Source: Actinomycetota bacterium | Lineage (GTDB): Bacteria > Actinomycetota > Aquicultoria > Aquicultorales > Aquicultoraceae | Assembly: GCA_018333515.1 (NCBI GenBank) | Contig: JAGXSZ010000023.1 | Coordinates: 1-64,000, forward strand | DNA: 64,000 nucleotides | Direction: 5' to 3' | Part shown: positions 1 through 64,000 of the stretch, piece after piece | How positions within the stretch are numbered: position 1 is the first letter of the stretch | Layout of the letters: each line of letters opens with the position of its first letter | The notes under the pieces: model-generated | Database searches by the model: none | What the model was told of the DNA's origin: nothing | Seen by the model: the letters and a program-made list of their open reading frames with translations, nothing else | Translations under genes and position numbers: made by a program

Positions 1-44
1 TAGCTTGCTCCTTTTGCTTGTGGTAGATTTTTATTAAAATTTTA

Positions 45-131
45 ACATAACGCTGACGATCAGCCTTGCGCCGCCAACTTAGAAGCTAATAGGCAAGCTA
101 ATTGTGCGTCGGCGACGTCGCCTTGTTAGGC
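45..131 (-). other. attC-like integron recombination site (cassette end of higBA)
   Basis: Read on the minus strand, GCCTAAC (125-131) fits the R'' consensus RYYYAAC and lies 37 bases after the higA stop codon. GTTATGT (45-51) is the degenerate R' partner. The spacing of 87 bases is in the attC range. The internal arms pair less well than in the two sites further right, so this is the weakest site of the left array. Confidence 0.42.
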
Positions 132-167
132 GCTTATTGATTCTCCTTCATTTTTCTACTTCAAGTG

Positions 168-482
168 CTATGCGACACTTAATGGATTGATACGCTCAAT
201 CTTCTTCTTGCCGGCCCGCGCTGCCTCCCAAAGATCTACGGCACGCTGAGCGTTGAGCCAAAACTCCGGCGTATTGCCGAACAAGCGGGCGAGGCGAAGC
301 GCCATCTCCGGGCTGACTGCCCGACGTTCCCGGACCAACTCATTGACCGTCTGGCGCGACACACCAAGCGCCCTAGCAAGACTCGACACGGTAAGGCCGT
401 AATCCGGCAAAAAATCCTCGCGCAGTATCTCGCCGGGATGAGTCGGTCGAATTTCACGCTCTCCCATATTCTGAATACTCAT
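168..482 (-). CDS. higA: HigA-family antitoxin, XRE helix-turn-helix
   Basis: A 104-residue antitoxin of the HigA/VapI type. The family signature HPGEIL (about residues 15-20) is followed by a helix-turn-helix (LARALGVSRQTVNELVRERRAVS) and the C-terminal segment ending in FWLNAQ. It should neutralise the HigB toxin encoded immediately upstream and repress their shared promoter; that role is family knowledge. The start ATG at 482 has an AGGTG ribosome site seven bases ahead. It is followed downstream by an attC-like site, so the pair reads as an integron cassette. A second, divergent copy of this pair lies at 26.4-27.0 kb. Confidence 0.9.
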   Translation of the reverse strand: MSIQNMGEREIRPTHPGEILREDFLPDYGLTVSSLARALGVSRQTVNELVRERRAVSPEMALRLARLFGNTPEFWLNAQRAVDLWEAARAGKKKIERINPLSVA

Positions 483-497
483 GTTTTACACCTCATC

Positions 498-779
498 TTA
501 GTGGTAGTCCGTAAGTTCTACGTCGTAGGCGTCGCCGTTGACAAACCGGAAACATATGCGCCATTGGTCATTGACGGAGATCGAATACTGTCCCTGCCGT
601 TCTCGTTCGAGTTCGTGGAGTCGATTGCTTGGGGGAACCTTCAAGTCATCCAAACCCGTTGCCAGGTCGATATATTCCAGCTTGCGGATTGCCCGCTTAC
701 TGATTTCCGGCGGAAAACGCTTTGATTTACCCTTTTGGTAAAACTCTTGCGTATGCTTATCGGCAAACGTCTTGATCAT
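498..779 (-). CDS. higB: HigB-family toxin, RelE-superfamily mRNA interferase
   Basis: A 93-residue toxin of the HigB/RelE fold. The N-terminal MIKTF, the NRLHEL segment and the C-terminal core QWRICFRF followed by DVELTDYH are typical of HigB proteins, which cut mRNA in the ribosome. It precedes higA by 15 bases, the usual toxin-first order of hig operons. Full length with no internal damage. Toxicity is inferred from family membership. Confidence 0.9.
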   Translation of the reverse strand: MIKTFADKHTQEFYQKGKSKRFPPEISKRAIRKLEYIDLATGLDDLKVPPSNRLHELERERQGQYSISVNDQWRICFRFVNGDAYDVELTDYH

Positions 780-837
780 GCATCAATAGTAAGCTATCAC
801 GTGACACTTGTCAATGCAACATGGAATTGTTATGGCC

Positions 838-897
838 GCTGAACGACCAAGCTCACCGGCGCAGTCTCACCGCATCCGCCGGAGCGACGGGTTGGGC
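838..897 (-). other. attC-like integron recombination site
   Basis: On the minus strand the site starts with a perfect R'' box GCCCAAC (891-897), immediately after the stop codon of the 900-1811 gene. It ends with GTTCAGC (838-844), one base off GTTRRRY. Between them the segments GCTCCGGCG and CGCCGGTGAGC pair into the hairpin expected of a folded bottom-strand attC. Length is 60 bases. Confidence 0.7.
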
Positions 898-899
898 CA

Positions 900-1811
900 T
901 CACTCAATGTCGCCCTTACGGAACAACTGCTCGGTGAAGCCACCGCCGCGAGCCAATTCAAAGACCGCACGAAACTTCTGGTCATACTCGATGAGTTTGG
1001 CCGCCGTTTCGAGACAAGGATTCTCAGTGAAACCGTCCAAGAGCGCTGCAAGTTCTTTTGGGATGATGCTCCCGCCCAAACTGCGAACAACAAGAGCTTT
1101 GGCCATTGCGAAATTACATCCCGCAATCTGCGTGCGCAGTTGCTCTTTCGCGTCCTCTTGATTATTCATAGGAAGAGGAAGGTTGGCGCCTCGCTTCAGT
1201 ACATCGGCCATTGCATAATCTGACAATTGAAGTAGTGGCTCTCCAAAGGTACCACCAATGATCTCAAAGAGTGGATAATTTGGACCATCAAGTGCCTTCC
1301 CTATCCATTTCCCGAATCGTTCGAGTTCGCTCCCCCGTTCCTTGACGAATGCGGCCCGATATTCTTCCAAACGATTTAGTGGATCAAGATGATCGCCAAG
1401 CCCAAATGTTGGCTTCGGATCAATTGCAACAAGTGTTATTTCACGTAGCTCGCTCATTCCAGCATTATTGCAAAGTTCAATAAGTGCTGCTGCTATCGCA
1501 CCGTCAAATAGTCCAATGAGCCTCTGGTTTGGTCGTTTAACAAACCACTTTTTGTCTGTAAGGAATTTTGATGACTGCAAACTTGCGAGGAATGTAGAAA
1601 AACACAGGGACTCGAAGCGCGGCCTGAGACGAATTTCGTCGGTGATGGGCATCTCCGATATATCCAGTCTTAGAGCCTCATCGCTGCGACAGAATTGTCT
1701 ATACGTGTCTAAGATGAATTCGACAATGTTTTGCTCAAACAGAGAATTGTCAATGCCCGAAAGAACATCAATAGCGAGACGATCTAATTTCTCTACCGAG
1801 GGCACTACCAT
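900..1811 (-). CDS. Orphan cassette-borne protein, 303 residues, unknown function
   Basis: I do not recognise this protein. It is 303 residues, soluble and mostly helical in composition, without signal peptide, membrane segment or metal-binding cysteine pattern. Its position is informative. It lies exactly between two attC-like sites (its stop codon is next to the one at 838-897, and the one at 1833-1899 is just upstream), so it occupies a whole integron gene cassette. Its base composition is lower in GC than the core genes at 30-60 kb. Cassette genes of this sort are often defence, toxin or surface functions, but nothing in the sequence selects one. Confidence 0.7.
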   Translation of the reverse strand: MVVPSVEKLDRLAIDVLSGIDNSLFEQNIVEFILDTYRQFCRSDEALRLDISEMPITDEIRLRPRFESLCFSTFLASLQSSKFLTDKKWFVKRPNQRLIGLFDGAIAAALIELCNNAGMSELREITLVAIDPKPTFGLGDHLDPLNRLEEYRAAFVKERGSELERFGKWIGKALDGPNYPLFEIIGGTFGEPLLQLSDYAMADVLKRGANLPLPMNNQEDAKEQLRTQIAGCNFAMAKALVVRSLGGSIIPKELAALLDGFTENPCLETAAKLIEYDQKFRAVFELARGGGFTEQLFRKGDIE

Positions 1812-1832
1812 ATATTTCCCTCCCTTGTTGAG

Positions 1833-1899
1833 GCCTAACGTTTGAATTCACCGACCTGCGCGGCTTTTCGCGCAGGTCCGGTGGAATGATGGGTTGGCC
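1833..1899 (-). other. attC integron recombination site (best match in the window)
   Basis: On the minus strand the site runs from GGCCAAC (1893-1899, RYYYAAC) to GTTAGGC (1833-1839, a perfect GTTRRRY core). Between them ACCGGACCTGCGCG and CGCGCAGGTCGGT form an almost perfect hairpin with a single extrahelical G, the structural mark by which integron integrases recognise attC. Length is 67 bases. The upstream cassette gene reads into this site. Confidence 0.85.
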
Positions 1900-2450
1900 G
1901 TCAGCAGCGCGGCAAGAAATGGGGTGGTTTCATTTGCACCTGCTCTCAACTCAGCAGAACCGGATTGGGGATTTCCGAGCTTGGGCATAGTGCGGTTCTT
2001 CAGCAAAGTGTTTGACCATGCTGCGGTCTGTGCTTCAACCACCCAGAGCGCATGTGGTCGAAGATGTTCATCTAGGCGCATGAGCCAGAGCTGATGCCAC
2101 CCAGGATGAATGGGAGATACACGACTCGTTTGTGAATGCGCAGAAACAGCTTTGACCTGCACTTTGAGTTCAGGTCGGCCGGGCCGAAGAACTTTGATAT
2201 CCCAAGCGTGCTCACTGGCGGAACCAAATTCCAATGCAGCTTCGGGGAACCGATGCCTTGCGTAGATGCGCGCGAAGAACTCTGCAATGACACCAGTCTT
2301 TTGATCCCCGATAGGTATCTCAAGAGTGCGAGAGCGCTGAAGCTGTTCAAGCCTTGCATAGGCGTCTGCGTACTGGTCAATTGCGTCGAAGATTTCCTGC
2401 ACCGCGCGATTACTCCTGTGACACCGAACTATGTTTATACCAATCCGCAT
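1848..2450 (-). CDS. Cassette-borne protein with a possible restriction-nuclease-like fold
   Basis: A protein of about 200 residues. The middle part (GVIAEFFARIY, then EHAWDIKV, then LKVQVKAVS) resembles the E-D-(E/Q)xK pattern of PD-(D/E)XK nuclease-like domains such as DUF6998; this assignment is tentative. The last 15 residues (ending RTCAKSRAGR) are translated from the attC site and are not part of the fold. The annotated start lies inside the terminal inverted repeat of a MITE-like element and has no clear ribosome site, so the native start may be downstream or lost. Confidence 0.6.
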   Translation of the reverse strand: MRIGINIVRCHRSNRAVQEIFDAIDQYADAYARLEQLQRSRTLEIPIGDQKTGVIAEFFARIYARHRFPEAALEFGSASEHAWDIKVLRPGRPELKVQVKAVSAHSQTSRVSPIHPGWHQLWLMRLDEHLRPHALWVVEAQTAAWSNTLLKNRTMPKLGNPQSGSAELRAGANETTPFLAALLTANPSFHRTCAKSRAGR

Positions 2451-2584
2451 AATACTCCAAATACATTGATTTTGTCCATATAAGACGCCTGCGAAAATAT
2501 GTCACTTGTAGCTATAACCAGTGCTAAATGTAGCTGTTGACACGAAACGCTATTTTATCATGGCGTCTTATACGGATCGGTATA
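2436..2584. mobile_element. MITE-like element with 17-base terminal inverted repeats
   Basis: The ends TATACCAATCCGCATAA (2436-2452) and TTATACGGATCGGTATA (2568-2584) are inverted copies matching at 15 of 17 positions. A second inverted pair lies inside: TATAAGACGCC (2479-2489) and GGCGTCTTATA (2562-2572). The 149-base unit encodes nothing and separates the integrase remnant from the first cassette. No flanking target duplication is obvious, so it could also be a fold-back regulatory sequence. Confidence 0.5.
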
Positions 2585-2612
2585 TACCCTCTCTAAACTG
2601 CCCTATTTAACC

Positions 2613-2816
2613 TTACAACCTATCGACGGGGCTGCGAACCCCAGCTGGTCCGCGGTTGAGGACATGGGTGTAAATCATCGTGGTTTTTACGTCTTTATGA
2701 CCCGGGAGTTCTTGGACCGTTCGGATATCACGGGCCGCCTTCCAACAGGCGTTGCGAATGAATGTCGGAAGGTATGACAAGTGGCTCGCTTGGTCTATCC
2801 GGCCTTTGCGACAGCG
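2613..2816 (-). pseudogene. intI: C-terminal remnant of an integron integrase (IntI tyrosine recombinase)
   Basis: The minus strand encodes the last third of an IntI protein in broken frames. TKRATC and then HTFRHSFAT (catalytic HxxR box) are in one frame. [20 protein letters not shown] follows, with the nucleophilic tyrosine, then THVLNRG and VRSPVDRL before the TAA at 2613. At least one stop and two small indels lie near 2740-2805. [10 protein letters not shown] with the VRSP tail is specific to integron integrases among tyrosine recombinases. The gene is dead, but it shows that the neighbouring cassettes belonged to an integron. It has the same orientation as the cassettes. Confidence 0.85.
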
Positions 2817-2956
2817 ACACTTCCGCCGCTCTCCTTAGGGCGGCCGGCGTCACCTTGCCGAGGCCCCGCCCGAAACGGCACCGTAGCTTGCTCGTTACTT
2901 TTTCAACCTTCACCTTCTTTTGCGCGTACCTCTTGCCAAGCCATGTCTTATCGTAA

Positions 2957-3127
2957 TCAAAGACCATTTCTTTGGCTTTTCGCCCGACCCGTCTCCACGG
3001 CGAGCTTTTTGAAGCAATCAACCGCTATCTGATCCATGCGAATAGTAATCTGCCGCTTAAGCATGCCGGCATACGGGTTTTTTGCCTCAGAAAAATCATA
3101 TGCGAGATTCGCCTCCCCCGATAGCAC
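2957..3127 (-). pseudogene. Truncated BrnA-like (CopG/RHH) antitoxin
   Basis: The open frame contains YDFSEAKNPYAG, then KRQITIRMDQ and CFKKLAVETG, matching the start of BrnA/CopG-type antitoxins. The family continues with a conserved stretch after the ETG, but here the sequence changes and stops at 2957, so the dimerisation end is missing. A GGGGGAGG ribosome site exists upstream but no proper start codon is placed after it; GTG at 3127 is the only in-frame option. No BrnT toxin is visible nearby. Confidence 0.55.
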
Positions 3128-3344
3128 ACTCCTTATCGCCTTAATATTGTAACGCGCAGGCTATCTTCAGCTCAGCGAAAACTCCCGCGGCACTGCTTTG
3201 CGGAAGTCGGAAGGATGGTCATGTCGTAATAGACGACCGGGATATGTTTTAGTCACTGCCCGGTGTGGGAATAGCAGACCAGGGCGCCGTAACAGTTTAA
3301 TTAGACTCCATAACGACATTCCCTGGGCTATTGGGGCTAATTTA
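3128..3344. other. Intergenic, nothing recognised
   Basis: No convincing gene, hairpin terminator or repeat is visible between the antitoxin remnant and the end of the GGDEF-EAL gene. Confidence 0.4.
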
Positions 3345-5843
3345 TCAAGCGCATAAGCGCATCTCGGCGGCGAGCAGAGCCTCGGCTTCGTAGACCGGTA
3401 ACGGGCGGGCGAAGACATACCCTTGAACCTCATCGCATTTGAGCGAGCGCAAAAACTCCAATTGATCTATCGTTTCCACACCTTCCGCAATCGCCTTCAT
3501 TCCCAGACTGTGAGCCAAGGTTATCACGGCTTTTGCGATCTCTGCGTCACGTAAGCTGGTCGTGATCTCGCATACAAAGGACCGATCGATCTTTAATGTA
3601 TCCGCGGGTAATTTCCTTAAAAGACTGAGCGAAGAATACCCGGTCGCAAAATCATCGAACGAGATATATACGCCGAGTTCCTTTAACCTCTGGAATGTCT
3701 TAACAGCCTGGTCCATATCTTTTAAAACGGCATTCTCCGTAACTTCGATCTCCAGGCACTCGGGCCGCAAACCGGTCTTATCCAATACATCACCGATCAT
3801 TTCCACCAAATTTTCCTGCCGGAACTGTTTCGCTGAAAGATTCACCGCTATGCGTATTGGCAGTAGGCTCTTATCTTGCCAAGCCATTGCCTGCTTGCAT
3901 GCGGTGCGCAACACCCATTCGCCAACCGGGACAATAAGCCCCGTTTCCTCCAGGATAGGTATAAAGTCCGATGGATAGACTAGTCCGAAATCGGGGTGTT
4001 GCCAGCGAAGCAGCGCCTCCATCCCCGCGATATTGCCTGAATTCAGATTTACAATTGGCTGATAATGAAGCAAGAACTCTTCTCTTTCAAGCGCTTTATG
4101 CAAATTGTTCTCAAGTATTAAGCGCTCGAGAACTTTTTCTCCCATGGCCGACGTATAGAATTGGTAATTATTTCTGCCCTGTTCCTTTGCGCGATATAAG
4201 GCAATATCAGCATTTCTAAGCAGAGTATTTACTTCTTTACCATCGTTTGGATAAACGGCTATTCCGGCACTGGTGGTAATATAAAATTCGCGATTGCCGA
4301 TACTAAACGGCGATTTAAATTCATCGATAACTTTCTGCGCGATTTTGGCCACGTCCTGAATTCGCCTTGTCTCCGTTATCAACAGGGTGAATTCGTCCCC
4401 GCCCAGCCGCGCGACGGTATCTTCACTGCGAAGACTTTTTTTCAGCCGAACGGCGACCTCCCGCAATAGCTGATCGCCGACAGGGTGGCCCAAAGTATCG
4501 TTGATGGTCTTAAAGTTGTCCAGGTCGAGAAATAATACGGCCGATATCGCGCCATTTCGGCGCGTGCGGGAAATTTCTGCCGCAAAATTATCATACAACA
4601 GCCTCCGGTTAGGGAGCCCGGTAAGCGCGTCATAGTGGGCCAGATAATTAAGCATTTCCTCGTCCTGTTTGCGCTCCGTTATATCCTCGAAACTCTCGAC
4701 ACCGCCGATAACGTTTCCATATATATCTTTAAGAAGATCCGAATTTTTAGAAAGCACCCTTCTCTCGCCGTCTTTCCTGTTTATGGTGCATTCCTTGCCT
4801 ATGATCGGCTTGGCCGAATTGCCGGCAAACAGGGCGCACTCCTTCGCGCACGTGTCGAGGGAAAGGATCGAACATTTCTTCCCGATCACCTCTGAGGCGA
4901 CATAGCCCGTTATCTCCTCGGCCGTTCTGTTGAAGCTTAGTATGGTGTGAGCCGTGTCGACCGTAAATATAGCGCTCGGTATGACCTTATACAACTGTTC
5001 CATCCGCTCTTTCGATTCAAGGAGCGAGTTCTCGGTCAACTTAAGCTCGGTAATATCCGTGACAAAAGCAAAGGCGCTAATTGTGTTTCCCGAGTTATCT
5101 CTTGCCGTGGTGGCGTTAAATCGGGTATAGACATCGTTGCCTGCCTTCGATTTTAGAACGATATTATAATGCCGGTGCGATGTTCCGGGTATTCTTGATG
5201 TCTGTTCCTTGAATATTTTTCGATTTTCCTCATCGGCAAAATCGAATGGCTTTTTGCCCAGCATCTCCTCGCGACTATAGCCCAACATTTTACAGAGGGA
5301 TTCATTTACTCCGATTGTTTCTAACTGCGGATTGATTAACCAAAAACCTTCCGCCGCCCCATTGATGATACTCTTGTATCTTTCTTCGCTCTCGCTAAGA
5401 ATCTCTTTGGCTCGTTTGCGTTCTTCGTCGTTAAAAATCATTATCTGCGACAACCGCCTATCCGTATGTTCAAGAATGTTACCGATTACATCTACGGGGA
5501 TAACTTTTCCGCCTTTTTGCAGCACTAGCGTGTTGCCCACATACCATATCTTCCGCTCAAAGCCACTCTCGGAAGCTCTGGTAATCCTCTCCAGCTCTTC
5601 TTTCGGATAAAGTTGCGCAAGGCTCATGCCTAAAAGCTCTTGCCTGGCATAGCCGGCAAGCTCTTCAGCTTTTTTGTTTACTTCAAGCAATTTCCCTTTA
5701 TCGTCAGCGAATAATATACTAACGCTCGCGTTATCGACTGAGGCGCCGTATATGGCTTCGGCTTTCCGTATCGCTGCTTCAGCCTGTTTGCGATTGTTTA
5801 TGGAATCGGCCTTATTGGCGGCGCTCTTTTGCTTTCCCGACAA
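3345..5843 (-). CDS. PAS-PAS-PAS-GGDEF-EAL cyclic-di-GMP signalling protein
   Basis: An 832-residue cytosolic sensor for cyclic-di-GMP turnover. Three PAS domains occupy roughly residues 20-130, 150-275 and 285-400, followed by GGDEF (about 405-570) and EAL (about 580-832). The cyclase signature RLGGDEF is intact. The phosphodiesterase residues also look intact: EALLRW, a downstream EVTEN, DDFATGYSS and AEGVE. It could therefore both make and degrade the messenger. No membrane helix is visible. The start is TTG at 5843, six bases after AGGAGG; upstream frame extension lacks a ribosome site. It stands alone between the integron remnant and a long noncoding stretch. The ligand is unknown. Confidence 0.92.
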   Translation of the reverse strand: MSGKQKSAANKADSINNRKQAEAAIRKAEAIYGASVDNASVSILFADDKGKLLEVNKKAEELAGYARQELLGMSLAQLYPKEELERITRASESGFERKIWYVGNTLVLQKGGKVIPVDVIGNILEHTDRRLSQIMIFNDEERKRAKEILSESEERYKSIINGAAEGFWLINPQLETIGVNESLCKMLGYSREEMLGKKPFDFADEENRKIFKEQTSRIPGTSHRHYNIVLKSKAGNDVYTRFNATTARDNSGNTISAFAFVTDITELKLTENSLLESKERMEQLYKVIPSAIFTVDTAHTILSFNRTAEEITGYVASEVIGKKCSILSLDTCAKECALFAGNSAKPIIGKECTINRKDGERRVLSKNSDLLKDIYGNVIGGVESFEDITERKQDEEMLNYLAHYDALTGLPNRRLLYDNFAAEISRTRRNGAISAVLFLDLDNFKTINDTLGHPVGDQLLREVAVRLKKSLRSEDTVARLGGDEFTLLITETRRIQDVAKIAQKVIDEFKSPFSIGNREFYITTSAGIAVYPNDGKEVNTLLRNADIALYRAKEQGRNNYQFYTSAMGEKVLERLILENNLHKALEREEFLLHYQPIVNLNSGNIAGMEALLRWQHPDFGLVYPSDFIPILEETGLIVPVGEWVLRTACKQAMAWQDKSLLPIRIAVNLSAKQFRQENLVEMIGDVLDKTGLRPECLEIEVTENAVLKDMDQAVKTFQRLKELGVYISFDDFATGYSSLSLLRKLPADTLKIDRSFVCEITTSLRDAEIAKAVITLAHSLGMKAIAEGVETIDQLEFLRSLKCDEVQGYVFARPLPVYEAEALLAAEMRLCA

Positions 5844-6267
5844 CTCAATCCTCCTATTAGGGTGTCGCGTAGTCAAATCGGCGCACCCGCTTGGCGCCGG
5901 TAATCATGCAGCTGCCCGATTTATCACGCGAAGCACTACCAAAAAACCGCCCGCGAATGGAACCACCACATGAATCGTGCGACACCGTACCCCGATAGCC
6001 TAACCATAGCTATCGGCATAAAGTCGATGGATTTTAAGCTCACACATGCGGGGCGAGCTGAAATTGAACCGCTTACCTTAGCCAATGGCCTGTGTTATCG
6101 TTGAAACATGTTTTCCCGACAGGGATGGGTAAGATAATCGCACTAGCCGCATGTCTAGCCTCACCGATGGGGCCACGATATCGACCGCTTAATAGTTAAA
6201 CGCCAAATATTAGGATAGCGCCCGCAACAACATAATATAGCGGGCAACGAGAAACGGGGGTTAAAAT
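5844..6267. other. Noncoding stretch between divergent genes
   Basis: About 420 bases between the oppositely oriented GGDEF-EAL and yjbQ genes, which must hold both promoters. I looked for a cyclic-di-GMP riboswitch and for small coding frames with ribosome sites and saw neither. An AACGGGGG ribosome site for yjbQ lies at its right end. Confidence 0.4.
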
Positions 6268-6687
6268 ATGAAACACCTGACCGAGTATCTCATGGTAAAC
6301 ACGCCGAAGCGCTACGATTTTGTCCATCTCACGCCAAAAGTCCAGGCGCTGGTCGACAAGAGCGGCGTCCGGGAGGGCTTGTGTCTGGTAAACTCGATGC
6401 ATATCACAGCGAGCGTCTTTATCAACGACCACGAGGGCGGGCTCTTGAGCGATTGGGAGGTCTGGCTCGAAAAGCTCGCTCCGCACGAGCCGATATCCCA
6501 GTACCGGCACAACCTCACCGGTGAGGACAACGCCGACGCGCACCTGAAACGGACCATCATGGGGCGCGAGGTGGTCGTCGCCATCACCGGCGGCAGGCTC
6601 GACCTCGGAACTTGGGAAGCGATTTTTTACGGGGAGTTCGACGGGCGGCGCAACAAGCGCGTCTTAGTAAAGATAATCGGAGAATAG
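6268..6687 (+). CDS. YjbQ/UPF0047 family protein
   Basis: A 139-residue member of the YjbQ (UPF0047) family, complete at the usual length. Family features seen are the [16 protein letters not shown] region with its metal-coordinating histidine, then [14 protein letters not shown] and the C-terminal [16 protein letters not shown]. Some members have thiamine-phosphate synthase activity in vitro, but the physiological role is unsettled. It is one of the few plus-strand genes on the left side and is monocistronic, converging on the ABC permease gene. Confidence 0.9.
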
Positions 6688-6742
6688 CGCGTGGGTTGGG
6701 TTCATTCTTAAACGATAGACTATGCCCGAGATGCCCTTTGAC

Positions 6743-7621
6743 TTACCCGATATCTTTTCTTGAGAACAGAAAAGACGCGAGGCCGACAAAGCCGACCAGA
6801 TACAAGATGGCGTAGACGACCATCGCGGCGCTGGGAGCCGATATCGCCCCGAACGGGCCGAAGAACATCGCATTAATCGAACCGCCCGGCACATTGGTGA
6901 CGAGCGAGGCTATCATCCTATAGATAGCGTCCGCCGGCATCAGCAAACTGGTTACGATTCCCGTGTTTACCAGCATGTCGTTGTTGAGCATCGCGCCGAT
7001 TTGCTCGATCATCCCGCCGACCGCGCTCGCGATATAGAGAGTGAAGGCGGCGATACCGTTGGCCAGCGTCGAAAACGCCGTGCTCCCTGCGAGCGTCACC
7101 GCGAGAAAGACGAGCGGTTGGATGATAAAGAGCGCGATAAGCAGCGGCACATTGCCGAGCGCCGCCCCCGCTATAAAATAGTTGAGAAGCAGAACCGAGA
7201 GAAAGAGCAGCGCCGAATAGACCGAGAGCATGGCGGCGTACCCGCCGAACTTACCGAGAATTATATCGCGGCGCCGGATGGGTTTGGCCATCATGGCGTG
7301 GATTATGCCGTTTTCTATCTCGGACGAGACCACTCCCACCGACGACAGTATCGCCAAGAGCGAGACTATGGAGCTTGAAAAGTAGAGGCCGAGCAAGACC
7401 AGGAGCTTCTTCGACGACTCGACGATGACATCCGCACCAGCGAATGAACCGTCGTTCATGCCTCTTCCGATGCCTTGCGCGCTTTGCTGCTCGATGGTGT
7501 TGGTGGCATAGTGCAGCCCCACACCGTAGACCGTCAGGAAAAGGACGCTCAGGATTATCGCGGCTACCAGTATCTTCTTGCGCAGCGCCTCCTTAAAGGT
7601 AAGGCGGGCGATAGTCAGCAC
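6743..7621 (-). CDS. ABC-2 type transporter permease
   Basis: A 292-residue polytopic membrane protein with about six hydrophobic segments, the first at residues 17-36, and the ABC-2 permease pattern (ENGIIHAMMAKPIRRRDIILGKF after the second helix). It overlaps the start of no other gene and directly follows its ATPase, whose stop abuts this start at 7621/7622. It should form an export or membrane-remodelling complex with that ATPase. The operon begins with an ECF sigma factor and anti-sigma factor, so expression is probably part of an envelope-stress response. Substrate unknown. Confidence 0.9.
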   Translation of the reverse strand: MLTIARLTFKEALRKKILVAAIILSVLFLTVYGVGLHYATNTIEQQSAQGIGRGMNDGSFAGADVIVESSKKLLVLLGLYFSSSIVSLLAILSSVGVVSSEIENGIIHAMMAKPIRRRDIILGKFGGYAAMLSVYSALLFLSVLLLNYFIAGAALGNVPLLIALFIIQPLVFLAVTLAGSTAFSTLANGIAAFTLYIASAVGGMIEQIGAMLNNDMLVNTGIVTSLLMPADAIYRMIASLVTNVPGGSINAMFFGPFGAISAPSAAMVVYAILYLVGFVGLASFLFSRKDIG

Positions 7622-8527
7622 CTACGCCTCACCGCCCTTGACCGCCCCGAGGAAGAGTTCCTCAAGAGTTCGCTTCTTACGGCTCAGGTTGTAAAGTTTG
7701 CCCCCGGCCTCTATGATGCGCGCGGCGAGCACGGGAATCATCTCTTCGCTATCGAGTTCGACCAAGACATTGGCGCCCGTGCCGGCCAATACCCGCCCGA
7801 GGCCTTCGACGACCCGCTCTACCTGGCCGTTTAGTTGGGACGCGGTCACTTCGACCTCCACCCTGCCTTTGAGTAACTCGGTAAGCGATCCCTCTTCGAC
7901 GACCCGGCCACCTTTGATGATGGCCACACTGTCGCATATCATCTCAAGCTCGCTCAAGAGGTGGCTGTTTAAGAACACCACTTTGCCGCGGTCGCGAAGG
8001 GAGGTGATTATCTCGCGCACCTCCAGGCGGCCGATTGGGTCGAGCGCCGAGGTCGGCTCATCCAAAAACAGAAGGTCGGGGTCGGATATGAGCGCGGTCG
8101 CGATGCCGACTCGCTGCTGCATACCTTTGCTGTAGGTCTTTATCTTGCCGTCGGCGGCTCCCGTGAGCTTGACCATGCGCAAGACCTCGTCGATACGACT
8201 CTCCCGCTCACGGCGCGGGATAAACGCGAGCGCGGCATGATAGTAGAGAAGCTCTCGTCCGGATAGCCAATCCTGATACCGGAAGTTCTCGGGCAAAAAG
8301 CCGAGGCGACGGCGGGCTTCAACATCGCCGAGGGGCGCGCCGAGCAGCTTGGCCGTCCCCGAAGTCGGCTTGATGAGGCCGACGAGCATCTTGACAAAGG
8401 TGCTCTTGCCGGCGCCGTTCGGCCCTAAGAAACCGAAGATTTGCCCCTCCCCGACGGAGAGGCAAATCTTCTCGCAGCCGACTTTTTCACCGTATAGTTT
8501 TGTTAAATCGTGCGTCTCTATAACCAT
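7622..8527 (-). CDS. ABC transporter ATP-binding protein
   Basis: A 301-residue ATPase of the CcmA/NatA type. Walker A is GPNGAGKST (about residue 34), the signature appears as YSKGMQQRVG, and Walker B with the catalytic glutamate is LLFLDEPTSALDP. The C-terminal third is the usual extra domain of this subfamily. The coding sequence is fused to the permease gene with no spacer, and lies 18 bases downstream of the anti-sigma gene, consistent with one four-gene operon. Confidence 0.93.
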   Translation of the reverse strand: MVIETHDLTKLYGEKVGCEKICLSVGEGQIFGFLGPNGAGKSTFVKMLVGLIKPTSGTAKLLGAPLGDVEARRRLGFLPENFRYQDWLSGRELLYYHAALAFIPRRERESRIDEVLRMVKLTGAADGKIKTYSKGMQQRVGIATALISDPDLLFLDEPTSALDPIGRLEVREIITSLRDRGKVVFLNSHLLSELEMICDSVAIIKGGRVVEEGSLTELLKGRVEVEVTASQLNGQVERVVEGLGRVLAGTGANVLVELDSEEMIPVLAARIIEAGGKLYNLSRKKRTLEELFLGAVKGGEA

Positions 8528-8545
8528 GACTATTATTATATACCG

Positions 8546-9673
8546 TTATTCGAGTGAAGCCGCTATCTCTTGTGCGGCCGCTAAATCGAGTTGTCCGCTT
8601 ATCCCGTATATCACGCCGTCATCCTGCCATACGAGCGCGCTGGCACCTGTGGCATGCTCCCTTGGAGGTGTGATAAAGACACCCTCGGCATCGCCGACTT
8701 TGACCTCTTTGGCGCTGCCGTCGATGTTCGGGATGATGAGGGTGTTTCGCCAATCCTTGACCGCCTCGAGCTGCCTCCTGATATTCTCCGGAAGTACCGG
8801 CAGGCTCAAGAGCACGTCACGCACGGCGTCGGCGTCGACTCCGGCCGGCAGGACAAACTCGGGGCTTCTCGCTTGGCCGATTATGACCATACCGCCATCG
8901 TCTTTCGGGTAGTTGGCCATGACGACTGTGGGCATCTTAGCGGTGAACTTCTTACCATCGATCGCTTTCGGCAGAAGCTCGGTCGCGCCGAACGACTTGA
9001 AGACCTCGTTCGCCCTGTCCACATCGAGCGTGAAGCTGGTCGTAAAACCCTTCTGCACGTTGTAGCTCGGCTCACTATAGCCGGTGAGACCTTGCGGTAA
9101 CCTCAGGTCAAAATCGACCGCCTCTTTCGCGGCACTCGCCGTGACCTGCTCCGGCGCTGTGAAGCCGCTCGACTCTATCTTACCGAGGTTCTCGATATCT
9201 ACCTTGCCGCCGCCCTTCTCACCCAGTTTTTGCAGCGCGTTCATATCCTCGGGTGAGATAGTGACGACCTCCACATTTTGCACCCTGAATATGTTCAATA
9301 AATCCGCGGCCAATCCCCTGACCGGGGTAAAGCTCAGCGCCGTCGCCAGCACCGCCACCGCGGCCAGCGGCACCAACGCCGTTTTTGGTCTGCCTTGCAA
9401 CATTTCAAATACTCCTCTCCTTCTCAGCGGCGCCTTGATTCGCTCATCATGAGTCAAGCGCATCCATGCCGCTTCGGTCGATACGGTTTTGCTGTGAATT
9501 TGCTTCGAAAGTGGTCTCAGCCGGGCCTGTGCCGCTTCGCTAGCATCCCGCAGCAGCGCCAGCCTGGCCTTGCAAGCCTCGCACGTCTCGACGTGCGCCT
9601 CTATCTCCCAGCGCCTGCGCCCCGGGAGTTCTCTATCGATATAAGCTTGGAGCGTGCCTTCGTCATAACACAT
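8546..9673 (-). CDS. Membrane-anchored anti-sigma factor with zinc-finger domain
   Basis: A 375-residue protein with an N-terminal anti-sigma zinc finger (H at about residue 27 with CEACKA, the HxxxCxxC motif). One membrane helix follows at about 110-130 (LVPLAAVAVLATALSF), then a 240-residue extracytoplasmic domain rich in beta-structure-like sequence. The finger should hold the ECF sigma factor encoded upstream until an envelope signal releases it. The start is ATG at 9673, one base after the sigma stop codon and behind AAAGGAAGAG; longer starts would overlap the sigma gene. The outer domain is of a type seen in DUF4367-like anti-sigma proteins; its ligand is unknown. Confidence 0.88.
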   Translation of the reverse strand: MCYDEGTLQAYIDRELPGRRRWEIEAHVETCEACKARLALLRDASEAAQARLRPLSKQIHSKTVSTEAAWMRLTHDERIKAPLRRRGVFEMLQGRPKTALVPLAAVAVLATALSFTPVRGLAADLLNIFRVQNVEVVTISPEDMNALQKLGEKGGGKVDIENLGKIESSGFTAPEQVTASAAKEAVDFDLRLPQGLTGYSEPSYNVQKGFTTSFTLDVDRANEVFKSFGATELLPKAIDGKKFTAKMPTVVMANYPKDDGGMVIIGQARSPEFVLPAGVDADAVRDVLLSLPVLPENIRRQLEAVKDWRNTLIIPNIDGSAKEVKVGDAEGVFITPPREHATGASALVWQDDGVIYGISGQLDLAAAQEIAASLE

Positions 9674-9674
9674 C

Positions 9675-10190
9675 CTAGCTCTTCCTTTCATACGCCCTCT
9701 GAAACCTCTCAAGCGCCCGCGCGAGCGCTTTGCCGACGCTCGTCCTCTTCACGCCGGTCATCTCCGATATCTCCTCGTAGCTAAACCCGTAGAACTTGAG
9801 GACTATCAAGACGCGGTCCCGGTAATCCAGTCGGCGGAGCACTTCGCGCACCTCTTCAGCCTCGCCCATGCGGGAAAATTCGTCCGCATATGTCTCCGTC
9901 GCGAGCGTATCGGCCGTCTCGCGGCGCTTGCGGCTCTTCTCTCCTCGCAAATAGTTATAACCAAGATTGGTCGAGACTTTGATGAGCCAGCCCGAGAGAT
10001 TGGTAAACTCCTTCGGGGGCCGCTCGTATAGCCGTATAAAGGTCTCCTGCGCTATGTCCTCGGCCGCCGCCTGCTCGCCCAGTATCAGGATGAGATGTCG
10101 AAGGACCATCGGATAGTTCGCTTCGAAGAGTTCCCTGAAAGCGAAGTCATCCGGCGCGACCGTTCTTTCCAGCCTCTGTCTCAACGCCAC
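9675..10190 (-). CDS. ECF (sigma-70 family, group 4) sigma factor
   Basis: A 171-residue ECF sigma factor. Region 2 spans about residues 20-85 (FEANYPMVLRHL, AEDIAQETFIRLY, GWLIKVSTNLGYNYLR). Region 4 spans about 115-165, with the helix-turn-helix FSYEEISEMTGVKRTSVGKALARA. The start is GTG at 10190, seven bases after GGGAGG; the frame stays open further upstream but without ribosome site. It heads an operon with its anti-sigma factor and an ABC transporter, which are probably under its own control. The promoter it reads was not identified. Confidence 0.92.
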   Translation of the reverse strand: MALRQRLERTVAPDDFAFRELFEANYPMVLRHLILILGEQAAAEDIAQETFIRLYERPPKEFTNLSGWLIKVSTNLGYNYLRGEKSRKRRETADTLATETYADEFSRMGEAEEVREVLRRLDYRDRVLIVLKFYGFSYEEISEMTGVKRTSVGKALARALERFQRAYERKS

Positions 10191-10345
10191 TCGTAGGCCT
10201 CCCGTTTTCGCCTTTATTTGCGCCTTTATCTCTATAACACCGCACATGCCCGGGATGTGACATTAATCGAGTTGGGTAATGGGTTTTCGGGGCGTGGCTC
10301 ACGGGCGTGGTAAGTGCTGACCCTTCCGCTCTTTAATGACGCGCT

Positions 10346-10672
10346 TTATCGCGCATTATTGCTTTCTTGACGGCGTTGCCGCTCTTCCTGCTGTTGTTGT
10401 TGCCGCCGCCGATATTGTTCGGTCGCGGATTGAATGGCGCGGTCGTATGCCCAAATGGTCAGCCCGATAAGCGGCGCCGCGAGCATCAAAGTAGCGCCAA
10501 AGAGCGCGATAAATCCCGAGGGGGATGCGGTGAGCGCGGCGATAACCCCTTTGTCCGAAGTGAACACCCCCGCCAAGAGCCCAAAGAGGACCAGAATCGC
10601 CAACCCCAAGAAAAGCGCTCCCAAGAACACTACTAAGCCGGTCTTCGCCGGAGATGATTTTCCAGGAAACAT
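10346..10672 (-). CDS. Small two-helix membrane protein, unknown function
   Basis: A 108-residue protein with two clear membrane helices (about residues 12-36 and 52-76) and a charged, glutamine- and arginine-rich cytoplasmic tail. I do not recognise a family. The start ATG at 10672 follows GGTGG. It lies just upstream of the ECF sigma operon in the same direction, 155 bases away, and might be a membrane accessory to it, but this is only proximity. Confidence 0.6.
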   Translation of the reverse strand: MFPGKSSPAKTGLVVFLGALFLGLAILVLFGLLAGVFTSDKGVIAALTASPSGFIALFGATLMLAAPLIGLTIWAYDRAIQSATEQYRRRQQQQQEERQRRQESNNAR

Positions 10673-10907
10673 TGCCGACCACCTTTCCGCACTTCACACG
10701 AGTGCACGGTACTTCATGATCGTTAAGATTGCCGTCTTCTATACGTATGTCTTGAAAATGGAGACGGCTGAAAACAATCCACAATTAGATAATACCCCAT
10801 CGGCGAATAATCTCTTACGAAGCATGTTGCGGCCTTTTCGCAATGGCATCTGCTCGATACGGATACGGGTGGGGATTACCAAACCGTAACATCCGTAACA
10901 ACGTCCC

Positions 10908-12035
10908 CTAGTACAGCTCAAATTTTAGGAGGCGCGATTCGATGGGGCCGTTATACAGGACGAAGCGTCGCGAAGTCTTCAAACCGATTCGCTTGGCGAG
11001 ATCGAGGTTGCCGGTAAAGACATAACCGGTATAACCGCCGCACCGCTGCTTGAAGACGTCGCCTATTTGCTTGTATAGCGGTGCGAGTTCTTCCTTGTCA
11101 CCAAGGCGCTCGCCATATGGCGGGTTGACTATGATGACGCCGGGCCCCGGGGGCGGTGTAAAATCAGAGATGTCCTTAACGCCCAAGGTTATAATTTCGT
11201 CCAGCCCCGCCGCGCGGATGTTCGCAGCGGCGGCCTTGACGGCCTTGCTGGAGGCATCATAGCCGGCAATGACTACATCTAACTTGCTCTTTCTCAACGC
11301 GCGGGCCTCGTCGGTAAGGCGAGCCCAGAGCGCCTTATCGAAATTGAGCCACCGCTCAAAGCCGAAACTCTCCCGTATAAGGCCGGGCGCGATGTTGGCG
11401 GCCTTGAGCGCAGCCTCGATGATGATGGTTCCCGAGCCGCACATCGGGTCGATGAAGGGCGTTGTCCCATCCCATTCCGTAAGCTCTACGAGAGCCGCCG
11501 CCAGGGTCTCTTTGAGCGGCGCCTCCACCTGAGCGCGCCGGTACCCCCGCCTGTGGAGGCTCTCACCGGACGTGTCGAGGCTGAGCGTGCAACGGTTGCG
11601 ATGAATGTGAACATTGACGCGCAGGTCGGGGTCGTTCGGATTGACATCCGGGCGCGAGCCCAGCTTAGTGCGCAAATGGTCGACGATCGCGTCTTTCGTC
11701 TTTAAAGCGGCGTACTTGGAGTGCGTGATGTGCGAGTCACGGACATTGGCATCGACGGCGAGAGTCATCGACGGCGTAAGGTAGCGCGGCCAATCGAGCT
11801 TGCGCACCCGGCTATACAAATCCTGCTCGGAAAAGCAGTCGAACTCTTTGAGCGGCATGAGTACGCGGTTTGCCGTGCGCAACCACAGATTGGCGCGGTA
11901 TGCCGCTTCCATGGTTCCCGTAAACGCGACCCCGCCGGTCCGCTCGCCGGCTACCGCAAGCCCAAGCGATTCGATTTCGCGCGCCAGCACGGCCTCGATA
12001 CCTTTAGCGCACGTAGCAAAATATGTTTCTCCCAT
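10908..12035 (-). CDS. THUMP-domain 23S rRNA (guanine-N2)-methyltransferase, RlmL/YpsC type
   Basis: About 375 residues. An N-terminal THUMP RNA-binding domain (about 40-155) is followed by a class I methyltransferase domain. The motif DPMCGSGTIIIEAAL binds S-adenosylmethionine, and the catalytic motif IIVNPPYGERLG is the NPPY box of N-methyltransferases. Members modify 23S rRNA guanine 2445; that specificity is family knowledge. I chose the ATG at 12035 because the family begins with a sequence like ETYFATCAKG; a longer start at 12068 has no ribosome site. Confidence 0.88.
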   Translation of the reverse strand: MGETYFATCAKGIEAVLAREIESLGLAVAGERTGGVAFTGTMEAAYRANLWLRTANRVLMPLKEFDCFSEQDLYSRVRKLDWPRYLTPSMTLAVDANVRDSHITHSKYAALKTKDAIVDHLRTKLGSRPDVNPNDPDLRVNVHIHRNRCTLSLDTSGESLHRRGYRRAQVEAPLKETLAAALVELTEWDGTTPFIDPMCGSGTIIIEAALKAANIAPGLIRESFGFERWLNFDKALWARLTDEARALRKSKLDVVIAGYDASSKAVKAAAANIRAAGLDEIITLGVKDISDFTPPPGPGVIIVNPPYGERLGDKEELAPLYKQIGDVFKQRCGGYTGYVFTGNLDLAKRIGLKTSRRFVLYNGPIESRLLKFELY

Positions 12036-12082
12036 ATCAGCACTATAGCGCAAATCCGCTGTGCGCATAAGTGTTTGTACCG

Positions 12083-12124
12083 AAAAACAATAGGCGTGAC
12101 TATTTGCGTCCCGCCTATTGTTTT
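12083..12124 (-). terminator. Intrinsic terminator after the GYD gene
   Basis: AAAACAATAGGC (12084-12095) and GCCTATTGTTTT (12113-12124) form a 12-pair stem. On the minus strand it ends in a run of five T, 68 bases after the GYD gene stop. The stem is nearly symmetric, so it might also work on the other strand, but no plus-strand gene runs into it. Confidence 0.8.
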
Positions 12125-12191
12125 ATACGGCTGTCTTTTGAACTCTCATCGCTCATTACCCGGTTGCGTCTTGATTCAGCGGATATTCTGC

Positions 12192-12491
12192 TTATGACCC
12201 CATGTTTTTGAGGTCCTCGATGATCTTGTCTATTTCGATAGCCGGCATCGTCATCGTCCGTATCGTACCGCGCGAGCCAAGCTCGATGGCCATCTTTACC
12301 ATAGTGTCGTTGTCGGGCGCCTCCACTAGATTTACAAAATCATACGGCCCCATCACCATATACTGTGTGAGAATCTTGACACCGAACTTCTGGGTAACCT
12401 CATCGTTTACTTCCTTGATGCGTTCCGGCTTGTCCCGCAAGGTCTCCATCCCGTCATCTGTCAGATTGGTTAGCATGATGAACAACGCCAT
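12192..12491 (-). CDS. GYD-domain protein
   Basis: A 99-residue complete GYD-domain protein. The family name motif is seen as the variant MGPYDFVNLVEAPD (about residues 47-60), followed by the conserved ELGSRGTIRTMTMPAIE. The fold is a small ferredoxin-like dimeric barrel; no activity is established for the family. The gene is monocistronic with its own terminator at 12083-12124, and a good ribosome site (GGGAGATG) precedes the ATG. Confidence 0.9.
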   Translation of the reverse strand: MALFIMLTNLTDDGMETLRDKPERIKEVNDEVTQKFGVKILTQYMVMGPYDFVNLVEAPDNDTMVKMAIELGSRGTIRTMTMPAIEIDKIIEDLKNMGS

Positions 12492-12651
12492 ACTTCATCT
12501 CCCCTTTCGATTCCACCTGGTTTACACTGTCTCCACCAGCCGCTTACGCGCAGCGCTTATGGCATGGACGCCGGTACGCCAAGCGTAACATCGCTCCTGT
12601 TGCCTATGTACCCAATTCGGGCCTTAAATATAGAGGGTATGTTTCCGAACC

Positions 12652-14283
12652 CTACCCCAGAATCGCCTTCAAGTCCTCATCAGGCGTGCTGATAGGCTTG
12701 ATGTCGAAGTTCTTGACCAGGACATCGAGGACGTTAGGTGTGATAAACGCGGGCAGTGAAGGCCCGAGGCGGATATCTTTGATGCCGAGATGCAAGAGCG
12801 AGAGCAATATCGCTACCGCCTTCTGCTCGTACCACGAGAGTACCATGGAGAGCGGCAACTCGTTGACGCCGACGCCGAACGCGTCGGCGAGCGCGCCCGC
12901 TATCTGGATGGCCGAGTACGCGTCGTTGCACTGCCCCACATCGAGGAGCCTCGGAATACCGCCGATGTCGCCTAAGTCCTTATCGAAGAAGCGGAACTTG
13001 CCGCAGGCGAGCGTCAACACTACGCAATCATCCGGAACTTTCTCGACGAACTCGGTGTAGTAGCTGCGGCCCGGTTTGGCCCCGTCGCAGCCGCCCACCA
13101 GGAAGAAGTGACGGATATCCTTGTTCTTGACCGCCTCGATGACTTGTCCCGCGACACCGAGGACCGCGTTTCTGGCGAAGCCGACCATGACCTCTTTGCC
13201 CGCTGTGTCCTCGGCAAAGCCCGGCATGGCAAGCGCCTTTTCGATGGCCGGCGTGTAGTCGCCGTCGGCGATGTGGCGCGCGCCCGGCCAACCGACCGGC
13301 CCGGTCGTGTAGATGTTATCGAGATAAGTTTCGCGCGGCTTCTGGATGCAGTTGGTCGTCATCACTATAGCGCCGGGAAACTCCGGGAACTCTTTCTGCT
13401 GGTTCTGCCAGGCAGTGCCATAGTGACCGTAGAAGTGCGCGTATTTCTTGAGTTCCGGATAGCCGTGGGTCGGCAGCATCTCACCGTGGGTGTAGACGTT
13501 GATGCCCTTGCCCTCGGTCTGCTTTAAAATATCGTCCAGGTCTTTGAGGTCGTGCCCGCTGACTAAAATAGCTTTGCCGGCTTTGGCGCCGAGCGGAACC
13601 TTCGTCGGGACCGGATGGCCGTAGGTCTCGGTGTTGGCCTTATCGAGCAATCCCATAGTCGTCAGGTTGACCTCGCCGCACTTGAGCGTCGTGCCTATCC
13701 AGTCTTCGAGCGAACCCTCGTTCTTGGCGATTTTCGCGAGCGCGTCATGGATGTACTCATATATAGAGTCATCCTCCTCGCCGAGCACCTCGGCATGGTA
13801 AGCGTAGGCCGCGACCCCGCGAGCGCCGAAGCGGACGATATCCTGGAGCGACTGGATGTCCGGGTTAATCGCGGGGTCGGGGACGACCTCCATGACCGCC
13901 TCTCCCTGTTTAATGAGACCTTCCAGGTCCGCCGCCGGCGTAAAATTCGCGCAGTCCTGCGCGAAATCGACGTTGCCGCCCGCTTCTTTTACCTTGGCTT
14001 TAAGGCCGTCGCGCAGCTCGACCGCCCGGTTGATGAAGCCTACAAAATCATCTGCATCGAAATTTACATTGGTTAGTGTGGCAAAAAGCCCCCACGTGGT
14101 GAAGCGGTTGGTATCCTGGTCGTCTACGCCGACCTTGCGTCCCTCGACCGCGTAGAGCGCGGTTCCCTTGAGCGCGTGCGTCAAAAGGTCTTGGAGCGCC
14201 GCTACCTCGGGCTGCTTCCCGCATACGCCCAGTTTGGTACAACCGGTTCCTTTTGACGTCTGCTCACATTGATAACAAAACAT
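12652..14283 (-). CDS. hcp: Hybrid cluster protein (hydroxylamine reductase)
   Basis: A 543-residue class I hybrid cluster protein. The N-terminal iron-sulfur ligands are CYQCEQ followed by C and GVCG in the first 25 residues. Hybrid-cluster ligand regions follow: THGEMLPTHGYPELKKY, NCIQKP, GGCDGAKPGRSYY and the ACGKFRFF segment. Family members reduce hydroxylamine or act as nitric oxide reductases under anaerobic nitrosative stress. Start chosen at the second ATG (14283), six bases after AAGGAGG. It follows a ferredoxin gene that probably supplies electrons, and both sit downstream of a CRP/FNR-type palindrome. Confidence 0.96.
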   Translation of the reverse strand: MFCYQCEQTSKGTGCTKLGVCGKQPEVAALQDLLTHALKGTALYAVEGRKVGVDDQDTNRFTTWGLFATLTNVNFDADDFVGFINRAVELRDGLKAKVKEAGGNVDFAQDCANFTPAADLEGLIKQGEAVMEVVPDPAINPDIQSLQDIVRFGARGVAAYAYHAEVLGEEDDSIYEYIHDALAKIAKNEGSLEDWIGTTLKCGEVNLTTMGLLDKANTETYGHPVPTKVPLGAKAGKAILVSGHDLKDLDDILKQTEGKGINVYTHGEMLPTHGYPELKKYAHFYGHYGTAWQNQQKEFPEFPGAIVMTTNCIQKPRETYLDNIYTTGPVGWPGARHIADGDYTPAIEKALAMPGFAEDTAGKEVMVGFARNAVLGVAGQVIEAVKNKDIRHFFLVGGCDGAKPGRSYYTEFVEKVPDDCVVLTLACGKFRFFDKDLGDIGGIPRLLDVGQCNDAYSAIQIAGALADAFGVGVNELPLSMVLSWYEQKAVAILLSLLHLGIKDIRLGPSLPAFITPNVLDVLVKNFDIKPISTPDEDLKAILG

Positions 14284-14369
14284 AGCCATCCTCCTTGAGT
14301 CACTTGGTCTTTGTCTTAATATGTCTTAAAACTTCGGTCTAGCCGAAACATGTTGCTTGCGCGGGTCTC

Positions 14370-14480
14370 GGCTCGCTCGCCGTAGCTTTAACGCATTGTT
14401 TGCGCGAATAGACGGCTCGCTCGCCGTAGCTTTGCCCGCGCATAGCTTTGTCGACGCCGGGCGGCAAATCCGCCCGCCCT
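14370..14480. repeat. Short direct repeat and GC hairpin between ferredoxin and hcp
   Basis: The 18-base unit GCTCGCTCGCCGTAGCTT occurs twice about 42 bases apart near 14370 and 14412. It is followed by the hairpin GGGCGG-CAAAT-CCGCCC near 14460. No T-run follows the hairpin on either strand, so it is not a standard terminator; it may limit read-through or stabilise the upstream message. Confidence 0.5.
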
Positions 14481-14485
14481 AGTCT

Positions 14486-14869
14486 TTACCCGTGAATAAG
14501 GGGCGGTAAGCATTTGACGCAAACCCACACGCTTTGGCCTTGGTGTCTCGTCGGCAGAAGCGGGCGCTCGGTATCGGCCACGTTGCACCAGTTGCAATGC
14601 TGGGTGACCGGGTCGACTTTGGCGGCGGCGGTGTGCTCGTGGACGGCTTCTTCGCTGAACGCCTCGGTCTCGCGCTCGACGATGGTGAGCGCACCCTCCG
14701 GGCACGTGCCGATGCAGAAGCCGGCGCCGTCGCAAAGCTCATCGCTTATCACCTTGGCCTTGCCGTCCACTATCGCGATAGCGCCTTCCGCGCACGGACT
14801 GACACAGTCGCCGCAGCCGGTGCACAACTCCTCGTCTATCTCGATTATCTTTCTAAGTACCTTCGCCAT
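14486..14869 (-). CDS. 4Fe-4S ferredoxin-type protein with extra C-terminal cysteines
   Basis: A 127-residue protein. The N-terminal half carries one standard [4Fe-4S] motif, CTGCGDCVSPC (about residues 16-26), and a second, altered one, CDGAGFCIGTC (about 46-56), in which one ligand is displaced by alanine. The C-terminal third adds HCNWCN and CVKCLP, a CxxC pair that looks like a zinc or rubredoxin-type site. Proteins of this layout accompany hcp in anaerobes and are likely its electron donor. The start has a strong AGGAGGGG site. The gene is first in the hcp operon. Confidence 0.9.
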   Translation of the reverse strand: MAKVLRKIIEIDEELCTGCGDCVSPCAEGAIAIVDGKAKVISDELCDGAGFCIGTCPEGALTIVERETEAFSEEAVHEHTAAAKVDPVTQHCNWCNVADTERPLLPTRHQGQSVWVCVKCLPPLIHG

Positions 14870-14939
14870 CGTTATCCCCTCCTTCCGTAATAACGTATAC
14901 TTTCCGGTTCTTATGATAAACCTTATTAAAACAGTAAAC

Positions 14940-14955
14940 TTTGACCTAAGTCAAA
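14940..14955 (-). promoter_or_regulatory. CRP/FNR-family operator, candidate HcpR site
   Basis: TTTGAC-CTAA-GTCAAA is a perfect dyad with a four-base centre, 71 bases ahead of the ferredoxin start codon. The TTGAC-N4-GTCAA form is the half-site pattern of CRP/FNR-type regulators. Nitrosative-stress regulators of the HcpR type act on hcp genes in other anaerobes through such sites. No regulator gene of this type is in the window. Confidence 0.7.
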
Positions 14956-15071
14956 GCTCGAGAATGTTTTCGTCTTTTTTTGTGGAGCCTATTTAGAAAA
15001 CGGCGGAAGCATAAGTGACACGCTAACTACGGCGCAATTTGTTGCTTTGGTGGCGCCGTCATCACTTTAAC

Positions 15072-15521
15072 TCAGGGGCTGAGAGCTAATTCTTTGAGCT
15101 GGACAAGTTGTGGAATAGTTTTTACCTTACGGTAAAATTTTGAATCCGCGGTCACGCAGATGCATCCCAGAAGTTGTGCTAGCGCCAGGTAGGATGTGTC
15201 ATAAACAGTAACGTCATGATTGCGTGCGATTCTAAGTGTTTCGACCATCAACGTGTTGCTCGGCGGATACGCGTCAAGGTTCATCTTCATGAGGCTAGTG
15301 GATGCGTCAACAAGGTCGTCCGCAGTAAAGTCGGCGTTATACCTCAGCGCGTTAGCCAACTCATAAAAGAAGAGGTCGGGAACGGCAAGTATGCTCAGCT
15401 TATTAAGGTGCAGCTCTTGAAGCCGGAGTGCCGCTTCAATATCATCCTCATGCATCTGCGTAAACCATTTTACACCGACCGATGCATCGATAACGTATCT
15501 CTTTTGCGCCTGTTCTTGCAA
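15072..15521 (-). CDS. PIN-domain toxin (VapC-like endoribonuclease)
   Basis: A PIN-domain protein of about 149 residues. Acidic metal ligands of the fold are visible: YVIDAS near the N-terminus, a central FFYELAN (glutamate), then VTVYDTSYLALA and CVTADSKFYRK near the C-terminus. VapC-type toxins cut tRNA or rRNA; the target here is unknown. I place the start at TTG 15521, one base after the antitoxin stop and behind GGAGG. An upstream alternative (15563) would read inside the antitoxin gene. Confidence 0.88.
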   Translation of the reverse strand: MQEQAQKRYVIDASVGVKWFTQMHEDDIEAALRLQELHLNKLSILAVPDLFFYELANALRYNADFTADDLVDASTSLMKMNLDAYPPSNTLMVETLRIARNHDVTVYDTSYLALAQLLGCICVTADSKFYRKVKTIPQLVQLKELALSP

Positions 15522-15522
15522 C

Positions 15523-15780
15523 TTAGCGTACCTCCCGCCACTTGCGAACCTCAGCAACACCATCCCAATGACCCGCTTTTTTCCGGAGATTTGCCTGCAC
15601 CCGCATCGCTTCTCTGATGTCGCGCGCTCTCCCCCGGTCTTCTCGTTCTCTCTTTTCTATCTCCCAGTATTCCTGGACCGCCTTCCTGAAAAACTCGCTG
15701 CGTGTCACATGTTCATCTCTCGCTGATTTATCTATTTTTCTCAACAGTTCCTCGGGAAGCGTGATATTGATCTTGGGCAT
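15523..15780 (-). CDS. Ribbon-helix-helix antitoxin
   Basis: An 85-residue CopG/RHH-type antitoxin. The N-terminal DNA-binding strand and helices are seen in KINITLPEELLRKIDK and TRSEFFRKAVQEYW. The remaining 35 residues are charged and should wrap the PIN toxin encoded next. Antitoxin-first order with coupling to the toxin start is typical of vapBC loci. An inverted repeat at 15823-15858 upstream is a likely operator for autoregulation. Confidence 0.9.
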   Translation of the reverse strand: MPKINITLPEELLRKIDKSARDEHVTRSEFFRKAVQEYWEIEKREREDRGRARDIREAMRVQANLRKKAGHWDGVAEVRKWREVR

Positions 15781-15822
15781 CTGAACCCTCCTTATACGCC
15801 TTTCAGCTTAACATCGGCACAT

Positions 15823-15858
15823 CTATACCTACCATTATACCTCTTAGGGTGGGTATAG
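15823..15858. promoter_or_regulatory. Inverted-repeat operator upstream of the RHH antitoxin
   Basis: CTATACCTACC (15823-15833) and GGTGGGTATAG (15848-15858) are inverted copies matching at 10 of 11 positions, with a further TATACC between them. The spacing and the position 43 bases ahead of the antitoxin start fit a site bound cooperatively by RHH dimers. Confidence 0.55.
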
Positions 15859-15979
15859 TTAAACCTAATCCGGCTTTTTGATGCGCCGATAAATGCAGGC
15901 AATTATGGTTGATGGGCGCGCTTTATTGCTTCGAACAAGTCGTCTGAGATGTTTTTGGAGTAGCTGGGTCCCATCGGGT

Positions 15980-16951
15980 TTACGTCGTAGTAGTAAAAAG
16001 CTCGATGAGTTCGTTGATTTCTTCATGCTTGACCAGGGCAGCTATCCACTGCGGCGGAATGCTGTCGAAACCGTAGTAAAGACCCGCGAGGCCTCCGGCG
16101 ACAATCCCGGTCGTGTCGGTGTCGCCTCCAAGATTGACGGCTTTGAGCACCACCTCTTCGAGGCTGTTGGAGTTGAGGAAAGACCATATCCCCGCCTCAA
16201 GCGTATGGATGACGTAGCCGCCCGATTTAATCTCCGCTTCATCGAGCCGGGCAAGCTCGCCGCCGAGCACTCGCTCGAAGTGCGGCAGCTCTGACGCGTA
16301 GGCGCCGGATTGGTAGTGGATTCCAGCTTCTTTAATGGCGTAATCGTAGGCCTCGCCGGGCGCGAAACCCTTTAGCAAAGTAGAAACCATGAGACAATAG
16401 AGCCCGCAGGCGATTTGCGACCTGGGGTGGCGGTGGGTTATGGATGACGCTAGATGCGCGTAATGGAGTAGCTCAGCATCGGGTGCGTCTGCATACCGCA
16501 GCGCAACCGGAAGGATACGCATGAGCGCCCCGTTGCCGTTACTGAGCTCGTCGGTGCCTCCGGCCTCGCCGGCAGCGGTGCCGTTCATTATGTTCGATAG
16601 CGCCGCCTGTGTTTGCCGGCCAATCCCGAAGGCCTTGCCCTCCGGCGTCCAATATCCTTCAGCTAACCACCTTACAAAGAGTGCTCCCATGTGCTCAGGT
16701 TTGAAACCATTGAGCAGTGCTTCCAGGGTGCAGAGCATCAGCGAGCTATCATCAGACCACGTGCCCGGGAGTTGGTCGTGCGTGCCAAAGCCCACCATAT
16801 CAACTATCGGGTTCTGTCTGAGATATTCCCTCGATTTGAACTCGACCGGCACACCCAGCGCGTCACCGACGATAGCGCCAAAGAGGGCGCCTCGTATTTT
16901 GTCTTTTGGGTAGTTGCCGGGAGGATGGTCTGTAGGGTTGCTTTTATTCAT
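15980..16951 (-). CDS. ADP-ribosylglycohydrolase family protein
   Basis: A 323-residue ADP-ribosylglycohydrolase (DraG/ARH fold), complete. The binuclear metal site is visible at GALFGAIVGDALGVPVEF (start of fold), TWSDDSSLML (about residue 65) and VNLGGDTDTTGIVAGGLAGLYYG near the C-terminus. It should remove ADP-ribose from protein, nucleic acid or a small molecule in the cytoplasm. No ADP-ribosyltransferase is seen nearby, so the substrate is open. The neighbours are toxin-antitoxin and phage-type genes, which makes a defence or conflict role possible but unproven. Confidence 0.93.
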   Translation of the reverse strand: MNKSNPTDHPPGNYPKDKIRGALFGAIVGDALGVPVEFKSREYLRQNPIVDMVGFGTHDQLPGTWSDDSSLMLCTLEALLNGFKPEHMGALFVRWLAEGYWTPEGKAFGIGRQTQAALSNIMNGTAAGEAGGTDELSNGNGALMRILPVALRYADAPDAELLHYAHLASSITHRHPRSQIACGLYCLMVSTLLKGFAPGEAYDYAIKEAGIHYQSGAYASELPHFERVLGGELARLDEAEIKSGGYVIHTLEAGIWSFLNSNSLEEVVLKAVNLGGDTDTTGIVAGGLAGLYYGFDSIPPQWIAALVKHEEINELIELFTTTT

Positions 16952-17001
16952 CGGATAATCAACCTTTTAAGCATACGAGATGCTTTGCTAGCATTGCTTG
17001 C

Positions 17002-17199
17002 TCAACCGATTGGTCGAACCCAATCTTGATACGAGGCAATCACGCCACAGCGCTTCTTCATCATCATCGCATAACACGGATAAGTACAACCGTGAGTACA
17101 CCCTTCCGCGTGGTTCAACGCGTAGTCAGCGTATTCGACACCACTCTTATAGAGAAGTGTTTTCCTTGTTATCTTATGTAAAGCAATGCGCTGCACCAT
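17002..17199 (-). pseudogene. N-terminal fragment of a SPL-type radical SAM protein
   Basis: A 65-residue remnant. It has the radical SAM cluster motif CTHGCTYPCYA (about residues 34-44), typical of a spore photoproduct lyase-like family. The protein stops after QDWVRPIG, before the rest of the barrel, and no continuation in another frame is visible before the next gene at 16951. It begins immediately after the BRO-type gene. Confidence 0.65.
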
Positions 17200-17206
17200 A
17201 TTATTC

Positions 17207-18070
17207 CTAGTCCCCGCTATGGTCCGATTTTTGTTCTATCTGCCTTTGTTTCGTCGCTGGCGGGAGATAGTTCTCGGCTGTGATAACGCTCTTGCCTGTT
17301 TTTGCTTCTAACTCCAATCGAGCTTTCTTCGATATTTTACCGCCCTTTTTCCCCGCATCCGCATTTTCAACCATGCCGGTAGCATTCACGCTTTCGGCAA
17401 TCTGTCTGGTCGAAAGTTCCGCAAGTGCCGTGAAAATCAACTCCGCTTCACTCATATGGTCGCGCAGATTCTGCGTTTTAAGGCCTTTTATATCTTTATG
17501 CGTTTTTACTGAAACGCCGCTCCATTCCTGATGAATGATGTTGGTGAGAATAGCGTATTCGTCTTCTTCGGTTATTTCGTGGTCATTCCAATAATCAGTG
17601 AGTTTATTTCGGGTTTCCTGACCCATCATCCGCTGCTGGATCCACTTTTCGCTTCTGCCGAGCTGTTGCCAGTATTCACGGGCGCGCTCAAGTGAGCGTG
17701 CGGGGTCGCCCATATCCTGTAAACGTTCGTATCCCACCTTTGCCAGCCATAATTTTATCGGCTCTGCTTTGGGACTGGGCACAGACTGAATAAGCCGTAA
17801 CAATGTTTCCGGGTCGGCAACATCGGTCAGGTATTTTTTCCCGTCGGCGGCTTCCATTTTCAGTCGGTGACAATTTGTCACCGACTCACTTCCTTCCTTT
17901 CTCAACCTTTCTTTGAGCTTATTCCAGTATTTTCTGGCGGTTTGATAATCCGGCTGCTGTATCAGAACCTGTAAAATATCAACCACCGAGAAATACCAAG
18001 TTTCGTTTTGCTCATCGTAATGACGGCGGATTTTATAGTTTTCAAATATGGCTAATTTTTTCTCAGTCAT
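17207..18070 (-). CDS. BRO/DinD-type protein with N-terminal BRO domain
   Basis: A 287-residue protein of the BRO/DinD class. The N-terminal 100 residues carry the BRO pattern (RRHYDEQNETWYFSVVDILQVL, YWNKLKERL, DVADPETLLRLIQS). The remainder (ARSLERAREYWQQLGRSEKWIQQRM, then TDYW and KGLKTQNLRDHMSEAELIFTALAE) resembles DNA-damage-inducible protein D relatives, often carried by mobile elements. Function is unknown; DinD in E. coli interferes with RecA filaments. Start chosen at ATG 18070 behind GGAGG; it overlaps the stop of a small upstream gene by eight bases, suggesting translational coupling. Confidence 0.75.
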   Translation of the reverse strand: MTEKKLAIFENYKIRRHYDEQNETWYFSVVDILQVLIQQPDYQTARKYWNKLKERLRKEGSESVTNCHRLKMEAADGKKYLTDVADPETLLRLIQSVPSPKAEPIKLWLAKVGYERLQDMGDPARSLERAREYWQQLGRSEKWIQQRMMGQETRNKLTDYWNDHEITEEDEYAILTNIIHQEWSGVSVKTHKDIKGLKTQNLRDHMSEAELIFTALAELSTRQIAESVNATGMVENADAGKKGGKISKKARLELEAKTGKSVITAENYLPPATKQRQIEQKSDHSGD

Positions 18071-18215
18071 TGCTATCCTCCTCGCCGCAAGATAGTTCAT
18101 TGCCCATGCGGTATTTAATGTCGTCGTTGATGATGAAATCAAATTCTTCTAATGTGGATATATCCATAGAAGATTCAAGCGTGGTTTTCGTTTTCCCTTT
18201 TCTAAGGCTTGGCAT
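18063..18215 (-). CDS. Small acidic protein coupled to the BRO gene
   Basis: A 50-residue frame starting with MPSLRKGKTKTTLESS and ending GEEDSND. The basic first part contrasts with the acidic rest. It has a GGAGG ribosome site close to the ATG, and its stop codon overlaps the start region of the BRO-type gene. No homologue is recognised. The overlap and ribosome site argue for real translation. Confidence 0.5.
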   Translation of the reverse strand: MPSLRKGKTKTTLESSMDISTLEEFDFIINDDIKYRMGNELSCGEEDSND

Positions 18216-18412
18216 AGACCTCCAAGGAATCTAACATATATTTTATACTTATTCAGAGATTGGTTGGGTTATACCTCTTGATAGAAAAGTACGTCAAAAA
18301 GAAATACCATGGCCAAGCTTATCCGTATACGCTTGGCTACCAAGAACATATTTATACTAGATGCGCTCGCGAGGGGTTTTCCCGACCGTGCCTTCTCTTT
18401 TCGCCCCCACCG

Positions 18413-20212
18413 CTATTTAGCATGTTCAACCATGCATCCGACTACCATCTTAGCCGCCTCCGCCCTCGTCGCGGTATTATCAGGCTTAAACGTTGCGTCA
18501 GAGTAACCGCTAACAATATTTGCTCTCACGCAGCTACTAATAAAACTCTTTGCCCAGTGCGAAGAGATATCGGTGAGTGAGCCTGAGCTAGCCGGTAGAT
18601 TGAGAATCCGTGCTAAAATAGCGGCGACCTCAGCCCGCGTGACTCCTCTTGCGGGTCTAAAGGTGCCGTCAGGGTATCCCGCTATAGCACCGCGCGCGAC
18701 TGCAGTCTCGACATATCGATAAGACCAGCCGGCTGCATCAACATCACTAAAGGATGCACCTGCAGGAACTTCTAAGCTCCACCCCATGGCTAAGCATATC
18801 ATCTTGGCGAACTCGGCTCTTGTGACACTAGCGTCTGGTCTGAACTTTCCATCAGTATAGCCACTGAGTATTTTCCGCTCAACAAGGGTTTTAATAAAAG
18901 CGTCATACCAGGCATTGTAAGCGACATCGGAGAATGTCCTTCCTGTTTCAACGGTGGCTATCGGTTTTGTCGGTACGTAAGATTGCCCGTAGGTGACCGT
19001 TGCCTCTTCTTTGTGCACGAAGCGCTTATAGCGGTCTTGATACGTAATGACGACGCGATACTGTGTGCCCCGCTCTGCGCTTACCTTTATGTTTGACGAC
19101 CAGTATAACTCCTTGCCGGGCACCGCCCCTGCCTTGGCACGTTTCTGCTGGTGAACAAGTTTGCCTTTTGCGTTATATATGGAGGTCGTCACATCTCCTA
19201 CAGCCTGGACATTGCCGGTCCCTTTGTGGTAGTGGCGCACTAAAAGACCGCTCCTTGAAAAGGTAATTTTGCCGGTGGTCTTGGCGCTAATATCAACTTT
19301 CGCCGCTTTGCCATCGCTCTCACTTGCCCAAAGAACGGAGTTTGCGACAAGCTCTTTGGCCTGCGCTGCTTGGCTTTTAAGGCGCGCGTGCCACCAGAAA
19401 TCCATCACCCTAAAGGTGAAATAGATGACTCTGCCCTGACCGTATCGTCCCGCCCAGGCGGCAGCCGTGCCGTCTTTATACCAAAGTATGGGACTCACGT
19501 TTTTATTTACGCCGCCAGGCAGTGCCTCTGTAAGCTCAACTGCTGACACCCTATCCTCAACGAGAGAGATGGCGTTTACGCTAAGCGCCTCTTTTGTCCG
19601 CGAAATAATAGGATGCGTTGAGTCTTTGCTCGAAACGCTGAAACCCGAGTCGAAGGGGTCGTTGATAAATTGCACTTGAAGCACCTCACTTAAGGGGCCC
19701 CACTCCCACGCCAGGTGCTTGAAATAGCGAATCCACAACGCAAAGGGAGGATAAACTCTCGATGGCGCAAAGAGGCAGACGATTGAGCCACCATCTTTTA
19801 CATAGTCTCGTACCGCCACATCCTGCGCCTCGTCCATCATAAAGGTATAGGGAAACACAACCGCTTTATATTTCTTGAGCGCGGACGTGCTTTTAAGTGT
19901 AGCATCGCTTACTTTTTCAACCGTGTAGCCCTTCTCTTTCAACATGTCGTAGACAAGCTCTTCTCGCTCAAGGATGGCGACTTGTCCCATGTTGCTGCCC
20001 GGATGAGTAGTCTGCCTGCCGGATTCCTCCGTCTGCTCGGAAAAGACGACGCCGATTTTAGCGGTCGACACCGGCGAAGCGTTCGCAGTCAGGGTCAGCG
20101 TACTAAAAAGCATGATAAATGATAGGCCAACGACGGTGAAAAGAATAAGTGAGATTCGCATATGCTTAGACCCGTAGCAAGAAGTCGTTCTGCTGTATGG
20201 TTTGTAAAACAT
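18413..20212 (-). CDS. Secreted protein with glutamine-amidotransferase-like domain and three SLH repeats
   Basis: About 599 residues. A signal peptide (hydrophobic stretch RISLILFTVVGLSFIMLF, cut after TANA) leads to a domain like class I glutamine-amidotransferase/beta-galactosidase middle domains (KIGVVFSE, LKKYKAVVFPYTFMMDE, GGSIVCLFAPSR). A beta-rich linker and three S-layer homology repeats follow in the last 180 residues (FSDVAYNAWY with GYTDGKFRP; FSDVDAAGWS with GYPDGTFRP; LTDISSHWAK with GYSDATFKP). The SLH repeats should bind the pyruvylated cell-wall polymer. The start at 20212 follows AAAGGGG; a shorter one at 20161 lacks a ribosome site. Confidence 0.88.
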   Translation of the reverse strand: MFYKPYSRTTSCYGSKHMRISLILFTVVGLSFIMLFSTLTLTANASPVSTAKIGVVFSEQTEESGRQTTHPGSNMGQVAILEREELVYDMLKEKGYTVEKVSDATLKSTSALKKYKAVVFPYTFMMDEAQDVAVRDYVKDGGSIVCLFAPSRVYPPFALWIRYFKHLAWEWGPLSEVLQVQFINDPFDSGFSVSSKDSTHPIISRTKEALSVNAISLVEDRVSAVELTEALPGGVNKNVSPILWYKDGTAAAWAGRYGQGRVIYFTFRVMDFWWHARLKSQAAQAKELVANSVLWASESDGKAAKVDISAKTTGKITFSRSGLLVRHYHKGTGNVQAVGDVTTSIYNAKGKLVHQQKRAKAGAVPGKELYWSSNIKVSAERGTQYRVVITYQDRYKRFVHKEEATVTYGQSYVPTKPIATVETGRTFSDVAYNAWYDAFIKTLVERKILSGYTDGKFRPDASVTRAEFAKMICLAMGWSLEVPAGASFSDVDAAGWSYRYVETAVARGAIAGYPDGTFRPARGVTRAEVAAILARILNLPASSGSLTDISSHWAKSFISSCVRANIVSGYSDATFKPDNTATRAEAAKMVVGCMVEHAK

Positions 20213-20452
20213 GCCGTGCCCCTTTGTTTTGGTCTGCCTTAGCCTAACTATTGATATACGCACAATTACCTGCCGGGCCCGTTAAACATTTTCGCCCTCA
20301 AATATGGCGTGCACTATAATCGTCGTGAATCGTATCTTTGTGGCGCGCCGTTCTTGCCTTGCGAGCCATCTGCTTTTTTTCGCCTCTTTCACGGTTTCTG
20401 TGTTATGATTTTCCTTGTTTCATCCATAAAGGCCAAGATTTAGAAATACACG
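20213..20452. other. Intergenic, nothing recognised
   Basis: AT-richer spacer upstream of the SLH gene, presumably carrying its promoter. No hairpin or small coding frame is convincing. Confidence 0.3.
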
Positions 20453-20593
20453 CTATTTCTTAGATATATCAGCGCCATATATGTCAGCATTAGTTAAGCG
20501 TAAGTAATAGTCATTGTAATCTCCGTTTCGCCAATCCGTCCACACCACGTAGTTGCCTGAGATTTGAGGTGGCCATTGATTGATTTCTTTCTT
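20453..20593 (-). pseudogene. Fragment of a secreted beta-propeller repeat protein
   Basis: Directly after the TAG of the stalk-domain gene, the same frame stays open for 46 codons. It encodes QWPPQISGNYVVWTDWRN followed by a YYLRLTNADIYG stretch, which is one blade of the DIYLY/PD40-type propeller repeats. There is no start codon for a separate protein, so it is a leftover of a longer gene, or the tail of an ancestral fusion cut by an amber mutation. Confidence 0.55.
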
Positions 20594-21187
20594 CTATTTC
20601 TGACCTCTGATGTTTATGATAACAACAGAATGCGTCCGTAATTTTATCTGAAGTTGATTTACGCCTTTTACATCGACAGTATAGTCTTCTAATCCATTAG
20701 TCCTCTTAAGCTCACCTATAGCTATCTCTGCACCATCCCCATATGCGATGAAAGCGTCTTCGTCATACCCCCGCCCATCTGGTATGCCTGCTGAGAATGT
20801 AATTGTTGAATAACGGCCGGCAAGATTAAAGGCGCACTCCCGATCCAGGTCATACCCCTTGCTGTATTTAATACCAAAAATTGTGGCTGGACTGGATAAC
20901 GATAGCTTCTGGCCGCTATAGGCCTCGAGATCAACCCCGCCAGGCGGGATACCGACATTGACTGTTCTCGTTTTGCTGTCCCAACTCACCGGATAGCCTA
21001 ATGCTTCGGCTACAAATCTAATGGGCACAAAGGTTCTACCGCTCTGAATAAAGGGCGGTACATCTGCTGCAATGTCTTTACCTTCGACGATCAGCCGAAT
21101 GGTGGCTGCGCTGTAACCAATGCCCGCTAAAAAGGCCAAGGATACGACTAAAGCTAGCGCAACCGCTGCCACAACCTTTCTTTTCAA
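20594..21187 (-). CDS. Secreted copper-amine-oxidase N-terminal (stalk) domain protein
   Basis: A 197-residue secreted protein. A signal peptide (KRKVVAAVALALVVSLAFLA) is followed by one copper amine oxidase N-terminal-like repeat, the stalk domain, seen in IRLIVEGKDI, PPFIQSGRTFVPIRFVAEALG and VSWDSKTRTVNVG. The remaining 100 residues are beta-type without known motif. Stalk domains are cell-wall-associated in Gram-positives and carry no oxidase activity. The start is TTG 21187, eight bases after GGGAGG; the upstream ATG options lack ribosome sites. A propeller fragment follows in the same frame. Confidence 0.82.
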   Translation of the reverse strand: MKRKVVAAVALALVVSLAFLAGIGYSAATIRLIVEGKDIAADVPPFIQSGRTFVPIRFVAEALGYPVSWDSKTRTVNVGIPPGGVDLEAYSGQKLSLSSPATIFGIKYSKGYDLDRECAFNLAGRYSTITFSAGIPDGRGYDEDAFIAYGDGAEIAIGELKRTNGLEDYTVDVKGVNQLQIKLRTHSVVIINIRGQK

Positions 21188-21446
21188 TACAACCGCCTCC
21201 CTTAAATTTAAAGCTCGTACTAAACTACAACCAAGAGAACTTATACCCCTCGGCAAGCATGCTAAACCCCGCGTCATGCTATACCGAAAACCGGACTTAG
21301 TAGAAGGGTGGATTGTTCGTTTGACCCCATAGTCTAGGTGCAGGCGGGGTGGCGAATGTATTATGGGCGATATTGAGAACGACAACGCAGTACCGATCGC
21401 TATATTGGCCCGATAACTATATCTGTTTGCTTCCTATAAGAAGCAC

Positions 21447-22316
21447 CTATTCCGCAGTCCATTCGATAATTTGCGGACGGCTCATATAAAGATCGGTAAC
21501 CTTTCTTTTTTCCGACCCGTCCGAGTTCATCACCCATAGAACAAGATTATCTTTCTCTGAAATAAAGGCAATCTTGCTGCTATCGGGGGAGAAGATTGGT
21601 GAGGAGTTCTTGCGGTCGCCTGTAGCTGTTAGCTGTATAGCATTGCCAAGCGCTCCATCCTTTACGGGCATATAGTAAATGTTACCCCTGACAACACCGA
21701 CTATCGCACTGTTGTCCGGCGCCCAAGAGACTCTATGAAAACTGGCGTTGGCAAAGCTCAACATCTTACCAGCGGAAGAGTAGATAGCAACGCTGCCTCC
21801 TCTGAGTGCAAAAAACTTGCCATCCCGCGATATGCCAAGAGAACCGTCATACGTTGTTGGAGAAAAGGCCTGCTTTTCCCCTTCCGCGATCTCAAGGAGT
21901 AGCTTTGAGCCATCTGGTGACACGTATAGAGGCAGGTCGCGCCATGACCCAGAGCCCCGCAGGATAAGCTTCTGGTCTGAGCCATCTGGGTTCATCGAGA
22001 ACCAATAACCATCATTATACACCTGTGGGCAACCCGGACCTTCGTTTGCCCAGAACACTATTTTGGAGCCATCGAGGCTAAAGAAAGCGTGGCGCTCCTT
22101 CGCTCTATCCTCAAAACCATCCCCATAGCGATTCACGGTAAGATTTTCCTTATTGCCGGCAAGACCACCGAGAACTATTTCTTCATCCACAACGGAAATA
22201 GCATGTTTATACTCGGCATCGAAGTCACATCTGTTGGGGTCGCCGCTACCCACGCTACCTCCCCGTGCATGCACTTGGAATTGCCGTTCAAACGCCTGAT
22301 GTGAATCGAATAACAA
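21447..22316 (-). CDS. TolB/PD40-like beta-propeller protein, probably 5'-truncated
   Basis: About 289 residues made of propeller blades of the PD40 type: HAFFSLDGSKIVFWANE, MNPDGSDQKLI, SPIFSPDSSKIAFISE and MNSDGSEKRKV. No signal peptide exists at the only open start (TTG 22316), no ribosome site precedes it, and the first 30 residues do not look like a propeller, so the 5' end has probably been lost. Such proteins are normally secreted. It lies between the stalk-domain protein and tRNA-Thr. Confidence 0.7.
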   Translation of the reverse strand: MLFDSHQAFERQFQVHARGGSVGSGDPNRCDFDAEYKHAISVVDEEIVLGGLAGNKENLTVNRYGDGFEDRAKERHAFFSLDGSKIVFWANEGPGCPQVYNDGYWFSMNPDGSDQKLILRGSGSWRDLPLYVSPDGSKLLLEIAEGEKQAFSPTTYDGSLGISRDGKFFALRGGSVAIYSSAGKMLSFANASFHRVSWAPDNSAIVGVVRGNIYYMPVKDGALGNAIQLTATGDRKNSSPIFSPDSSKIAFISEKDNLVLWVMNSDGSEKRKVTDLYMSRPQIIEWTAE

Positions 22317-22507
22317 GCGTCGTAATGCCGGCGCTACGATGTTCTTTAATAATGTTATACCCTGGACAGTTGGCGTGTGCTAGGCTATCACACATTTTTC
22401 AAGCAGTGGTTTGCAGATAAACAAGTGCAGCGTGAAATTTACAAGTGCAAAATAAGTGCAGAAGCTATAAGTAAAGGGTACCGATTCTCTCGACACCCCA
22501 TCCAAAC

Positions 22508-22583
22508 TGGAGCCACTGAGCGGATTCGAACCGCTGACCTGCTCATTACGAGTGAGCTGCTCTACCTGCTGAGCTACAGTGGC
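22508..22583 (-). tRNA. tRNA-Thr (anticodon CGT)
   Basis: A complete cloverleaf: acceptor GCCACTG/CAGTGGC, D-stem GCTC/GAGC, anticodon stem GCTCA/TGAGC with loop CTCGTAA (anticodon CGT, reading ACG), T-stem AGCGG/CCGCT with loop TTCGAAT, discriminator T and encoded CCA. Confidence 0.95.
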
Positions 22584-22739
22584 GTTGACACCGACGTCCG
22601 AGTGGGTCGGCTACGCTTGCGACTTATATATTATCTATAAAATCGACCCAAATGACAAGATGCTTGCCGGCAGCAACATGCCCCGCACGCCCCCGCACCC
22701 GGCCCGCGAAGTCCGTGCCCTACTCGAAGTCTGTGCCCG

Positions 22740-23744
22740 CTATTTCTCCATGGGCATCTTTGAATCGCCGCCCCACTCATAGACGGACGCTTCGTAGTTT
22801 CTTACTTTCTCAAAGCCAACTGCTCTGAGGATCATGGATGCGTATCCAGACCTTATACCCATGGTTCAGTAGAGTATGAAGTCGTCTTCGGGCGAGATAC
22901 CGTAAGAGGCCATGATTTTCGTGATTTCCTCGGGCGTCTTCGGGGTGCCGTTTTCGTTGTGCAGGTCGAGCCAGAGCATCAATTTTGCTCCCTTGATGTG
23001 TCCGCCTCTCGGCTCTCCGGCTTTTTGCGAGCCCTTGAACTCACCCTCGGTCCGCACATCGAGCACGACCTGTTTGTCGAGGTTATCCAAGACGTAGGCT
23101 TTGGTAGCTATATAACTCTCGTCATAATCCTTGAGTTCAACACCGGTCGTAGGCTTTGGCTGCGCGGGCTCGTCGGTCACATCGTAGCCCAACTCTTTCC
23201 AGTACGAAAGCCCGCCGACCAGGAACTTGACGTTGTCCATGCCCGCCAGTGTCAATTGCCACACAGCCCTGCCGTCACCGCCCGGCCCCTTGAATACATC
23301 GGAATAAAAGACGACCGTCTTATCGTTGTCTATACCCAGCTCTTCCAATGTTTTCTTCAGCTCGGCTTTGTCTTTGATGGTTCCCCATCCCGGGTCTCCG
23401 GGTTTTCCGACCTTGTCCGAGAGCGCGTGAAGGCCGATACCTACAGCGCCCGGTATGTGCTCTTTCGCATAGATGTCGGGTTTATTGCAATCGAACAGGG
23501 CCAGCTCATCGCTGCCGAGCATCCCTTTTAGCTCCTGCGGCGTAATAAGGAAATCGTTGTTTTTGTAGACCGCGAGATCGATTTCTTTCGTCTCCGACGT
23601 TGCTGATTTACCGGCAACATCCGTGTTTTTGCCCGCCGAAGAAGACTTCGGCGCTGGTTCTTGCGCGCACCCGGCAACCGACAATGCGAGCAAAAAGCAT
23701 GCAATGAGCAGCGTCGCATGCTTTAGGCTAGACCGCGTTTTCAA
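22740..23744 (-). CDS. Selenocysteine-containing rhodanese lipoprotein (thiosulfate sulfurtransferase family)
   Basis: A 334-residue double-rhodanese protein with selenocysteine at the active site. A lipoprotein signal (LLIACFLLALSVAGC) anchors it outside the membrane. The first rhodanese domain covers about residues 50-170 (LFDCNKPDIYAKEHIPGAVGIG) and the second about 190-334 (VVLDVRTEGEF, then GHIKGAKLM). The catalytic loop after FILY has TGA (22866-22868) where the family has the sulfur-carrying cysteine. The frame continues with TMGIRSGYASMILRAVGF and a YEASVYEWGGD stretch, the conserved rhodanese C-terminus, to TAG at 22740. With SelA, SelB, SelD and tRNA-Sec in the same window, TGA is read as Sec293. 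The start is TTG at 23744 behind GGGAGG. It overlaps the TVP38 gene by 17 bases. Confidence 0.9.
22825..22868 (-). promoter_or_regulatory. Sec codon and candidate SECIS of the rhodanese gene
   Basis: The UGA at 22866-22868 is followed on the minus strand by UGGAU-ACGC-AUCCA, a five-pair hairpin whose loop is about 23 bases downstream, a suitable distance for a bacterial SECIS read by SelB. The loop lacks the usual leading G and the stem is short, so the exact element is uncertain. Confidence 0.5.
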
Positions 23745-24429
23745 TACTACCAACCTCCCCTTGTTTCCTGTCAGTCCAAACTTTCTTGAGCATCACCGCT
23801 AACGCGCTTAGGGCAAAGAGCATCAGCAATCCCGTGACCATCGTCTTGGTGGTGCCGGTCAGCATCCCCCCGATATAGGAATAGACGATAGTCGCTGGCA
23901 GCTGCCCCACGCCCGTCGCTATGAAAAACGACCAAAAATTCATAGAGGTCAACCCTGCCGCGTAGCTGACGATGTCGAAAGAGACGAACGGCAGCAAGCG
24001 CGCGATAAGAATCGCATACTTGCCGTAGTTTTCAAAGAAGACATCGACGCTTTTGAGCGCGGTGCGAGAAGTAAGCTTCTCCACCGCTTCGCGTCCGAAG
24101 TACTGGGCGATATAGAAACAGAGCACCGCGCCTGCCATCGCGCTCGACCACGACAGAATAGCACCCTTGACCCATCCGAAGAGGCCGGCGTTGGCGAACG
24201 TGATAAGAAAGGCCGGGAGCGGTGCGATTACCGACTGAAATACCATGAGGGCAAACGAGGCTATCGGCGCCCAGATGCCAAACCCCAAGATATAGCCTTT
24301 TACCAGCTCGACATCGAAATTGCTCATTATGAAGAAAGCCTGGTTGAAATTTACCTTGATAAAAGGTACAAACACATAGAGTAGTATAATTATAAGTAAT
24401 ACAAGCAATTTTCCTTTATAACCTTTCAA
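23728..24429 (-). CDS. TVP38/TMEM64 (SNARE-associated, DedA-like) membrane protein
   Basis: A 233-residue inner-membrane protein of the VTT family with about six hydrophobic segments. Family features are FQSVIAPLPAFLITFANAGLFGW (about residues 63-85), the FGREAVEKL segment, and ARLLPFVSFDIVSYAAGLTSM with the conserved arginine and proline. Relatives act as lipid scramblases or transport facilitators, and in bacteria are frequent neighbours of rhodanese and mercuric/selenite-type genes. Start is TTG 24429 after AAGGG. It is translationally coupled to the selenocysteine rhodanese, so the two probably work together in the envelope. Confidence 0.9.
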   Translation of the reverse strand: MKGYKGKLLVLLIIILLYVFVPFIKVNFNQAFFIMSNFDVELVKGYILGFGIWAPIASFALMVFQSVIAPLPAFLITFANAGLFGWVKGAILSWSSAMAGAVLCFYIAQYFGREAVEKLTSRTALKSVDVFFENYGKYAILIARLLPFVSFDIVSYAAGLTSMNFWSFFIATGVGQLPATIVYSYIGGMLTGTTKTMVTGLLMLFALSALAVMLKKVWTDRKQGEVGSIENAV

Positions 24430-24763
24430 TATACCCTTGATGGCGGATCACCCCGTAAATCGTTTCCCCGAAAGGACTACCTGGCACTTAATTGGTGTAC
24501 AGCGTTGAGCCGATTATATCAGCAATCACAAGAATTATCACATAAAAATTAGATATTTTTATACTTTCTATATGGTTGTGTTCGATAATCCTGATGGGTA
24601 TGACGCTTAATCGTTGGCGTATGCTATCTAATTGCCGGAAGGTTGAGACGGGTTTGCTGGGTGATTGCCAGGCGGTGCGATGAGATTATGCCCTTGAAAA
24701 CATTGGATGAAACGCACGTTTCGTATGGATAGAAAACCTGATGTTTCGCAGCTTTATCGCCTC
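24430..24763. other. Noncoding stretch, nothing recognised
   Basis: About 330 AT-rich bases between the TVP38 promoter region and the end of hepT. No terminator hairpin, attC-like site or small gene is convincing. Confidence 0.35.
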
Positions 24764-25108
24764 CTACACATCTTCCTCAGATGGAACATGAGGTTCAACA
24801 AGAGCAATCAAGGCTGGTATATCCTTTTGAACTGTATCCCAAACCTTCACAAAATCGACTCGAAAATAATCATGAATCAATCGATTCCTCATGCCGACCA
24901 TATCGTTCCAGGGTATCTCGGGGTGTGCGTTCTTGAATTCCGGTGATATCTTGTTGGCTGCTTCGCCAATAATTTCGAGGTTTCTCATAATTGCGTCAGA
25001 ACGCAATTCGTCTTTTTGAAAGTTCTCCCATTCTAGACCACTTATGAACTTCCTTGTTCGCTTGGCGGCAATAAGAATATCCAACAAAAATGCTTCGTCA
25101 CGCCACAT
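24764..25108 (-). CDS. hepT: HepT-like toxin (DUF86 HEPN ribonuclease)
   Basis: A 114-residue HEPN-domain protein. The catalytic RX4HXY motif is present in MRNRLIHDYF (about residue 82), and the family stretch LEIIGEAANKIS precedes it. HepT degrades or cleaves RNA and is silenced when its partner MntA AMPylates the tyrosine of this motif. The start ATG (25108, MWRDEAF) lies inside the last codons of mntA, so the pair is coupled. Confidence 0.9.
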   Translation of the reverse strand: MWRDEAFLLDILIAAKRTRKFISGLEWENFQKDELRSDAIMRNLEIIGEAANKISPEFKNAHPEIPWNDMVGMRNRLIHDYFRVDFVKVWDTVQKDIPALIALVEPHVPSEEDV

Positions 25109-25415
25109 ACAAAACCTCTGTTGAATCAAGGATGTGCTTGCGGCGTATATAGTTTTCGCTTTGCTCCACAGCCTTCTTTTCTACAAGATCAACCTCGCGC
25201 TCAAATATCTCTTCGAGTTCCCCTTGCATACGCACTAGATCAAATAAGCTATACTTAGCTTCCTGGGTAAAGGAAACCATTACATCGACGTCACTATCAG
25301 GCCGGAAGTCCTCTCGAAGAACCGAACCGAATAGCGCGAGTTCTTGAATGTTCCATTTTCTGCAAAACTCAGCTACTTTTTTATAAGGTATTTTAATACG
25401 CGCTTTGATCTTCAT
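25098..25415 (-). CDS. mntA: MntA-like minimal nucleotidyltransferase antitoxin
   Basis: A 105-residue minimal nucleotidyltransferase. The active-site signature GSX10DXD is seen in LFGSVLREDFRPDSDVDVMV (about residues 29-48). It is the expected AMPylating antitoxin for the HepT protein encoded next. Complete length, ATG start. The pair sits at the edge of the second cassette-like island. Confidence 0.9.
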   Translation of the reverse strand: MKIKARIKIPYKKVAEFCRKWNIQELALFGSVLREDFRPDSDVDVMVSFTQEAKYSLFDLVRMQGELEEIFEREVDLVEKKAVEQSENYIRRKHILDSTEVLYVA

Positions 25416-25539
25416 CGCCGTTCCTGTACTTTTAGAATAAATACTAGATATTATTTTACATCATAATTGATGCCTTGTTTGAATTTATCGGAACGCCCGC
25501 GCTTTTCTATATGCTTTAAGGTTTAGATAGAAAGGTGTC

Positions 25540-25567
25540 GACAGCAGGCGGACAATCCGCCGCTGTC
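25540..25567. repeat. GC-rich hairpin after the TOTE remnant
   Basis: GACAGC-A-GGCGGA, three-base loop, TCCGCC-GCTGTC forms a strong stem. It has no following T-run on either strand, so it is a fold-back repeat rather than a classical terminator. Confidence 0.5.
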
Positions 25568-26310
25568 AATCTCGCTGTATCGAGTAACCAATCGCTTTGT
25601 ATCCCTTGAGCCTTTTCTCAAACATGCGCACCAGCACAGGAACTTCAACATCAATATTTTCTTGCCGGCGAAGCTTCAACAAGGCGGTCAAAAAATATCC
25701 AAACATGGCCGCCATTCCCCGACCGGGAGCGCTCCAGCGCTGCCGGCACGCCCATCTCCTTGCAGGTCTGCAGAAAAGCAACGGCATCATCCCGCCACGA
25801 CGCTTTATCGAAGTCGACGGCAAGAATCTGACAGGTCTCATCGGATAAGAGCGGATATAGTCCAACAATATGCTTGCCTGTCAGGTGATTAAGGATAACC
25901 TGGTCGGTTAGGGGTAGAAGGTCACGGTATTCACACTGCGAACACTTGATTTTGGGTTTGCGGCAAAAGACCTTATGCCATTCATTGCGGCAGGACGGAG
26001 AGTAGCCGGATGAGCCGCTCTTCCCCTCCCAGCGAACGGCATACACGTCTTCGCGGCCGCGAAAAAGGCTACGAAACAACGCTATCTTTTCCTCAGTTGA
26101 GGAGCGGTTGGTAACGGTGAATAAATTTCCCTGCTGCAGGACTATGATTTCCGGGGCTTTTTGTTCATGCGGCAAGGATTCGGCTGGCGAGACAGCTTCT
26201 GTTTCCGCCAATCCAAGCAGCGTTTTCAGCCGGCTATTCTCAGCGCGAAGCCGTGCACACTCGGCCAAGGCCGCATCTAGTTGAAGCTGTAAATCCTCAT
26301 CCTTGCCCAT
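25566..26310 (-). pseudogene. Deletion remnant of a TOTE conflict-system primase-helicase
   Basis: The 5' part (26310 to about 25680) encodes a coiled-coil start, then a zinc-binding CRKPKIKCSQCEYRD segment. The archaeo-eukaryotic primase core follows, with catalytic pair AVDFDKASW and the later RSRSGNGGHVWIFF. Just after FFDRLVEAS the frame ends. About 20 bases on, a second frame encodes VEVPVLVRMFEKRLKGYKAIGY, the extreme part of the helicase half of the same family. The whole middle (several hundred residues, including helicase motifs) is missing. The simplest reading is one internal deletion that joined both ends out of frame. TOTE proteins are large anti-element effectors. Confidence 0.75.
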
Positions 26311-26337
26311 AGTTTCCTGTAATGTCTAAGTACTTCT

Positions 26338-26411
26338 TCTAAACGAATCGCTTGAAATAGCAGCTACACGCTCCCATCGGCTAGCGCGTCCGCTGGAGTG
26401 ATTTGTTAGGC
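26338..26411 (-). other. attC-like site after the second higBA pair
   Basis: On the minus strand GCCTAAC (26405-26411) overlaps the higA stop codon. It is followed by AAATCAC-TCCAGCGGACGCGC, a hallmark beginning of many integron attC sites. The distal R' position is GTTTAGA (26338-26344), imperfect. Length is 74 bases. Confidence 0.6.
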
Positions 26412-26720
26412 ACTCTGTTTATCTATTGCGAGAACTTTGACCTCTTCCTCGATACGTTTGTCTAGCCTATCCTTCTGTACCTCGATATCGTAGTGTGTTT
26501 GGAGATTAAGCCAGAAACGCTCGGAAAGACTAAAATATCGAGACAATCTCAGTGCTGTATCAACGCTAACCGCTCGCTTGCCGTGAACAATCTCATTAAC
26601 GCGCCGTGCCGGCACATTGATATCCTTGGCCAAACGATATTGACTGATTCCCATTGGTTTGAGAAACTCCTCAAGCAGTATTTCGCCTGGGTGAATAGGT
26701 TCTATTTTTTCGTTGCTCAC
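26406..26720 (-). CDS. higA: HigA-family antitoxin (second copy)
   Basis: A 104-residue XRE-type antitoxin with IHPGEILLEEFL, a helix-turn-helix (YRLAKDINVPARRVNEIVHGKRAVS) and the ending FWLNLQTHYDIEV. It differs clearly from the copy at 168-482, so the two are not a recent duplication. Its stop codon is inside an attC-like site. It should bind the HigB toxin and repress the operon. Confidence 0.92.
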   Translation of the reverse strand: MSNEKIEPIHPGEILLEEFLKPMGISQYRLAKDINVPARRVNEIVHGKRAVSVDTALRLSRYFSLSERFWLNLQTHYDIEVQKDRLDKRIEEEVKVLAIDKQSA

Positions 26721-26729
26721 AATTTCCTC

Positions 26730-27011
26730 CTAATGATAATCCGTAATCTCGACTTCATAAGCGTCACCCGCACTCCATTTGAAGCATATGCGCCATTGAT
26801 CGTTGATCCGAATGCTATGTTGTTCTTGCCTATTCCCCGAAAGCTTCTCGAGACGATTGCCGGGAGGTGTTCTCAGGTCGTCCAATCTCTCGGCAGAGTC
26901 TAGTAATACAAGCTTTCGGTAAGCTAAGCGCCGCATATCTACAGAGATTCTCTTTACGAGTTGGCGCTCAAATATCTTCTCGGTCTCTTTGCAGCGGAAG
27001 CTTTTTATCAT
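26730..27011 (-). CDS. higB: HigB-family toxin (second copy)
   Basis: A 93-residue RelE-fold toxin starting MIKSFRCKETEKIF, with RKLVLLDSAERLDDLRTPPGNRLEKL, the QWRICFKW core and EVEITDYH at the end. Toxin-first order, nine bases ahead of higA. Complete. mRNA cleavage is inferred from the family. Confidence 0.92.
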   Translation of the reverse strand: MIKSFRCKETEKIFERQLVKRISVDMRRLAYRKLVLLDSAERLDDLRTPPGNRLEKLSGNRQEQHSIRINDQWRICFKWSAGDAYEVEITDYH

Positions 27012-27063
27012 AACTAGATAATAACGTTCTGCGTTATTACTGTCAAATATTATTTCAAATGTT

Positions 27064-27136
27064 GGATAACGTGGCGGCTAATCGGACGGCAACAGAGCGC
27101 AGTGAAATTGCCGTTCGCTGTAGTGATTTGTTAGCC
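27064..27136 (-). other. attC-like integron recombination site
   Basis: On the minus strand GGCTAAC (27130-27136) leads into AAATCAC-TACAGCGAACGGCAA. The arm CGAACGGCAA pairs with TTGCCGTCCG (one mismatch) and the site closes at GTTATCC (27064-27070). The hairpin and the conserved AAATCACT segment make this a good site of 73 bases. Confidence 0.65.
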
Positions 27137-27322
27137 CTTGTATCTCCGTTTGATATATTCCCGCGTCTGACTGGCGCTAAGTTCTGTCGGGAAGAGCCGG
27201 TCACCCGCCGCCGACTCTGGCAAGACTCCCTTCAAGAACCAGAGCGATGTTGCTCTTTCGGCCATGCAAGTGGCGGTGAATGGGAAAGATAATTTGTATA
27301 GGAGGTAACAATACCAACCCAT
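27131..27322 (-). other. Possible cassette-gene remnant ending in attC
   Basis: A 63-residue open frame whose stop lies in the R'' box of the attC-like site, as real cassette genes often do. Only the end (ASQTREYIKRRYKG) looks protein-like; the first 20 residues do not. No family recognised and no ribosome site. It may be the surviving 3' part of a cassette gene. Confidence 0.25.
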
Positions 27323-27365
27323 TGCCTGCTCTTCTGAGTCATAGCTGGTTTATCTGTGGGTTTCT

Positions 27366-27632
27366 TCAATCCCTTTGCTTTATTATGTGCTCGCCTTTTA
27401 ATTTTACGCTTTTGTCATACAGAAATTCTGGATCGATGTCTAAATGATTTGCCCACTCGACCGTATCGAATCGAACTACTACGGAGTTAAACAAAGAAAC
27501 ATCTTGTAGCTCGACAAACTTGCCAATGTTCAAATATGGGGAAACATCAAAAACCTTTTCTTCACCATTTTCAAACTGAAGCAATAATCTGTAGCCATCT
27601 AACGGTTTTACGCTTTTTACTGATGGATACAC
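27366..27632 (-). CDS. DUF2442 protein
   Basis: An 88-residue DUF2442 protein. Features are VKPLDGYRLLLQFENGEEKVFD, then SPYLNIGKF and VEWANHLDIDPEFLY. The family almost always accompanies DUF4160 and is treated as a toxin-antitoxin-like pair of unknown activity. Starts at GTG 27632 behind GGAGG. Its DUF4160 partner directly upstream is interrupted by a TAG. Confidence 0.88.
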   Translation of the reverse strand: MYPSVKSVKPLDGYRLLLQFENGEEKVFDVSPYLNIGKFVELQDVSLFNSVVVRFDTVEWANHLDIDPEFLYDKSVKLKGEHIIKQRD

Positions 27633-27644
27633 ACTTATCCTCCT

Positions 27645-27911
27645 TTATTTTAAAGGGTCGATTGGAAAAGGAAGCTCGCCTTTTGAGGTCAATTCCCAAT
27701 CCGCCAGCAGTTCTTCTTTGTGAATTTCTGCCCACGCCAAAACAAGCTTGGTCTATCTTGGAGGTAAATTGCCGAAGGATATCTCACATGTATGAATATC
27801 AATTATCGCCGTGTAATCCTGGTAATAAGCATGAATATGTGGGGGATTGTGTTCCCCGGGGGAGCAGTACATGCGAATAATAATTCCATAAAACATTGAG
27901 ATAGTCGGCAT
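27645..27911 (-). pseudogene. DUF4160 gene interrupted by an in-frame TAG
   Basis: The frame from ATG 27911 encodes MPTISMFYGIIIRMY, then HNPPHIHAYYQDY, the DUF4160 hallmark. It reaches TAG at 27753-27755 (codon 53) after NLPPR and continues in the same frame with TKLVLAWAEIHKEELLADWE and FPIDPLK to TAA at 27645. Relatives have glutamine at the TAG position, so one C-to-T change explains it. The rest is intact, indicating very recent inactivation or a sequencing error. Confidence 0.85.
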
Positions 27912-27959
27912 CACGCCTCCATTATATCATTTATTTGCACCAAAACGCCCACCCTGCCC

Positions 27960-28328
27960 TTAATCTAAAATCAGGTGATCTTTGTGTTCCGCCTCTTCTG
28001 GTGCGCTACTCTTTCTCTCGTTCAGGCTTATGACCTTCGAGGGTTTGCTTCTCTTTGAAGACGATTCGACTCTCGACAATAGGTTTGGGGAGATATTCCA
28101 CTTTTCACCCTGATCGGTGATTACTGTGACGGTTTTCTTGTTGTATTTAATCAATAGACCTTCTTTTCTCTCTCGACCGTTTGTCTTAAATGACACGCGG
28201 TCGCCAATGCTGAATTCCATCATTTCGACATGCGCGCGCATGGAATCGAGAAACTTGAGGCGTTCGACAATGCGATGATTTAGTTCAATTAATTCTTTTT
28301 CGGTTAGGTTGTCGATATTGATCTTCAT
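27960..28328 (-). CDS. Small KOW/SH3-like cassette protein, unknown function
   Basis: About 122 residues. The first 35 are a helical segment (LTEKELIELNHRIVERLKFL). The middle (FSIGDRVSFKT, then GLLIKYNKKTVTVITDQGEKWNISPNLL) looks like a small SH3/KOW-type barrel. The last 30 are charged. Homologous proteins are common in mobile regions, but no function is known to me. ATG 28328 is preferred over 28340 because GGTGG precedes it. Confidence 0.65.
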   Translation of the reverse strand: MKINIDNLTEKELIELNHRIVERLKFLDSMRAHVEMMEFSIGDRVSFKTNGRERKEGLLIKYNKKTVTVITDQGEKWNISPNLLSRVESSSKRSKPSKVISLNERKSSAPEEAEHKDHLILD

Positions 28329-28350
28329 ACCAGCCACCATTCAATTGTTT

Positions 28351-28409
28351 TTTTAACGCTTGAGTTCAGCGACGCGCCTTAGCACGTCCGCTGTAGTGAT
28401 TTGTTATGT
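28351..28409 (-). other. attC-like integron recombination site after hicB remnant
   Basis: On the minus strand ACATAAC (28403-28409) opens into AAATCACTACAGCGGACG. CAGCGGACGTGC pairs with GCGCGTCGCTG, leaving one extrahelical base, and GTTAAAA (28351-28357) closes the site. Length is 59 bases. The neighbouring hicB stop is 12 bases upstream. Confidence 0.65.
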
Positions 28410-28420
28410 GTTTTTACAAT

Positions 28421-28773
28421 CTATCGACTCAGCTTTGAGCCGGCAAGGCGATTCAAACTTACACTAGACTCCGCTGCTTCAATCGCTAGTTTTTGATGAA
28501 CCTGCGGGGGTACGCGTACCATAAACTTGCCGCTATAATGCCTTAAGCTATAGGCTCGGGAATTGCTTCGCTTTCTTTGTCCATATTATTTCTCACTTCT
28601 TCAACAAGCTTTCGAATTCCCCTAAGAGCTGCTTCCGGTTTTTTTGCCAGCCAGCTTAAGCTCGGAAATTCGGCACACAGACCTACGTACTCGCCATCCT
28701 CTTCCGACCACGTTACTCTGTATGTATATCGATCATCTTTTATGTCCGCAAGAATGCGAGAGCATCTGTTCAT
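28421..28773 (-). pseudogene. HicB-type antitoxin gene broken by a frameshift
   Basis: The 5' frame encodes the HicB-like fold (RYTYRVTWSEEDGEYVGLCA, FPSLSWLAKKPEAALRGI) and stops after PEPIA at 28543. Shifted by one base, the sequence continues with RHYSGKFMVRVPPQVHQKLA and LNRLAGSKLSR, the DNA-binding RHH end of the same family, to TAG at 28421. A single indel near 28545 accounts for this. No intact HicA toxin gene is visible next to it. Confidence 0.8.
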
Positions 28774-28796
28774 AAGAATTAGATTAGCTTAAGGAT

Positions 28797-28997
28797 TTAT
28801 GCCGTTTCGAATTGCAGGTTCTTTAGCGTCTCTGCCGGAACACGCTTGCTCAAACCAAGTATCTCAATGCCGATTACGTTATCATTGGCATCGTAGTCAA
28901 GAATCACGCCAGGTCTAACCTCCTCCGAATCGACAATTGCCGATTCGTCGAGCCGGAAATACAGGGCATCGTTCTTGTGATCTATTTTTAACCTCAC
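28797..28997 (-). CDS. DUF2283 protein
   Basis: A 66-residue DUF2283 protein with the family pattern MRLKIDHKNDALYFRLDE, then VRPGVILDYDANDNVIGIEIL and a helical tail. It overlaps the upstream DUF4258 gene by four bases. The pair resembles a toxin-antitoxin layout, with DUF2283 in the antitoxin position; the function is not established. Confidence 0.88.
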   Translation of the reverse strand: MRLKIDHKNDALYFRLDESAIVDSEEVRPGVILDYDANDNVIGIEILGLSKRVPAETLKNLQFETA

Positions 28998-29242
28998 GAC
29001 AACCTCCTTAATCTGCGATCAAAAAAGACGGTAACAATCCGCCAGGGATTGGCATATGTATTTACCACAACACGTAAATATCGACCCTCGTGCTCCTCAA
29101 TTGCCCTAACATAATGAACAGTGCCGTCGTCCTTTGATTCCTTCATTTCGGGCTCTTCTATAGCCAGTTTTACCCAAGTTTCAGAAATGTTTCGCTCCTT
29201 TAGCATATCATAAGCATGCTCAGAAAACTCATGTTCAATCAT
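28994..29242 (-). CDS. DUF4258 protein, putative toxin-like partner
   Basis: An 82-residue DUF4258 protein. HAYDMLKERNISETWV is followed by the GTVHYVRAIEEHEGRYLRVV core and a VTVFFDRR end, which resembles the RelE-type fold. It overlaps the DUF2283 gene. Activity as an RNase toxin is plausible but inferred from fold and arrangement only. Confidence 0.85.
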   Translation of the reverse strand: MIEHEFSEHAYDMLKERNISETWVKLAIEEPEMKESKDDGTVHYVRAIEEHEGRYLRVVVNTYANPWRIVTVFFDRRLRRLS

Positions 29243-29412
29243 GGTGCCCCTTTTCTCAAGCTATTACACCACCACAGATTCTTAACAAAGAATCTAATCG
29301 CTGCCGTTACGTAAAGGAAAACGACAATTGTTGCCGTAAAAGATCTTCTTGCCGGTAACTTAAAGAGCACTTTGTCGATGCTGCCTAAGTAATCGATTTT
29401 TGAGAATGGTTT

Positions 29413-31242
29413 TTATACGGTCTGGCGTCCCTTTTGCTGCCTTACTACCTTTGCCCGCACCAGCCGTATCTCCTCATAGGAGAAGTCGGGGCCGAGGCGG
29501 TCTTTGATGGAGCGGAGAATCTCGGGGCCGCTATCGAGGATGGCGGCGGTAATGGCTTGCTGCTTCGCAGTCGGGACGAACCGGTCGATGGAGACCTCCT
29601 CGCCGGCGTGTATCAGTTTTTCGAGGTGGGTTATGATCGTTTGTGGGCTGAGCGACCTTTGCTCTACCATCTTCTCCAGGGATAAGCCTTGGTTGTAGAG
29701 CTGAAACGTCATTTGGACGGTCGAGGACTCGACCCCTGATAGCTTGGGGGCTTTCGGCGCGGGCGGCTCGGCTCGCGGCAGCGCGATTTCTTTCGCCTCT
29801 ATCCCGTTCGCGGCGCAATAACCGGTTATGCCGCTCAAAAACCTCTCCCCATATTTCTTGAGCTTCACCTCGCCGACGCCGCTGATATCGGCCAGTTGCT
29901 CGGGACTTACCGGATAAAACGTCGCCATCTCTTTGAGCGTCGCGTCGTGGAAGATGACGTAGGGCGGCAAGCCTTCGTCGTCCGCGATTGTCTTTCTGGT
30001 ATCGCGCAGGATTTCAAAGAGGTCATGGTCGAAGGCCGTGCCGTCATAGGTCTCACGGGACTCCAGGCAGATATCGCAGGCGCCGCAGTTGGGTTCGGTA
30101 AACTCCTCATCGAAGTACGCGAGAAGCCGTGTGCGCCGACAAGCGTTAGTCTCGCAGTAGCCGACCATATCCCGGAGCATCCGGTAGGCGGCATCCCGCT
30201 CTTTGGGGTCGTCTTTTTGGCGGATGAAATACTCGATTTTGGCTTTGTCCCCGTAGCTGAAGAAGAGGATGCAGTCGCTCTTGAGCCCATCCCTGCCGGC
30301 CCGCCCGGTCTCCTGGTAGTAACCTTCGATGTTTTTCGGCAGGTCGTAATGGATAACATATCGAACATCCGGCTTGTCTATCCCCATTCCGAAGGCGATG
30401 GTGGCGACGATGATTTCGGCGTCGTCGCGTATAAAGCGCTCCTGGTTCTCACTTCTGCTCTCGGACGTCATCCCGGCGTGATAGCCGAGCGCGCGGTATC
30501 CGTCCTTTTTCAGGTCGGACGAGAGCGTATCGACCATCTTCCTGCTCTGGCAATAGATAATGCCGGAATCGCGCTTGTGCTCTTTCAAGTACTTGAGAAG
30601 CTGCCGGTAGGCGTTGACCTTGGGCTCTATCCGGTAGTGGAGGTTCGCCCGGTTGAAGCTCGCCCGGTAGCGCTTGCACCGCTCGATATTGAGCTGCTCA
30701 ACGATATCGTTTTGCACCTGGATGGTGGCGGTGGCCGTGAGGGCTATGACCGGGACGCCGGGGAAATTTGTTTTGACCGCTCTGAGCCGCCTGTATTCCG
30801 GCCTGAAATCGTGCCCCCACTCGGAGATGCAATGGGCCTCATCGATGGCGATAAGGTTTACGGGGAGCCTTTTTATGAAGCCGAGGAAATCGGGCATCAT
30901 CAATCGCTCCGGGGCTACGTAGACGACTTTGACCTCGCCTTTTACCAAGGCGTTTTTGGTTTCGGCTATCTCGGCCGTGGTGAGCGAGCTGTTGATGTAC
31001 GCGGCCGGAACCCCGTTGGATACGAGTCCATCCACCTGGTCTTTCATCAATGCGATCAAGGGCGAGACAACAATCGTCAACCCGTCCAAAAGCAGGGCCG
31101 GCAACTGGTAGCAGAGCGATTTGCCGCCGCCCGTCGGCATGAGCGCGAGGACATCGTCTTTATTGAGGACATCTTCGATAATATCCTGCTGCAACGGCAG
31201 AAAGGTCGTGTAGCCGAAGTATTTATTGAGAGTCGTTAGCAC
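29413..31242 (-). CDS. recQ: ATP-dependent DNA helicase RecQ
   Basis: A 609-residue RecQ helicase. Walker A is ALMPTGGGKS (about residues 33-42), the DEAH box is AIDEAHCIS, motif VI is QETGRAGRDG, the RQC zinc site is CRRTRLLAYF with CGACDIC, and the HRDC domain lies at about 410-490. A C-terminal helix-turn-helix (FQLYNQGLSLEKMVEQRSLS) makes it the longer RecQ type. It unwinds DNA during recombination and fork repair. Start is GTG 31242 behind GGAG. It is the first stable housekeeping gene right of the accessory island. A 447-residue frame on the other strand is only its mirror. Confidence 0.95.
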   Translation of the reverse strand: MLTTLNKYFGYTTFLPLQQDIIEDVLNKDDVLALMPTGGGKSLCYQLPALLLDGLTIVVSPLIALMKDQVDGLVSNGVPAAYINSSLTTAEIAETKNALVKGEVKVVYVAPERLMMPDFLGFIKRLPVNLIAIDEAHCISEWGHDFRPEYRRLRAVKTNFPGVPVIALTATATIQVQNDIVEQLNIERCKRYRASFNRANLHYRIEPKVNAYRQLLKYLKEHKRDSGIIYCQSRKMVDTLSSDLKKDGYRALGYHAGMTSESRSENQERFIRDDAEIIVATIAFGMGIDKPDVRYVIHYDLPKNIEGYYQETGRAGRDGLKSDCILFFSYGDKAKIEYFIRQKDDPKERDAAYRMLRDMVGYCETNACRRTRLLAYFDEEFTEPNCGACDICLESRETYDGTAFDHDLFEILRDTRKTIADDEGLPPYVIFHDATLKEMATFYPVSPEQLADISGVGEVKLKKYGERFLSGITGYCAANGIEAKEIALPRAEPPAPKAPKLSGVESSTVQMTFQLYNQGLSLEKMVEQRSLSPQTIITHLEKLIHAGEEVSIDRFVPTAKQQAITAAILDSGPEILRSIKDRLGPDFSYEEIRLVRAKVVRQQKGRQTV

Positions 31243-31308
31243 TTGCCACTCCGGTCGATTAACTGCTCTTTAAACGTAGTTCGATTACTGGTTTGGTTGG
31301 CTCCCAAA

Positions 31309-32244
31309 TTATTCCTCGGCGTCTCCCTGAGCGGCGCTGTCGGCTACTACCACACCTTCGTCTTGGCTGCCTTTACCGGCTCTACCCGCTTGGTCGCCAT
31401 GCTCGCCCTGCCCGCAACACGCCGCGGGGGCGCATTTGCCCTCGCAGCCGCACTTCTGCGCATCGGCAAGGGACATCTCTATGCGCCGGCCCGACTCGAG
31501 CTGTAGGATAACGGTCTCTTTGGGCACGCTGAAATCGACTATCTTGGCGGTTCCGAACTCGGTGGCCACCTTGGTGCCCCGCCTCGGAGCGCGCTTCTTA
31601 AAGTCGAGATAGGCATCGTACTCGTATTTGAGGCAGCACATCAGGCGCCCGCAGATACCCGATATCTTCAAAGGATTGAGCGGCAGGTCCTGTTCTTTGG
31701 CCATGCGGATGGAGACCGGGTCGAAATCGCCCAAGAAGACGGTGCAACAGAGGCGCTGCCCGCAGGGACCCAAGCCCCCTATCATCTTCGCCTCGTCGCG
31801 CACGCCGATTTGGCGAAGCTCTATCCTAGTCCTAAAGACCGACGCCAAGTCCTTGACTAAATCACGGAAATCGACGCGCCCATCGGCGGTGAAATAGAAG
31901 ATTATTTTACTGCCGTCGAAGACGTGCTCGACTTCGATGAGCTTCATCGGCAGCTTGTGTTTCGAGATTTTCTCATCCGCGACGCGATAAGCTTCCTTCT
32001 CTTTCTCCTTGTTCTTCCTGAGCTGTTCTTTATCGTCGTCGGTGGCTTTTCGCACCACCTTTTTGAGGGGCGCGGTTATCTCCGCGTCATCGACCTCGGT
32101 CGGCGGCGAAACGACCTCTCCAAACTCCACCCCGCGCGACGTCTTGACTATGGCTTTGTCTCCACTCTTCAAACCTATACCGTCCGGGTCAAAGTAATAG
32201 ACCTTGCCGGCTCTCTTGAATACGACTCCAACCACTATCGGCAT
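31309..32244 (-). CDS. ricT: PSP1-domain protein RicT (YaaT)
   Basis: A 311-residue PSP1-domain protein. The core has DLVKDLASVFRTRIELRQIGVRDEAK and the cysteine clusters CGQRLCC and CGRLMCCLKYE that bind iron-sulfur in RicT. The tail adds further cysteines (CGCEGKCAP, CCGQG) and a charged end. In Bacillus RicT works with RicA and RicF in RNA processing; only RicT is seen here. It is next to holB and tmk, its conserved neighbours in Gram-positives. Confidence 0.93.
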   Translation of the reverse strand: MPIVVGVVFKRAGKVYYFDPDGIGLKSGDKAIVKTSRGVEFGEVVSPPTEVDDAEITAPLKKVVRKATDDDKEQLRKNKEKEKEAYRVADEKISKHKLPMKLIEVEHVFDGSKIIFYFTADGRVDFRDLVKDLASVFRTRIELRQIGVRDEAKMIGGLGPCGQRLCCTVFLGDFDPVSIRMAKEQDLPLNPLKISGICGRLMCCLKYEYDAYLDFKKRAPRRGTKVATEFGTAKIVDFSVPKETVILQLESGRRIEMSLADAQKCGCEGKCAPAACCGQGEHGDQAGRAGKGSQDEGVVVADSAAQGDAEE

Positions 32245-32296
32245 ATACCGCCAAGCCTCCCGCTCGTCAATCGCTCATATTGTTAGAGATAGAACG

Positions 32297-33451
32297 TTAG
32301 AGATAGAACGTCTCTTTTACCGTCACTACCTCGTGTATCTTGAATAACATCGTTTCCAAAGCTAATTGCATATTAACATTAAACCGTGCCAGTTGCTTGG
32401 TTTCTTCAATAATTTGTAAACAGCGGTAGACGTCCGCGCCGGTAACCAGGTCGACATGCTCTTTTATCTCGAGAATGCGGTCCTGGTTGGCAAGGAGGTC
32501 ATCCCTTCCGGTCTCTTTGCTGAAGATGATGTCGCGAAACCACGATACCATGATAGTGAGAATCTCTTCGAAGCCCTGGTGTTCCTCGCGGCTCGCTTCG
32601 CGCTTATGCTTCTGCTCGAGGTTTTTCTTTAGATGCGCGGGCATATCCTTCTGTCCCGACTGCTCCTTGAACCAGGCGAACTCTTTTTTCTGCCGCTCTT
32701 GGACCTCGGCGACGCCCTTCTTTATCTCGGCCAGCAACTCCTCGGCGACGAAGCTGAGGCGAGCCAAGTCGACGCGGTCGATGTCGCGCGCGATCGCCAG
32801 CACCTTCTTGCGGCGCTCCTGTTTGGAGGGAGACACGGCGAACGAGATGGCACTCCCCAGTATCCCCGAACTAAGCTTTGTGGCCGGCATCGCCTCGTCG
32901 TAGCTTAACCCATGGCGCTCCATGAGAAAGGTCGTCATCTCCGGTGCCGGGATGAGGCTGAAACGCACCTGTCGGCAACGCGAGATAATAGTAGGCAACA
33001 TCGCGTCGATGTTCGCCGTGACCAGGATGAAGACGACCGCGGGCGGCGGCTCCTCGAGCGTTTTAAGGAGCGCGTTGGCGGCCTCGGGCGTAAGCCGGTC
33101 GGCCTCGTCGATGACGATTACTTTGGTGCCGCCCTCGAAGTTCTTGAGCGAGACGGTCTGCTGCAACCGGCGAACCTGGTCGATGGTGATGTGGTTGCCT
33201 TCCGGCTCGATGAGGATGACATCGGGATGGATTTCGCGCATGACTTTGCCGCAGGAAGCGCAGCTCCCGCACCCGTGCTCTTCGCAGTTGAGGGCGGCGG
33301 CCATTACCTTGGCGGTCGTCCGTTTGCCGACGCCGCGCGGCCCCACAAAGAGCCAAGCGTGGTGGGTCTCGCCCGCGTCGAGCGAAGCGCAAATCCTATC
33401 TATCGCATCTTTCTGGCCGATAATTCCCGACCAGAGAATCGTAGTATCCAC
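32297..33451 (-). CDS. holB: DNA polymerase III delta-prime subunit
   Basis: A 384-residue AAA+ clamp-loader subunit. Walker A-like FVGPRGVGKRT is at about residues 36-46, the zinc module HGCGSCASCGK at about 59-70, and DEADRLTPEAANALLKTLEEPP and an SRC sensor (IISRCRQVRF) follow. The C-terminal third is helical and interacts with the other loader subunits. Belongs to the tmk-holB-ricT group, 52 bases ahead of ricT and 9 bases after tmk. Confidence 0.94.
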   Translation of the reverse strand: MDTTILWSGIIGQKDAIDRICASLDAGETHHAWLFVGPRGVGKRTTAKVMAAALNCEEHGCGSCASCGKVMREIHPDVILIEPEGNHITIDQVRRLQQTVSLKNFEGGTKVIVIDEADRLTPEAANALLKTLEEPPPAVVFILVTANIDAMLPTIISRCRQVRFSLIPAPEMTTFLMERHGLSYDEAMPATKLSSGILGSAISFAVSPSKQERRKKVLAIARDIDRVDLARLSFVAEELLAEIKKGVAEVQERQKKEFAWFKEQSGQKDMPAHLKKNLEQKHKREASREEHQGFEEILTIMVSWFRDIIFSKETGRDDLLANQDRILEIKEHVDLVTGADVYRCLQIIEETKQLARFNVNMQLALETMLFKIHEVVTVKETFYL

Positions 33452-33460
33452 AAGCAGAGA

Positions 33461-34090
33461 TTATATCATAGCGGGTGCGATGGCGGATATTGCCGCGACG
33501 ACATCGCGGTGTACCTCATCTATCGAGCGGGTGCCGTCGATGACGCGCCAGCGCTCGGGCTCATCCGCGGCGAGCTGTGCGAAGCCGGCGGCGACACGGT
33601 CGTGAAAATCTACCGACTCCCGCTCGATGCGGTCGGTCTCAATTTCGGTCGCGCGCTTGAGCCCGACGGCGGTCGGTACATCGATTAATATGGTGAGCGA
33701 CGGTTTCAAGCCCTGGACAGCATGCTCGTTGACGTCGACGATTAGGTCGAGCGGCAGGCCGCGCCCGTAGTGCTGGTACGCGATGGATGAGTCGATGTAG
33801 CGGTCGCTTATGACGATATCTCCGCGCGCGAGCGCCGGTCGAATCACCTCAGCGACATGCTGCGCGCGGTCCGCGGCGTAGAGCAGAACTTCGGTGTGGT
33901 AGTCCATCTCGGAGAACCCGGGGTCGAGCAGGATGGCCCGGATTGCCGCGCCGACATTGGTGCCGCCCGGCTCGCGCGTAACCGTGACCGCGCGCCGCGC
34001 CGCTTTCAAATGCTCGGCGAGCTGGACGATTTGGGTCGTCTTGCCGCTCCCCTCGATTCCCTCGAACGTGATAAAGAACCCCGCGCTCAC
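33461..34090 (-). CDS. tmk: Thymidylate kinase
   Basis: A 209-residue thymidylate kinase converting dTMP to dTDP. The P-loop is FEGIEGSGKTTQ, the DRX motif appears as ISDRYIDSSIAYQ, and the lid region contains RIERES. Standard length. The start is GTG 34090 behind GAGG. It is the first gene of the tmk-holB-ricT unit. Confidence 0.96.
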   Translation of the reverse strand: MSAGFFITFEGIEGSGKTTQIVQLAEHLKAARRAVTVTREPGGTNVGAAIRAILLDPGFSEMDYHTEVLLYAADRAQHVAEVIRPALARGDIVISDRYIDSSIAYQHYGRGLPLDLIVDVNEHAVQGLKPSLTILIDVPTAVGLKRATEIETDRIERESVDFHDRVAAGFAQLAADEPERWRVIDGTRSIDEVHRDVVAAISAIAPAMI

Positions 34091-34133
34091 TACTCCCTCT
34101 CCTCAGTCAAATACCGCCTCAATGGCCTTGCCC

Positions 34134-34694
34134 TTATATCTCCCGGTAGATAAGGCGGCTCTGTTCGTAAAGGTCGCCGCCCCAAGCGTCCATCGCCACG
34201 ATGACCGGAAAGCTCTCTACCTCGAGCCTGTATATGGCCTCGGGTCCGAGTTCGGGATATGCGATAAGCTCCGATGAGCGCACGTAGCTCGAGAGCAATG
34301 CCGCCACGCCGCCGGTCGCCGCCAGGTAAACCGCGTTATACCGGATGAGCGCCTCTTTGACCTCGCCCGAGCGCGGACCCTTGCCTATCATCGCCTTCAA
34401 ACCGTGCGAGACGAGAATGGGCGCGTAAGAATCCATGCGGGCGCTCGTCGTCGGGCCGATAGAGCCGACCGCTTTGCCCGGCGGCGCGGGCGCGGGGCCG
34501 GCGTAGTAGATTATCTGCCCCTTGAGGTAAAAAGGCAGCTGCTCGCCGCGGTGTATCGACGCGACCAGGCGCTTATGCGCCTGGTCGCGCGCCGTATATA
34601 TTGTCCCGGTTATCTCAACCTTGTCCCCCGCCCTCAAGTTGACGACGATGTCGTCTAGGAGTGGGGTATGGATTTGCTTAATTATCGTCCGCAC
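34134..34694 (-). CDS. Fumarate hydratase class I, beta subunit
   Basis: A 186-residue beta subunit of the two-subunit class I (iron-sulfur) fumarase or tartrate dehydratase family. The signature YYAGPAPAPPGKAVGSIGPTT is followed by RMDSYAP and the GLKAMIGKG motif. It works with the alpha subunit encoded 63 bases upstream to interconvert fumarate and malate. The adjacent malate dehydrogenase supports a fumarase rather than a tartrate role. Confidence 0.94.
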   Translation of the reverse strand: MRTIIKQIHTPLLDDIVVNLRAGDKVEITGTIYTARDQAHKRLVASIHRGEQLPFYLKGQIIYYAGPAPAPPGKAVGSIGPTTSARMDSYAPILVSHGLKAMIGKGPRSGEVKEALIRYNAVYLAATGGVAALLSSYVRSSELIAYPELGPEAIYRLEVESFPVIVAMDAWGGDLYEQSRLIYREI

Positions 34695-34757
34695 CTCGAA
34701 TTTTTATCACCTATCAGATTTTTTATTCGGCCCGTATCAGGGCTTTAGCCCTGATAC

Positions 34758-35609
34758 TTAAATCACCGCTTCGGCCTGGCGTGCGGCGTGGCAATTGAAT
34801 GCGACCGCGACCGGCAGGCACGCGATGTGTGTCGGCATAGTCTCGATTTTCACGGTCAGCGCCGTTATTCGCCCGCCCAAACCCGCCGGGCCGATGCCGA
34901 GCTTATTTATCTCAGTCAACAGCTCCGCTTCGAGCTGCGCGATTCGCAGGTCGGGACTGCGGTCCGGAATCGGCCGCAACAGCGCTTTTTTCGCCAACAG
35001 ACCCACCTTGTCGAAACTTCCCCCGATGCCGACGCCGACGATGATCGGAGGGCATGCTTTGGCGGCGTTCTCGGCGGCCTCCATTACGAACTCCTTGACC
35101 GCGGCGAGTTCGCCGGCGACCGAGAGCATCCTCAACTGCGAAGCGTTTTCGGTGCCGCCGCCTTTAGGCATTACGACGACGCGCACTTTATCCCCCGCTA
35201 CCATATCGATGCTTACAAACGCCGGCGTGTTGTCGCCGGTGTTCCCGCGCTCGAAAAGCGGGCATGAGACGATAGATTTGCGCAGGTACCCATCGATATA
35301 CGCCCTCCGCACGCCCTCGTCTATGGCTTGATAGACATTGCCGTGGAGAACGACCTCGCGCCCGATTTCCAAAAACACGGTCACATAGCCGGTGTCCTGG
35401 CAGATAGGAAGCTGCTCCACCACCGCCAGGTCGGCGTTTTTTATTATCTGCTCCATCACTTCGACGCCGGTCGGTGAGACCTCCATACCGAGCATCTCGT
35501 GGATAGCTTCGAGTACATCGGGCCTGAGAACCGTGTTCGCCTTCCGGCAGAGCCTATCGACGATTTCGGTTATGGTTAAAACAGGTATTTCTCGCAATGC
35601 TCTCTCCAA
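34758..35609 (-). CDS. Fumarate hydratase class I, alpha subunit
   Basis: A 283-residue alpha subunit carrying the [4Fe-4S] cluster. Cluster cysteines are in LPICQDTGYVTVF, the CPLFERGNTGDN segment and CPPIIVGVGIGGSFD. The enzyme is oxygen sensitive, as befits an anaerobe. It follows malate dehydrogenase with a 20-base gap, so mdh-fumA-fumB form one transcription unit of the reductive or oxidative C4 branch. Confidence 0.94.
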   Translation of the reverse strand: MERALREIPVLTITEIVDRLCRKANTVLRPDVLEAIHEMLGMEVSPTGVEVMEQIIKNADLAVVEQLPICQDTGYVTVFLEIGREVVLHGNVYQAIDEGVRRAYIDGYLRKSIVSCPLFERGNTGDNTPAFVSIDMVAGDKVRVVVMPKGGGTENASQLRMLSVAGELAAVKEFVMEAAENAAKACPPIIVGVGIGGSFDKVGLLAKKALLRPIPDRSPDLRIAQLEAELLTEINKLGIGPAGLGGRITALTVKIETMPTHIACLPVAVAFNCHAARQAEAVI

Positions 35610-35629
35610 CTACGTCCGGCTAACTTCAA

Positions 35630-36571
35630 CTATATGACTATCGATTTGAATTCCGGCAACTCCGCCAGGAGCGTCTTGGCGCCCTTGACCGAATCGCGCA
35701 TGGCCTCGGTCTCCGCGTCTGAAAGCGGTATCTCGACCGTTCCCTCGGCGCCGTCCTTGCCCAATCGCACCGGTAGGCCTATATAGAGTCCTTCGATGCC
35801 GTACTCGCCCCGCGCCAAAACCGAGCACGGGAGCACCTCTTTGGTGTCGTTTATAATAGCCTGGGCCATCTTGGCCGCGGCCGCGCCGGGCGCGTAGTAA
35901 GCGCTGCCGGTCTTTAAATACGAGACGATTTCGGCGCCGCCGAATTTCGTCCGGTCGATTATTTCATCTATTTTGTCCTGGGGCAAAAGCTCGACCAGTG
36001 GTCTCCCATCGACCGTCGTCTGGCTGACGACGGGAAGCATGGTGTCCCCATGCGCCCCGATGACCATGCCCTCGATACTCGACATCGGCGCTCCGAGCGC
36101 TTGGGATATGAAGAACTTATAGCGGGCGCTGTCTAACACGCCGCTCATACCGAGCACCCGGCGCGAATCGTGACCGGTAGCTTTATGCGCGAGCTGCGTC
36201 ATCGCATCGGCCGGGTTGGTCACGATGATGATAAGCGCCTCGGGTGCGACGAGCGTGATGTTTGAGAGGACGACCTTTAAGATATCCGCGTTCTTGCAGA
36301 GCAAGTCGCTACGGCTCATACCCGGCTGACGGGCAAGCCCCGCGGTTACTATCGCGATATCCGAGCCTTCTATTTGAGCGTAATCGGCGGTGCCGGTGAT
36401 ACTCCTATCGTAGCCTTCGATGGCGCCCGCCTCCATCATGTCGAGGCTTTTGCCTTTCGCCAGACCATCGACGATATCGACGAGGACGACATCCGCGACG
36501 TCGTTTTTTACGAGCGTGTACGCGCAGGTTGCGCCGACATGCCCCGCGCCTACTATTGAGACCTTTGCCAT
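35630..36571 (-). CDS. mdh: Malate dehydrogenase, LDH-like type
   Basis: A 313-residue NAD-dependent malate dehydrogenase. The Rossmann start is KVSIVGAGHVGATCAYTL with aspartate DIVDG after the second strand. The substrate arginines lie in GLARQPGMSRSDLL (about residues 80-95), the NP motif in VTNPADAM, and the catalytic histidine in IGAHGDTMLP. The arginine-rich loop with methionine rather than a glutamine-type LDH loop supports malate as substrate. First gene of the fumarase operon; GGAGG ribosome site. Confidence 0.94.
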   Translation of the reverse strand: MAKVSIVGAGHVGATCAYTLVKNDVADVVLVDIVDGLAKGKSLDMMEAGAIEGYDRSITGTADYAQIEGSDIAIVTAGLARQPGMSRSDLLCKNADILKVVLSNITLVAPEALIIIVTNPADAMTQLAHKATGHDSRRVLGMSGVLDSARYKFFISQALGAPMSSIEGMVIGAHGDTMLPVVSQTTVDGRPLVELLPQDKIDEIIDRTKFGGAEIVSYLKTGSAYYAPGAAAAKMAQAIINDTKEVLPCSVLARGEYGIEGLYIGLPVRLGKDGAEGTVEIPLSDAETEAMRDSVKGAKTLLAELPEFKSIVI

Positions 36572-36599
36572 TAAATCCTCCGGGTTGGTTCGTGGTTTC

Positions 36600-38654
36600 T
36601 TACTCCGCGACCGCCGCGACCTTTTCCTTCTTCTCTTTGGTCTCGCACTGCGGGTCGAGACAGAGCGTCCAGGGGCGGCCCTTGCCCGACATCACCTTTA
36701 TCTTCGGCGTGCCGCACGGCGCGCACGTATCGCCGAGCGCCACTATCTCACCGAATTGCGGGAGCGGATACGAGCGGTCGCATTCCGGGTAGTTCGAGCA
36801 TCCCGCGAAGCGCTTGCGGCTCTTCTTGGCCCGGATTATCTTGAGTTGGCCGCCGCAGTCCGGTCGCGGGCACGGCCCGAGAATCTTATCTTCGCGGATA
36901 CCGGCGCGAATCTCCGCGCTCAGCTCCTCTTTCTTACTGTTCAGGGCGACCATGATGTCGGCGAGCATCTTGCGCGAGCGGTCGATTACTTCGCCCTTAT
37001 CGGTCTCGCCCTTGGCGATGGCGTCCATGTCGTCTTCGAGGTCCGAGGTCATCTCGGGCCGGGCGATGCGCTCGGCGTATTTAAGGAGCGCATCGGCTAC
37101 CGCCATACCGGTCTCGGTCGGCTGGATGGGGTCGCTGTGGACATAACCCCGGTCGTAGAGGTTCTTTATTATCTCGTGCCTGGTCGCTTTGGTGCCGAGG
37201 CCGAGGTCTTCCATCTTTTGAATCAGCTTGCCCTGGCTGTAGCGCGCGGGCGGCTGCGTCTCTTTCTCTTCGAGCACGGTGTCGTTTAGGGCGACCGTGT
37301 CCCCCTCTTTGACCGCCGGTACCTCCTCGTCCTTCTTGCGCGAGTAGTGATAGTACTTGAGCCACCCCGCCTCCAGCACGCGGCTTCCGCGCACGAAGAA
37401 CGGCTCGCCGTTGGCATCGATATCTATTCGCATGCTCTCCGAGATCGAGACCGGGGCGAGCGTCGCGTAGAACCTGCGCACAACGAGTTCGTATACCTTC
37501 CACTCCTGCGCGTCGAGCTGGTCTTTGACCGGCACACCGGTCGGGTGTATCGGCGGGTGGTCCGTCGCGAACTTCTTGCCGCGCGTCGGCTTAAGCTCTT
37601 TTTGCTTCAGAAGCTCGGTGGCAAGCTTGCCCAATTGCGGGCTCTCTTCGAGCATCTCGAGCAGCTCGCGCAAGTTAAGCGACGGCGGGTATACGGTGTT
37701 GTCTACCCTTGGGTAGCTGATAAACCCGCGCATATAGAGACCCTCGGCGATACGCATCGAATTCGCCGTCGAAAGCCCGACGCTTGCCGCGGTCGTCAAA
37801 AACGCGGTCGTGTTAAACGGCGCCGGCGGTGCGGTCTCCCGCTGCGTGCTCGACACCGTAGTGACGGTTCCCGACTTCGCGCCCTTTAATCTATCCATAA
37901 CGGCTTGCGCCGCGGCCTTATCCCAGAACTTTTCGGTCTTATGGCTCGCCAAAAACGCTTCTTTGTCGTGCTCGAACTCGGCTTTTATCTGCCAATACGG
38001 CTCGATTACGAAAGCATCGCGCTCTTTCTCTCTCTGTACTATGAGCGCCAGCGTCGGGCTCTGAACCCGTCCGACACCCAGAAATTGGCGGCCGAGCCTC
38101 AGGGAGGCCAACGAGATGAACCTGGTAAGCGTCGCTCCCCAAATCAAATCGATATCCTGTCTCGCCCTGCCCGCGTTGGCCAGGTTGAGATATAATTCGT
38201 CGAGTTCGCTAAAGGATTTCTCTATCTCCTGCTTGGTGATAGCCGAAAACCGCGCCCGTTTGACCTTGACCTTCGGGTTGACTTCTTTGATGAGATTGAC
38301 GGCGTCGAGTCCGATGACCTCGCCCTCGCGGTCGAAGTCGGTAGCGATGATGACATCGCCGGCGTCTTTGGCCAACTTCTGCATCGCTTTGATGATTTGT
38401 TTCTGCATCGGCACTTTGATAATGTCGGCGTCGATTAGCGACTCAGGCGCCACGCTCTGCCAGTTGCTATACTCCGACGGGAAATCGACTTGGAGGATAT
38501 TCCCTTTAAGGCCTATGACGGCCGTCTCTTTGCCCCTGACCGTATAGCGATAGACCGGAACGGTATAGATCTTTTCAGTCTTTGCTTTTCCACCCGACAG
38601 TATCTTGGCGATTTTTTCCGCGGAGATATTCTTCTCTGTGACAATCAGCTTCAT
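36600..38654 (-). CDS. topA: Type IA DNA topoisomerase I, archaeal-like
   Basis: A 684-residue type IA topoisomerase. The Toprim domain starts MKLIVTEKNISAEKIA with DFDREGE (about residue 108). The catalytic tyrosine is in RGFISYPRVDNT (about residue 320). The end carries zinc modules CPRPDCGG with CSNYPEC and CAPCG with CLDPQC. The N-terminus and the FPSEYSNWQ region resemble archaeal topoisomerase I rather than the usual bacterial opening with VESPAKAKT. It relaxes negatively supercoiled DNA. It stands alone; no SMF/DprA gene, a common bacterial neighbour, is seen. Confidence 0.93.
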   Translation of the reverse strand: MKLIVTEKNISAEKIAKILSGGKAKTEKIYTVPVYRYTVRGKETAVIGLKGNILQVDFPSEYSNWQSVAPESLIDADIIKVPMQKQIIKAMQKLAKDAGDVIIATDFDREGEVIGLDAVNLIKEVNPKVKVKRARFSAITKQEIEKSFSELDELYLNLANAGRARQDIDLIWGATLTRFISLASLRLGRQFLGVGRVQSPTLALIVQREKERDAFVIEPYWQIKAEFEHDKEAFLASHKTEKFWDKAAAQAVMDRLKGAKSGTVTTVSSTQRETAPPAPFNTTAFLTTAASVGLSTANSMRIAEGLYMRGFISYPRVDNTVYPPSLNLRELLEMLEESPQLGKLATELLKQKELKPTRGKKFATDHPPIHPTGVPVKDQLDAQEWKVYELVVRRFYATLAPVSISESMRIDIDANGEPFFVRGSRVLEAGWLKYYHYSRKKDEEVPAVKEGDTVALNDTVLEEKETQPPARYSQGKLIQKMEDLGLGTKATRHEIIKNLYDRGYVHSDPIQPTETGMAVADALLKYAERIARPEMTSDLEDDMDAIAKGETDKGEVIDRSRKMLADIMVALNSKKEELSAEIRAGIREDKILGPCPRPDCGGQLKIIRAKKSRKRFAGCSNYPECDRSYPLPQFGEIVALGDTCAPCGTPKIKVMSGKGRPWTLCLDPQCETKEKKEKVAAVAE

Positions 38655-38901
38655 CTAAATCATCCAACTCTTCTAGGTCGTGGTTTGCATTGATTTGCGA
38701 GAACATTATATGGTGTCGACACCTTTTAGGCAACACATGTCCTTGCGCCGTCATCGCCGGCACTAAACCGGTTTGACTGAAAGATACACAAAACGCGTTG
38801 TTAGCGCAAGTGTGTGGATACTATCCCCGTGCCGCGACCACTCGGCTTCGCCGCCGCGGTTATTCGAACTTGTTTATATATCGGGCAGTTTCAGGGGGAG
38901 T

Positions 38902-39411
38902 TTAATGCGCATGCCCGGCGCAGTCTTCGGTGTTGCCTTTGAGTACCTCTATGGCGTGCGGGAGCGCCGGCAAGATGACCTCTATGGACTCGCGCACCGC
39001 CTTCGGGCTACCGGGCAGGTTGACGATGACGGTGGTGCCCCGGATGCCGCTGACGGCACGCGAGAGCATCGCGTGAGGAGTGATTTGGAGACTAGCGTGG
39101 CGGATGGCCTCGACAAAGCCGGGCACGAGCCGTTCGATGACGGCGAGCGTCGCCTCGGGCGTCACATCGCGCGGCGCAAACCCGGTGCCCCCGGTCGTAA
39201 AGATAAGCTCCGCCTCGTCGAAGTCGGCGAGGTAGACCAGCCGCTCTTCGATAAGGTACCGCTCATCGGCGATTACCTGGTACGATATTACCTTAGCGCC
39301 CTCGGCCTCGACGATGCGCCGTATCTCGGGGCCGCTTGTATCCTCGCGCTCGCCCCGCGACCCTTTGTCGCTTATCGTTAAAATGCCGACTTTTACGTCT
39401 TTAAGCCTCAT
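38902..39411 (-). CDS. Molybdopterin adenylyltransferase, MoaB/Mog family
   Basis: A 169-residue MoaB/Mog protein. The domain has VGILTISDKGSRGEREDTSG, the TTGGTGFAPRDVTPEAT loop that binds molybdopterin, and the NLPGSPKAV signature. It adenylates molybdopterin before metal insertion, for Mo or W. It is the last gene of the cofactor operon and overlaps the MOSC gene by 11 bases. Confidence 0.94.
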   Translation of the reverse strand: MRLKDVKVGILTISDKGSRGEREDTSGPEIRRIVEAEGAKVISYQVIADERYLIEERLVYLADFDEAELIFTTGGTGFAPRDVTPEATLAVIERLVPGFVEAIRHASLQITPHAMLSRAVSGIRGTTVIVNLPGSPKAVRESIEVILPALPHAIEVLKGNTEDCAGHAH

Positions 39412-39865
39412 AGCTATCCCCCGACCCCCCGACCTTAACGGTGTCGCCCGTTTTGAGCGGCCCGCCCTCGATCACGCGGGCGAAAATGCCCTCTTTCGGC
39501 ATGACACAATCGCCGGCTTGCCGATAGACGGCACACCTGGTATGACATTCCTTCCCGATTTGGGTTACCTCTAAAACAACATCCTCGCCGACCTTCAGCC
39601 TTGTTCCTATGGGCATCGCCGGCAGGTCGATGCCGGTCGTAGTCAGGTTCTCGGCAAAATCACCCGGCCCCACCGACAAACCCATCGAGACCATCTTGTC
39701 GATACTCTCCCGCGCGAGAAGGCTTACCTGGCGGTGCCAATCGGCGGCGTGCGCGTCGCCCTCGAGGCCGTGGCCAACGACGGCCGTCGCCCCGGCGACC
39801 GGCTTTTTACGCATGCCTTTCTTCTCGCTTATATTAATAGATATGATTTTCGCTGTTTTGTTCAT
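39401..39865 (-). CDS. MOSC-domain protein
   Basis: A 154-residue single-domain MOSC protein. Features are GLEGDAHAADWHRQVSLLARESI, DFAENLTTTGIDL, LEVTQIGKECHTRCAVY with the conserved cysteine, and GIFARVIEGG. The MOSC cysteine can carry sulfur for cofactor sulfuration, and stand-alone forms lie in Moco operons such as this one. Between moaC and the moaB-type gene. Confidence 0.93.
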   Translation of the reverse strand: MNKTAKIISINISEKKGMRKKPVAGATAVVGHGLEGDAHAADWHRQVSLLARESIDKMVSMGLSVGPGDFAENLTTTGIDLPAMPIGTRLKVGEDVVLEVTQIGKECHTRCAVYRQAGDCVMPKEGIFARVIEGGPLKTGDTVKVGGSGDSYEA

Positions 39866-39912
39866 ACGTATAAGATCTTGTTGGGGCCCCGTAGGGGGCT
39901 CATGGAACTCTA

Positions 39913-39996
39913 TCTATAGGGCCGAGACAAGCTCGGCCCCTACTTGGGCTCGGCCTCGGCTCGGTCTATAGGGCCGAGACAAGCTCGGCCCCTACT
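39913..39996. repeat. Two 32-base direct repeats, each a GC hairpin
   Basis: The unit from TCTATAGGGCCGAG through CTCGGCCCCTACT occurs at 39913-39944 and 39965-39996, identical in both. Each folds into GGGCCGAG-ACAAG-CTCGGCCC. A half-related copy (GGGGCCCCGTAGGGGGCT) lies just left. The second copy overlaps the moaC stop by two bases. They resemble REP-type extragenic palindromes and sit at a gene junction in the operon. Confidence 0.7.
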
Positions 39997-40492
39997 ACTT
40001 ACCGCCGGTCTTTTCGACCAGCTCGATGCCGCCGATGAGCATCCCCTTGTCGACCGCTTTGCACATGTCGTAGACGGTAAGCGCGGCGACCGAGACCGCG
40101 GTCAAGGCCTCCATCTCGACGCCGGTCCTGTCCATAGTCTTGACCGTCGCGATGATGCCGAGTTCCGTCTCACTCAACTTCGAAAAATTGATGTCGACCG
40201 CGGTTATCCGCAACGGGTGGCACATCGGGATGATGTCGCAGGTCTTCTTGGCCGCCATGACTCCCGCGACCTGCGCGACGTTTAGAACATCCCCTTTCTC
40301 GATGGCCCCATCCCTTATGAGCTGCATCGTCTCGGGCTTCATCGCCACCATTCCGCGCGCGATTGCGGTGCGCGCCGTTATCTCTTTGGCGCCCACGTCG
40401 ACCATCCGCGCCCGACCTTCTTTGTTGAAATGCGTCAACACTTTGAGTTCTTCCTCGACTATCTTCCAGCGGTCCGCCATCTTATCCTCCAA
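39995..40492 (-). CDS. moaC: Cyclic pyranopterin monophosphate synthase MoaC
   Basis: A 165-residue MoaC. The motifs [39 protein letters not shown] and [23 protein letters not shown] are all present, including the catalytic lysine and histidine regions. It converts the MoaA product into cyclic pyranopterin monophosphate. It overlaps the moaA end by 11 bases. Confidence 0.96.
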
Positions 40493-41450
40493 TCTGGTAC
40501 ATCAGCCGCTTGAGGTGCTCTTTCTCGTGAACGGCATGCCGCTCGGGTTTGGCGGCCAGTATCTCCCGGATAAATTCGATTGTCTCGTCCTTGCTTACGT
40601 TATCCCCGACCTTAGGGCGGATGTCAAACTCGTCGTCCGAGAAGAGACATGGCCGGACCTTGCCGTCGGGGGTGAGCCGCAGCCGGTTGCACGAGCCGCA
40701 GAAGTGATTACTGATGGGGCTGATAAAGCCGATGGTGCCGAGCGCGCCCGCAAAAGCGAAGTATGTCGCCGGACCGGCACCGGGCGGGCCCTCGACGGGG
40801 TCACCCGCGCCGTAGCGGGCAAGGTTTGCTTTGAACTCGTCCATAGAGACGTAAAGCGCGGGGTCCCATACTCCTACCGGCATATACTCGATGAACCGGA
40901 CGTGCACCGGGTACTCGTGTATAATTTCGACGAACTCTTTGGGGTCGTCGTTTACCCCGCGCATCAAAACGGCGTTTACCTTGACCGGCTCAAACCCCAA
41001 ATCGAGCGCTTTTTTAAGGCCGGCGAGCGCTTTATCGAGGTCGCCCACGCGGGTGAGACGCCGATATATGCCTGCGTCGAGGCTGTCGAGGCTGATGTTG
41101 ACCCGCTTCAAACCCGCGGCTTTGAGGTCGTCGCCATAGTCCGGCAAGAGCAGCCCGTTGGTCGTAAGCGACATGTCGCGCAAGCCCGGTATCGCCGCCA
41201 ACATCTTAACCAGGGCGACCGCGTCTTTTCGCACCAGCGGCTCGCCGCCGGTGAGGCGAATTTTGGTGATTCCCGCGGCGACAGCGGCGACAGCGAAGCG
41301 CTCTATCTCCTCGTAGCTTAGAATGTCGCGGTGCGCCTTGGCCTCAACCCCCGCCTTGGGCATACAGTACGAGCAGCGCAGGTTGCACCGGTCGGTCACG
41401 GATATTCTCAAATAATCTATCCTGCGGTTGAACCTATCGTAAAGCTCCAC
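40482..41450 (-). CDS. moaA: GTP 3',8-cyclase MoaA (radical SAM)
   Basis: A 322-residue MoaA. The radical SAM cluster motif [10 protein letters not shown] (about residues 22-31), the GGEPL motif and a second C-terminal cluster site ([19 protein letters not shown]) are intact. It makes 3',8-cyclo-GTP, the first step of molybdopterin synthesis. It usually ends in GG, as here (YQIGG). It overlaps mobB by 17 bases. Confidence 0.96.
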
Positions 41451-41973
41451 TCGGACTTCCCTCTGTTTCGCCTGGACGGCCTGTGCCGGCCAGGTATGAC
41501 TTCTCTATCATATCCGCCACCCCGGCGGCGTCGTCTAACGCAAAATGCGGTCGCTCCACCGCGAAGTCGTTGTCGGTCACGACCGCGATGAGTTCATCTT
41601 CCTCACTTATAAATTCGCGGCTATGGTCTTTGCGGGAGACCTCTATCTTCGGAAAGCGTCCCCGTTTATATCCTTCGGTTAGCACCAGGTCGTAGCCCGG
41701 CCCCACCAGCGCGATTATCTCGTCGACCGCGAGTTCTTCATCGAGCCTCTTGACCATCGCCAGCTTGTGCGCCGAGGCGATGACGACCGCGTCGGCTCCC
41801 GCCCCGAAGTGGCGGTGGGTATCCTTTCCGGGATGATCCATCTCGAAATCGTGGACGTTGTGTTTTATGACGGCGACCCGGTAGCCGCGCCGTTTAAGCT
41901 CCTTGATGAGTTTTACGAGAAAGGTCGTCTTGCCGGCGTTCGATTTGCCGACGACCGAGATGACCGGTATCAC
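41434..41973 (-). CDS. mobB: Molybdopterin-guanine dinucleotide biosynthesis protein MobB
   Basis: A 179-residue MobB GTPase. The P-loop is VVGKSNAGKTTF at the N-terminus, with YRVAVIKHNVHDFEMDHPGKDT and LVLTEGYKRGRFPKIEV. It assists MobA in adding GMP to the cofactor. It overlaps the small gene upstream by four bases and moaA downstream by 17, so it is tightly coupled. Confidence 0.94.
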   Translation of the reverse strand: MIPVISVVGKSNAGKTTFLVKLIKELKRRGYRVAVIKHNVHDFEMDHPGKDTHRHFGAGADAVVIASAHKLAMVKRLDEELAVDEIIALVGPGYDLVLTEGYKRGRFPKIEVSRKDHSREFISEEDELIAVVTDNDFAVERPHFALDDAAGVADMIEKSYLAGTGRPGETEGSPSGALR

Positions 41974-42152
41974 TTAAAGCACCCCAGCTCACAGGCGTGA
42001 ATCTTCACACCGAGTTCGTCGCAGGCATCGCCGACCATGCGCGCCGGCACGCCGAGGTCTTCGGCGACCTTGCGCGCCACCGTACACGATATCCGCTTGT
42101 CCGTCGCCGCCTCTTCGACTCGCTTCAAAACCTCTAAGGTTGGTTTGTCCAT
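41970..42152 (-). CDS. Small conserved protein in the Moco operon
   Basis: A 60-residue soluble protein. KPTLEVLKRVEEAATDKRISC is followed by VARKVAEDLGVPARMVGDACDEL and a terminal CELGCFK. It looks like a small winged-helix-type fold with two end cysteines that could bind metal. I know no function. It starts at ATG 42152 behind GGAGAT (an ATG at 42167 is less likely) and its end overlaps mobB. Co-translation in a molybdenum/tungsten operon suggests a role in cofactor or metal handling. Confidence 0.65.
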   Translation of the reverse strand: MDKPTLEVLKRVEEAATDKRISCTVARKVAEDLGVPARMVGDACDELGVKIHACELGCFK

Positions 42153-42168
42153 TGTCTCTATCTCCAAT

Positions 42169-42315
42169 CTACCCTGAAATAGTCGCCGTAACCGGCTCCA
42201 TAAGCTGCACCGTCACGGTATCACCGGGCTTTAACGCCATGTCTTCGGCGACCGTCGCGCGGACCATATTCCGGCGGCCCGACCGGTCGGCGAACGCTTC
42301 CTCAAAACCTATCAA
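42169..42315 (-). CDS. Small protein between mobA-fdhD and mobB, unknown
   Basis: A 48-residue frame starting TTG 42315 after AGGAGG (11-base spacing), encoding IGFEEAFADRSGRRNMVRAT and a KPGDTVTVQL beta-type end. The final 30 residues look like a single small beta-barrel half, reminiscent of transporter-linked MOP/TOBE strands, but similarity is weak. It fills the otherwise empty gap between mobA-fdhD and the 60-residue gene, in frame with a good ribosome site. Confidence 0.5.
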   Translation of the reverse strand: MIGFEEAFADRSGRRNMVRATVAEDMALKPGDTVTVQLMEPVTATISG

Positions 42316-42344
42316 TACCGTCGATACCTCCTACTACATGCTGG

Positions 42345-43694
42345 TTACTTCCCCCGGATTCTCAGACCCCCCGTATAGAGCTGCGAATTTCGTCCCCGAA
42401 CATATCCGACCAGCTCGACTCCGAGTTCGTAAGCTAAATCGATCGCCATATCGGTCGCCGCGGTCCGCGAAAGGATAATGGGGATACCCGCTTTCGCCGC
42501 TTTGACCACCACCTCGTATGAGATACGCCCGGTCGTCAACAGCATGACGTCCCGGTCGGCCTCATCGTCGAGAAACAAGCGTCCCAGAATCATGTCGACC
42601 GTGTTGTGGCGGCCGATATCCTGGCGCAACATCCACACCTTGTCATCCTTGACCAATGCCGAGGAGTGCATGCCGGGCCGGTGGCTCCGGCCTAAAAACT
42701 CTTTCATTAATTCCGGGATTCTCGCCGCCTCGACCGAAAAGCCCGAATCCGGCTTGCGGATGCCGCGCGTATCGCCGGGGTCGGTAAAGGAAAGCCCTTT
42801 GCCGCAACCGGAGGTCATAAAACGCCGGCCGGCCGTGACGCTCGCCCGCTGCCCGGCCTTTTTAAGTTCGATGCGCGCTTCGCCGAGACACGTATCGACG
42901 CGCAAACCCTTTATCTCATCGCGCGACTCCAAGATACCCTCGGCGACCATAAAACCACAAGCCAGCTCGTCGAGGTGCTCGAGGCTGCACTGCAACGTCA
43001 CTAACTCCTCGCCGTCCAGATAGATGGTTACCGGGCGCTCTATCGGTGGGCGCCGGTCGTCTTTTTTGTTCTTAGCCATCAATTCGGCGATCCCATTTTC
43101 CGCCTTGTCCAGGTCGTTTGAGGTATTTACGTTTATAAATGTAACATCGGCTCCTTCGAGATGGGCAAGCTCCGAACTCCCCACAATCCAGACGTTGAGC
43201 CGTGGAAAAATCGCCGCCACCTTGCGCTCGCCGCGCGCGAGTACCTCATCGATAGCCGGAATGCAGCGTTTGCCGTAGAACGCGAAGAGCGGCTCAAGAC
43301 CGCCGGCCGTCCTTGGAACCACAATGTCGGCCTGGCCGGTCAGCCCGGCCAAATACCGGATGACCCGCGGGTCGGCAAAGGGCATGTCTACGGCGAGGAC
43401 GAAATTCGTCTCGTACGACGACTCCTTCAAGCCGGTGCCGATGCCGCCGAGCGGACCCTGGTTCGCGACGGCATCCATCACGACCTTGGCGCCGGTTATC
43501 TCCAAAGGAATAGGCTGGTTCGTGACGACGATGACCTCGCTGAAGAGCGCCGACACATTATTTACCGCGCGCAAGAGCAACGGCTCGCCGTCGAACTCGA
43601 CCAGGTTCTTGTCGCGCCCCATGCGTCTGCTCTTGCCGCCGGCCACGATAATCGCGGCCATATTGAGTTTTCCGTCGCCCTCTTCCATAACCAT
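42345..43694 (-). CDS. MobA-FdhD fusion protein
   Basis: A 449-residue fusion. Residues about 12-200 are molybdenum cofactor guanylyltransferase MobA (IIVAGGKSRRMGRDKNLVEF, VMDAVANQGPLGGIGTGL, VDMPFADP). From about 225 to the end it is FdhD, the sulfurtransferase that activates formate dehydrogenase (VTIYLDGEELVTLQC, GFMVAEGIL, MTSGCGKG with the active cysteine, RQDIGRHNTVDMILG, SRTAATDMAIDLAYELG). Both halves look functional. The pairing puts guanylation and sulfuration of the formate dehydrogenase cofactor in one polypeptide. ATG at 43694 has no strong ribosome site; the family would start at ATG 43661. Confidence 0.92.
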   Translation of the reverse strand: MVMEEGDGKLNMAAIIVAGGKSRRMGRDKNLVEFDGEPLLLRAVNNVSALFSEVIVVTNQPIPLEITGAKVVMDAVANQGPLGGIGTGLKESSYETNFVLAVDMPFADPRVIRYLAGLTGQADIVVPRTAGGLEPLFAFYGKRCIPAIDEVLARGERKVAAIFPRLNVWIVGSSELAHLEGADVTFINVNTSNDLDKAENGIAELMAKNKKDDRRPPIERPVTIYLDGEELVTLQCSLEHLDELACGFMVAEGILESRDEIKGLRVDTCLGEARIELKKAGQRASVTAGRRFMTSGCGKGLSFTDPGDTRGIRKPDSGFSVEAARIPELMKEFLGRSHRPGMHSSALVKDDKVWMLRQDIGRHNTVDMILGRLFLDDEADRDVMLLTTGRISYEVVVKAAKAGIPIILSRTAATDMAIDLAYELGVELVGYVRGRNSQLYTGGLRIRGK

Positions 43695-43792
43695 ACTATT
43701 ATTATATTGATAACTTACTGTAAAATCCTAGCAATCCCCGCATAAAAGGGACTGCTACGCAAAATTTCTCCGCCCGCCGACCGGGACGCCGG

Positions 43793-44872
43793 CTACTCTC
43801 TCGATACCGCGTGCACATCGGTCGAATCGAACGACGTCGAAACGCGCATGCCTACCCGCAAGCCCATCTCATTGGCGGAGCGCTTGGTGACGAGGGCGAC
43901 CAACGCAAACCCGCACTCCGTCACCGCGCGATAGAACGCGCCCATATCGTACAACTTGGTTATCTCGCCCTCGAAATGATTGCGCATGCCCGTCTGGCGC
44001 TCGCTGTGGTCGGCGGCGGCGATATAGACATTCTCGGGACGGACAAAGAGCCAGACCTTAGCGGTGAGACCTTCCCCGCCGGCGACCTCTATCTCTTGGC
44101 CTTCGACCTCGACGACGGTGACTCCGTCGCGCGCGCCGGCGACCCTGCCTTCGAGGATATTCTCGACGCCGACGAGGTCGGCGACCATCTCGTTTACCGG
44201 ACGGTTCATCACCTCTTGCGCGGTGCCGACCTGCACGATTCGCCCTTCGTCCATCACGGCAATCCTGTCGGCGATCATTATCGCTTCGGTGCGCTGGTGG
44301 GTGACGTAGACCACGGTCACGTCGAGCCTATCGAGCACCTCCCGCAAGTCTTCGATGAGCGCCCTCTTAGTGGGAGGGTCGAGTGAGGCCATCGGCTCGT
44401 CGAGGAGTAAAAGCTCCGGTTCGAGGACGAGCGCTCGCGCAAGGGAGACGCGTTGCGCCTCGCCGCCGGAGAGATTGATCGAGGCACGCCCGAGTAAGTG
44501 CGCTACGTCCAGCATCCCGGCGACCTCGCGCACCCGGCTCGCTATCTCTTCCTTCGCGACTTTACGGACCTTCAGGCCGTAGGCGATATTATCGAAGACG
44601 GTCGTGTTAAAGAGGAGCGGCTCCTGGAAGACCATCGCCAGGCGCCGGCGGATATCGAGTTCGTCGCTAATCCCGCCGTTAAACGAAATCTTACCCGAAA
44701 CCGGCTTCTCCAGCCGCGCGATAAGCTTCAAAAGCGTGCTCTTGCCGGCGCCGTTCGGGCCGATGACGGCGAGCACCTCGCCCCGCTCGATAACGAGGTC
44801 ATCTATATCGGAGACGACCTTGTCCCCGTAGCGCTGCAAAAGATCGGCTATTCGGAGGTACGCTGCGCCCAT
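43793..44872 (-). CDS. tupC: Tungstate ABC transporter ATP-binding protein with TOBE domain
   Basis: A 359-residue ATPase. Walker A is GPNGAGKST (about residues 37-45), the signature is LSGGEAQRVSLARAL, and Walker B is LLLLDEPMASLDP. A C-terminal TOBE-type domain at about 270-350 (LFVRPENVYI, NHFEGEITKLYDMGAFYRAVTECG) may bind the oxyanion and set transport. It overlaps the permease gene by 25 bases. Tungstate rather than molybdate is inferred from the TupA-type binding protein and the riboswitch. Confidence 0.92.
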   Translation of the reverse strand: MGAAYLRIADLLQRYGDKVVSDIDDLVIERGEVLAVIGPNGAGKSTLLKLIARLEKPVSGKISFNGGISDELDIRRRLAMVFQEPLLFNTTVFDNIAYGLKVRKVAKEEIASRVREVAGMLDVAHLLGRASINLSGGEAQRVSLARALVLEPELLLLDEPMASLDPPTKRALIEDLREVLDRLDVTVVYVTHQRTEAIMIADRIAVMDEGRIVQVGTAQEVMNRPVNEMVADLVGVENILEGRVAGARDGVTVVEVEGQEIEVAGGEGLTAKVWLFVRPENVYIAAADHSERQTGMRNHFEGEITKLYDMGAFYRAVTECGFALVALVTKRSANEMGLRVGMRVSTSFDSTDVHAVSRE

Positions 44873-45567
44873 GCGGCCGCCCCCCTCTGCTGGTAGTGCG
44901 TGAGCGCGTAGGTCGCGGCAAACGTGATGGTAAGAAGGATTAAACTCAAAGCTATCGCCCGGCTGAAATCGCCCCGGCCTACCTGCTCGACGATGGCGGT
45001 CGTCAAGACCCGCGTCTGCCCGCTGATATTGCCGCCGACCATCATCACCGCGCCTACCTCCGATATTATCGCGCCAAAGCCGGCTATCACGGCGACGAGC
45101 GCGGTAATCCGCGCCTCTTTAATTAACGTGAAAAGCATCTGTGTTTTGGTCGCGCCGAGCGCGAGCGCCTGCAACCTGATTTTCGGGTTGAGCTGCTGGA
45201 TGGCCGAGATAATGACCCCGGTTACCAGCGGCAACGCGATTATGACCTGCGCGATGATAATCGCCGGGATAGAATACATCAGCCCTAAAAACCCGAGCGC
45301 GCCCGAGCGCCACAAAAAAATCGCCACGAAGAGGCCGACGACTACCGGCGGCAGTCCCATGCCGGCGTTGACGAGGCTTACTATAAGATTGCGCCCCGGA
45401 AACCTGGTGAGCGCGAGCAAAAACCCGAGCGGCACCCCCAAAATTATCGAGATAAACACCGCCGTCCCGGATGTCTGAAGCGAGCGCAGGGTCGCCTCGA
45501 CGACCAGCGGGTCGCCGCTGAGTATCAATATGACGGCTTGTTTGAAGCCTTCGAAAAGCAAATCCAT
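44848..45567 (-). CDS. tupB: Tungstate ABC transporter permease
   Basis: A 239-residue permease with about five membrane helices and the EAA-type loop QALALGATKTQMLFTLIKEAR (about residues 125-150) that contacts the ATPase. It groups with TupB/WtpB permeases that carry tungstate or molybdate. It is preceded by a strong hairpin that separates it from the binding-protein gene. Confidence 0.92.
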   Translation of the reverse strand: MDLLFEGFKQAVILILSGDPLVVEATLRSLQTSGTAVFISIILGVPLGFLLALTRFPGRNLIVSLVNAGMGLPPVVVGLFVAIFLWRSGALGFLGLMYSIPAIIIAQVIIALPLVTGVIISAIQQLNPKIRLQALALGATKTQMLFTLIKEARITALVAVIAGFGAIISEVGAVMMVGGNISGQTRVLTTAIVEQVGRGDFSRAIALSLILLTITFAATYALTHYQQRGAAAWAQRTSE

Positions 45568-45595
45568 AACGTTAGCTCACTGTTTATGCCTTTGC

Positions 45596-45625
45596 GACGG
45601 GCGGGGTCTTCCAGCCCCGCCCGTC
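45596..45625 (-). terminator. Intercistronic hairpin between tupA and tupB
   Basis: GACGGGCGGGG (45596-45606) and CCCCGCCCGTC (45615-45625) form a perfect 11-pair stem with an eight-base loop. No T-run follows. It probably protects the tupA transcript or attenuates read-through, giving more binding protein than permease. Confidence 0.6.
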
Positions 45626-45681
45626 GGCGTAGCCCTGATTTGCATTATCGCCATTCAAGACTCTAGGTTTGAAAATTCTTT

Positions 45682-46608
45682 CTACTTCTTCGCGTCCGGC
45701 ACGAAGAGTGCCTGGCCGAACTTATCCTTGCCGAACTCGCCGATAAGCTTCCGCCCCTCATCCGAGGTGAGAAAATCGATAAACTCCATCGCGCCGTCGT
45801 AGTTGACCTTCGGGAATTTGTCCGGGTTGACCGCGATGACGCCGTAGGGATTGAGAAGGTCTTTGCTCTTCTCTGTCAAAACGACGAGGTCGATATTGTC
45901 TTTCTGCACCAGATAGGTGCCGCGGTCGGCGAGCGTGTAGCCCTGCTTCTCGTTGGCTATGATGATGGTCTGCGCCATGCCCTGGCCGGTGCTGATGTAC
46001 GAACCGCCTCCCGGCTTGAAATAGACATCATCCGTCTTGACGCCGGCCTGCTCCCAAATCTTGATTTCTTTCTTGTGGGTACCGGAGTCGTCGCCGCGCG
46101 ATACAAACGGGTTGCTCGCCGGTAACGTGCTTTGCAACATGCTATGCAACCTGATTTTCTCGAACGCCGCAGCCGCATCGGCTGCGCCTTTGACGTTAGC
46201 CGGGTCGTTTGCCGGCCCGATGAGCACGAAATCGTTGTGCATGACGTCTTTTCTGACCCTGCCAAAGCCTGCGGCCATAAACTCGTCTTCGGACGCCCTG
46301 GCGTGCACGAGAAGTACATCGGCGTCGCCGCGCTCGCCCATCTTCAATGCCTCGCCGGTGCCGACCGCGACCGGTTTTACCGTTATCCCGGTCTTCTTGG
46401 TAAACGCCGGTAAAAGCTCATCCAAGAGGCCGGTATCTTTGGTGCTCGTAGTGGTCGCCAAGATTAGCGTCTGGTTAGACTTGGCCGCGCTTTTTTTGGC
46501 CGTGGTCGTAGTTGTGGCATCGGTGGCTTGCTGAGCCGAACAACCGGCAATCGCCATAACCGCCGTCGTAAGGACTATTGCGAGCAATACTAATACAATT
46601 CTTTTCAA
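45682..46608 (-). CDS. tupA: Tungstate-binding lipoprotein TupA
   Basis: A 308-residue substrate-binding lipoprotein. The signal ends at the lipobox MAIAGC. The mature part has the TupA signature LILATTTSTKDTGLLDELLPAF, MGERGDADVLLVHA and VSRGDDSGTHKKE, where the TTTS and SRGDDSGT loops bind tungstate or molybdate. Start is TTG 46608 seven bases after AGGAGG. It is the first gene of the transporter-cofactor operon and lies under the riboswitch-terminator module. Confidence 0.93.
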   Translation of the reverse strand: MKRIVLVLLAIVLTTAVMAIAGCSAQQATDATTTTTAKKSAAKSNQTLILATTTSTKDTGLLDELLPAFTKKTGITVKPVAVGTGEALKMGERGDADVLLVHARASEDEFMAAGFGRVRKDVMHNDFVLIGPANDPANVKGAADAAAAFEKIRLHSMLQSTLPASNPFVSRGDDSGTHKKEIKIWEQAGVKTDDVYFKPGGGSYISTGQGMAQTIIIANEKQGYTLADRGTYLVQKDNIDLVVLTEKSKDLLNPYGVIAVNPDKFPKVNYDGAMEFIDFLTSDEGRKLIGEFGKDKFGQALFVPDAKK

Positions 46609-46635
46609 TCCTACTCCTCCTCTGATAATCATCAA

Positions 46636-46678
46636 AACAAAAAAGGCGCCAGTCTCCGCGCGTGGACAGACTGGTGCC
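46636..46678 (-). terminator. Riboswitch-coupled intrinsic terminator
   Basis: On the minus strand GGCACCAGTCTGTCC and GGAGACTGGCGCC form a stem with one mismatch, followed by six T. It lies between the aptamer and tupA, 28 bases from the start codon, and is the expected expression platform. Confidence 0.85.
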
Positions 46679-46686
46679 TAAATAAA

Positions 46687-46786
46687 CAGGCTCCTTTCCA
46701 AACACGGGAGGCCACGCCGTTTCCAGCTTGACCCTGGCTGGGTGCTCACTTGCTGTCACACCCAAGCGCCCTCATCCCATAGCCTG
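46687..46786 (-). ncRNA. Moco/Tuco-type riboswitch aptamer
   Basis: The minus strand carries the parts of the Moco RNA motif. P1 is CAGGCT (46781-46786) pairing with AGCCTG (46687-46692), enclosing GGGTG/CACCC, the GCCAGGGTCAAGC segment and a GGCCTCCCG/GGAAAGGAGCC hairpin. The last two are the most characteristic pieces I recall of this motif. It precedes a terminator and the tungstate transporter plus cofactor genes, so binding of the pterin cofactor probably shuts them off. Placement upstream of tupA suggests the tungsten cofactor form. The match is by eye. Confidence 0.8.
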
Positions 46787-46889
46787 CGCCTTAGGAATTT
46801 CGGGTCGGAGTCTAAAATATGCGTATATAGCTAATAAAATACAATATAGCAATTTGTTAACGGTGGCAAGTAGCTGCGGGGTTGTGCTT

Positions 46890-47795
46890 CTACGGTTTTA
46901 TCTCATCGACATCCAACGCTTCGATGAAGGACAAGAACGCGCCTGCCGACCGGGTCGGGACATGCTTGCTTACGACCAGATAGAGGTCGCGCGTGAAAGA
47001 GAAGCCCGGTATCTTAACGGTGACGAGTTCGCCGAGCTTCAGCGAACGCTCCGCCGCCCACTTGGAGACGATAGATACGCCGAGGCCGGCGCTGACCGCG
47101 TTTACCACAGCCTCGGTGCTGCCCAGCTCCATCACCACGTTGAAATCGTCGAAACTCATGCCGTGCGTAGTCAAGAAGCCCTCGATAGTCTGCCTGGTGC
47201 CGGAGCCCCGCTCCCTTATAATGAAGTCCGCGTTCCGCAGGTCCTCAAGGGTCACCGCTCGCTGTTTCGCCAGCTCATGGTCGGAAGGTGTGATAAATAC
47301 CAGCTCATCGTGGAGAAAGGCCCGTGACGTCAACTGGCCGGAGCTGAACTTGGCGCCGATGAGGCCCACCTGCAGCTCCCCTGAAATGACCTGCTCGGCT
47401 ATGTCGTTCGTGTCGCTTATCTTCAGTGTTATCAAAACATCCGGGAACTCGCGTTTGAATCTGCCGAGAAGTTTCGGGAGAACGTACTCGCCCGGAATCG
47501 TGCTCCCGCCGACCGCCAGGCGCCCCTTAACGGATTCGCCCAACTCGTCGAGCTGGTGCTGGACATTGTCGATTTGAGTCACTATCTGCAACGCGCTCGG
47601 GTAGAAGAGCTTGCCCGCTTCGGTAAGTTGTACTTTCTTGGTGCGCCGGTCGAGAAGCTCGACCCCTACGAACTCTTCGAGAGCTTGGATTTGCAGGCTT
47701 ACCGCGGGCTGCGACACACCCATCGACCTTGCGGCCGCCGAAAACGTACCCTTCTCGACGATGCTGACAAAAGCTCTAAGCTGGTTTATGTTCAT
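46890..47795 (-). CDS. LysR-family transcriptional regulator, possibly selenium-metabolism type
   Basis: A 301-residue LysR protein. The helix-turn-helix is in NINQLRAFVSIVEKGTFSAAARSMGVSQPAVSLQIQ style near the N-terminus, followed by a substrate-binding domain (IPGEYVLPKLLGRFKREFPDV, RERGSGTRQTIE). Closest in style to the group tied to selenium and formate dehydrogenase metabolism; this is judged by eye only. Start ATG 47795 lies five bases after GGAGG. It points in the same direction as the tup operon and may control it. Confidence 0.88.
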   Translation of the reverse strand: MNINQLRAFVSIVEKGTFSAAARSMGVSQPAVSLQIQALEEFVGVELLDRRTKKVQLTEAGKLFYPSALQIVTQIDNVQHQLDELGESVKGRLAVGGSTIPGEYVLPKLLGRFKREFPDVLITLKISDTNDIAEQVISGELQVGLIGAKFSSGQLTSRAFLHDELVFITPSDHELAKQRAVTLEDLRNADFIIRERGSGTRQTIEGFLTTHGMSFDDFNVVMELGSTEAVVNAVSAGLGVSIVSKWAAERSLKLGELVTVKIPGFSFTRDLYLVVSKHVPTRSAGAFLSFIEALDVDEIKP

Positions 47796-48023
47796 CATAT
47801 CCTCCAATAATTATTTATTATCATTATCGAACACATTATTTCTTATCATTATAGCAATTTTTAATACTCGGCGCCAATTTTGTCAAGATGAAAACCGGCC
47901 TTTTATGTGCGCAAAACGGCCTGGACTGCGCCGCAAATCCTAAGAACATCGCACCGATCAAATGCTTGATTATTTGTTCGAAGCCCTATATCATAAAGTT
48001 AACCATTTTACTTAAGTTTATAG

Positions 48024-48527
48024 ACATGCACGGAGGGTGAAAAGCAGCTTACCAGAAGGGCGGAGTACGCCATACGGACGATGCTCGACATCGCAAGCAA
48101 CCTCGATGAACAGCCGTTGATGTCTAAAGAGATTGCGGCGCGCCAAGATATCCCGCCGAATTTTCTTATTCAGATAGTCCCCGAATTGCGCTCGGCGGGT
48201 CTCATACACACCGTTCGCGGGAGCGGCGGCGGCATCTACCTGACGAAAAAACCTTCTGAAATCTCGCTCCGCTACATCGTCGAGGCCATCGAGGGGCCGA
48301 TCGCTCTCAACCAGTGCCTTATCGGAGAAGCGAGCTGTTCGCGCAAGTCTAAGTGCCCCATCCATGAGGTCTGGGGGCTTGCGCAAAAGCAGATGCTCGC
48401 GGTGCTCGAAGCGACGACCCTCGCCGGGCTCATGGACCAGTCGCAAACCGGTAAAAAAGCGGGCAAAACAAGCGCGGCTACCGCTGTCTCGGCCAAAATA
48501 AACAACGAGGTCGAGCTGGAAGTATAG
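48024..48527 (+). CDS. Rrf2-family iron-sulfur regulator, start not canonical
   Basis: An Rrf2/IscR-type regulator of about 155 residues. The winged helix begins KQLTRRAEYAIRTMLDIASN, with KEIAARQDIPPNFLIQIV and GLIHTVRGSGGGIYL. The cluster ligands are three cysteines in CLIGEASCSRKSKC (about 6-residue spacing). The last 45 residues are a loose tail. The first conserved residues (48042-48080) are in frame with the rest but no ATG, GTG or TTG is available. Behind GGAGGG a GTG lies in another frame. The first in-frame ATG is 48081, which removes the start of the DNA-binding domain. A one-base change or frameshift at the start is likely. Confidence 0.8.
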   Translation, partial: TCTEGEKQLTRRAEYAIRTMLDIASNLDEQPLMSKEIAARQDIPPNFLIQIVPELRSAGLIHTVRGSGGGIYLTKKPSEISLRYIVEAIEGPIALNQCLIGEASCSRKSKCPIHEVWGLAQKQMLAVLEATTLAGLMDQSQTGKKAGKTSAATAVSAKINNEVELEV

Positions 48528-48554
48528 CGGCCGCCGGCGTGTGAGGTTATAAGG

Positions 48555-49301
48555 ATGAGCGACAGGAGCGCCTCAATCGTAACGATTGTCTTGATGTTAG
48601 CCGTCGTATCGCTGGTTGGTTACTCCTACCTGCGAGAATATGATATGCTCCCCGGCTTCGTGCAAGTAGCGCAACTCTCGGCCGGCGACGGACAAAATAA
48701 ACCGGCTGAAGTAGCCGCGCCCTCCGGCGCTATGCCCGCGTGCGTCTGCCATAGCAAGAAGCCCGCGATGGTAAAGATGCACGACGCGCTCGACGGCGAA
48801 GACTGCGGCAAATGCCACTCCTCGAAAGAAAACCTGATGGACCCGGGGCGCCCCGCGTCGAGCAAACAGGCGCTTGAGCAACGACGGATAAACGAGGTTA
48901 TCTGCGCGGATTGCCATAGAGACGGTAAAACCGTGGTTAAAAAACGCCCTAAAGACAAGACCAAGATATCGAACGCCCTCTTCTGCCCAAAATGTAAAAA
49001 GCAGCTCTCGCCGGCGGATGCCGATTGTGGTGATTGCGGCGGTAAACTCGAAGCAGCCGGTGACGGATGGGCCTGTACCGCGTGTGGGCCGCTGGTCGAC
49101 ATCGATAAAGTCGCGGCGATGTCTAAGGAAAAACCGAGCAACGACATTTGCGCGATGTGCCACTACGACCGGCAAGAACTCGCCGCCACCCACCGGAATA
49201 TCGGCGCTTTCGATAAGAGCGTGACGACGGTAGCGGGCGGTCTGAGCAACTGCCTTGCCTGTCACGAATCTCATAACCAGTGTGGCGAGTGCCATTTCTA
49301 G
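48555..49301 (+). CDS. Membrane-anchored multiheme c-type cytochrome with zinc ribbon
   Basis: A 248-residue protein. An N-terminal anchor helix (about residues 9-25) is followed by five CXXCH haem motifs (CGKCH, CADCH, CAMCH, CLACH, CGECH) and one shortened CVCH motif near residue 63. Between them a zinc-ribbon-like insert has CPKCKKQ, CGDCGG and CTACGP. It belongs to the NapC/NrfH-linked or doubled-haem cytochrome type, probably a periplasmic-side electron carrier. It starts 28 bases after the Rrf2 gene, suggesting a shared operon. The mix of zinc ribbons with haem motifs in one chain is uncommon. Confidence 0.85.
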   Translation: MSDRSASIVTIVLMLAVVSLVGYSYLREYDMLPGFVQVAQLSAGDGQNKPAEVAAPSGAMPACVCHSKKPAMVKMHDALDGEDCGKCHSSKENLMDPGRPASSKQALEQRRINEVICADCHRDGKTVVKKRPKDKTKISNALFCPKCKKQLSPADADCGDCGGKLEAAGDGWACTACGPLVDIDKVAAMSKEKPSNDICAMCHYDRQELAATHRNIGAFDKSVTTVAGGLSNCLACHESHNQCGECHF

Positions 49302-49410
49302 GGTATACTTATTATTAATCTACATTAACTGCTGTTATAATCTTGGTAAGATGTTTTAAGCCGTGAGCTAAACGACCGGCGTTTGAGAGGTTGATAAGGG
49401 GGCTGTTAAG

Positions 49411-49626
49411 ATGGCGGTTACAAAAGATATGACCATATCGGACTGTGTCGAACTCTACCCGGAGACAATCGAGGTCTTTGTCGAACACGGCCTCTCCTGC
49501 TTCGGATGCGCGGTGTCGAGACTTGAAAACATAGAGCAGGGCGCGGCGCTCCACGGAATCGACCCCGACCAACTCGTGGCGGAGCTGAACGCCGCGATAG
49601 AAGCGGAAGCCGCGAGCCAAGATTAG
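49411..49626 (+). CDS. DUF1858 protein (hybrid-cluster-associated redox disulfide type)
   Basis: A 71-residue DUF1858 protein. DMTISDCVELYPETIEVFVEHGLSCFGCAVS carries the conserved CxxC near residue 30, and the C-terminal helix follows. The family often accompanies hybrid cluster and redox proteins; the CxxC could form a disulfide or bind a cluster. No partner lies next to it, the closest being the cytochrome. Confidence 0.9.
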   Translation: MAVTKDMTISDCVELYPETIEVFVEHGLSCFGCAVSRLENIEQGAALHGIDPDQLVAELNAAIEAEAASQD

Positions 49627-49686
49627 GCCGCAATCACTCCCGGTACAGGTCGACCAAGAAACGAAATCGGACAAGAAGGGCGTGTT

Positions 49687-50544
49687 ATGAACTTCGGAAT
49701 CACCGATCTTTTTTTCGTACTATTTTTAATCTCCTTTATAGTACCCATGGTCCAAAAGAGGCTTTTGGAGTCACGCAGGCTGCAACTGATCCACAACATC
49801 GAGGGCAGTCGCAAGAGCAGGCTTATAACTCTCATCCATCGCCAAGAGGCGCTCAGCTTCTTAGGAATCGCTTTCGCGCGCTTCATCGACATCGAAGACT
49901 CCGAGCAGATAATGCGAGCTATTCGCCTCACCGACCCTAACGTGCCAATCGACATCGTCCTCCATACGCCGGGCGGGCTCGTCTTGGCGTCGGAACAGAT
50001 ATCTTGGGCAATCAGGCGGCACCCGGCTAAAGTCACCGTTTTTGTGCCGCACTATGCGATGTCGGGCGGGACGCTCATCGCGCTCGGCGCCGACGAGATA
50101 ATCATGGACGAGAACGCGGTGCTCGGCCCGGTCGACCCGCAACTCGGGGATACGCGCGGCGGGTCATACCCGGCGGCCTCGATTCTCGCCGCTATGGCAG
50201 TCGACAACCCCAACCGCGACGACCACACGATAATCCTCGCCGACATCGCCAAGAAAGCCATCGACCAAGTCAGGGACTTTATATACGCGCTGATAAAAGA
50301 GACTATGGATAAAGACGAGGCCTTGCGTCTTGCAACGACGATGAGCGAAGGACGCTGGACGCACGATTATCCCATAACCGTCGCCGAGGCTAAAGAACTC
50401 GGCCTGCCGGTAAGGGCGGACTTGCCGAAAGAATTTCACCAGCTCATGCAATTATATCCGCAAGCCCAGCAACGGCGGCCTTCCGTCGAATATGTCCCCG
50501 TCCCCTACCGGACGCCGCCGGTCCCGCGCGATAAAGGGCGCTAA
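49687..50544 (+). CDS. SDH-family Clp-fold serine proteinase (DUF114)
   Basis: A 285-residue protein. An N-terminal membrane helix (about residues 6-22) leads to a Clp/crotonase-fold domain. The nucleophile is in PHYAMSGGTLIALGADEI, preceded by DIVLHTPGGLVLASEQIS; the catalytic histidine and aspartate sit in the ENAVLGPVDPQLGD region. It resembles SppA-like peptidases and probably works on membrane proteins or signal peptides. It is monocistronic and points away from the cytochrome genes. Confidence 0.88.
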   Translation: MNFGITDLFFVLFLISFIVPMVQKRLLESRRLQLIHNIEGSRKSRLITLIHRQEALSFLGIAFARFIDIEDSEQIMRAIRLTDPNVPIDIVLHTPGGLVLASEQISWAIRRHPAKVTVFVPHYAMSGGTLIALGADEIIMDENAVLGPVDPQLGDTRGGSYPAASILAAMAVDNPNRDDHTIILADIAKKAIDQVRDFIYALIKETMDKDEALRLATTMSEGRWTHDYPITVAEAKELGLPVRADLPKEFHQLMQLYPQAQQRRPSVEYVPVPYRTPPVPRDKGR

Positions 50545-50644
50545 ACCGGCGCCGGACAAGTTTCTAATAGATCGAAATTGGTTATATCTTTGCTTATCGC
50601 TATAGTCATTTTCAGGGTAGTATTCGCGAGGGGTGATCAACGAT

Positions 50645-52765
50645 ATGCAGGCACAGCGCATTTCAAAGATAAACAAAAGAGACGGGCGTACCGTCGATTT
50701 TGAAAAAGGCAAAATCGCAAACGCCATAGAGAAAGCGCTCAACGCCACGGGCACGCAAGACGGAAGGCTCGCAGCCGAGCTGGCCAAGAAGGTCGTCTTG
50801 CTGCTCGAGTCGAAAGCAGGCGCCTTGCCGGTGCTCTCCGTCGAAGAGGTCCAAGACGCGGTCGAGCGAGTCCTGAGCGAGAAAGGCCTGTACGAAGTCG
50901 CCAAAGCATATATCCTCTACCGGCAGATGAGGGCCAACGTGCGCTCGGCCCGCCAATTCGTCGGAGTGCCCGTCGACGACCTCAAAGTGAGCGTAAACGC
51001 CGCGAAAGTGCTGAGCCACCGCTATCTCCTCAAAGACGACCAAGGAAGAACCATCGAGACCCCGAGCCGGCTCTTCAGGCGGGTCGCAATCGCGGTCGCC
51101 GCAGTCGAAAAGCTCTACGACGCCGACGCCGACGTCAAAACGCTCGAAGAGGCCTTCTATAACCTAATGGCCGGGTTCGAGTTCATTCCAAACTCGCCGA
51201 CCCTTATGAACGCGGGCACCTCTATGGGCCAGCTCGCGGCCTGTTTTGTGATTCCGGTCGAAGACTCGATACCGGCCATTTTCGATTCCGTAAAACACAT
51301 GGCTATCATCCATCAGAGCGGAGGCGGGACCGGTTTTTCGTTTTCGCGGTTGCGTCCCAAAGGCGACCTGGTCAAATCGACCAAAGGCGTAGCGTCGGGC
51401 CCGCTATCTTTCATGCGGGTATTCGATGTCGCGACCGATGTCATCAAGCAGGGCGGGCGGCGGCGCGGCGCCAACATGGGCATCTTGCGCTGCGACCATC
51501 CCGATATCATAGAGTTCATCACCGCTAAGAAAAAAGAGGGCTTTCTCGATAACTTCAACATCTCGGTCGCGGTCACCGATGCGTTCATGGAAGCGGTCGC
51601 CGCCGGGGGCGACATCGACCTCATCAACCCGCGTACCGGCGAGACCACCGGTACGGCGGCGGCGAAAGAACTCTTCGACTTGATAGTAGCGATGGCCTGG
51701 ACGACCGGCGACCCCGGCCTCTTCTTCATCGACCGCGCCAACGCGGCCAACCCCACCCCCGACGCAGGCGAATTCGAGAGCACGAATCCATGCGGTGAAA
51801 TTCCTTTACTGCCCAATGAACCGTGCAATCTCGGCTCGATCAACCTCCACAAGATGGTTCGGGGGGGTGCTGTCGACTGGGACAAGCTCAAAGAGACGGT
51901 GCGGCTCTCGGTGCGCTTCCTCGACAACGTCATAGACGCGGGCAAATACCCGCTGCCCCAGATAGACTATATGGCCAAAGCCAACCGCAAAATCGGCCTC
52001 GGCGTGATGGGCTTCGCCGAGCTGCTCCTGGAACTGGCGATTGCGTATGACTCGGAGGATGCGCTCGATATCGCGGAGCGCGTCATGAGATTCGTCTACG
52101 AGGAGGCGATTGCCGCCTCGGCCGAGCTGGCGCGCACGCGCGGCTCCTTCCCCAACTTCAAAGGGAGCAAATGGGATGCGGCGGGCTACGAGATGATGCG
52201 CAACGCTACCCTGACCACGGTCGCGCCGACGGGCACTATAAGCATCATCGCCAACACCAGCAGCGGCATCGAGCCCCTCTTCGCCGTCTCCTACGCCCGC
52301 GAAGTAATGGAGGGAACGACGCTCCTCGAGGTCGACCCGGTCTTCGAGAAGGTCGCGCGGGAGCGCGGATTCCACAGCCAAGACCTGATGATGAAAATCG
52401 CCAAACACGGCACGATTCAAGCGATGGAAGAGATACCCGAGGATGTAAGGCGCGTCTTTGTGACGGCTCTCGATATCGAACCGGCGTGGCACGTGCGAAT
52501 ACAGGCGGCGTTCCAAAAACATGTGGACAACGCGGTCTCCAAAACGGTCAACCTTCCGGAAAACGCGACGCTCGAAGATGTGCGCAAGGTCTTTGTCCTC
52601 GCCTACGAGCTGGGCTGCAAAGGAATCACCGCATACCGGTATGGGAGCAAAAAAGAGCAAGTCCTCTATGTCGGCAGGCCCGAAGATAGAAAGATAATCG
52701 ACCAGCCGGTAACGGCGGCATCGGAATACTCCGGCGGCTGCCCGTGGGGATATTGCCCGCTCTAG
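50645..52765 (+). CDS. nrdJ: Adenosylcobalamin-dependent ribonucleotide reductase NrdJ
   Basis: A 706-residue class II ribonucleoside-diphosphate reductase. An ATP-cone-like N-terminal region (KINKRDGRTVDFEKGKIANAI) is followed by the catalytic barrel with SGGGTGFSFSRLRPKGD and NPCGEIPLLPNEPCNLGSINL (radical-site cysteine), then ATLTTVAPTGTISIIANTSSG. The C-terminal redox pair is CPWGYC. It makes dNDPs without oxygen, using B12, as in strict anaerobes. ATG 50645 follows GGGGTGATC. No cobalamin riboswitch is visible upstream. Confidence 0.95.
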   Translation: MQAQRISKINKRDGRTVDFEKGKIANAIEKALNATGTQDGRLAAELAKKVVLLLESKAGALPVLSVEEVQDAVERVLSEKGLYEVAKAYILYRQMRANVRSARQFVGVPVDDLKVSVNAAKVLSHRYLLKDDQGRTIETPSRLFRRVAIAVAAVEKLYDADADVKTLEEAFYNLMAGFEFIPNSPTLMNAGTSMGQLAACFVIPVEDSIPAIFDSVKHMAIIHQSGGGTGFSFSRLRPKGDLVKSTKGVASGPLSFMRVFDVATDVIKQGGRRRGANMGILRCDHPDIIEFITAKKKEGFLDNFNISVAVTDAFMEAVAAGGDIDLINPRTGETTGTAAAKELFDLIVAMAWTTGDPGLFFIDRANAANPTPDAGEFESTNPCGEIPLLPNEPCNLGSINLHKMVRGGAVDWDKLKETVRLSVRFLDNVIDAGKYPLPQIDYMAKANRKIGLGVMGFAELLLELAIAYDSEDALDIAERVMRFVYEEAIAASAELARTRGSFPNFKGSKWDAAGYEMMRNATLTTVAPTGTISIIANTSSGIEPLFAVSYAREVMEGTTLLEVDPVFEKVARERGFHSQDLMMKIAKHGTIQAMEEIPEDVRRVFVTALDIEPAWHVRIQAAFQKHVDNAVSKTVNLPENATLEDVRKVFVLAYELGCKGITAYRYGSKKEQVLYVGRPEDRKIIDQPVTAASEYSGGCPWGYCPL

Positions 52766-52776
52766 CAACGACCGCC

Positions 52777-53031
52777 TTACGGGGTGTCTTCGTCTTCCAG
52801 CGCGCCTTCCTCATCTTCGTCGTCGGCGACGAAGTTCTTCGAATCGAGCAGCTCCAGCGCGCGTTCGAGGTCTTCTTCGAGGACATAGACCACTCTAAGC
52901 AAGGCCGACATCGGAAACTCGAGCGGCGCCGCTTTTATGACCGTGTGAATACCATGAGAAGAGAGCAGCGAATTGACCATCTCCGCCTCTACTTCATTTT
53001 CTACTGCCGTAAGCTCCACTAATCCAGACAT
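52777..53031 (-). CDS. DUF2007 domain protein (putative signal-transducing protein)
   Basis: An 84-residue DUF2007 protein. LVELTAVENEVEAEMVNSLLSSHGI and RVVYVLEEDLERALELL form the small ACT-like core, with an acidic tail of mixed D and E. The function is unknown; some relatives bind regulators of nitrogen control. The ATG at 53031 (start MSGLVEL) is preferred over 53049, which has no ribosome site. Confidence 0.85.
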   Translation of the reverse strand: MSGLVELTAVENEVEAEMVNSLLSSHGIHTVIKAAPLEFPMSALLRVVYVLEEDLERALELLDSKNFVADDEDEEGALEDEDTP

Positions 53032-53085
53032 ATCTTCATTGTAGGGCAATATCGCGTGGGTGGAAATAGCCGGTTGCCCTAACTT

Positions 53086-54312
53086 CTACCCGCGTTTTAT
53101 GTCGGGGCCGAACAAGCGCCAGAGCATCTTCGGGGTGAATACATCGAGGGGTCGCGCGGTGCCCATCATCACGCTGACGAACTTACCCGCGAAATCGGGG
53201 TTTAGCCTCGCTTTTACGACTACCCTGTTCATCAGCGAAGGTCGCGCCAACGACTCGCGCAAAAACTCGTAGATGCGGTGGTCGATTAAGAACGCCTTAT
53301 CGAGCGCCTTTTTGTAAGGGGCCAGGCCGCCGGCTGAGACATCGCCCTTATCGAGCGCTTCCTTTATCACATCCGCCGCTATCTCACCGCTCTCCAGGGC
53401 ATATGCTATCCCCTCACCGCTCATAGGACTGATAAGGCCGGCGGCGTCACCGGTCAAGACGAGTCCGTCGGCGACCACATCATGCCTCCCGTACCCCATA
53501 CGCAGGTAAGCACCCTTAACGTCGGTCGTCGCCACCGCGTCGCTGAGATCGATCGGGTACGTCTTCTTCTCCGACATAAACCAACCCAATAGCCGGCGCG
53601 CGTCTATTTTGCCCTCTTTCATCACGCGGGTGCTTAAGCCGATACCGATATTCGCCGACTGTTCGCCGGTCGGGAATATCCAAGCGTATCCCTCGCGTAT
53701 CTTGTCTTCAATAAAGATGTTAATGCAATCGTCGAGGTTTTTGACCCCGTCGTAGTAGGCCCGCACCGCGAAGGCGTGCGGCTTAACACAATCGATGCCG
53801 GTCTTGGCGGCGAACGTGCCGAGCGTGCCGTCCGCGCAGACGATAACGCGACAACCGATTTGACGCTCTCCGTCCTCGTCTTCGACTAGAATGCCCGCTA
53901 CGGCCCCGCCCACACGCACCGGCTCGATCGCCTTGGTCTCAGTCGCGACCCGCGCCCCGGCGGCTCGGGCCGTCTCCGCCAGCTTGAGGTCGAGGTCCTT
54001 TCTCGACATTATGTAAGAGCAAGGCCGCAAAGTGTCCTCGCTCGGGATGCCCGCTTCAAAGTAATCCCCGTTGTTCAAAAATAGCCGGACGCGGTCGCAC
54101 CGGTAGGAACCGTTTTGGATGAGCCAACCCTCCAAGCCCATCTTATCGAGAACCTCGATACCGCGCGGTCCCAGCCCGTCACCGCAGGTCTTCTCGCGCG
54201 GGAGCTTGCTCTTATCGAACAGTAGAACTTCAACACCGCGCCGCGCCAGAAAGTACGCGGCCGCCGAGCCCGAAGGTCCGGCCCCCACGACGACGACATC
54301 GACTTTTTCCAT
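53086..54312 (-). CDS. Geranylgeranyl reductase family FAD protein
   Basis: A 408-residue flavoprotein. The FAD-binding start is VVVVGAGPSGSAAAYFLARRG with CGDGLGPRGIEVL. The second motif is VLTGDAAGLISPMSGEGIAYAL. It hydrogenates isoprenoid chains or acts on other lipid-like substrates. Bacterial relatives serve menaquinone or isoprenoid lipid saturation. It stands alone; the substrate is unknown. Confidence 0.9.
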   Translation of the reverse strand: MEKVDVVVVGAGPSGSAAAYFLARRGVEVLLFDKSKLPREKTCGDGLGPRGIEVLDKMGLEGWLIQNGSYRCDRVRLFLNNGDYFEAGIPSEDTLRPCSYIMSRKDLDLKLAETARAAGARVATETKAIEPVRVGGAVAGILVEDEDGERQIGCRVIVCADGTLGTFAAKTGIDCVKPHAFAVRAYYDGVKNLDDCINIFIEDKIREGYAWIFPTGEQSANIGIGLSTRVMKEGKIDARRLLGWFMSEKKTYPIDLSDAVATTDVKGAYLRMGYGRHDVVADGLVLTGDAAGLISPMSGEGIAYALESGEIAADVIKEALDKGDVSAGGLAPYKKALDKAFLIDHRIYEFLRESLARPSLMNRVVVKARLNPDFAGKFVSVMMGTARPLDVFTPKMLWRLFGPDIKRG

Positions 54313-54562
54313 ACCGAACCCACCGTTATCATCTCGATTGGAAGCCTAAGCTTAAGTGCGCGCGGCTCGGCGCACACCCGCAAGCCATCCTTGGCTTAAT
54401 TGGATGTCTCCAACGTAAATTCCTGCAATCCCTGAAGCCTTATATGGAAGGGATAGCTAAGATTTTAGCGACCGCTAAATCGATCGAGTTAGAACGAACT
54501 CGAGTTCGGGATGTCGGCGACGGCTCAGCACAATCACGTCTAATGCTAAAGCGCTCAGAAAA

Positions 54563-55648
54563 CTAAGGCTCAGCCGACACCGTCTCCTGCGTATAAGCGC
54601 GGTACCATCTTACGACGTAGCGGATGAAGATGAGAATGATGCTCAAGACCGGCACGGCGAGCAACGCGCCGATTATACCGCCGAGCTGAGTGCCGACCAA
54701 GAGCGCTAAAATCGTCATGAGCGGACTCAAATCGACCGACTCGGATGCGATGCGCGGCCTCAGGATGTTCGACTCGACCTGGTTGATGACTACGAAGTAT
54801 CCGGCGACCGCCAATGCTATCGGCCAGCTCTGGAAGATAAGGGCGAGCGCTACCGCGGGAACCCCGGCGATAAACGAGCCGACCACGGGTATCAGATTGA
54901 ATATGGCGGCGAAGACGCCGATGGCGAGCGCGTAAGGCAGGCCGAACGCGAACGAGCCGATGCCGGCGAAGACGCCGACGATGAACGAGAGTAAGAGCTG
55001 GCCCTTGGTGTATCCGCCGACCACCCTCCCTATTTCCCGGCCGAGCTGTTTCATCTCTTCCCGGTAACGCTCCGGGACGACCCTAGTGAACGATTCGGCT
55101 ATAATGCGCGCCTCCAATAAGAAATAGAGGCTAATAATGAGAATGAGAAATATCTGGCTGATGCCCGACGAAAACTTATCCAACAGGCCGAGAAAAGCAT
55201 TGAAGACGACGTCACCATGTTCGCTCAACAATACCAGCCCTCGTTTTTCGAGCACATCGAGGTTGACATCGATACCGAGCCCTTCAAGAAAAGCCTGGAG
55301 TGAGCGGATGGAATCGCGCATCGAATCGATAAAACGCGCATAGTCTTGCGTGAGGCCCTGCGTCTCCACTGTAAGAGAGACCCCTATCCCGGCCGATACC
55401 GCGCCTATCAGGATGATGATAATAAGGTATATCAATACGACGACTAAGACCCAGGGCAAGCGGTGCAGACGCTCCTGAAGCCGCCTCGCCGGCTTATATA
55501 GCATAAACGAGAGCACCCCGGCGAGGACTACCCACAGGATTATATTGGAGATGAAGCCGAGCAGATAAAAAGCGAGGGCGAAGAAGCCTATCCCCATCCA
55601 GATGACCGCGAATATTAAAGCGAGTTTTTTATACGGTAGCTCTCGCAT
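54563..55648 (-). CDS. AI-2E family transporter
   Basis: A 361-residue membrane protein of the AI-2E (PerM/TqsA) family with about eight helices, the charged cytoplasmic segment VVPERYREEMKQLGREIG and the motif GYTKGQLLLSFIVG. A conserved ending (PVVGSFIAGVPAVALAL, then LAVPVLSIILIFIRYV) is present. Family members export signals or exchange ions; the substrate here is open. ATG 55648 lies behind AAGGGG. It is near the selenocysteine genes but points the same way without coupling. Confidence 0.9.
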   Translation of the reverse strand: MRELPYKKLALIFAVIWMGIGFFALAFYLLGFISNIILWVVLAGVLSFMLYKPARRLQERLHRLPWVLVVVLIYLIIIILIGAVSAGIGVSLTVETQGLTQDYARFIDSMRDSIRSLQAFLEGLGIDVNLDVLEKRGLVLLSEHGDVVFNAFLGLLDKFSSGISQIFLILIISLYFLLEARIIAESFTRVVPERYREEMKQLGREIGRVVGGYTKGQLLLSFIVGVFAGIGSFAFGLPYALAIGVFAAIFNLIPVVGSFIAGVPAVALALIFQSWPIALAVAGYFVVINQVESNILRPRIASESVDLSPLMTILALLVGTQLGGIIGALLAVPVLSIILIFIRYVVRWYRAYTQETVSAEP

Positions 55649-55780
55649 CGAATCCCCTTCGTGCGACAAGTTTGCTTACTACCTATATTTCGGCAAACGC
55701 AACCGTTTGTAAAGAGCGTGCGGCGTTTTGGTTATGATAGGATGGGAATCGAAAAAGCCACCCTTGCGGATGGCCTGTAT

Positions 55781-55876
55781 TGGCGGAGGTGCGTGGGAAT
55801 CGAACCCACCAACCGAGGATTAACCCGGCCGACTGGTTTTGAAGACCAGCTGAGCCACCAGGCCCAATCCACCTCC
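55781..55876 (-). tRNA. selC: tRNA-Sec (anticodon TCA)
   Basis: A 96-base selenocysteine tRNA. The acceptor stem (GGAGGTG/CACCTCC) is extended, a six-pair D stem TGGGCC/GGCTCA has a four-base loop, and the anticodon stem CTGGT/ACCAG holds loop CTTCAAA (TCA). A long variable arm, the T-stem GTGGG/CCCAC, discriminator G and an encoded CCA follow. The 6-4 D arm and TCA anticodon exclude serine tRNA. It lies 65 bases downstream of selB in the same direction. Confidence 0.95.
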
Positions 55877-55941
55877 AAGAAGAGGTCGCCGTTGAACTCA
55901 TCGACAGCCGACGGCAACAACATTACACACGATACTTTTGT

Positions 55942-57846
55942 CTACCGGACTATCCTCGAGTCCCCGACGCGGCGCGTAACACCGGTCATATCAAAATAGT
56001 TTAGCAGAGGGATGACATATTTTCTAGAGGTATCAAAGAGTTGCCGCACGTCAGCGGGGCTAATCTGCTTGCCGCTGAAATTCTTCTTGATCTCGGCTTT
56101 CGCTTTCTCTACAAGCCCGGCTTCAAAGTACATATTCGGGGCGATACGGACGAGCTTATGCTCCCGGGTAAGCAGGTCGGCAAGCGAATTCAACTTCTTC
56201 AAGTCGACTGCGAACTCTTTCGCCAACCAGGTCGTCTCCGGCGGGCCATACGCGCCGTCGACGATGGCCTTTGTCAGCCTCTCGATGAGCGCTTCATCCT
56301 CGGCGCCGACCGTTACCTGGGCTTTGGCGTGAGCGACCTGGGCTTTATCGACGACCACTTTGCCGGACGCCTGCGCGTGGGCGACAAAAGCATCGAACTC
56401 CTTGTCGGACATCCAGTCGAAAAGCTGCGACCTGACAAGCTGCTTGCTCATCCACGGGTTGAGCGGATTTTTCTTGAAATTATCGTTGAGGAAACCCTCG
56501 AACGCCTTGATGTGGGCATCGAACTTGTCCTTGAGGATGTAGTTGTCGCTCTTGTCGATGGTCATCACGAAGACTTCCCCGCTCTCCTTGAGCGCGCCGA
56601 GGCCTTCCCTCACGCGCTCCTCATCGAGTTCGGAGCGGACCCAGAGTTGTTTCTCGGTCATAAAACCGGCTGCTTCGGCAAGGTAGAGGCGGATGACGTC
56701 GACGCTCTCCCCAATCAAGAATATCTCGCAGCGGTGTGTGAAATCGTCTTTATTAGCCAGCCTAAACTTCACGGGGTGGCTGTCGAGAATCCGGCCGCCG
56801 CCTATGGTCTGGACAGGCGAGTAGCTGCGGATGACAAAGTTATCGTTATATTTCGGGATGACCGGCTGCTCCAGCCGCAACTGGACAAAGGCCGTATCCC
56901 CGGGTTTTAAGACCTCGCGGTCGGTCAGTACGACCCGGCCGAGCACCTCGCTGGTACCGTGGTGGACCCTGACGCGCGCCCGGTTCTTCAGCTCCTTAGG
57001 GGCGCTCTCCAGCAGCTTGAACTGCCCATCGAGCATAAACGACGGGGTCAGAAAGCCCGGCGCCAGCACGACGTCGCCGCGTTCGATATCGTCTTTTTCC
57101 AAACCGACGAGGTTTAGCGCGACGCGCTGACCGGCGATAGCGATACCCTCTTTGCTCCCGTGTACCTGCACATTTCGTACCCGTGCCTCTTTGTCGGCGG
57201 GATAGACGTGTACCTTGTCCTCGGGGTGTATCTCGCCCGACCATAGCGTCCCGGTAACGACGGTTCCCGCGCCCGACATCGTAAAAACCCGGTCTACGGG
57301 CAAGCGAAACGGGGCTTTGTCCTTGCGCGGCAGTATGTTCCGGGCAATCCCGTCGATTACCTCTTTGAGCTGCTCCAAACCCATGCCCGTCTTGCCCGAG
57401 ACCGGCACGATAGGCGCGTCTTTGAGGCTGGTCTTTGAGATAACGCCCCGGATTTCTTCTTCTACCAAGGGGAGCCAATCCTCGTCGACGATGTCGGCCT
57501 TGGTCAGCGCGATGACGCCTTCTTTGATACCGAGAAGGTCGACGATGGCGAGGTGCTCCTCGGTCTGCGGCATGACCGAGTCGTCGGCCGCGACAACAAG
57601 GAGGACTATATCTATGCCGGTCGCGCCGGCCAGCATATTCTTGACGAAGCGCTCATGGCCGGGGACATCGACGATGCCGAGCTTCTGGCCGCTTGGCAGC
57701 TCGAACTGGGCAAACCCCAGCTCGATTGAGATACCGCGCTTCTTCTCTTCTTCGAGCCTATCGGTATCGATGCCGGTTAGCGCCTTAACAAGCGTCGTCT
57801 TGCCGTGGTCGATGTGGCCGGCGGTTCCCAGAATCAATGGTTTCAT
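55942..57846 (-). CDS. selB: Selenocysteine-specific elongation factor SelB
   Basis: A 634-residue SelB. The G-domain is GTAGHIDHGKTTL (G1), DVPGHERF (G3) and LTKADI (G4), with domains II and III to about residue 375 and winged-helix domains in the remainder (ending FDTSRKYVIPLLNYFDMTGVTR), which bind the SECIS hairpin. It delivers Sec-tRNA to UGA. Start overlaps the selA stop by four bases. The encoded protein confirms that the in-frame TGAs in this genome can be decoded. Confidence 0.96.
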   Translation of the reverse strand: MKPLILGTAGHIDHGKTTLVKALTGIDTDRLEEEKKRGISIELGFAQFELPSGQKLGIVDVPGHERFVKNMLAGATGIDIVLLVVAADDSVMPQTEEHLAIVDLLGIKEGVIALTKADIVDEDWLPLVEEEIRGVISKTSLKDAPIVPVSGKTGMGLEQLKEVIDGIARNILPRKDKAPFRLPVDRVFTMSGAGTVVTGTLWSGEIHPEDKVHVYPADKEARVRNVQVHGSKEGIAIAGQRVALNLVGLEKDDIERGDVVLAPGFLTPSFMLDGQFKLLESAPKELKNRARVRVHHGTSEVLGRVVLTDREVLKPGDTAFVQLRLEQPVIPKYNDNFVIRSYSPVQTIGGGRILDSHPVKFRLANKDDFTHRCEIFLIGESVDVIRLYLAEAAGFMTEKQLWVRSELDEERVREGLGALKESGEVFVMTIDKSDNYILKDKFDAHIKAFEGFLNDNFKKNPLNPWMSKQLVRSQLFDWMSDKEFDAFVAHAQASGKVVVDKAQVAHAKAQVTVGAEDEALIERLTKAIVDGAYGPPETTWLAKEFAVDLKKLNSLADLLTREHKLVRIAPNMYFEAGLVEKAKAEIKKNFSGKQISPADVRQLFDTSRKYVIPLLNYFDMTGVTRRVGDSRIVR

Positions 57847-59252
57847 CTCGCCTCCACCCGCTTGAGCGCTTCGAGAATCTCGCGCTCTTCGCCCTCTTGG
57901 ATGGTTCGCGGGTCGAGCAAGACCGCGTCTTCTTTTATCCGCACGATGATAGGCGGCTCGTTCGCGCGGAGCATCTCTTCTAAGCGGTTGGCGCTCGCTT
58001 TCGTGCTCGTAATCGAGACGACCGTAGTGGGAAGCTCGGCAAGCGGGAGCGAGCCGCCGCCGACCTTCGAAGTCTCCGGCTCCGTCGTGACGGTAAAGGT
58101 CTCGCCCAGGTTCGAGGCGAGCAGCCGCGCTATCTTCTTGGCCCGCGCTTTGAGTTCTTCAGCCGGGGAGGTTATCATGCGCAGCGTCGGGTTTACCGCG
58201 CGGATATTGTCCATATCGAGGTAGTCCATGAGGGTCGCCTCGATGCCCGCGAGCGTCATCTTGTCGACGCGGACCGCGCGGGCGAGCGGGTGTTTTTTCA
58301 TCCGTTCGACGTACTCGGCCTTGCCGACGACGAGGCCTGCTTGCGGACCGCCGAGTAGCTTGTCGCCGCTGAAGGTGATGATGTCGACGCCGGCGCGCAC
58401 GCTCTCCTGGACGGTCGGCTCGTATTCCACGCCGTAACGCGACAGGTCGATGAGGACGCCGCTGCCCAAATCCTCCATGACGGTCACGCCGACTTCGCGC
58501 CCGAGTTCGACCAGCTCTTCGAGCGACGGCTCGTGCGTAAACCCGACGATTCTAAAGTTGCTGGTGTGGACTTTGAGCAAAAGCGCGGTCTCATCGGTGA
58601 GCGCCGCGCGATAATCGCGGATATAGGTCTTGTTGGTCGTTCCGACCTCGCGCATAATCGCCCCGCTCTGGCTCATCACATCGGGGATGCGAAACGAGCC
58701 GCCGATTTCGACGAGCTGGCCGCGCGAGACTATCGCCTCTTTGCCTGCGGCGAGCGCGGTCAGCGCCAAAAAGACCGCTGAGGCGTTGTTGTTGACGACC
58801 ATGCCGGCCTCGGCGCCGGTTATCTTGACCAGGATTTTCTCTATATGGCTGTGACGGGAGCCGCGCGCGCCTTTCTCCAGGTCGAACTCGAGGTTCGAAT
58901 AGTTGGAAGCCGCGTTTACGACCGCCTCGATGGCCGATTTGCTCAATATGGAGCGGCCGAGGTTGGTGTGGATGACGACGCCCGTCGCGTTTATAAGCCG
59001 CTTCAGGCTGAGCGCGTATTGCCGCCTCAGCCACGCTTCGAGTTCATCCAAGTATGACATTACCGATAGGTCGAACTCTTCCAGGTCCTTTTCGGAGAGG
59101 GCCAATATCAGGCCGCGCTTGTCGTCTATGACTTTGCGCACGCCCTCCACCACCAGGGGTCTGGGATAGGTCGCCGAGAACTCTTTTACCTTGGGAAAAT
59201 CGAGGAACTCGTCGACCTTGGGCAACTGCCTTAAATATTTATTCTTAGACAA
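57843..59252 (-). CDS. selA: L-seryl-tRNA(Sec) selenium transferase SelA
   Basis: A 469-residue PLP enzyme that converts Ser-tRNA(Sec) to Sec-tRNA(Sec) with selenophosphate. The pyridoxal-binding lysine is in FSGDKLLGGPQAGLVVG (about residue 290), with LINATGVVIHTNLGRSILS and GMVVNNNASAVFLALTALA upstream. Overlaps selB. It follows selD in the same direction with a 250-base gap. Confidence 0.96.
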   Translation of the reverse strand: MSKNKYLRQLPKVDEFLDFPKVKEFSATYPRPLVVEGVRKVIDDKRGLILALSEKDLEEFDLSVMSYLDELEAWLRRQYALSLKRLINATGVVIHTNLGRSILSKSAIEAVVNAASNYSNLEFDLEKGARGSRHSHIEKILVKITGAEAGMVVNNNASAVFLALTALAAGKEAIVSRGQLVEIGGSFRIPDVMSQSGAIMREVGTTNKTYIRDYRAALTDETALLLKVHTSNFRIVGFTHEPSLEELVELGREVGVTVMEDLGSGVLIDLSRYGVEYEPTVQESVRAGVDIITFSGDKLLGGPQAGLVVGKAEYVERMKKHPLARAVRVDKMTLAGIEATLMDYLDMDNIRAVNPTLRMITSPAEELKARAKKIARLLASNLGETFTVTTEPETSKVGGGSLPLAELPTTVVSITSTKASANRLEEMLRANEPPIIVRIKEDAVLLDPRTIQEGEEREILEALKRVEAR

Positions 59253-59361
59253 ATAGGTTCACTCCACAGCGTCGAAATGATTCGGTATCGGTATACGGGT
59301 AACATCGGCGCAGGCTCGCGCCGAGTGAAACATTAATGTACCTAATGTACCTAATACGATT

Positions 59362-59464
59362 AAATAGGTTTTTAGCGGAAATTTCAAATAAAAGAAAAAG
59401 GGGTCAGGTCTTTACTTTTTAATTTACTAAATTACTAAATAGATTTTTCGCGGAAATTTCAAAT
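59362..59464. repeat. 28-base direct repeat with GGGGTCAGGTC motif between selD and selA
   Basis: The unit from AAATAGGTTTTTAGC through GGAAATTTCAAAT (59362-59389) recurs at 59437-59464 with 26 of 28 bases equal. Between them lies GGGGTCAGGTCTTTACTTT, a short sequence often seen beside IS200-like transposase genes. Two tandem TAATGTACC units precede it. No transposase gene is here. Confidence 0.5.
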
Positions 59465-59504
59465 TCAAATAAAGATGGGCTTGGGCGTTCACGTGGACGT
59501 TGAG

Positions 59505-60542
59505 CTACACGACCTCGATGATGCCGGGTGCGCCCTCATCGATTCCGCCGATGACCGCCCTCGTGCCGACCCCGCGCACCTCGAGCGCCGCGAGCAGAGC
59601 TTGGAGCTTAGCTTCGGGAACGCTTATGAGCAGGCCTCCGGAGGTCTGCGGGTCGAAGAGCATCTCGGGCGGGTAGGCGGTCTTGGTCCTGAAGACAACC
59701 GAGTCGCCCAGGTACGCCTGGTTGTCCCGCGCACCGCCGGGGATAATCCCCTTTATCGCGATCTCTATCGCCAGCTCCCAGAGCGGAATCTTCTGGGCCT
59801 CAATCGTCGCTTTAAGCCCGTTTACGGCTATCATCTCTTTCAGGTGCCCGAAGAGTCCGAAGCCGGTGATATCGGTGCAAGCGTTGACGCCGACCTCCAT
59901 CATCGCTTCCGCCGCCGCGCGGTTGAGCGTCGCCGCCGTCTCGATGGCGGGCATGATGTCGTCTTCGGTGACTATGCCGCGCTTCAGCGCGCTCGCGAGA
60001 ATCCCCATGCCGAGCGGTTTCGTAAATACGAGAACATCCCCCGCTTTGACGTTACTGTTGGTAACGACTTCATCTAAGCGAACGATGCCGGTCACGGAAA
60101 GCCCGTATTTCGGCTCGTTGTCTTGGATCGTATGCCCGCCGACGATGACCGCGCCCGACTCTTTGACCTTGTCGTGCCCGCCCTTGAGTATCTCTCCGAG
60201 GTGGTCGAGGCCGAGGCTGCACGGGAACGCCGCAAGATTTAGCGCGGTCAGCGGTCTCCCGCCCATCGCGTAGATGTCGCTTAGCGCGTTCGCCGCGGAT
60301 ATCTGCCCAAAAAGGTACGGCGTGTCGACGACAGGCGGAAAAAAGTCGACCGTCTGCAGAAGCGCGTAGGTGTCGTCGAATTTATAAACGGCGGCGTCAT
60401 CGGAGGTATCGAAGCCGACGAGCAACTCCTCGGCCTCCTCCGGCGGCAGCCAGCTTAGCGCCTGTTTGAGGTCCCCCGGACCCATCTTGGCGGCTCAACC
60501 GCTCTTCGTCGCGTATTGCGTTAAACGTATCGGCTCGCTCAC
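59505..60542 (-). CDS. selD: Selenide, water dikinase SelD, itself a selenoprotein
   Basis: A 345-residue SelD making selenophosphate from selenide and ATP. The true start is GTG 60542 behind AAAGGA. The N-terminus reads SEPIRLTQYATKSG, then TGA (60495-60497), then AAKMGPGDLKQ. Sec16 replaces the catalytic cysteine, three residues before the catalytic lysine as in other SelD proteins. The rest has the ATP-grasp-like PurM fold (GFDTSDDAAVYK, GGHTIQDNEPKYGLSVTG, FDPQTSGGLLISV). Starting at the internal ATG would lose the active site. First in the selD-selA-selB-selC group. Confidence 0.95.
60470..60497 (-). promoter_or_regulatory. Sec codon and candidate SECIS of selD
   Basis: UGA at 60495-60497 is followed by GGUCC-GGG-GGACC, a five-pair hairpin (six with a flanking G-U) whose G-rich loop begins about 18 bases after the UGA. 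The position and leading G in the loop fit a bacterial SECIS. Confidence 0.6.
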
Positions 60543-60738
60543 AACTGTCCTTTCAAAAAAAGCCCGGTATTACAGGGTAAATAACATATTAACATAACAA
60601 TTATAGCTTTTTTTTAAGAAAGCGGCAATAAGGTGATGTCGCGGCCCAAATCATAAGTTGTGACCGGAGGGGTTGGCGGATGACGGGCGCATACTAAAGA
60701 CCGCTCTTTTCAGGGCTAAAGCCCCGAGCGAGTCTGAG

Positions 60739-61401
60739 CTACATTCGCGAGCGGCTATCCGCCAAGCGCTCTTTTATCCAGCTGAGCCACACATCGAAAC
60801 CGTCGCCGGTACGGCAGGAGAGCGGTACTGTTTTGACATCGGGGTTGAGGCTTGAGACGACGTTTTCGAGGCGCTCCATGCTAAAATCGGTCAGCTCCAG
60901 CATATCAACCTTGTTTACTATCAAGATGTCGCACCCCTTGAAGATGAACGGGTATTTGTGCGGCTTGTCGTCACCCTCGGGGACCGAGAGTATTAAGACC
61001 CGCGCCGACTCGCCCAGGGTAAAATCAGCCGGGCAGACCAGGTTCCCGACGTTTTCGATGATAAGGAGGTCTACGTCGTCGAGGTCGAGGCAGTCCGCCG
61101 CCTGGCGTATCATGCTCGCTTCGAGGTGGCAGCCGCCGCCCGTGTTTATCTGGATGCTCGGTATCCCCTGCGCCTTTATCTTTTCGGCGTCTACTTTGGA
61201 GGCGAGGTCTCCCTCGATGACCGCTATGTTGTACGCGTCGCGCAAAGCGGCTATCGTGCGCAAAATAAAGCTCGTCTTACCCGCGCCCGGCGAGGCCATA
61301 AGGTTTACAGCCAATACGCGCTTATCCCTAAAGAGCTTGGCGTTCTCTTCCGCCGTGTTCTCATTGGCGGCGAGAACGTCCTGCATTATTTTTATCTCCA
61401 A
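60739..61401 (-). CDS. hypB: Hydrogenase nickel incorporation GTPase HypB
   Basis: A 220-residue HypB. The P-loop is VNLMASPGAGKTSF (about residues 33-46). The nickel- and zinc-linked loop is INTGGGCHLEASM, and IENVGNLVCPADFTLGE and NKVDM follow. No histidine-rich N-terminal tail is present, so it lacks the storage segment of some HypBs. TTG 61401 lies six bases after AAAGGA. It inserts nickel into NiFe hydrogenase with HypA; no hydrogenase genes are in the window. Confidence 0.94.
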   Translation of the reverse strand: MEIKIMQDVLAANENTAEENAKLFRDKRVLAVNLMASPGAGKTSFILRTIAALRDAYNIAVIEGDLASKVDAEKIKAQGIPSIQINTGGGCHLEASMIRQAADCLDLDDVDLLIIENVGNLVCPADFTLGESARVLILSVPEGDDKPHKYPFIFKGCDILIVNKVDMLELTDFSMERLENVVSSLNPDVKTVPLSCRTGDGFDVWLSWIKERLADSRSRM

Positions 61402-61504
61402 GAGAGGTCCTTTCTCGTCTCTTATACGGTTACGCAACTAAGAGCGGTGCGATGCGCAAAAGACAAAAGAATCCGTAATATCCGTAGCAACGTCCCCCTC
61501 TTTA

Positions 61505-61849
61505 CTATTCAATCTCAATAGAGTCGACATAGAACTCGCGGCCCGAGAGTAGTTCGACCGTGAGCGCGGCGCACTCGGGGCAGGCAAAGGCCTGCTCCCC
61601 GCCGACCCGGCTCTCTCCCCCGCACGCCGCGCATTTTATTATAACCGGTGGGTGGTCGATTGCGAGTTCCGCTCCCTCCGCCGCGGTGCCGCGCGCCAAA
61701 TAATCGAAGTAGAACCGGAGCGAATCGTCGATGACGCCCGTTAAATCACCCGCCACGACTTTGACTTTAAGGATGCGGCTTGCGTTGTTTTTGGCGGCGT
61801 TTTCCAACGCTATCTCGAGAATACTCTGGGTCAGCCCGAGTTCGTGCAC
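61505..61849 (-). CDS. hypA: Hydrogenase nickel chaperone HypA
   Basis: A 114-residue HypA. The N-terminus is MHELGLTQSILEIAL with the nickel ligand His2. The zinc site is CAACGG with CPEC (about residues 75-95). I start at GTG 61849, which shares one base with the tatC stop (TAGTG), because His2 must follow the start. Upstream GTG (61858) would displace it. Confidence 0.93.
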   Translation of the reverse strand: MHELGLTQSILEIALENAAKNNASRILKVKVVAGDLTGVIDDSLRFYFDYLARGTAAEGAELAIDHPPVIIKCAACGGESRVGGEQAFACPECAALTVELLSGREFYVDSIEIE

Positions 61850-62556
61850 TACAACCACCGTGTAAACAACATGCTCAGCTCAAAGAGAAGTACCAGGACG
61901 ACGCCGAGTATGCTCATGCTGACGATACTCCAATCCGGGGTCGCAATCGCCGCGATGACGAAGCTCGCCACGTAGACGATTCGCCAATTCTCGCGGAGTT
62001 TGCGGCGCTCGACTATCCCGAGCTTTATCAAGAGCACAATGACGAGCGGGGCCTCAAAGACCACCCCGAAAGATATCAGAAAGAGCGAGACGAACCCGAT
62101 ATAATCGTCGGCCTTCATGAGGAATTCGAGCTGGCCCTGACCCTGGCCGTAGAGCCAGGTTATCGCGGCGGGCAGGACTACGTAGAAAGCGAAGGCCACA
62201 CCGGAAAAGAAGAGCGTGACCATAACCGGCAATATCGTGAAGACGTATTTTCGCTCTTTCTCCTGGAAAGCCGGCGCGAAAAACGCGAGTACCTGGTATA
62301 TGATGTATGGTGAAGTAAGGATAAAGCCGCCGATAATCGCCAGTTTGAACCGGACCATAAAGACCTGCATGAAACCGAAGACTGTAAACTGCAAGTCCTT
62401 TAACTCGTCCGGCAGCGGCGACTTGATGAAATCGAGTATCGGTTCAAAAAAGAGATAGCAGGCAAGCGTCGCGACTACCAATACCAAGACGGACGATATC
62501 AGCCTGCGCCGAAATTCATCCAGGTGTTCCAAGAAGGACATCTCAACGTCGCTCAA
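61849..62556 (-). CDS. tatC: Sec-independent protein translocase TatC
   Basis: A 235-residue TatC with six membrane helices. Conserved parts are SFLEHLDEFRRRLISSVL at the start, the FKLAIIGGFILTSPYIIYQVLAFFAPAF segment, and RKLRENWRIVYVASFVIAAIATPD. It receives twin-arginine precursors, such as folded metalloenzymes of the hydrogenase and formate dehydrogenase types that other genes here help mature. It overlaps hypA by one base. Confidence 0.95.
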   Translation of the reverse strand: MSDVEMSFLEHLDEFRRRLISSVLVLVVATLACYLFFEPILDFIKSPLPDELKDLQFTVFGFMQVFMVRFKLAIIGGFILTSPYIIYQVLAFFAPAFQEKERKYVFTILPVMVTLFFSGVAFAFYVVLPAAITWLYGQGQGQLEFLMKADDYIGFVSLFLISFGVVFEAPLVIVLLIKLGIVERRKLRENWRIVYVASFVIAAIATPDWSIVSMSILGVVLVLLFELSMLFTRWL

Positions 62557-62599
62557 ACACTATACCTCCAAACCGTGACAACAGTGAACGCGCCGGGGA

Positions 62600-62821
62600 T
62601 TAAGCCGACTCGCTATCCCCTTTGTCTTCTTTGCCCAGAGTGCTGATAGGCTCGACCAGATCTTTTTGAACCGCGGTTCGAATCCCTTGAGATGCCTTCT
62701 TCAACTCCTGCAGAGCTTTACCCAACGACCTAGCCATCTCCGGCAACCTCTTCGGTCCAAAGACAATCAACGCAAGAGCCAATATGAATATTAATTCAGT
62801 CGGTCCTAAACCTAAAAACAT
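62600..62821 (-). CDS. tatA: Twin-arginine translocase subunit TatA/E
   Basis: A 73-residue TatA/E with a short N-terminal membrane helix (LGPTELIFILALALIVFG), the FGPKRLPEMARSLGKAL hinge and amphipathic helix, and a charged tail. It forms the translocation pore with TatC. It lies 44 bases ahead of tatC. Confidence 0.94.
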   Translation of the reverse strand: MFLGLGPTELIFILALALIVFGPKRLPEMARSLGKALQELKKASQGIRTAVQKDLVEPISTLGKEDKGDSESA

Positions 62822-62896
62822 ATACTTCCTCTAAAAAACATAGTAACAACCGCACTCGTCGAAGTCTAGGGCTCTGAGGGTGTTATGGGCAGCGCG

Positions 62897-63325
62897 TTAT
62901 TCGGGGAGCCGGGCCGGGACATTCTTCGTAAGCCTTATGATGACGCCGTCCGGGCTCGCCCTCGCGATCTCTACTTTATCCATAATGCTCACGAGTATGC
63001 TCATCCCTAAATCACGTTCATGGAGTTGGCGGCTCGCGAACTCGGCGCCCGCCTCTTCGCCGACAAAATAGATGATGTCTATGAGCATGCGCTCGTCTTT
63101 GATGTATGCGCTCATTGTCAGCAGATGCTTATCGGGGGGCGCCTGCTTGTGGAGCTGCAGAATGGCGTTGGTGCAAGCCTCGGATACCGCGAGCTTGATG
63201 TCTTCGACGGCATCACCATCGTAGTCAAGCAAGTCCGCGAACGCGGCCACGACAAGGCGCACCACACTGACATACTCCGGCTTGGCCGGTATTGTGATTA
63301 ACGTAGGTTGGTCGAAATGGGCCAC
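62897..63325 (-). CDS. Anti-sigma factor kinase, RsbW-like ATPase
   Basis: A 142-residue GHKL-type serine kinase. The ATP-binding N-box is LAVSEACTNAILQLHK (about residues 45-60) and the later box is ERDLGMSILVSIMDKVEI. It should bind an unseen sigma factor or phosphorylate the STAS protein encoded three bases upstream. The pair forms a partner-switching module. The sigma factor would be outside the window. Confidence 0.88.
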   Translation of the reverse strand: MAHFDQPTLITIPAKPEYVSVVRLVVAAFADLLDYDGDAVEDIKLAVSEACTNAILQLHKQAPPDKHLLTMSAYIKDERMLIDIIYFVGEEAGAEFASRQLHERDLGMSILVSIMDKVEIARASPDGVIIRLTKNVPARLPE

Positions 63326-63328
63326 TTA

Positions 63329-63676
63329 TTACGACCCTTTGATACTGTTTATAGCTTCTTCTTCAGACGAGAAAATCGGGAATACCTTAACCAGCCCGGT
63401 AATCCTAAATATCTTCAGGATGTTCTCCTGCGTGCAGACCAATAGAATCGACCCCTGATGGGACTTAACGCGCTTGAGACCGCCGACCAGCACGCCCAGA
63501 CCCGAGCTATCCATGAACTCCACCTTTTGGAGGTCGATGATGATATTGAATTTCCCTTCGTCGACGATATCGATGAGCCTGCTCTTCAACTTTGGAGCGG
63601 TATATACGTCAACCTCTCCCTCGAGGATTATAACGCCTACACCTTCGACTTCTTTGCTCTCGATCTTCAAATCCAC
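63329..63676 (-). CDS. Anti-sigma factor antagonist, STAS domain (RsbV-like)
   Basis: A 115-residue STAS-domain protein. IILEGEVDVYTAPKLKSRL leads to the phosphorylated-serine motif FMDSSGLGVLVGGLKRV (about residues 53-69). When unphosphorylated it frees the sigma factor by binding the kinase. It is directly coupled to the RsbW-like gene. Confidence 0.92.
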   Translation of the reverse strand: MDLKIESKEVEGVGVIILEGEVDVYTAPKLKSRLIDIVDEGKFNIIIDLQKVEFMDSSGLGVLVGGLKRVKSHQGSILLVCTQENILKIFRITGLVKVFPIFSSEEEAINSIKGS

Positions 63677-63913
63677 GCGCCACCTCCAAAATAGTAAGCC
63701 TTAAACCGCTTCAACACGCTTATACCACACGGAAAGCCCGGCCAAACTCCGACGCTATTTAGCGCTAAATCGCTATTCAAACAAAAAAACATAAAGGCGA
63801 TTTATTACGAAAAGTCATCGCGCCAATTATTTTTCCCAAACAAGCGCTGCCTTAAACTTTGCCGCTCATATCATTCTATGTAAAAAGCAAGCGCTTTACA
63901 ATCAAACATTAGA
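63677..63913. other. Intergenic, nothing firm
   Basis: AT-rich spacer ahead of the STAS gene, presumably its promoter. No recognisable -10/-35 pair can be fixed by eye. Confidence 0.3.
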
Positions 63914-64000
63914 TTAACGATGTTCGCTTAGTATTTCAGTGACTTCCGCATCGGTCGTCTGCTCAAAGACCTCATAGAACTGGCCTACCGCGAAGAATCG
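63914..64000 (-). CDS. Partial gene running off the right edge
   Basis: The last 28 codons of a minus-strand gene: RFFAVGQFYEVFEQTTDAEV then TEILSEHR and TAA at 63914. The remainder is beyond the window. I cannot assign a family from this end. Confidence 0.4.
   Translation of the reverse strand, partial: RFFAVGQFYEVFEQTTDAEVTEILSEHR

Follow-up and report, generated by a model that had tools for sequence, protein, structure and literature searches.

The window analysed here, a 64-kb stretch of DNA from an Aquicultoria genome, carries on its minus strand a gene for a rhodanese-like protein (22740..23744), which begins with a TTG codon (23744) just downstream of a GGGGAGG ribosome-binding site, ends at a TAG stop (22742-22740) and would encode 334 amino acids if its one internal, in-frame TGA (22866..22868) is read through. 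This TGA corresponds to residue 293 counted from the TTG and is separated from the TAG stop by 41 residues. We refer to the gene as the Sec-rhodanese gene, after the selenocysteine (Sec) predicted at this position. A gene for a membrane protein of the VTT/TVP38-TMEM64 family lies upstream on the same strand (23728..24429) and overlaps the rhodanese start. Further upstream of this pair are a HepT-like toxin-family gene and a TOTE-conflict primase-domain fragment (24764-25129 and 25651-26310, minus strand), which suggests a mobile or defence-gene neighbourhood.

When the TGA is read through, two stretches of the product match the Pfam Rhodanese model (E 2.6e-30), as in two-domain rhodaneses of the tandem type (COG2897, PF00581 x2). 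The context of residue 293, with the TGA read as Sec, is ...DDFILY-U-TMGIRSGY..., and the codon aligns with the catalytic cysteine in the C-terminal domain of solved thiosulfate sulfurtransferases (TSTs), for example 1e0c, 8k55 and 1uar. Together with the TGT and TGC codons found at the same place in a sister clade, this bears out the proposal of an earlier note on this DNA that the TGA stands exactly at the rhodanese catalytic cysteine. The C-terminal loop is otherwise without a catalytic cysteine, the Sec codon falling at exactly that residue, and the N-terminal rhodanese domain has none either. The active loop, U-T-M-G-I-R-S, is TST-like, with Arg at +5, unlike the CG(S/T)GVT loop of MST. 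A predicted Sec in place of the loop cysteine is the defining trait of the Sec form of this tandem rhodanese family. An AlphaFold model, built with Cys for Sec from a 30-sequence alignment, had a mean pLDDT of 87, and its best PDB matches were thiosulfate sulfurtransferases with TM-scores of 0.8-0.86 by target length; YnjE-like folds were also among the structural matches. No NCBIfam model reaches its cut-off on the protein: NF041203 rhodanese_LYCAU (CxU) scores 28.7 bits against 115, NF045694 TsoB 19.5 against 805, NF040901 ExtH 25.9 against 200 and NF045521 rhoda_near_glyco 45.7 against 145. Because no model covers the family at cut-off, genes of this kind are presumably annotated as truncated.

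At the N-terminus, a hydrophobic segment ends in a lipobox (...LLALSVAG-C) whose cysteine is residue 26 (23667..23669, minus strand). All Sec orthologues whose N-terminus is complete have a conserved lipobox (VAGC/SGCG/SACS) at the start of the predicted mature protein, in agreement with the lipoprotein signal described earlier, and from this signal peptide we infer that the protein is an exported lipoprotein.

Besides the source genome, orthologues were found in about 24 genomes of Aquicultoria and two Firmicutes orders, at 52-91% identity, a count to which order- and phylum-wide searches contributed in addition to a search of relatives and a collection scan. Five further Aquicultoria genomes hold orthologues at 70-91% identity, each with exactly one in-frame TGA, and the collection scan recovered others in Desulfoscipio, Sporotomaculum, Desulfosporosinus and a MAG labelled Clostridia (taxon names here being record labels, some of them MAG labels). 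All orthologues of at least 52% identity that reach the site have TGA there, in both phyla, whereas relatives at 40% identity or below have TGT or TGC at the same residue, with the exception of L007. In the tree, the 19 Sec rows group in a single clade with support 99/98, and next to it stands a Cys clade with the same context (L046, L056, L063, L047, L057 and L058; about 33-40% identity). The alignment with cysteine rhodaneses called for earlier shows conservation on both sides of the TGA and a Sec/Cys exchange at the catalytic residue itself, the invariant residues of the whole family including the active-loop Tyr-U/C..Gly-x-Arg-Ser.

Several additional copies were seen in the course of these searches. 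L007 (176-1093, minus strand), from another family of the same class, encodes a distant rhodanese lipoprotein at 31% identity with a TGA at the same catalytic site, followed by a canonical-looking hairpin whose GGU loop lies about 20 nt away, and is possibly an independent conversion to Sec. The Sec-rhodanese copy is truncated in a Desulfosporosinus (L039 6001-6711) and apparently frameshifted in a Desulfoscipio MAG (L038 6001-6892), a gene fragment in L101 (936-1013) keeps part of the RNA element described below, and genome G190 has a second, partial copy (L079 5155-5508).

Mean pairwise identity among the orthologues is 83% in the 41 residues after the TGA compared with 66% in residues 61-292, and after the TGA pN falls far below pS. 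In these alignments, therefore, protein-level constraint is tighter on the 41 codons than elsewhere in the gene, across 20+ genomes from two phyla. A true stop at the UGA, leaving a 292-residue truncated protein and a downstream frame that is a relic or a pseudogene, would fit with the standard ORF call, which ends at this codon, and with the few degraded copies that exist (L039 and the fragment in L101), but it is extremely unlikely given this constraint and given that the downstream part has the same rhodanese catalytic loop and C-terminus as the Cys homologues. The rhodanese C-terminus that the earlier note had read in these 41 codons is thus conserved in the orthologues, and the pattern named there as a possible refutation, TGA-bearing homologues with no conserved sequence downstream, is contradicted by a downstream part that is the best conserved of all. 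These comparisons are strong evidence that the UGA is read through, whatever the residue inserted.

In every Sec orthologue the TGA is directly followed by ACN-ATG (TGA ACN ATG), an arrangement that could also allow two polypeptides to be made, with termination at the UGA, re-initiation at the ATG three bases on and a 40-residue C-terminal peptide completing the fold in trans. However, the catalytic nucleophile would then be lost, Cys homologues are continuous through this region with K, V or G replacing that M, and the RNA element and the Sec machinery would be left unexplained, which makes this arrangement very unlikely.

Genes for Sec decoding lie in the same window and on the same strand: tRNA-Sec with the anticodon TCA (55781..55876), the Sec-specific elongation factor SelB (55942..57846), the Sec synthase SelA (57843..59252) and SelD (59505..60542). 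The host's Sec set is thus complete in the window, with all four components named in the earlier note located between 55781 and 60542. SelD has an in-frame TGA of its own (60497-60495), located where SelD proteins are known to carry Sec (KSG-U-AAK), so that it is predicted to be a selenoprotein itself; this TGA was missed by the single-TGA scan because it is too close to the SelD start, and was found by reading upstream. Formate dehydrogenase of the source genome also has an in-frame TGA at a known Sec site, and the hairpins of both genes have G-rich loops at about 20 nt. When the 64-kb window was scanned for other single-TGA read-through frames, no convincing further selenoprotein emerged. 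SelB was present in every tested carrier of the Sec-rhodanese, a co-occurrence that discriminates little because SelB is common in these groups.

Other observations were made around these genes. A hairpin with a GGG loop follows the SelD UGA, and a plain ORF caller would start SelD too late. A Mo/W-cofactor riboswitch (RF01055, 46675-46822, minus strand) lies upstream of a block (42345-46635) that holds transport genes (TupA-like, TupB-like and WtpC-like) and a gene for a MobA/FdhD-like protein, with a selenium-associated LysR regulator (46890-47807) beside them.

Strong evidence for read-through as such would also suit insertion of Trp, Cys or Gly at the UGA through a reassigned code or a suppressor tRNA. 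Against this, the source genome encodes tRNA-Sec, SelA, SelB and SelD, the further in-frame TGAs seen in it, those of SelD and formate dehydrogenase, stand at known Sec sites, and the RNA element is specific to the Sec-rhodanese gene; we regard the insertion of another amino acid as extremely unlikely. With the downstream constraint, the conserved TGA and the decoding machinery, a pseudogene, a true stop, a reassigned code and a split gene were each rejected or considered unlikely, and we are highly confident that this is a real selenoprotein gene in which the host machinery would read UGA 22868-22866 as selenocysteine.

Two adjacent hairpins follow the UGA on the minus strand. Hairpin 1 (22830..22852; GGUC-UGGAU..AUCCA-U-GAUC, with a bulged U on the 3' side) has a loop that starts 22 nt after the UGA, and hairpin 2 (22809..22829; CUCAGAGC-AGUUG-GCUUUGAG), whose loop starts 44 nt after it, is nearly nucleotide-invariant between the phyla. 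In orthologue pairs below 75% protein identity, synonymous codon identity in codons 302-313, which hold the 3' arm of hairpin 1 and the whole of hairpin 2, is 0.3-0.45 higher than expected, which at a background sd of 0.04 places it about 11 sd above the gene, while the rest of the gene is about as expected. Protein-preserving codon shuffles of 22 sequences showed both hairpins to be stabler than expected in nearly all of them, with p reaching 0.13 in two sequences for hairpin 1 and staying at or below 0.047 in all 22 for hairpin 2; in dinucleotide shuffles of the source genome's 48-nt piece alone, stability was no greater than that of the shuffled sequences. Some pairs of hairpin 1 have changed in a compensatory manner, A-U to U-A among them, and in the Desulfosporosinus group its register is shifted; in hairpin 2, G-U/A-U exchanges leave the pairs intact. 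Covariation of the element in RNAalifold is weak to modest because the element is nearly invariant. The element is absent from Cys relatives. Across 28 genomes, a covariance model of the element picked up all intact Sec-rhodanese genes, together with one degraded copy and one weak match on a Cys relative, the remainder being noise.

The bacterial SECIS model, as set out in the relevant part of PMC13188914, has a loop of 3-9 nt at 16-37 nt from the UGA, a G in its first two positions and an MFE of -7.5 or lower. Hairpin 1 fits this model in position and stability, but its loop lacks G at positions one and two; the GU loop of hairpin 2 fits, but its distance of 44 nt lies outside 16-37. A hairpin element is thus present after 22866, where the earlier note suggested looking for a SECIS hairpin, though in the form of two adjacent hairpins, neither of which fully fits the published model. 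Hairpin 1 would occupy the classical SECIS place, with hairpin 2 as an extra and strongly selected part. Two alternative folds compared by eye, one with a GUAU/AUAC stem that encloses AGRUCUGG and the other with a long lower stem in which ACNAUGG pairs with GCCGUUG, were discarded, each being broken in several orthologues.

The coupling of the rhodanese to the TVP38-family gene, pointed out in the earlier note, extends across both phyla: the two genes are co-operonic in nearly all orthologues. In most Firmicutes loci they cluster with a radical SAM protein (ArsS TIGR04167, or a BioB-like protein), TIGR04282 and TIGR04283 glycosyltransferases, a C_GCAxxG_C_C protein and an LPG-synthase-TM flippase-like protein, and sometimes with an AhpD-like TIGR04169 protein; the Cys rhodaneses of L080 and L081 sit with TVP38 in the same type of cluster. 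By gene context, the rhodanese/TVP38 pair thus probably belongs to a larger arsenosugar-type gene set, an observation that goes beyond the earlier note. We use "arsenosugar biosynthesis" as it stands in NCBIfam family names, for a product that is putative here. The BioB-like radical SAM protein that takes the place of ArsS (L036 4156-5160, plus strand, with homologues in L037-L039, L068-L070, L072, L073 and L078) scores below every NCBIfam cut-off. In Aquicultoria the rhodanese/TVP38 pair stands alone and the arsenosugar-type genes are not adjacent to it; in the source genome, another contig, C30 (L087 5787-9890), holds together a flippase, a C_GCAxxG protein, a glycosyltransferase, ArsS and a nucleoside-phosphorylase-like gene, the last named by eye from its sequence. 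ArsM is present in the source genome and exceeds its cut-off in 14/19 carriers compared with 1/14 control genomes; it was not found in 3/19 carriers. Our literature searches returned no paper describing a rhodanese/TVP38/arsenosugar-type cluster.

These observations can be assembled into a working model, in which SelA, SelB, SelD and tRNA-Sec would decode the UGA under the RNA element directly downstream, thereby producing a protein of 334 residues, a tandem rhodanese of the TST type, that would be exported and lipid-anchored outside the cytoplasmic membrane, beside its co-transcribed TVP38-family partner. By analogy with the TST family, the selenolate would attack a sulfane-sulfur donor (thiosulfate, polysulfide or similar), carry the sulfur as a selenenyl persulfide (Se-SH) and pass it to an acceptor; the signal peptide is the reason for placing this chemistry outside the membrane. 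Gene linkage tentatively points to a role for the Sec-rhodanese in serving the ArsM/ArsS/glycosyltransferase/flippase set, whose probable product is an exported, glycosylated metabolite that bears arsenic or a chalcogen. An alternative role, also compatible with a selenoprotein and one that we consider quite possible, is extracytoplasmic handling of sulfane sulfur or of selenite/tellurite, of the ExtH/YnjE kind; it would have no connection with arsenosugar-type chemistry, the gene linkage then reflecting shared stress regulation. The weak similarity to ExtH, the YnjE-like folds and the solitary rhodanese/TVP38 pair of Aquicultoria speak for it, as does a DedA-family protein linked to selenite resistance (a reference cited in PMC10127716); the arsenosugar-type linkage in most Firmicutes loci examined and in the Cys sister clade speaks against it, as do the ArsM and ArsS encoded by the source genome. 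More speculatively, and in our view unlikely in its entirety, the stacked pair of hairpins might constitute a new class of bacterial Sec-recoding signal, in which the second hairpin, with a GU loop some 45 nt from the UGA, has kept its sequence between phyla. On this speculative view the gene product would be a selenium rhodanese that faces the outside of the cell and holds sulfane sulfur (or selenium) on its selenium, and this would be a dedicated step of an arsenosugar- or selenosugar-like metabolite pathway common to Aquicultoria and to Firmicutes that reduce sulfate or live syntrophically.

What the analysis offers is a step from scattered marine fragments of selenium rhodaneses to a well-supported family in genomes. 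Because its carriers include or adjoin cultured anaerobes (Sporotomaculum, Desulfosporosinus), the role of Sec in a sulfurtransferase becomes testable; at the same time a predicted selenoprotein is connected, through gene neighbourhood, with a set of arsenosugar-type genes that is widespread yet undeciphered, and a recoding signal conserved in nature is described that fits the standard bacterial SECIS model poorly.

Among known systems, the thiosulfate sulfurtransferases A. vinelandii RhdA (1e0c), bovine rhodanese (1rhd) and M. tuberculosis CysA/SseA share with the window protein the two domains, a catalytic residue in the C-terminal domain only, the kind of active loop and the predicted fold, but the window protein has Sec for Cys and is a predicted secreted lipoprotein. 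The Cys sister clade is alike in architecture and, where the N-terminus is complete, in its lipobox, and differs in its Cys codon (TGT/TGC), its lack of the RNA element and its identity of about 33-40%. E. coli YnjE and Geobacter ExtH are likewise exported multi-domain rhodaneses, but they are Cys-dependent and belong to other operons, and the ExtH model scores far below cut-off on the Sec-rhodanese; YnjE also lies in a gene block with TVP38-family genes. The families of NF041203 (CxU) and TsoB NF045694 are rhodanese-fold selenoproteins too, with a different domain make-up, different Sec motifs and scores far below cut-off. Closest are the marine COG2897/SseA Sec-rhodaneses, which are on record for the tandem kind since 2005: the pertinent sections of the metagenome papers give three Sec-containing COG2897 rhodanese sequences from the Sargasso Sea (PMC1088965) and further ones from the Global Ocean Sampling set (PMC2398784), in line with the earlier note's mention of proposals from metagenomes, and those of recent reviews list several rhodanese selenoprotein forms, of which "Rhodanese-like form 4" has a UxxG motif (PMC13188914, PMC9312934). 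These marine proteins are tandem rhodaneses with Sec for the catalytic Cys and UxxG (here U-T-M-G), predicted by the same Cys/Sec logic. They are metagenome sequences, and their descriptions, in the sections concerned, mention neither a lipid anchor nor an operon with TVP38, and neither a cluster of arsenosugar type nor an element of two hairpins. Sec-rhodaneses as such were thus already known, and it is the surface lineage, its gene neighbourhood and the two-hairpin recoding signal that appear to be new.
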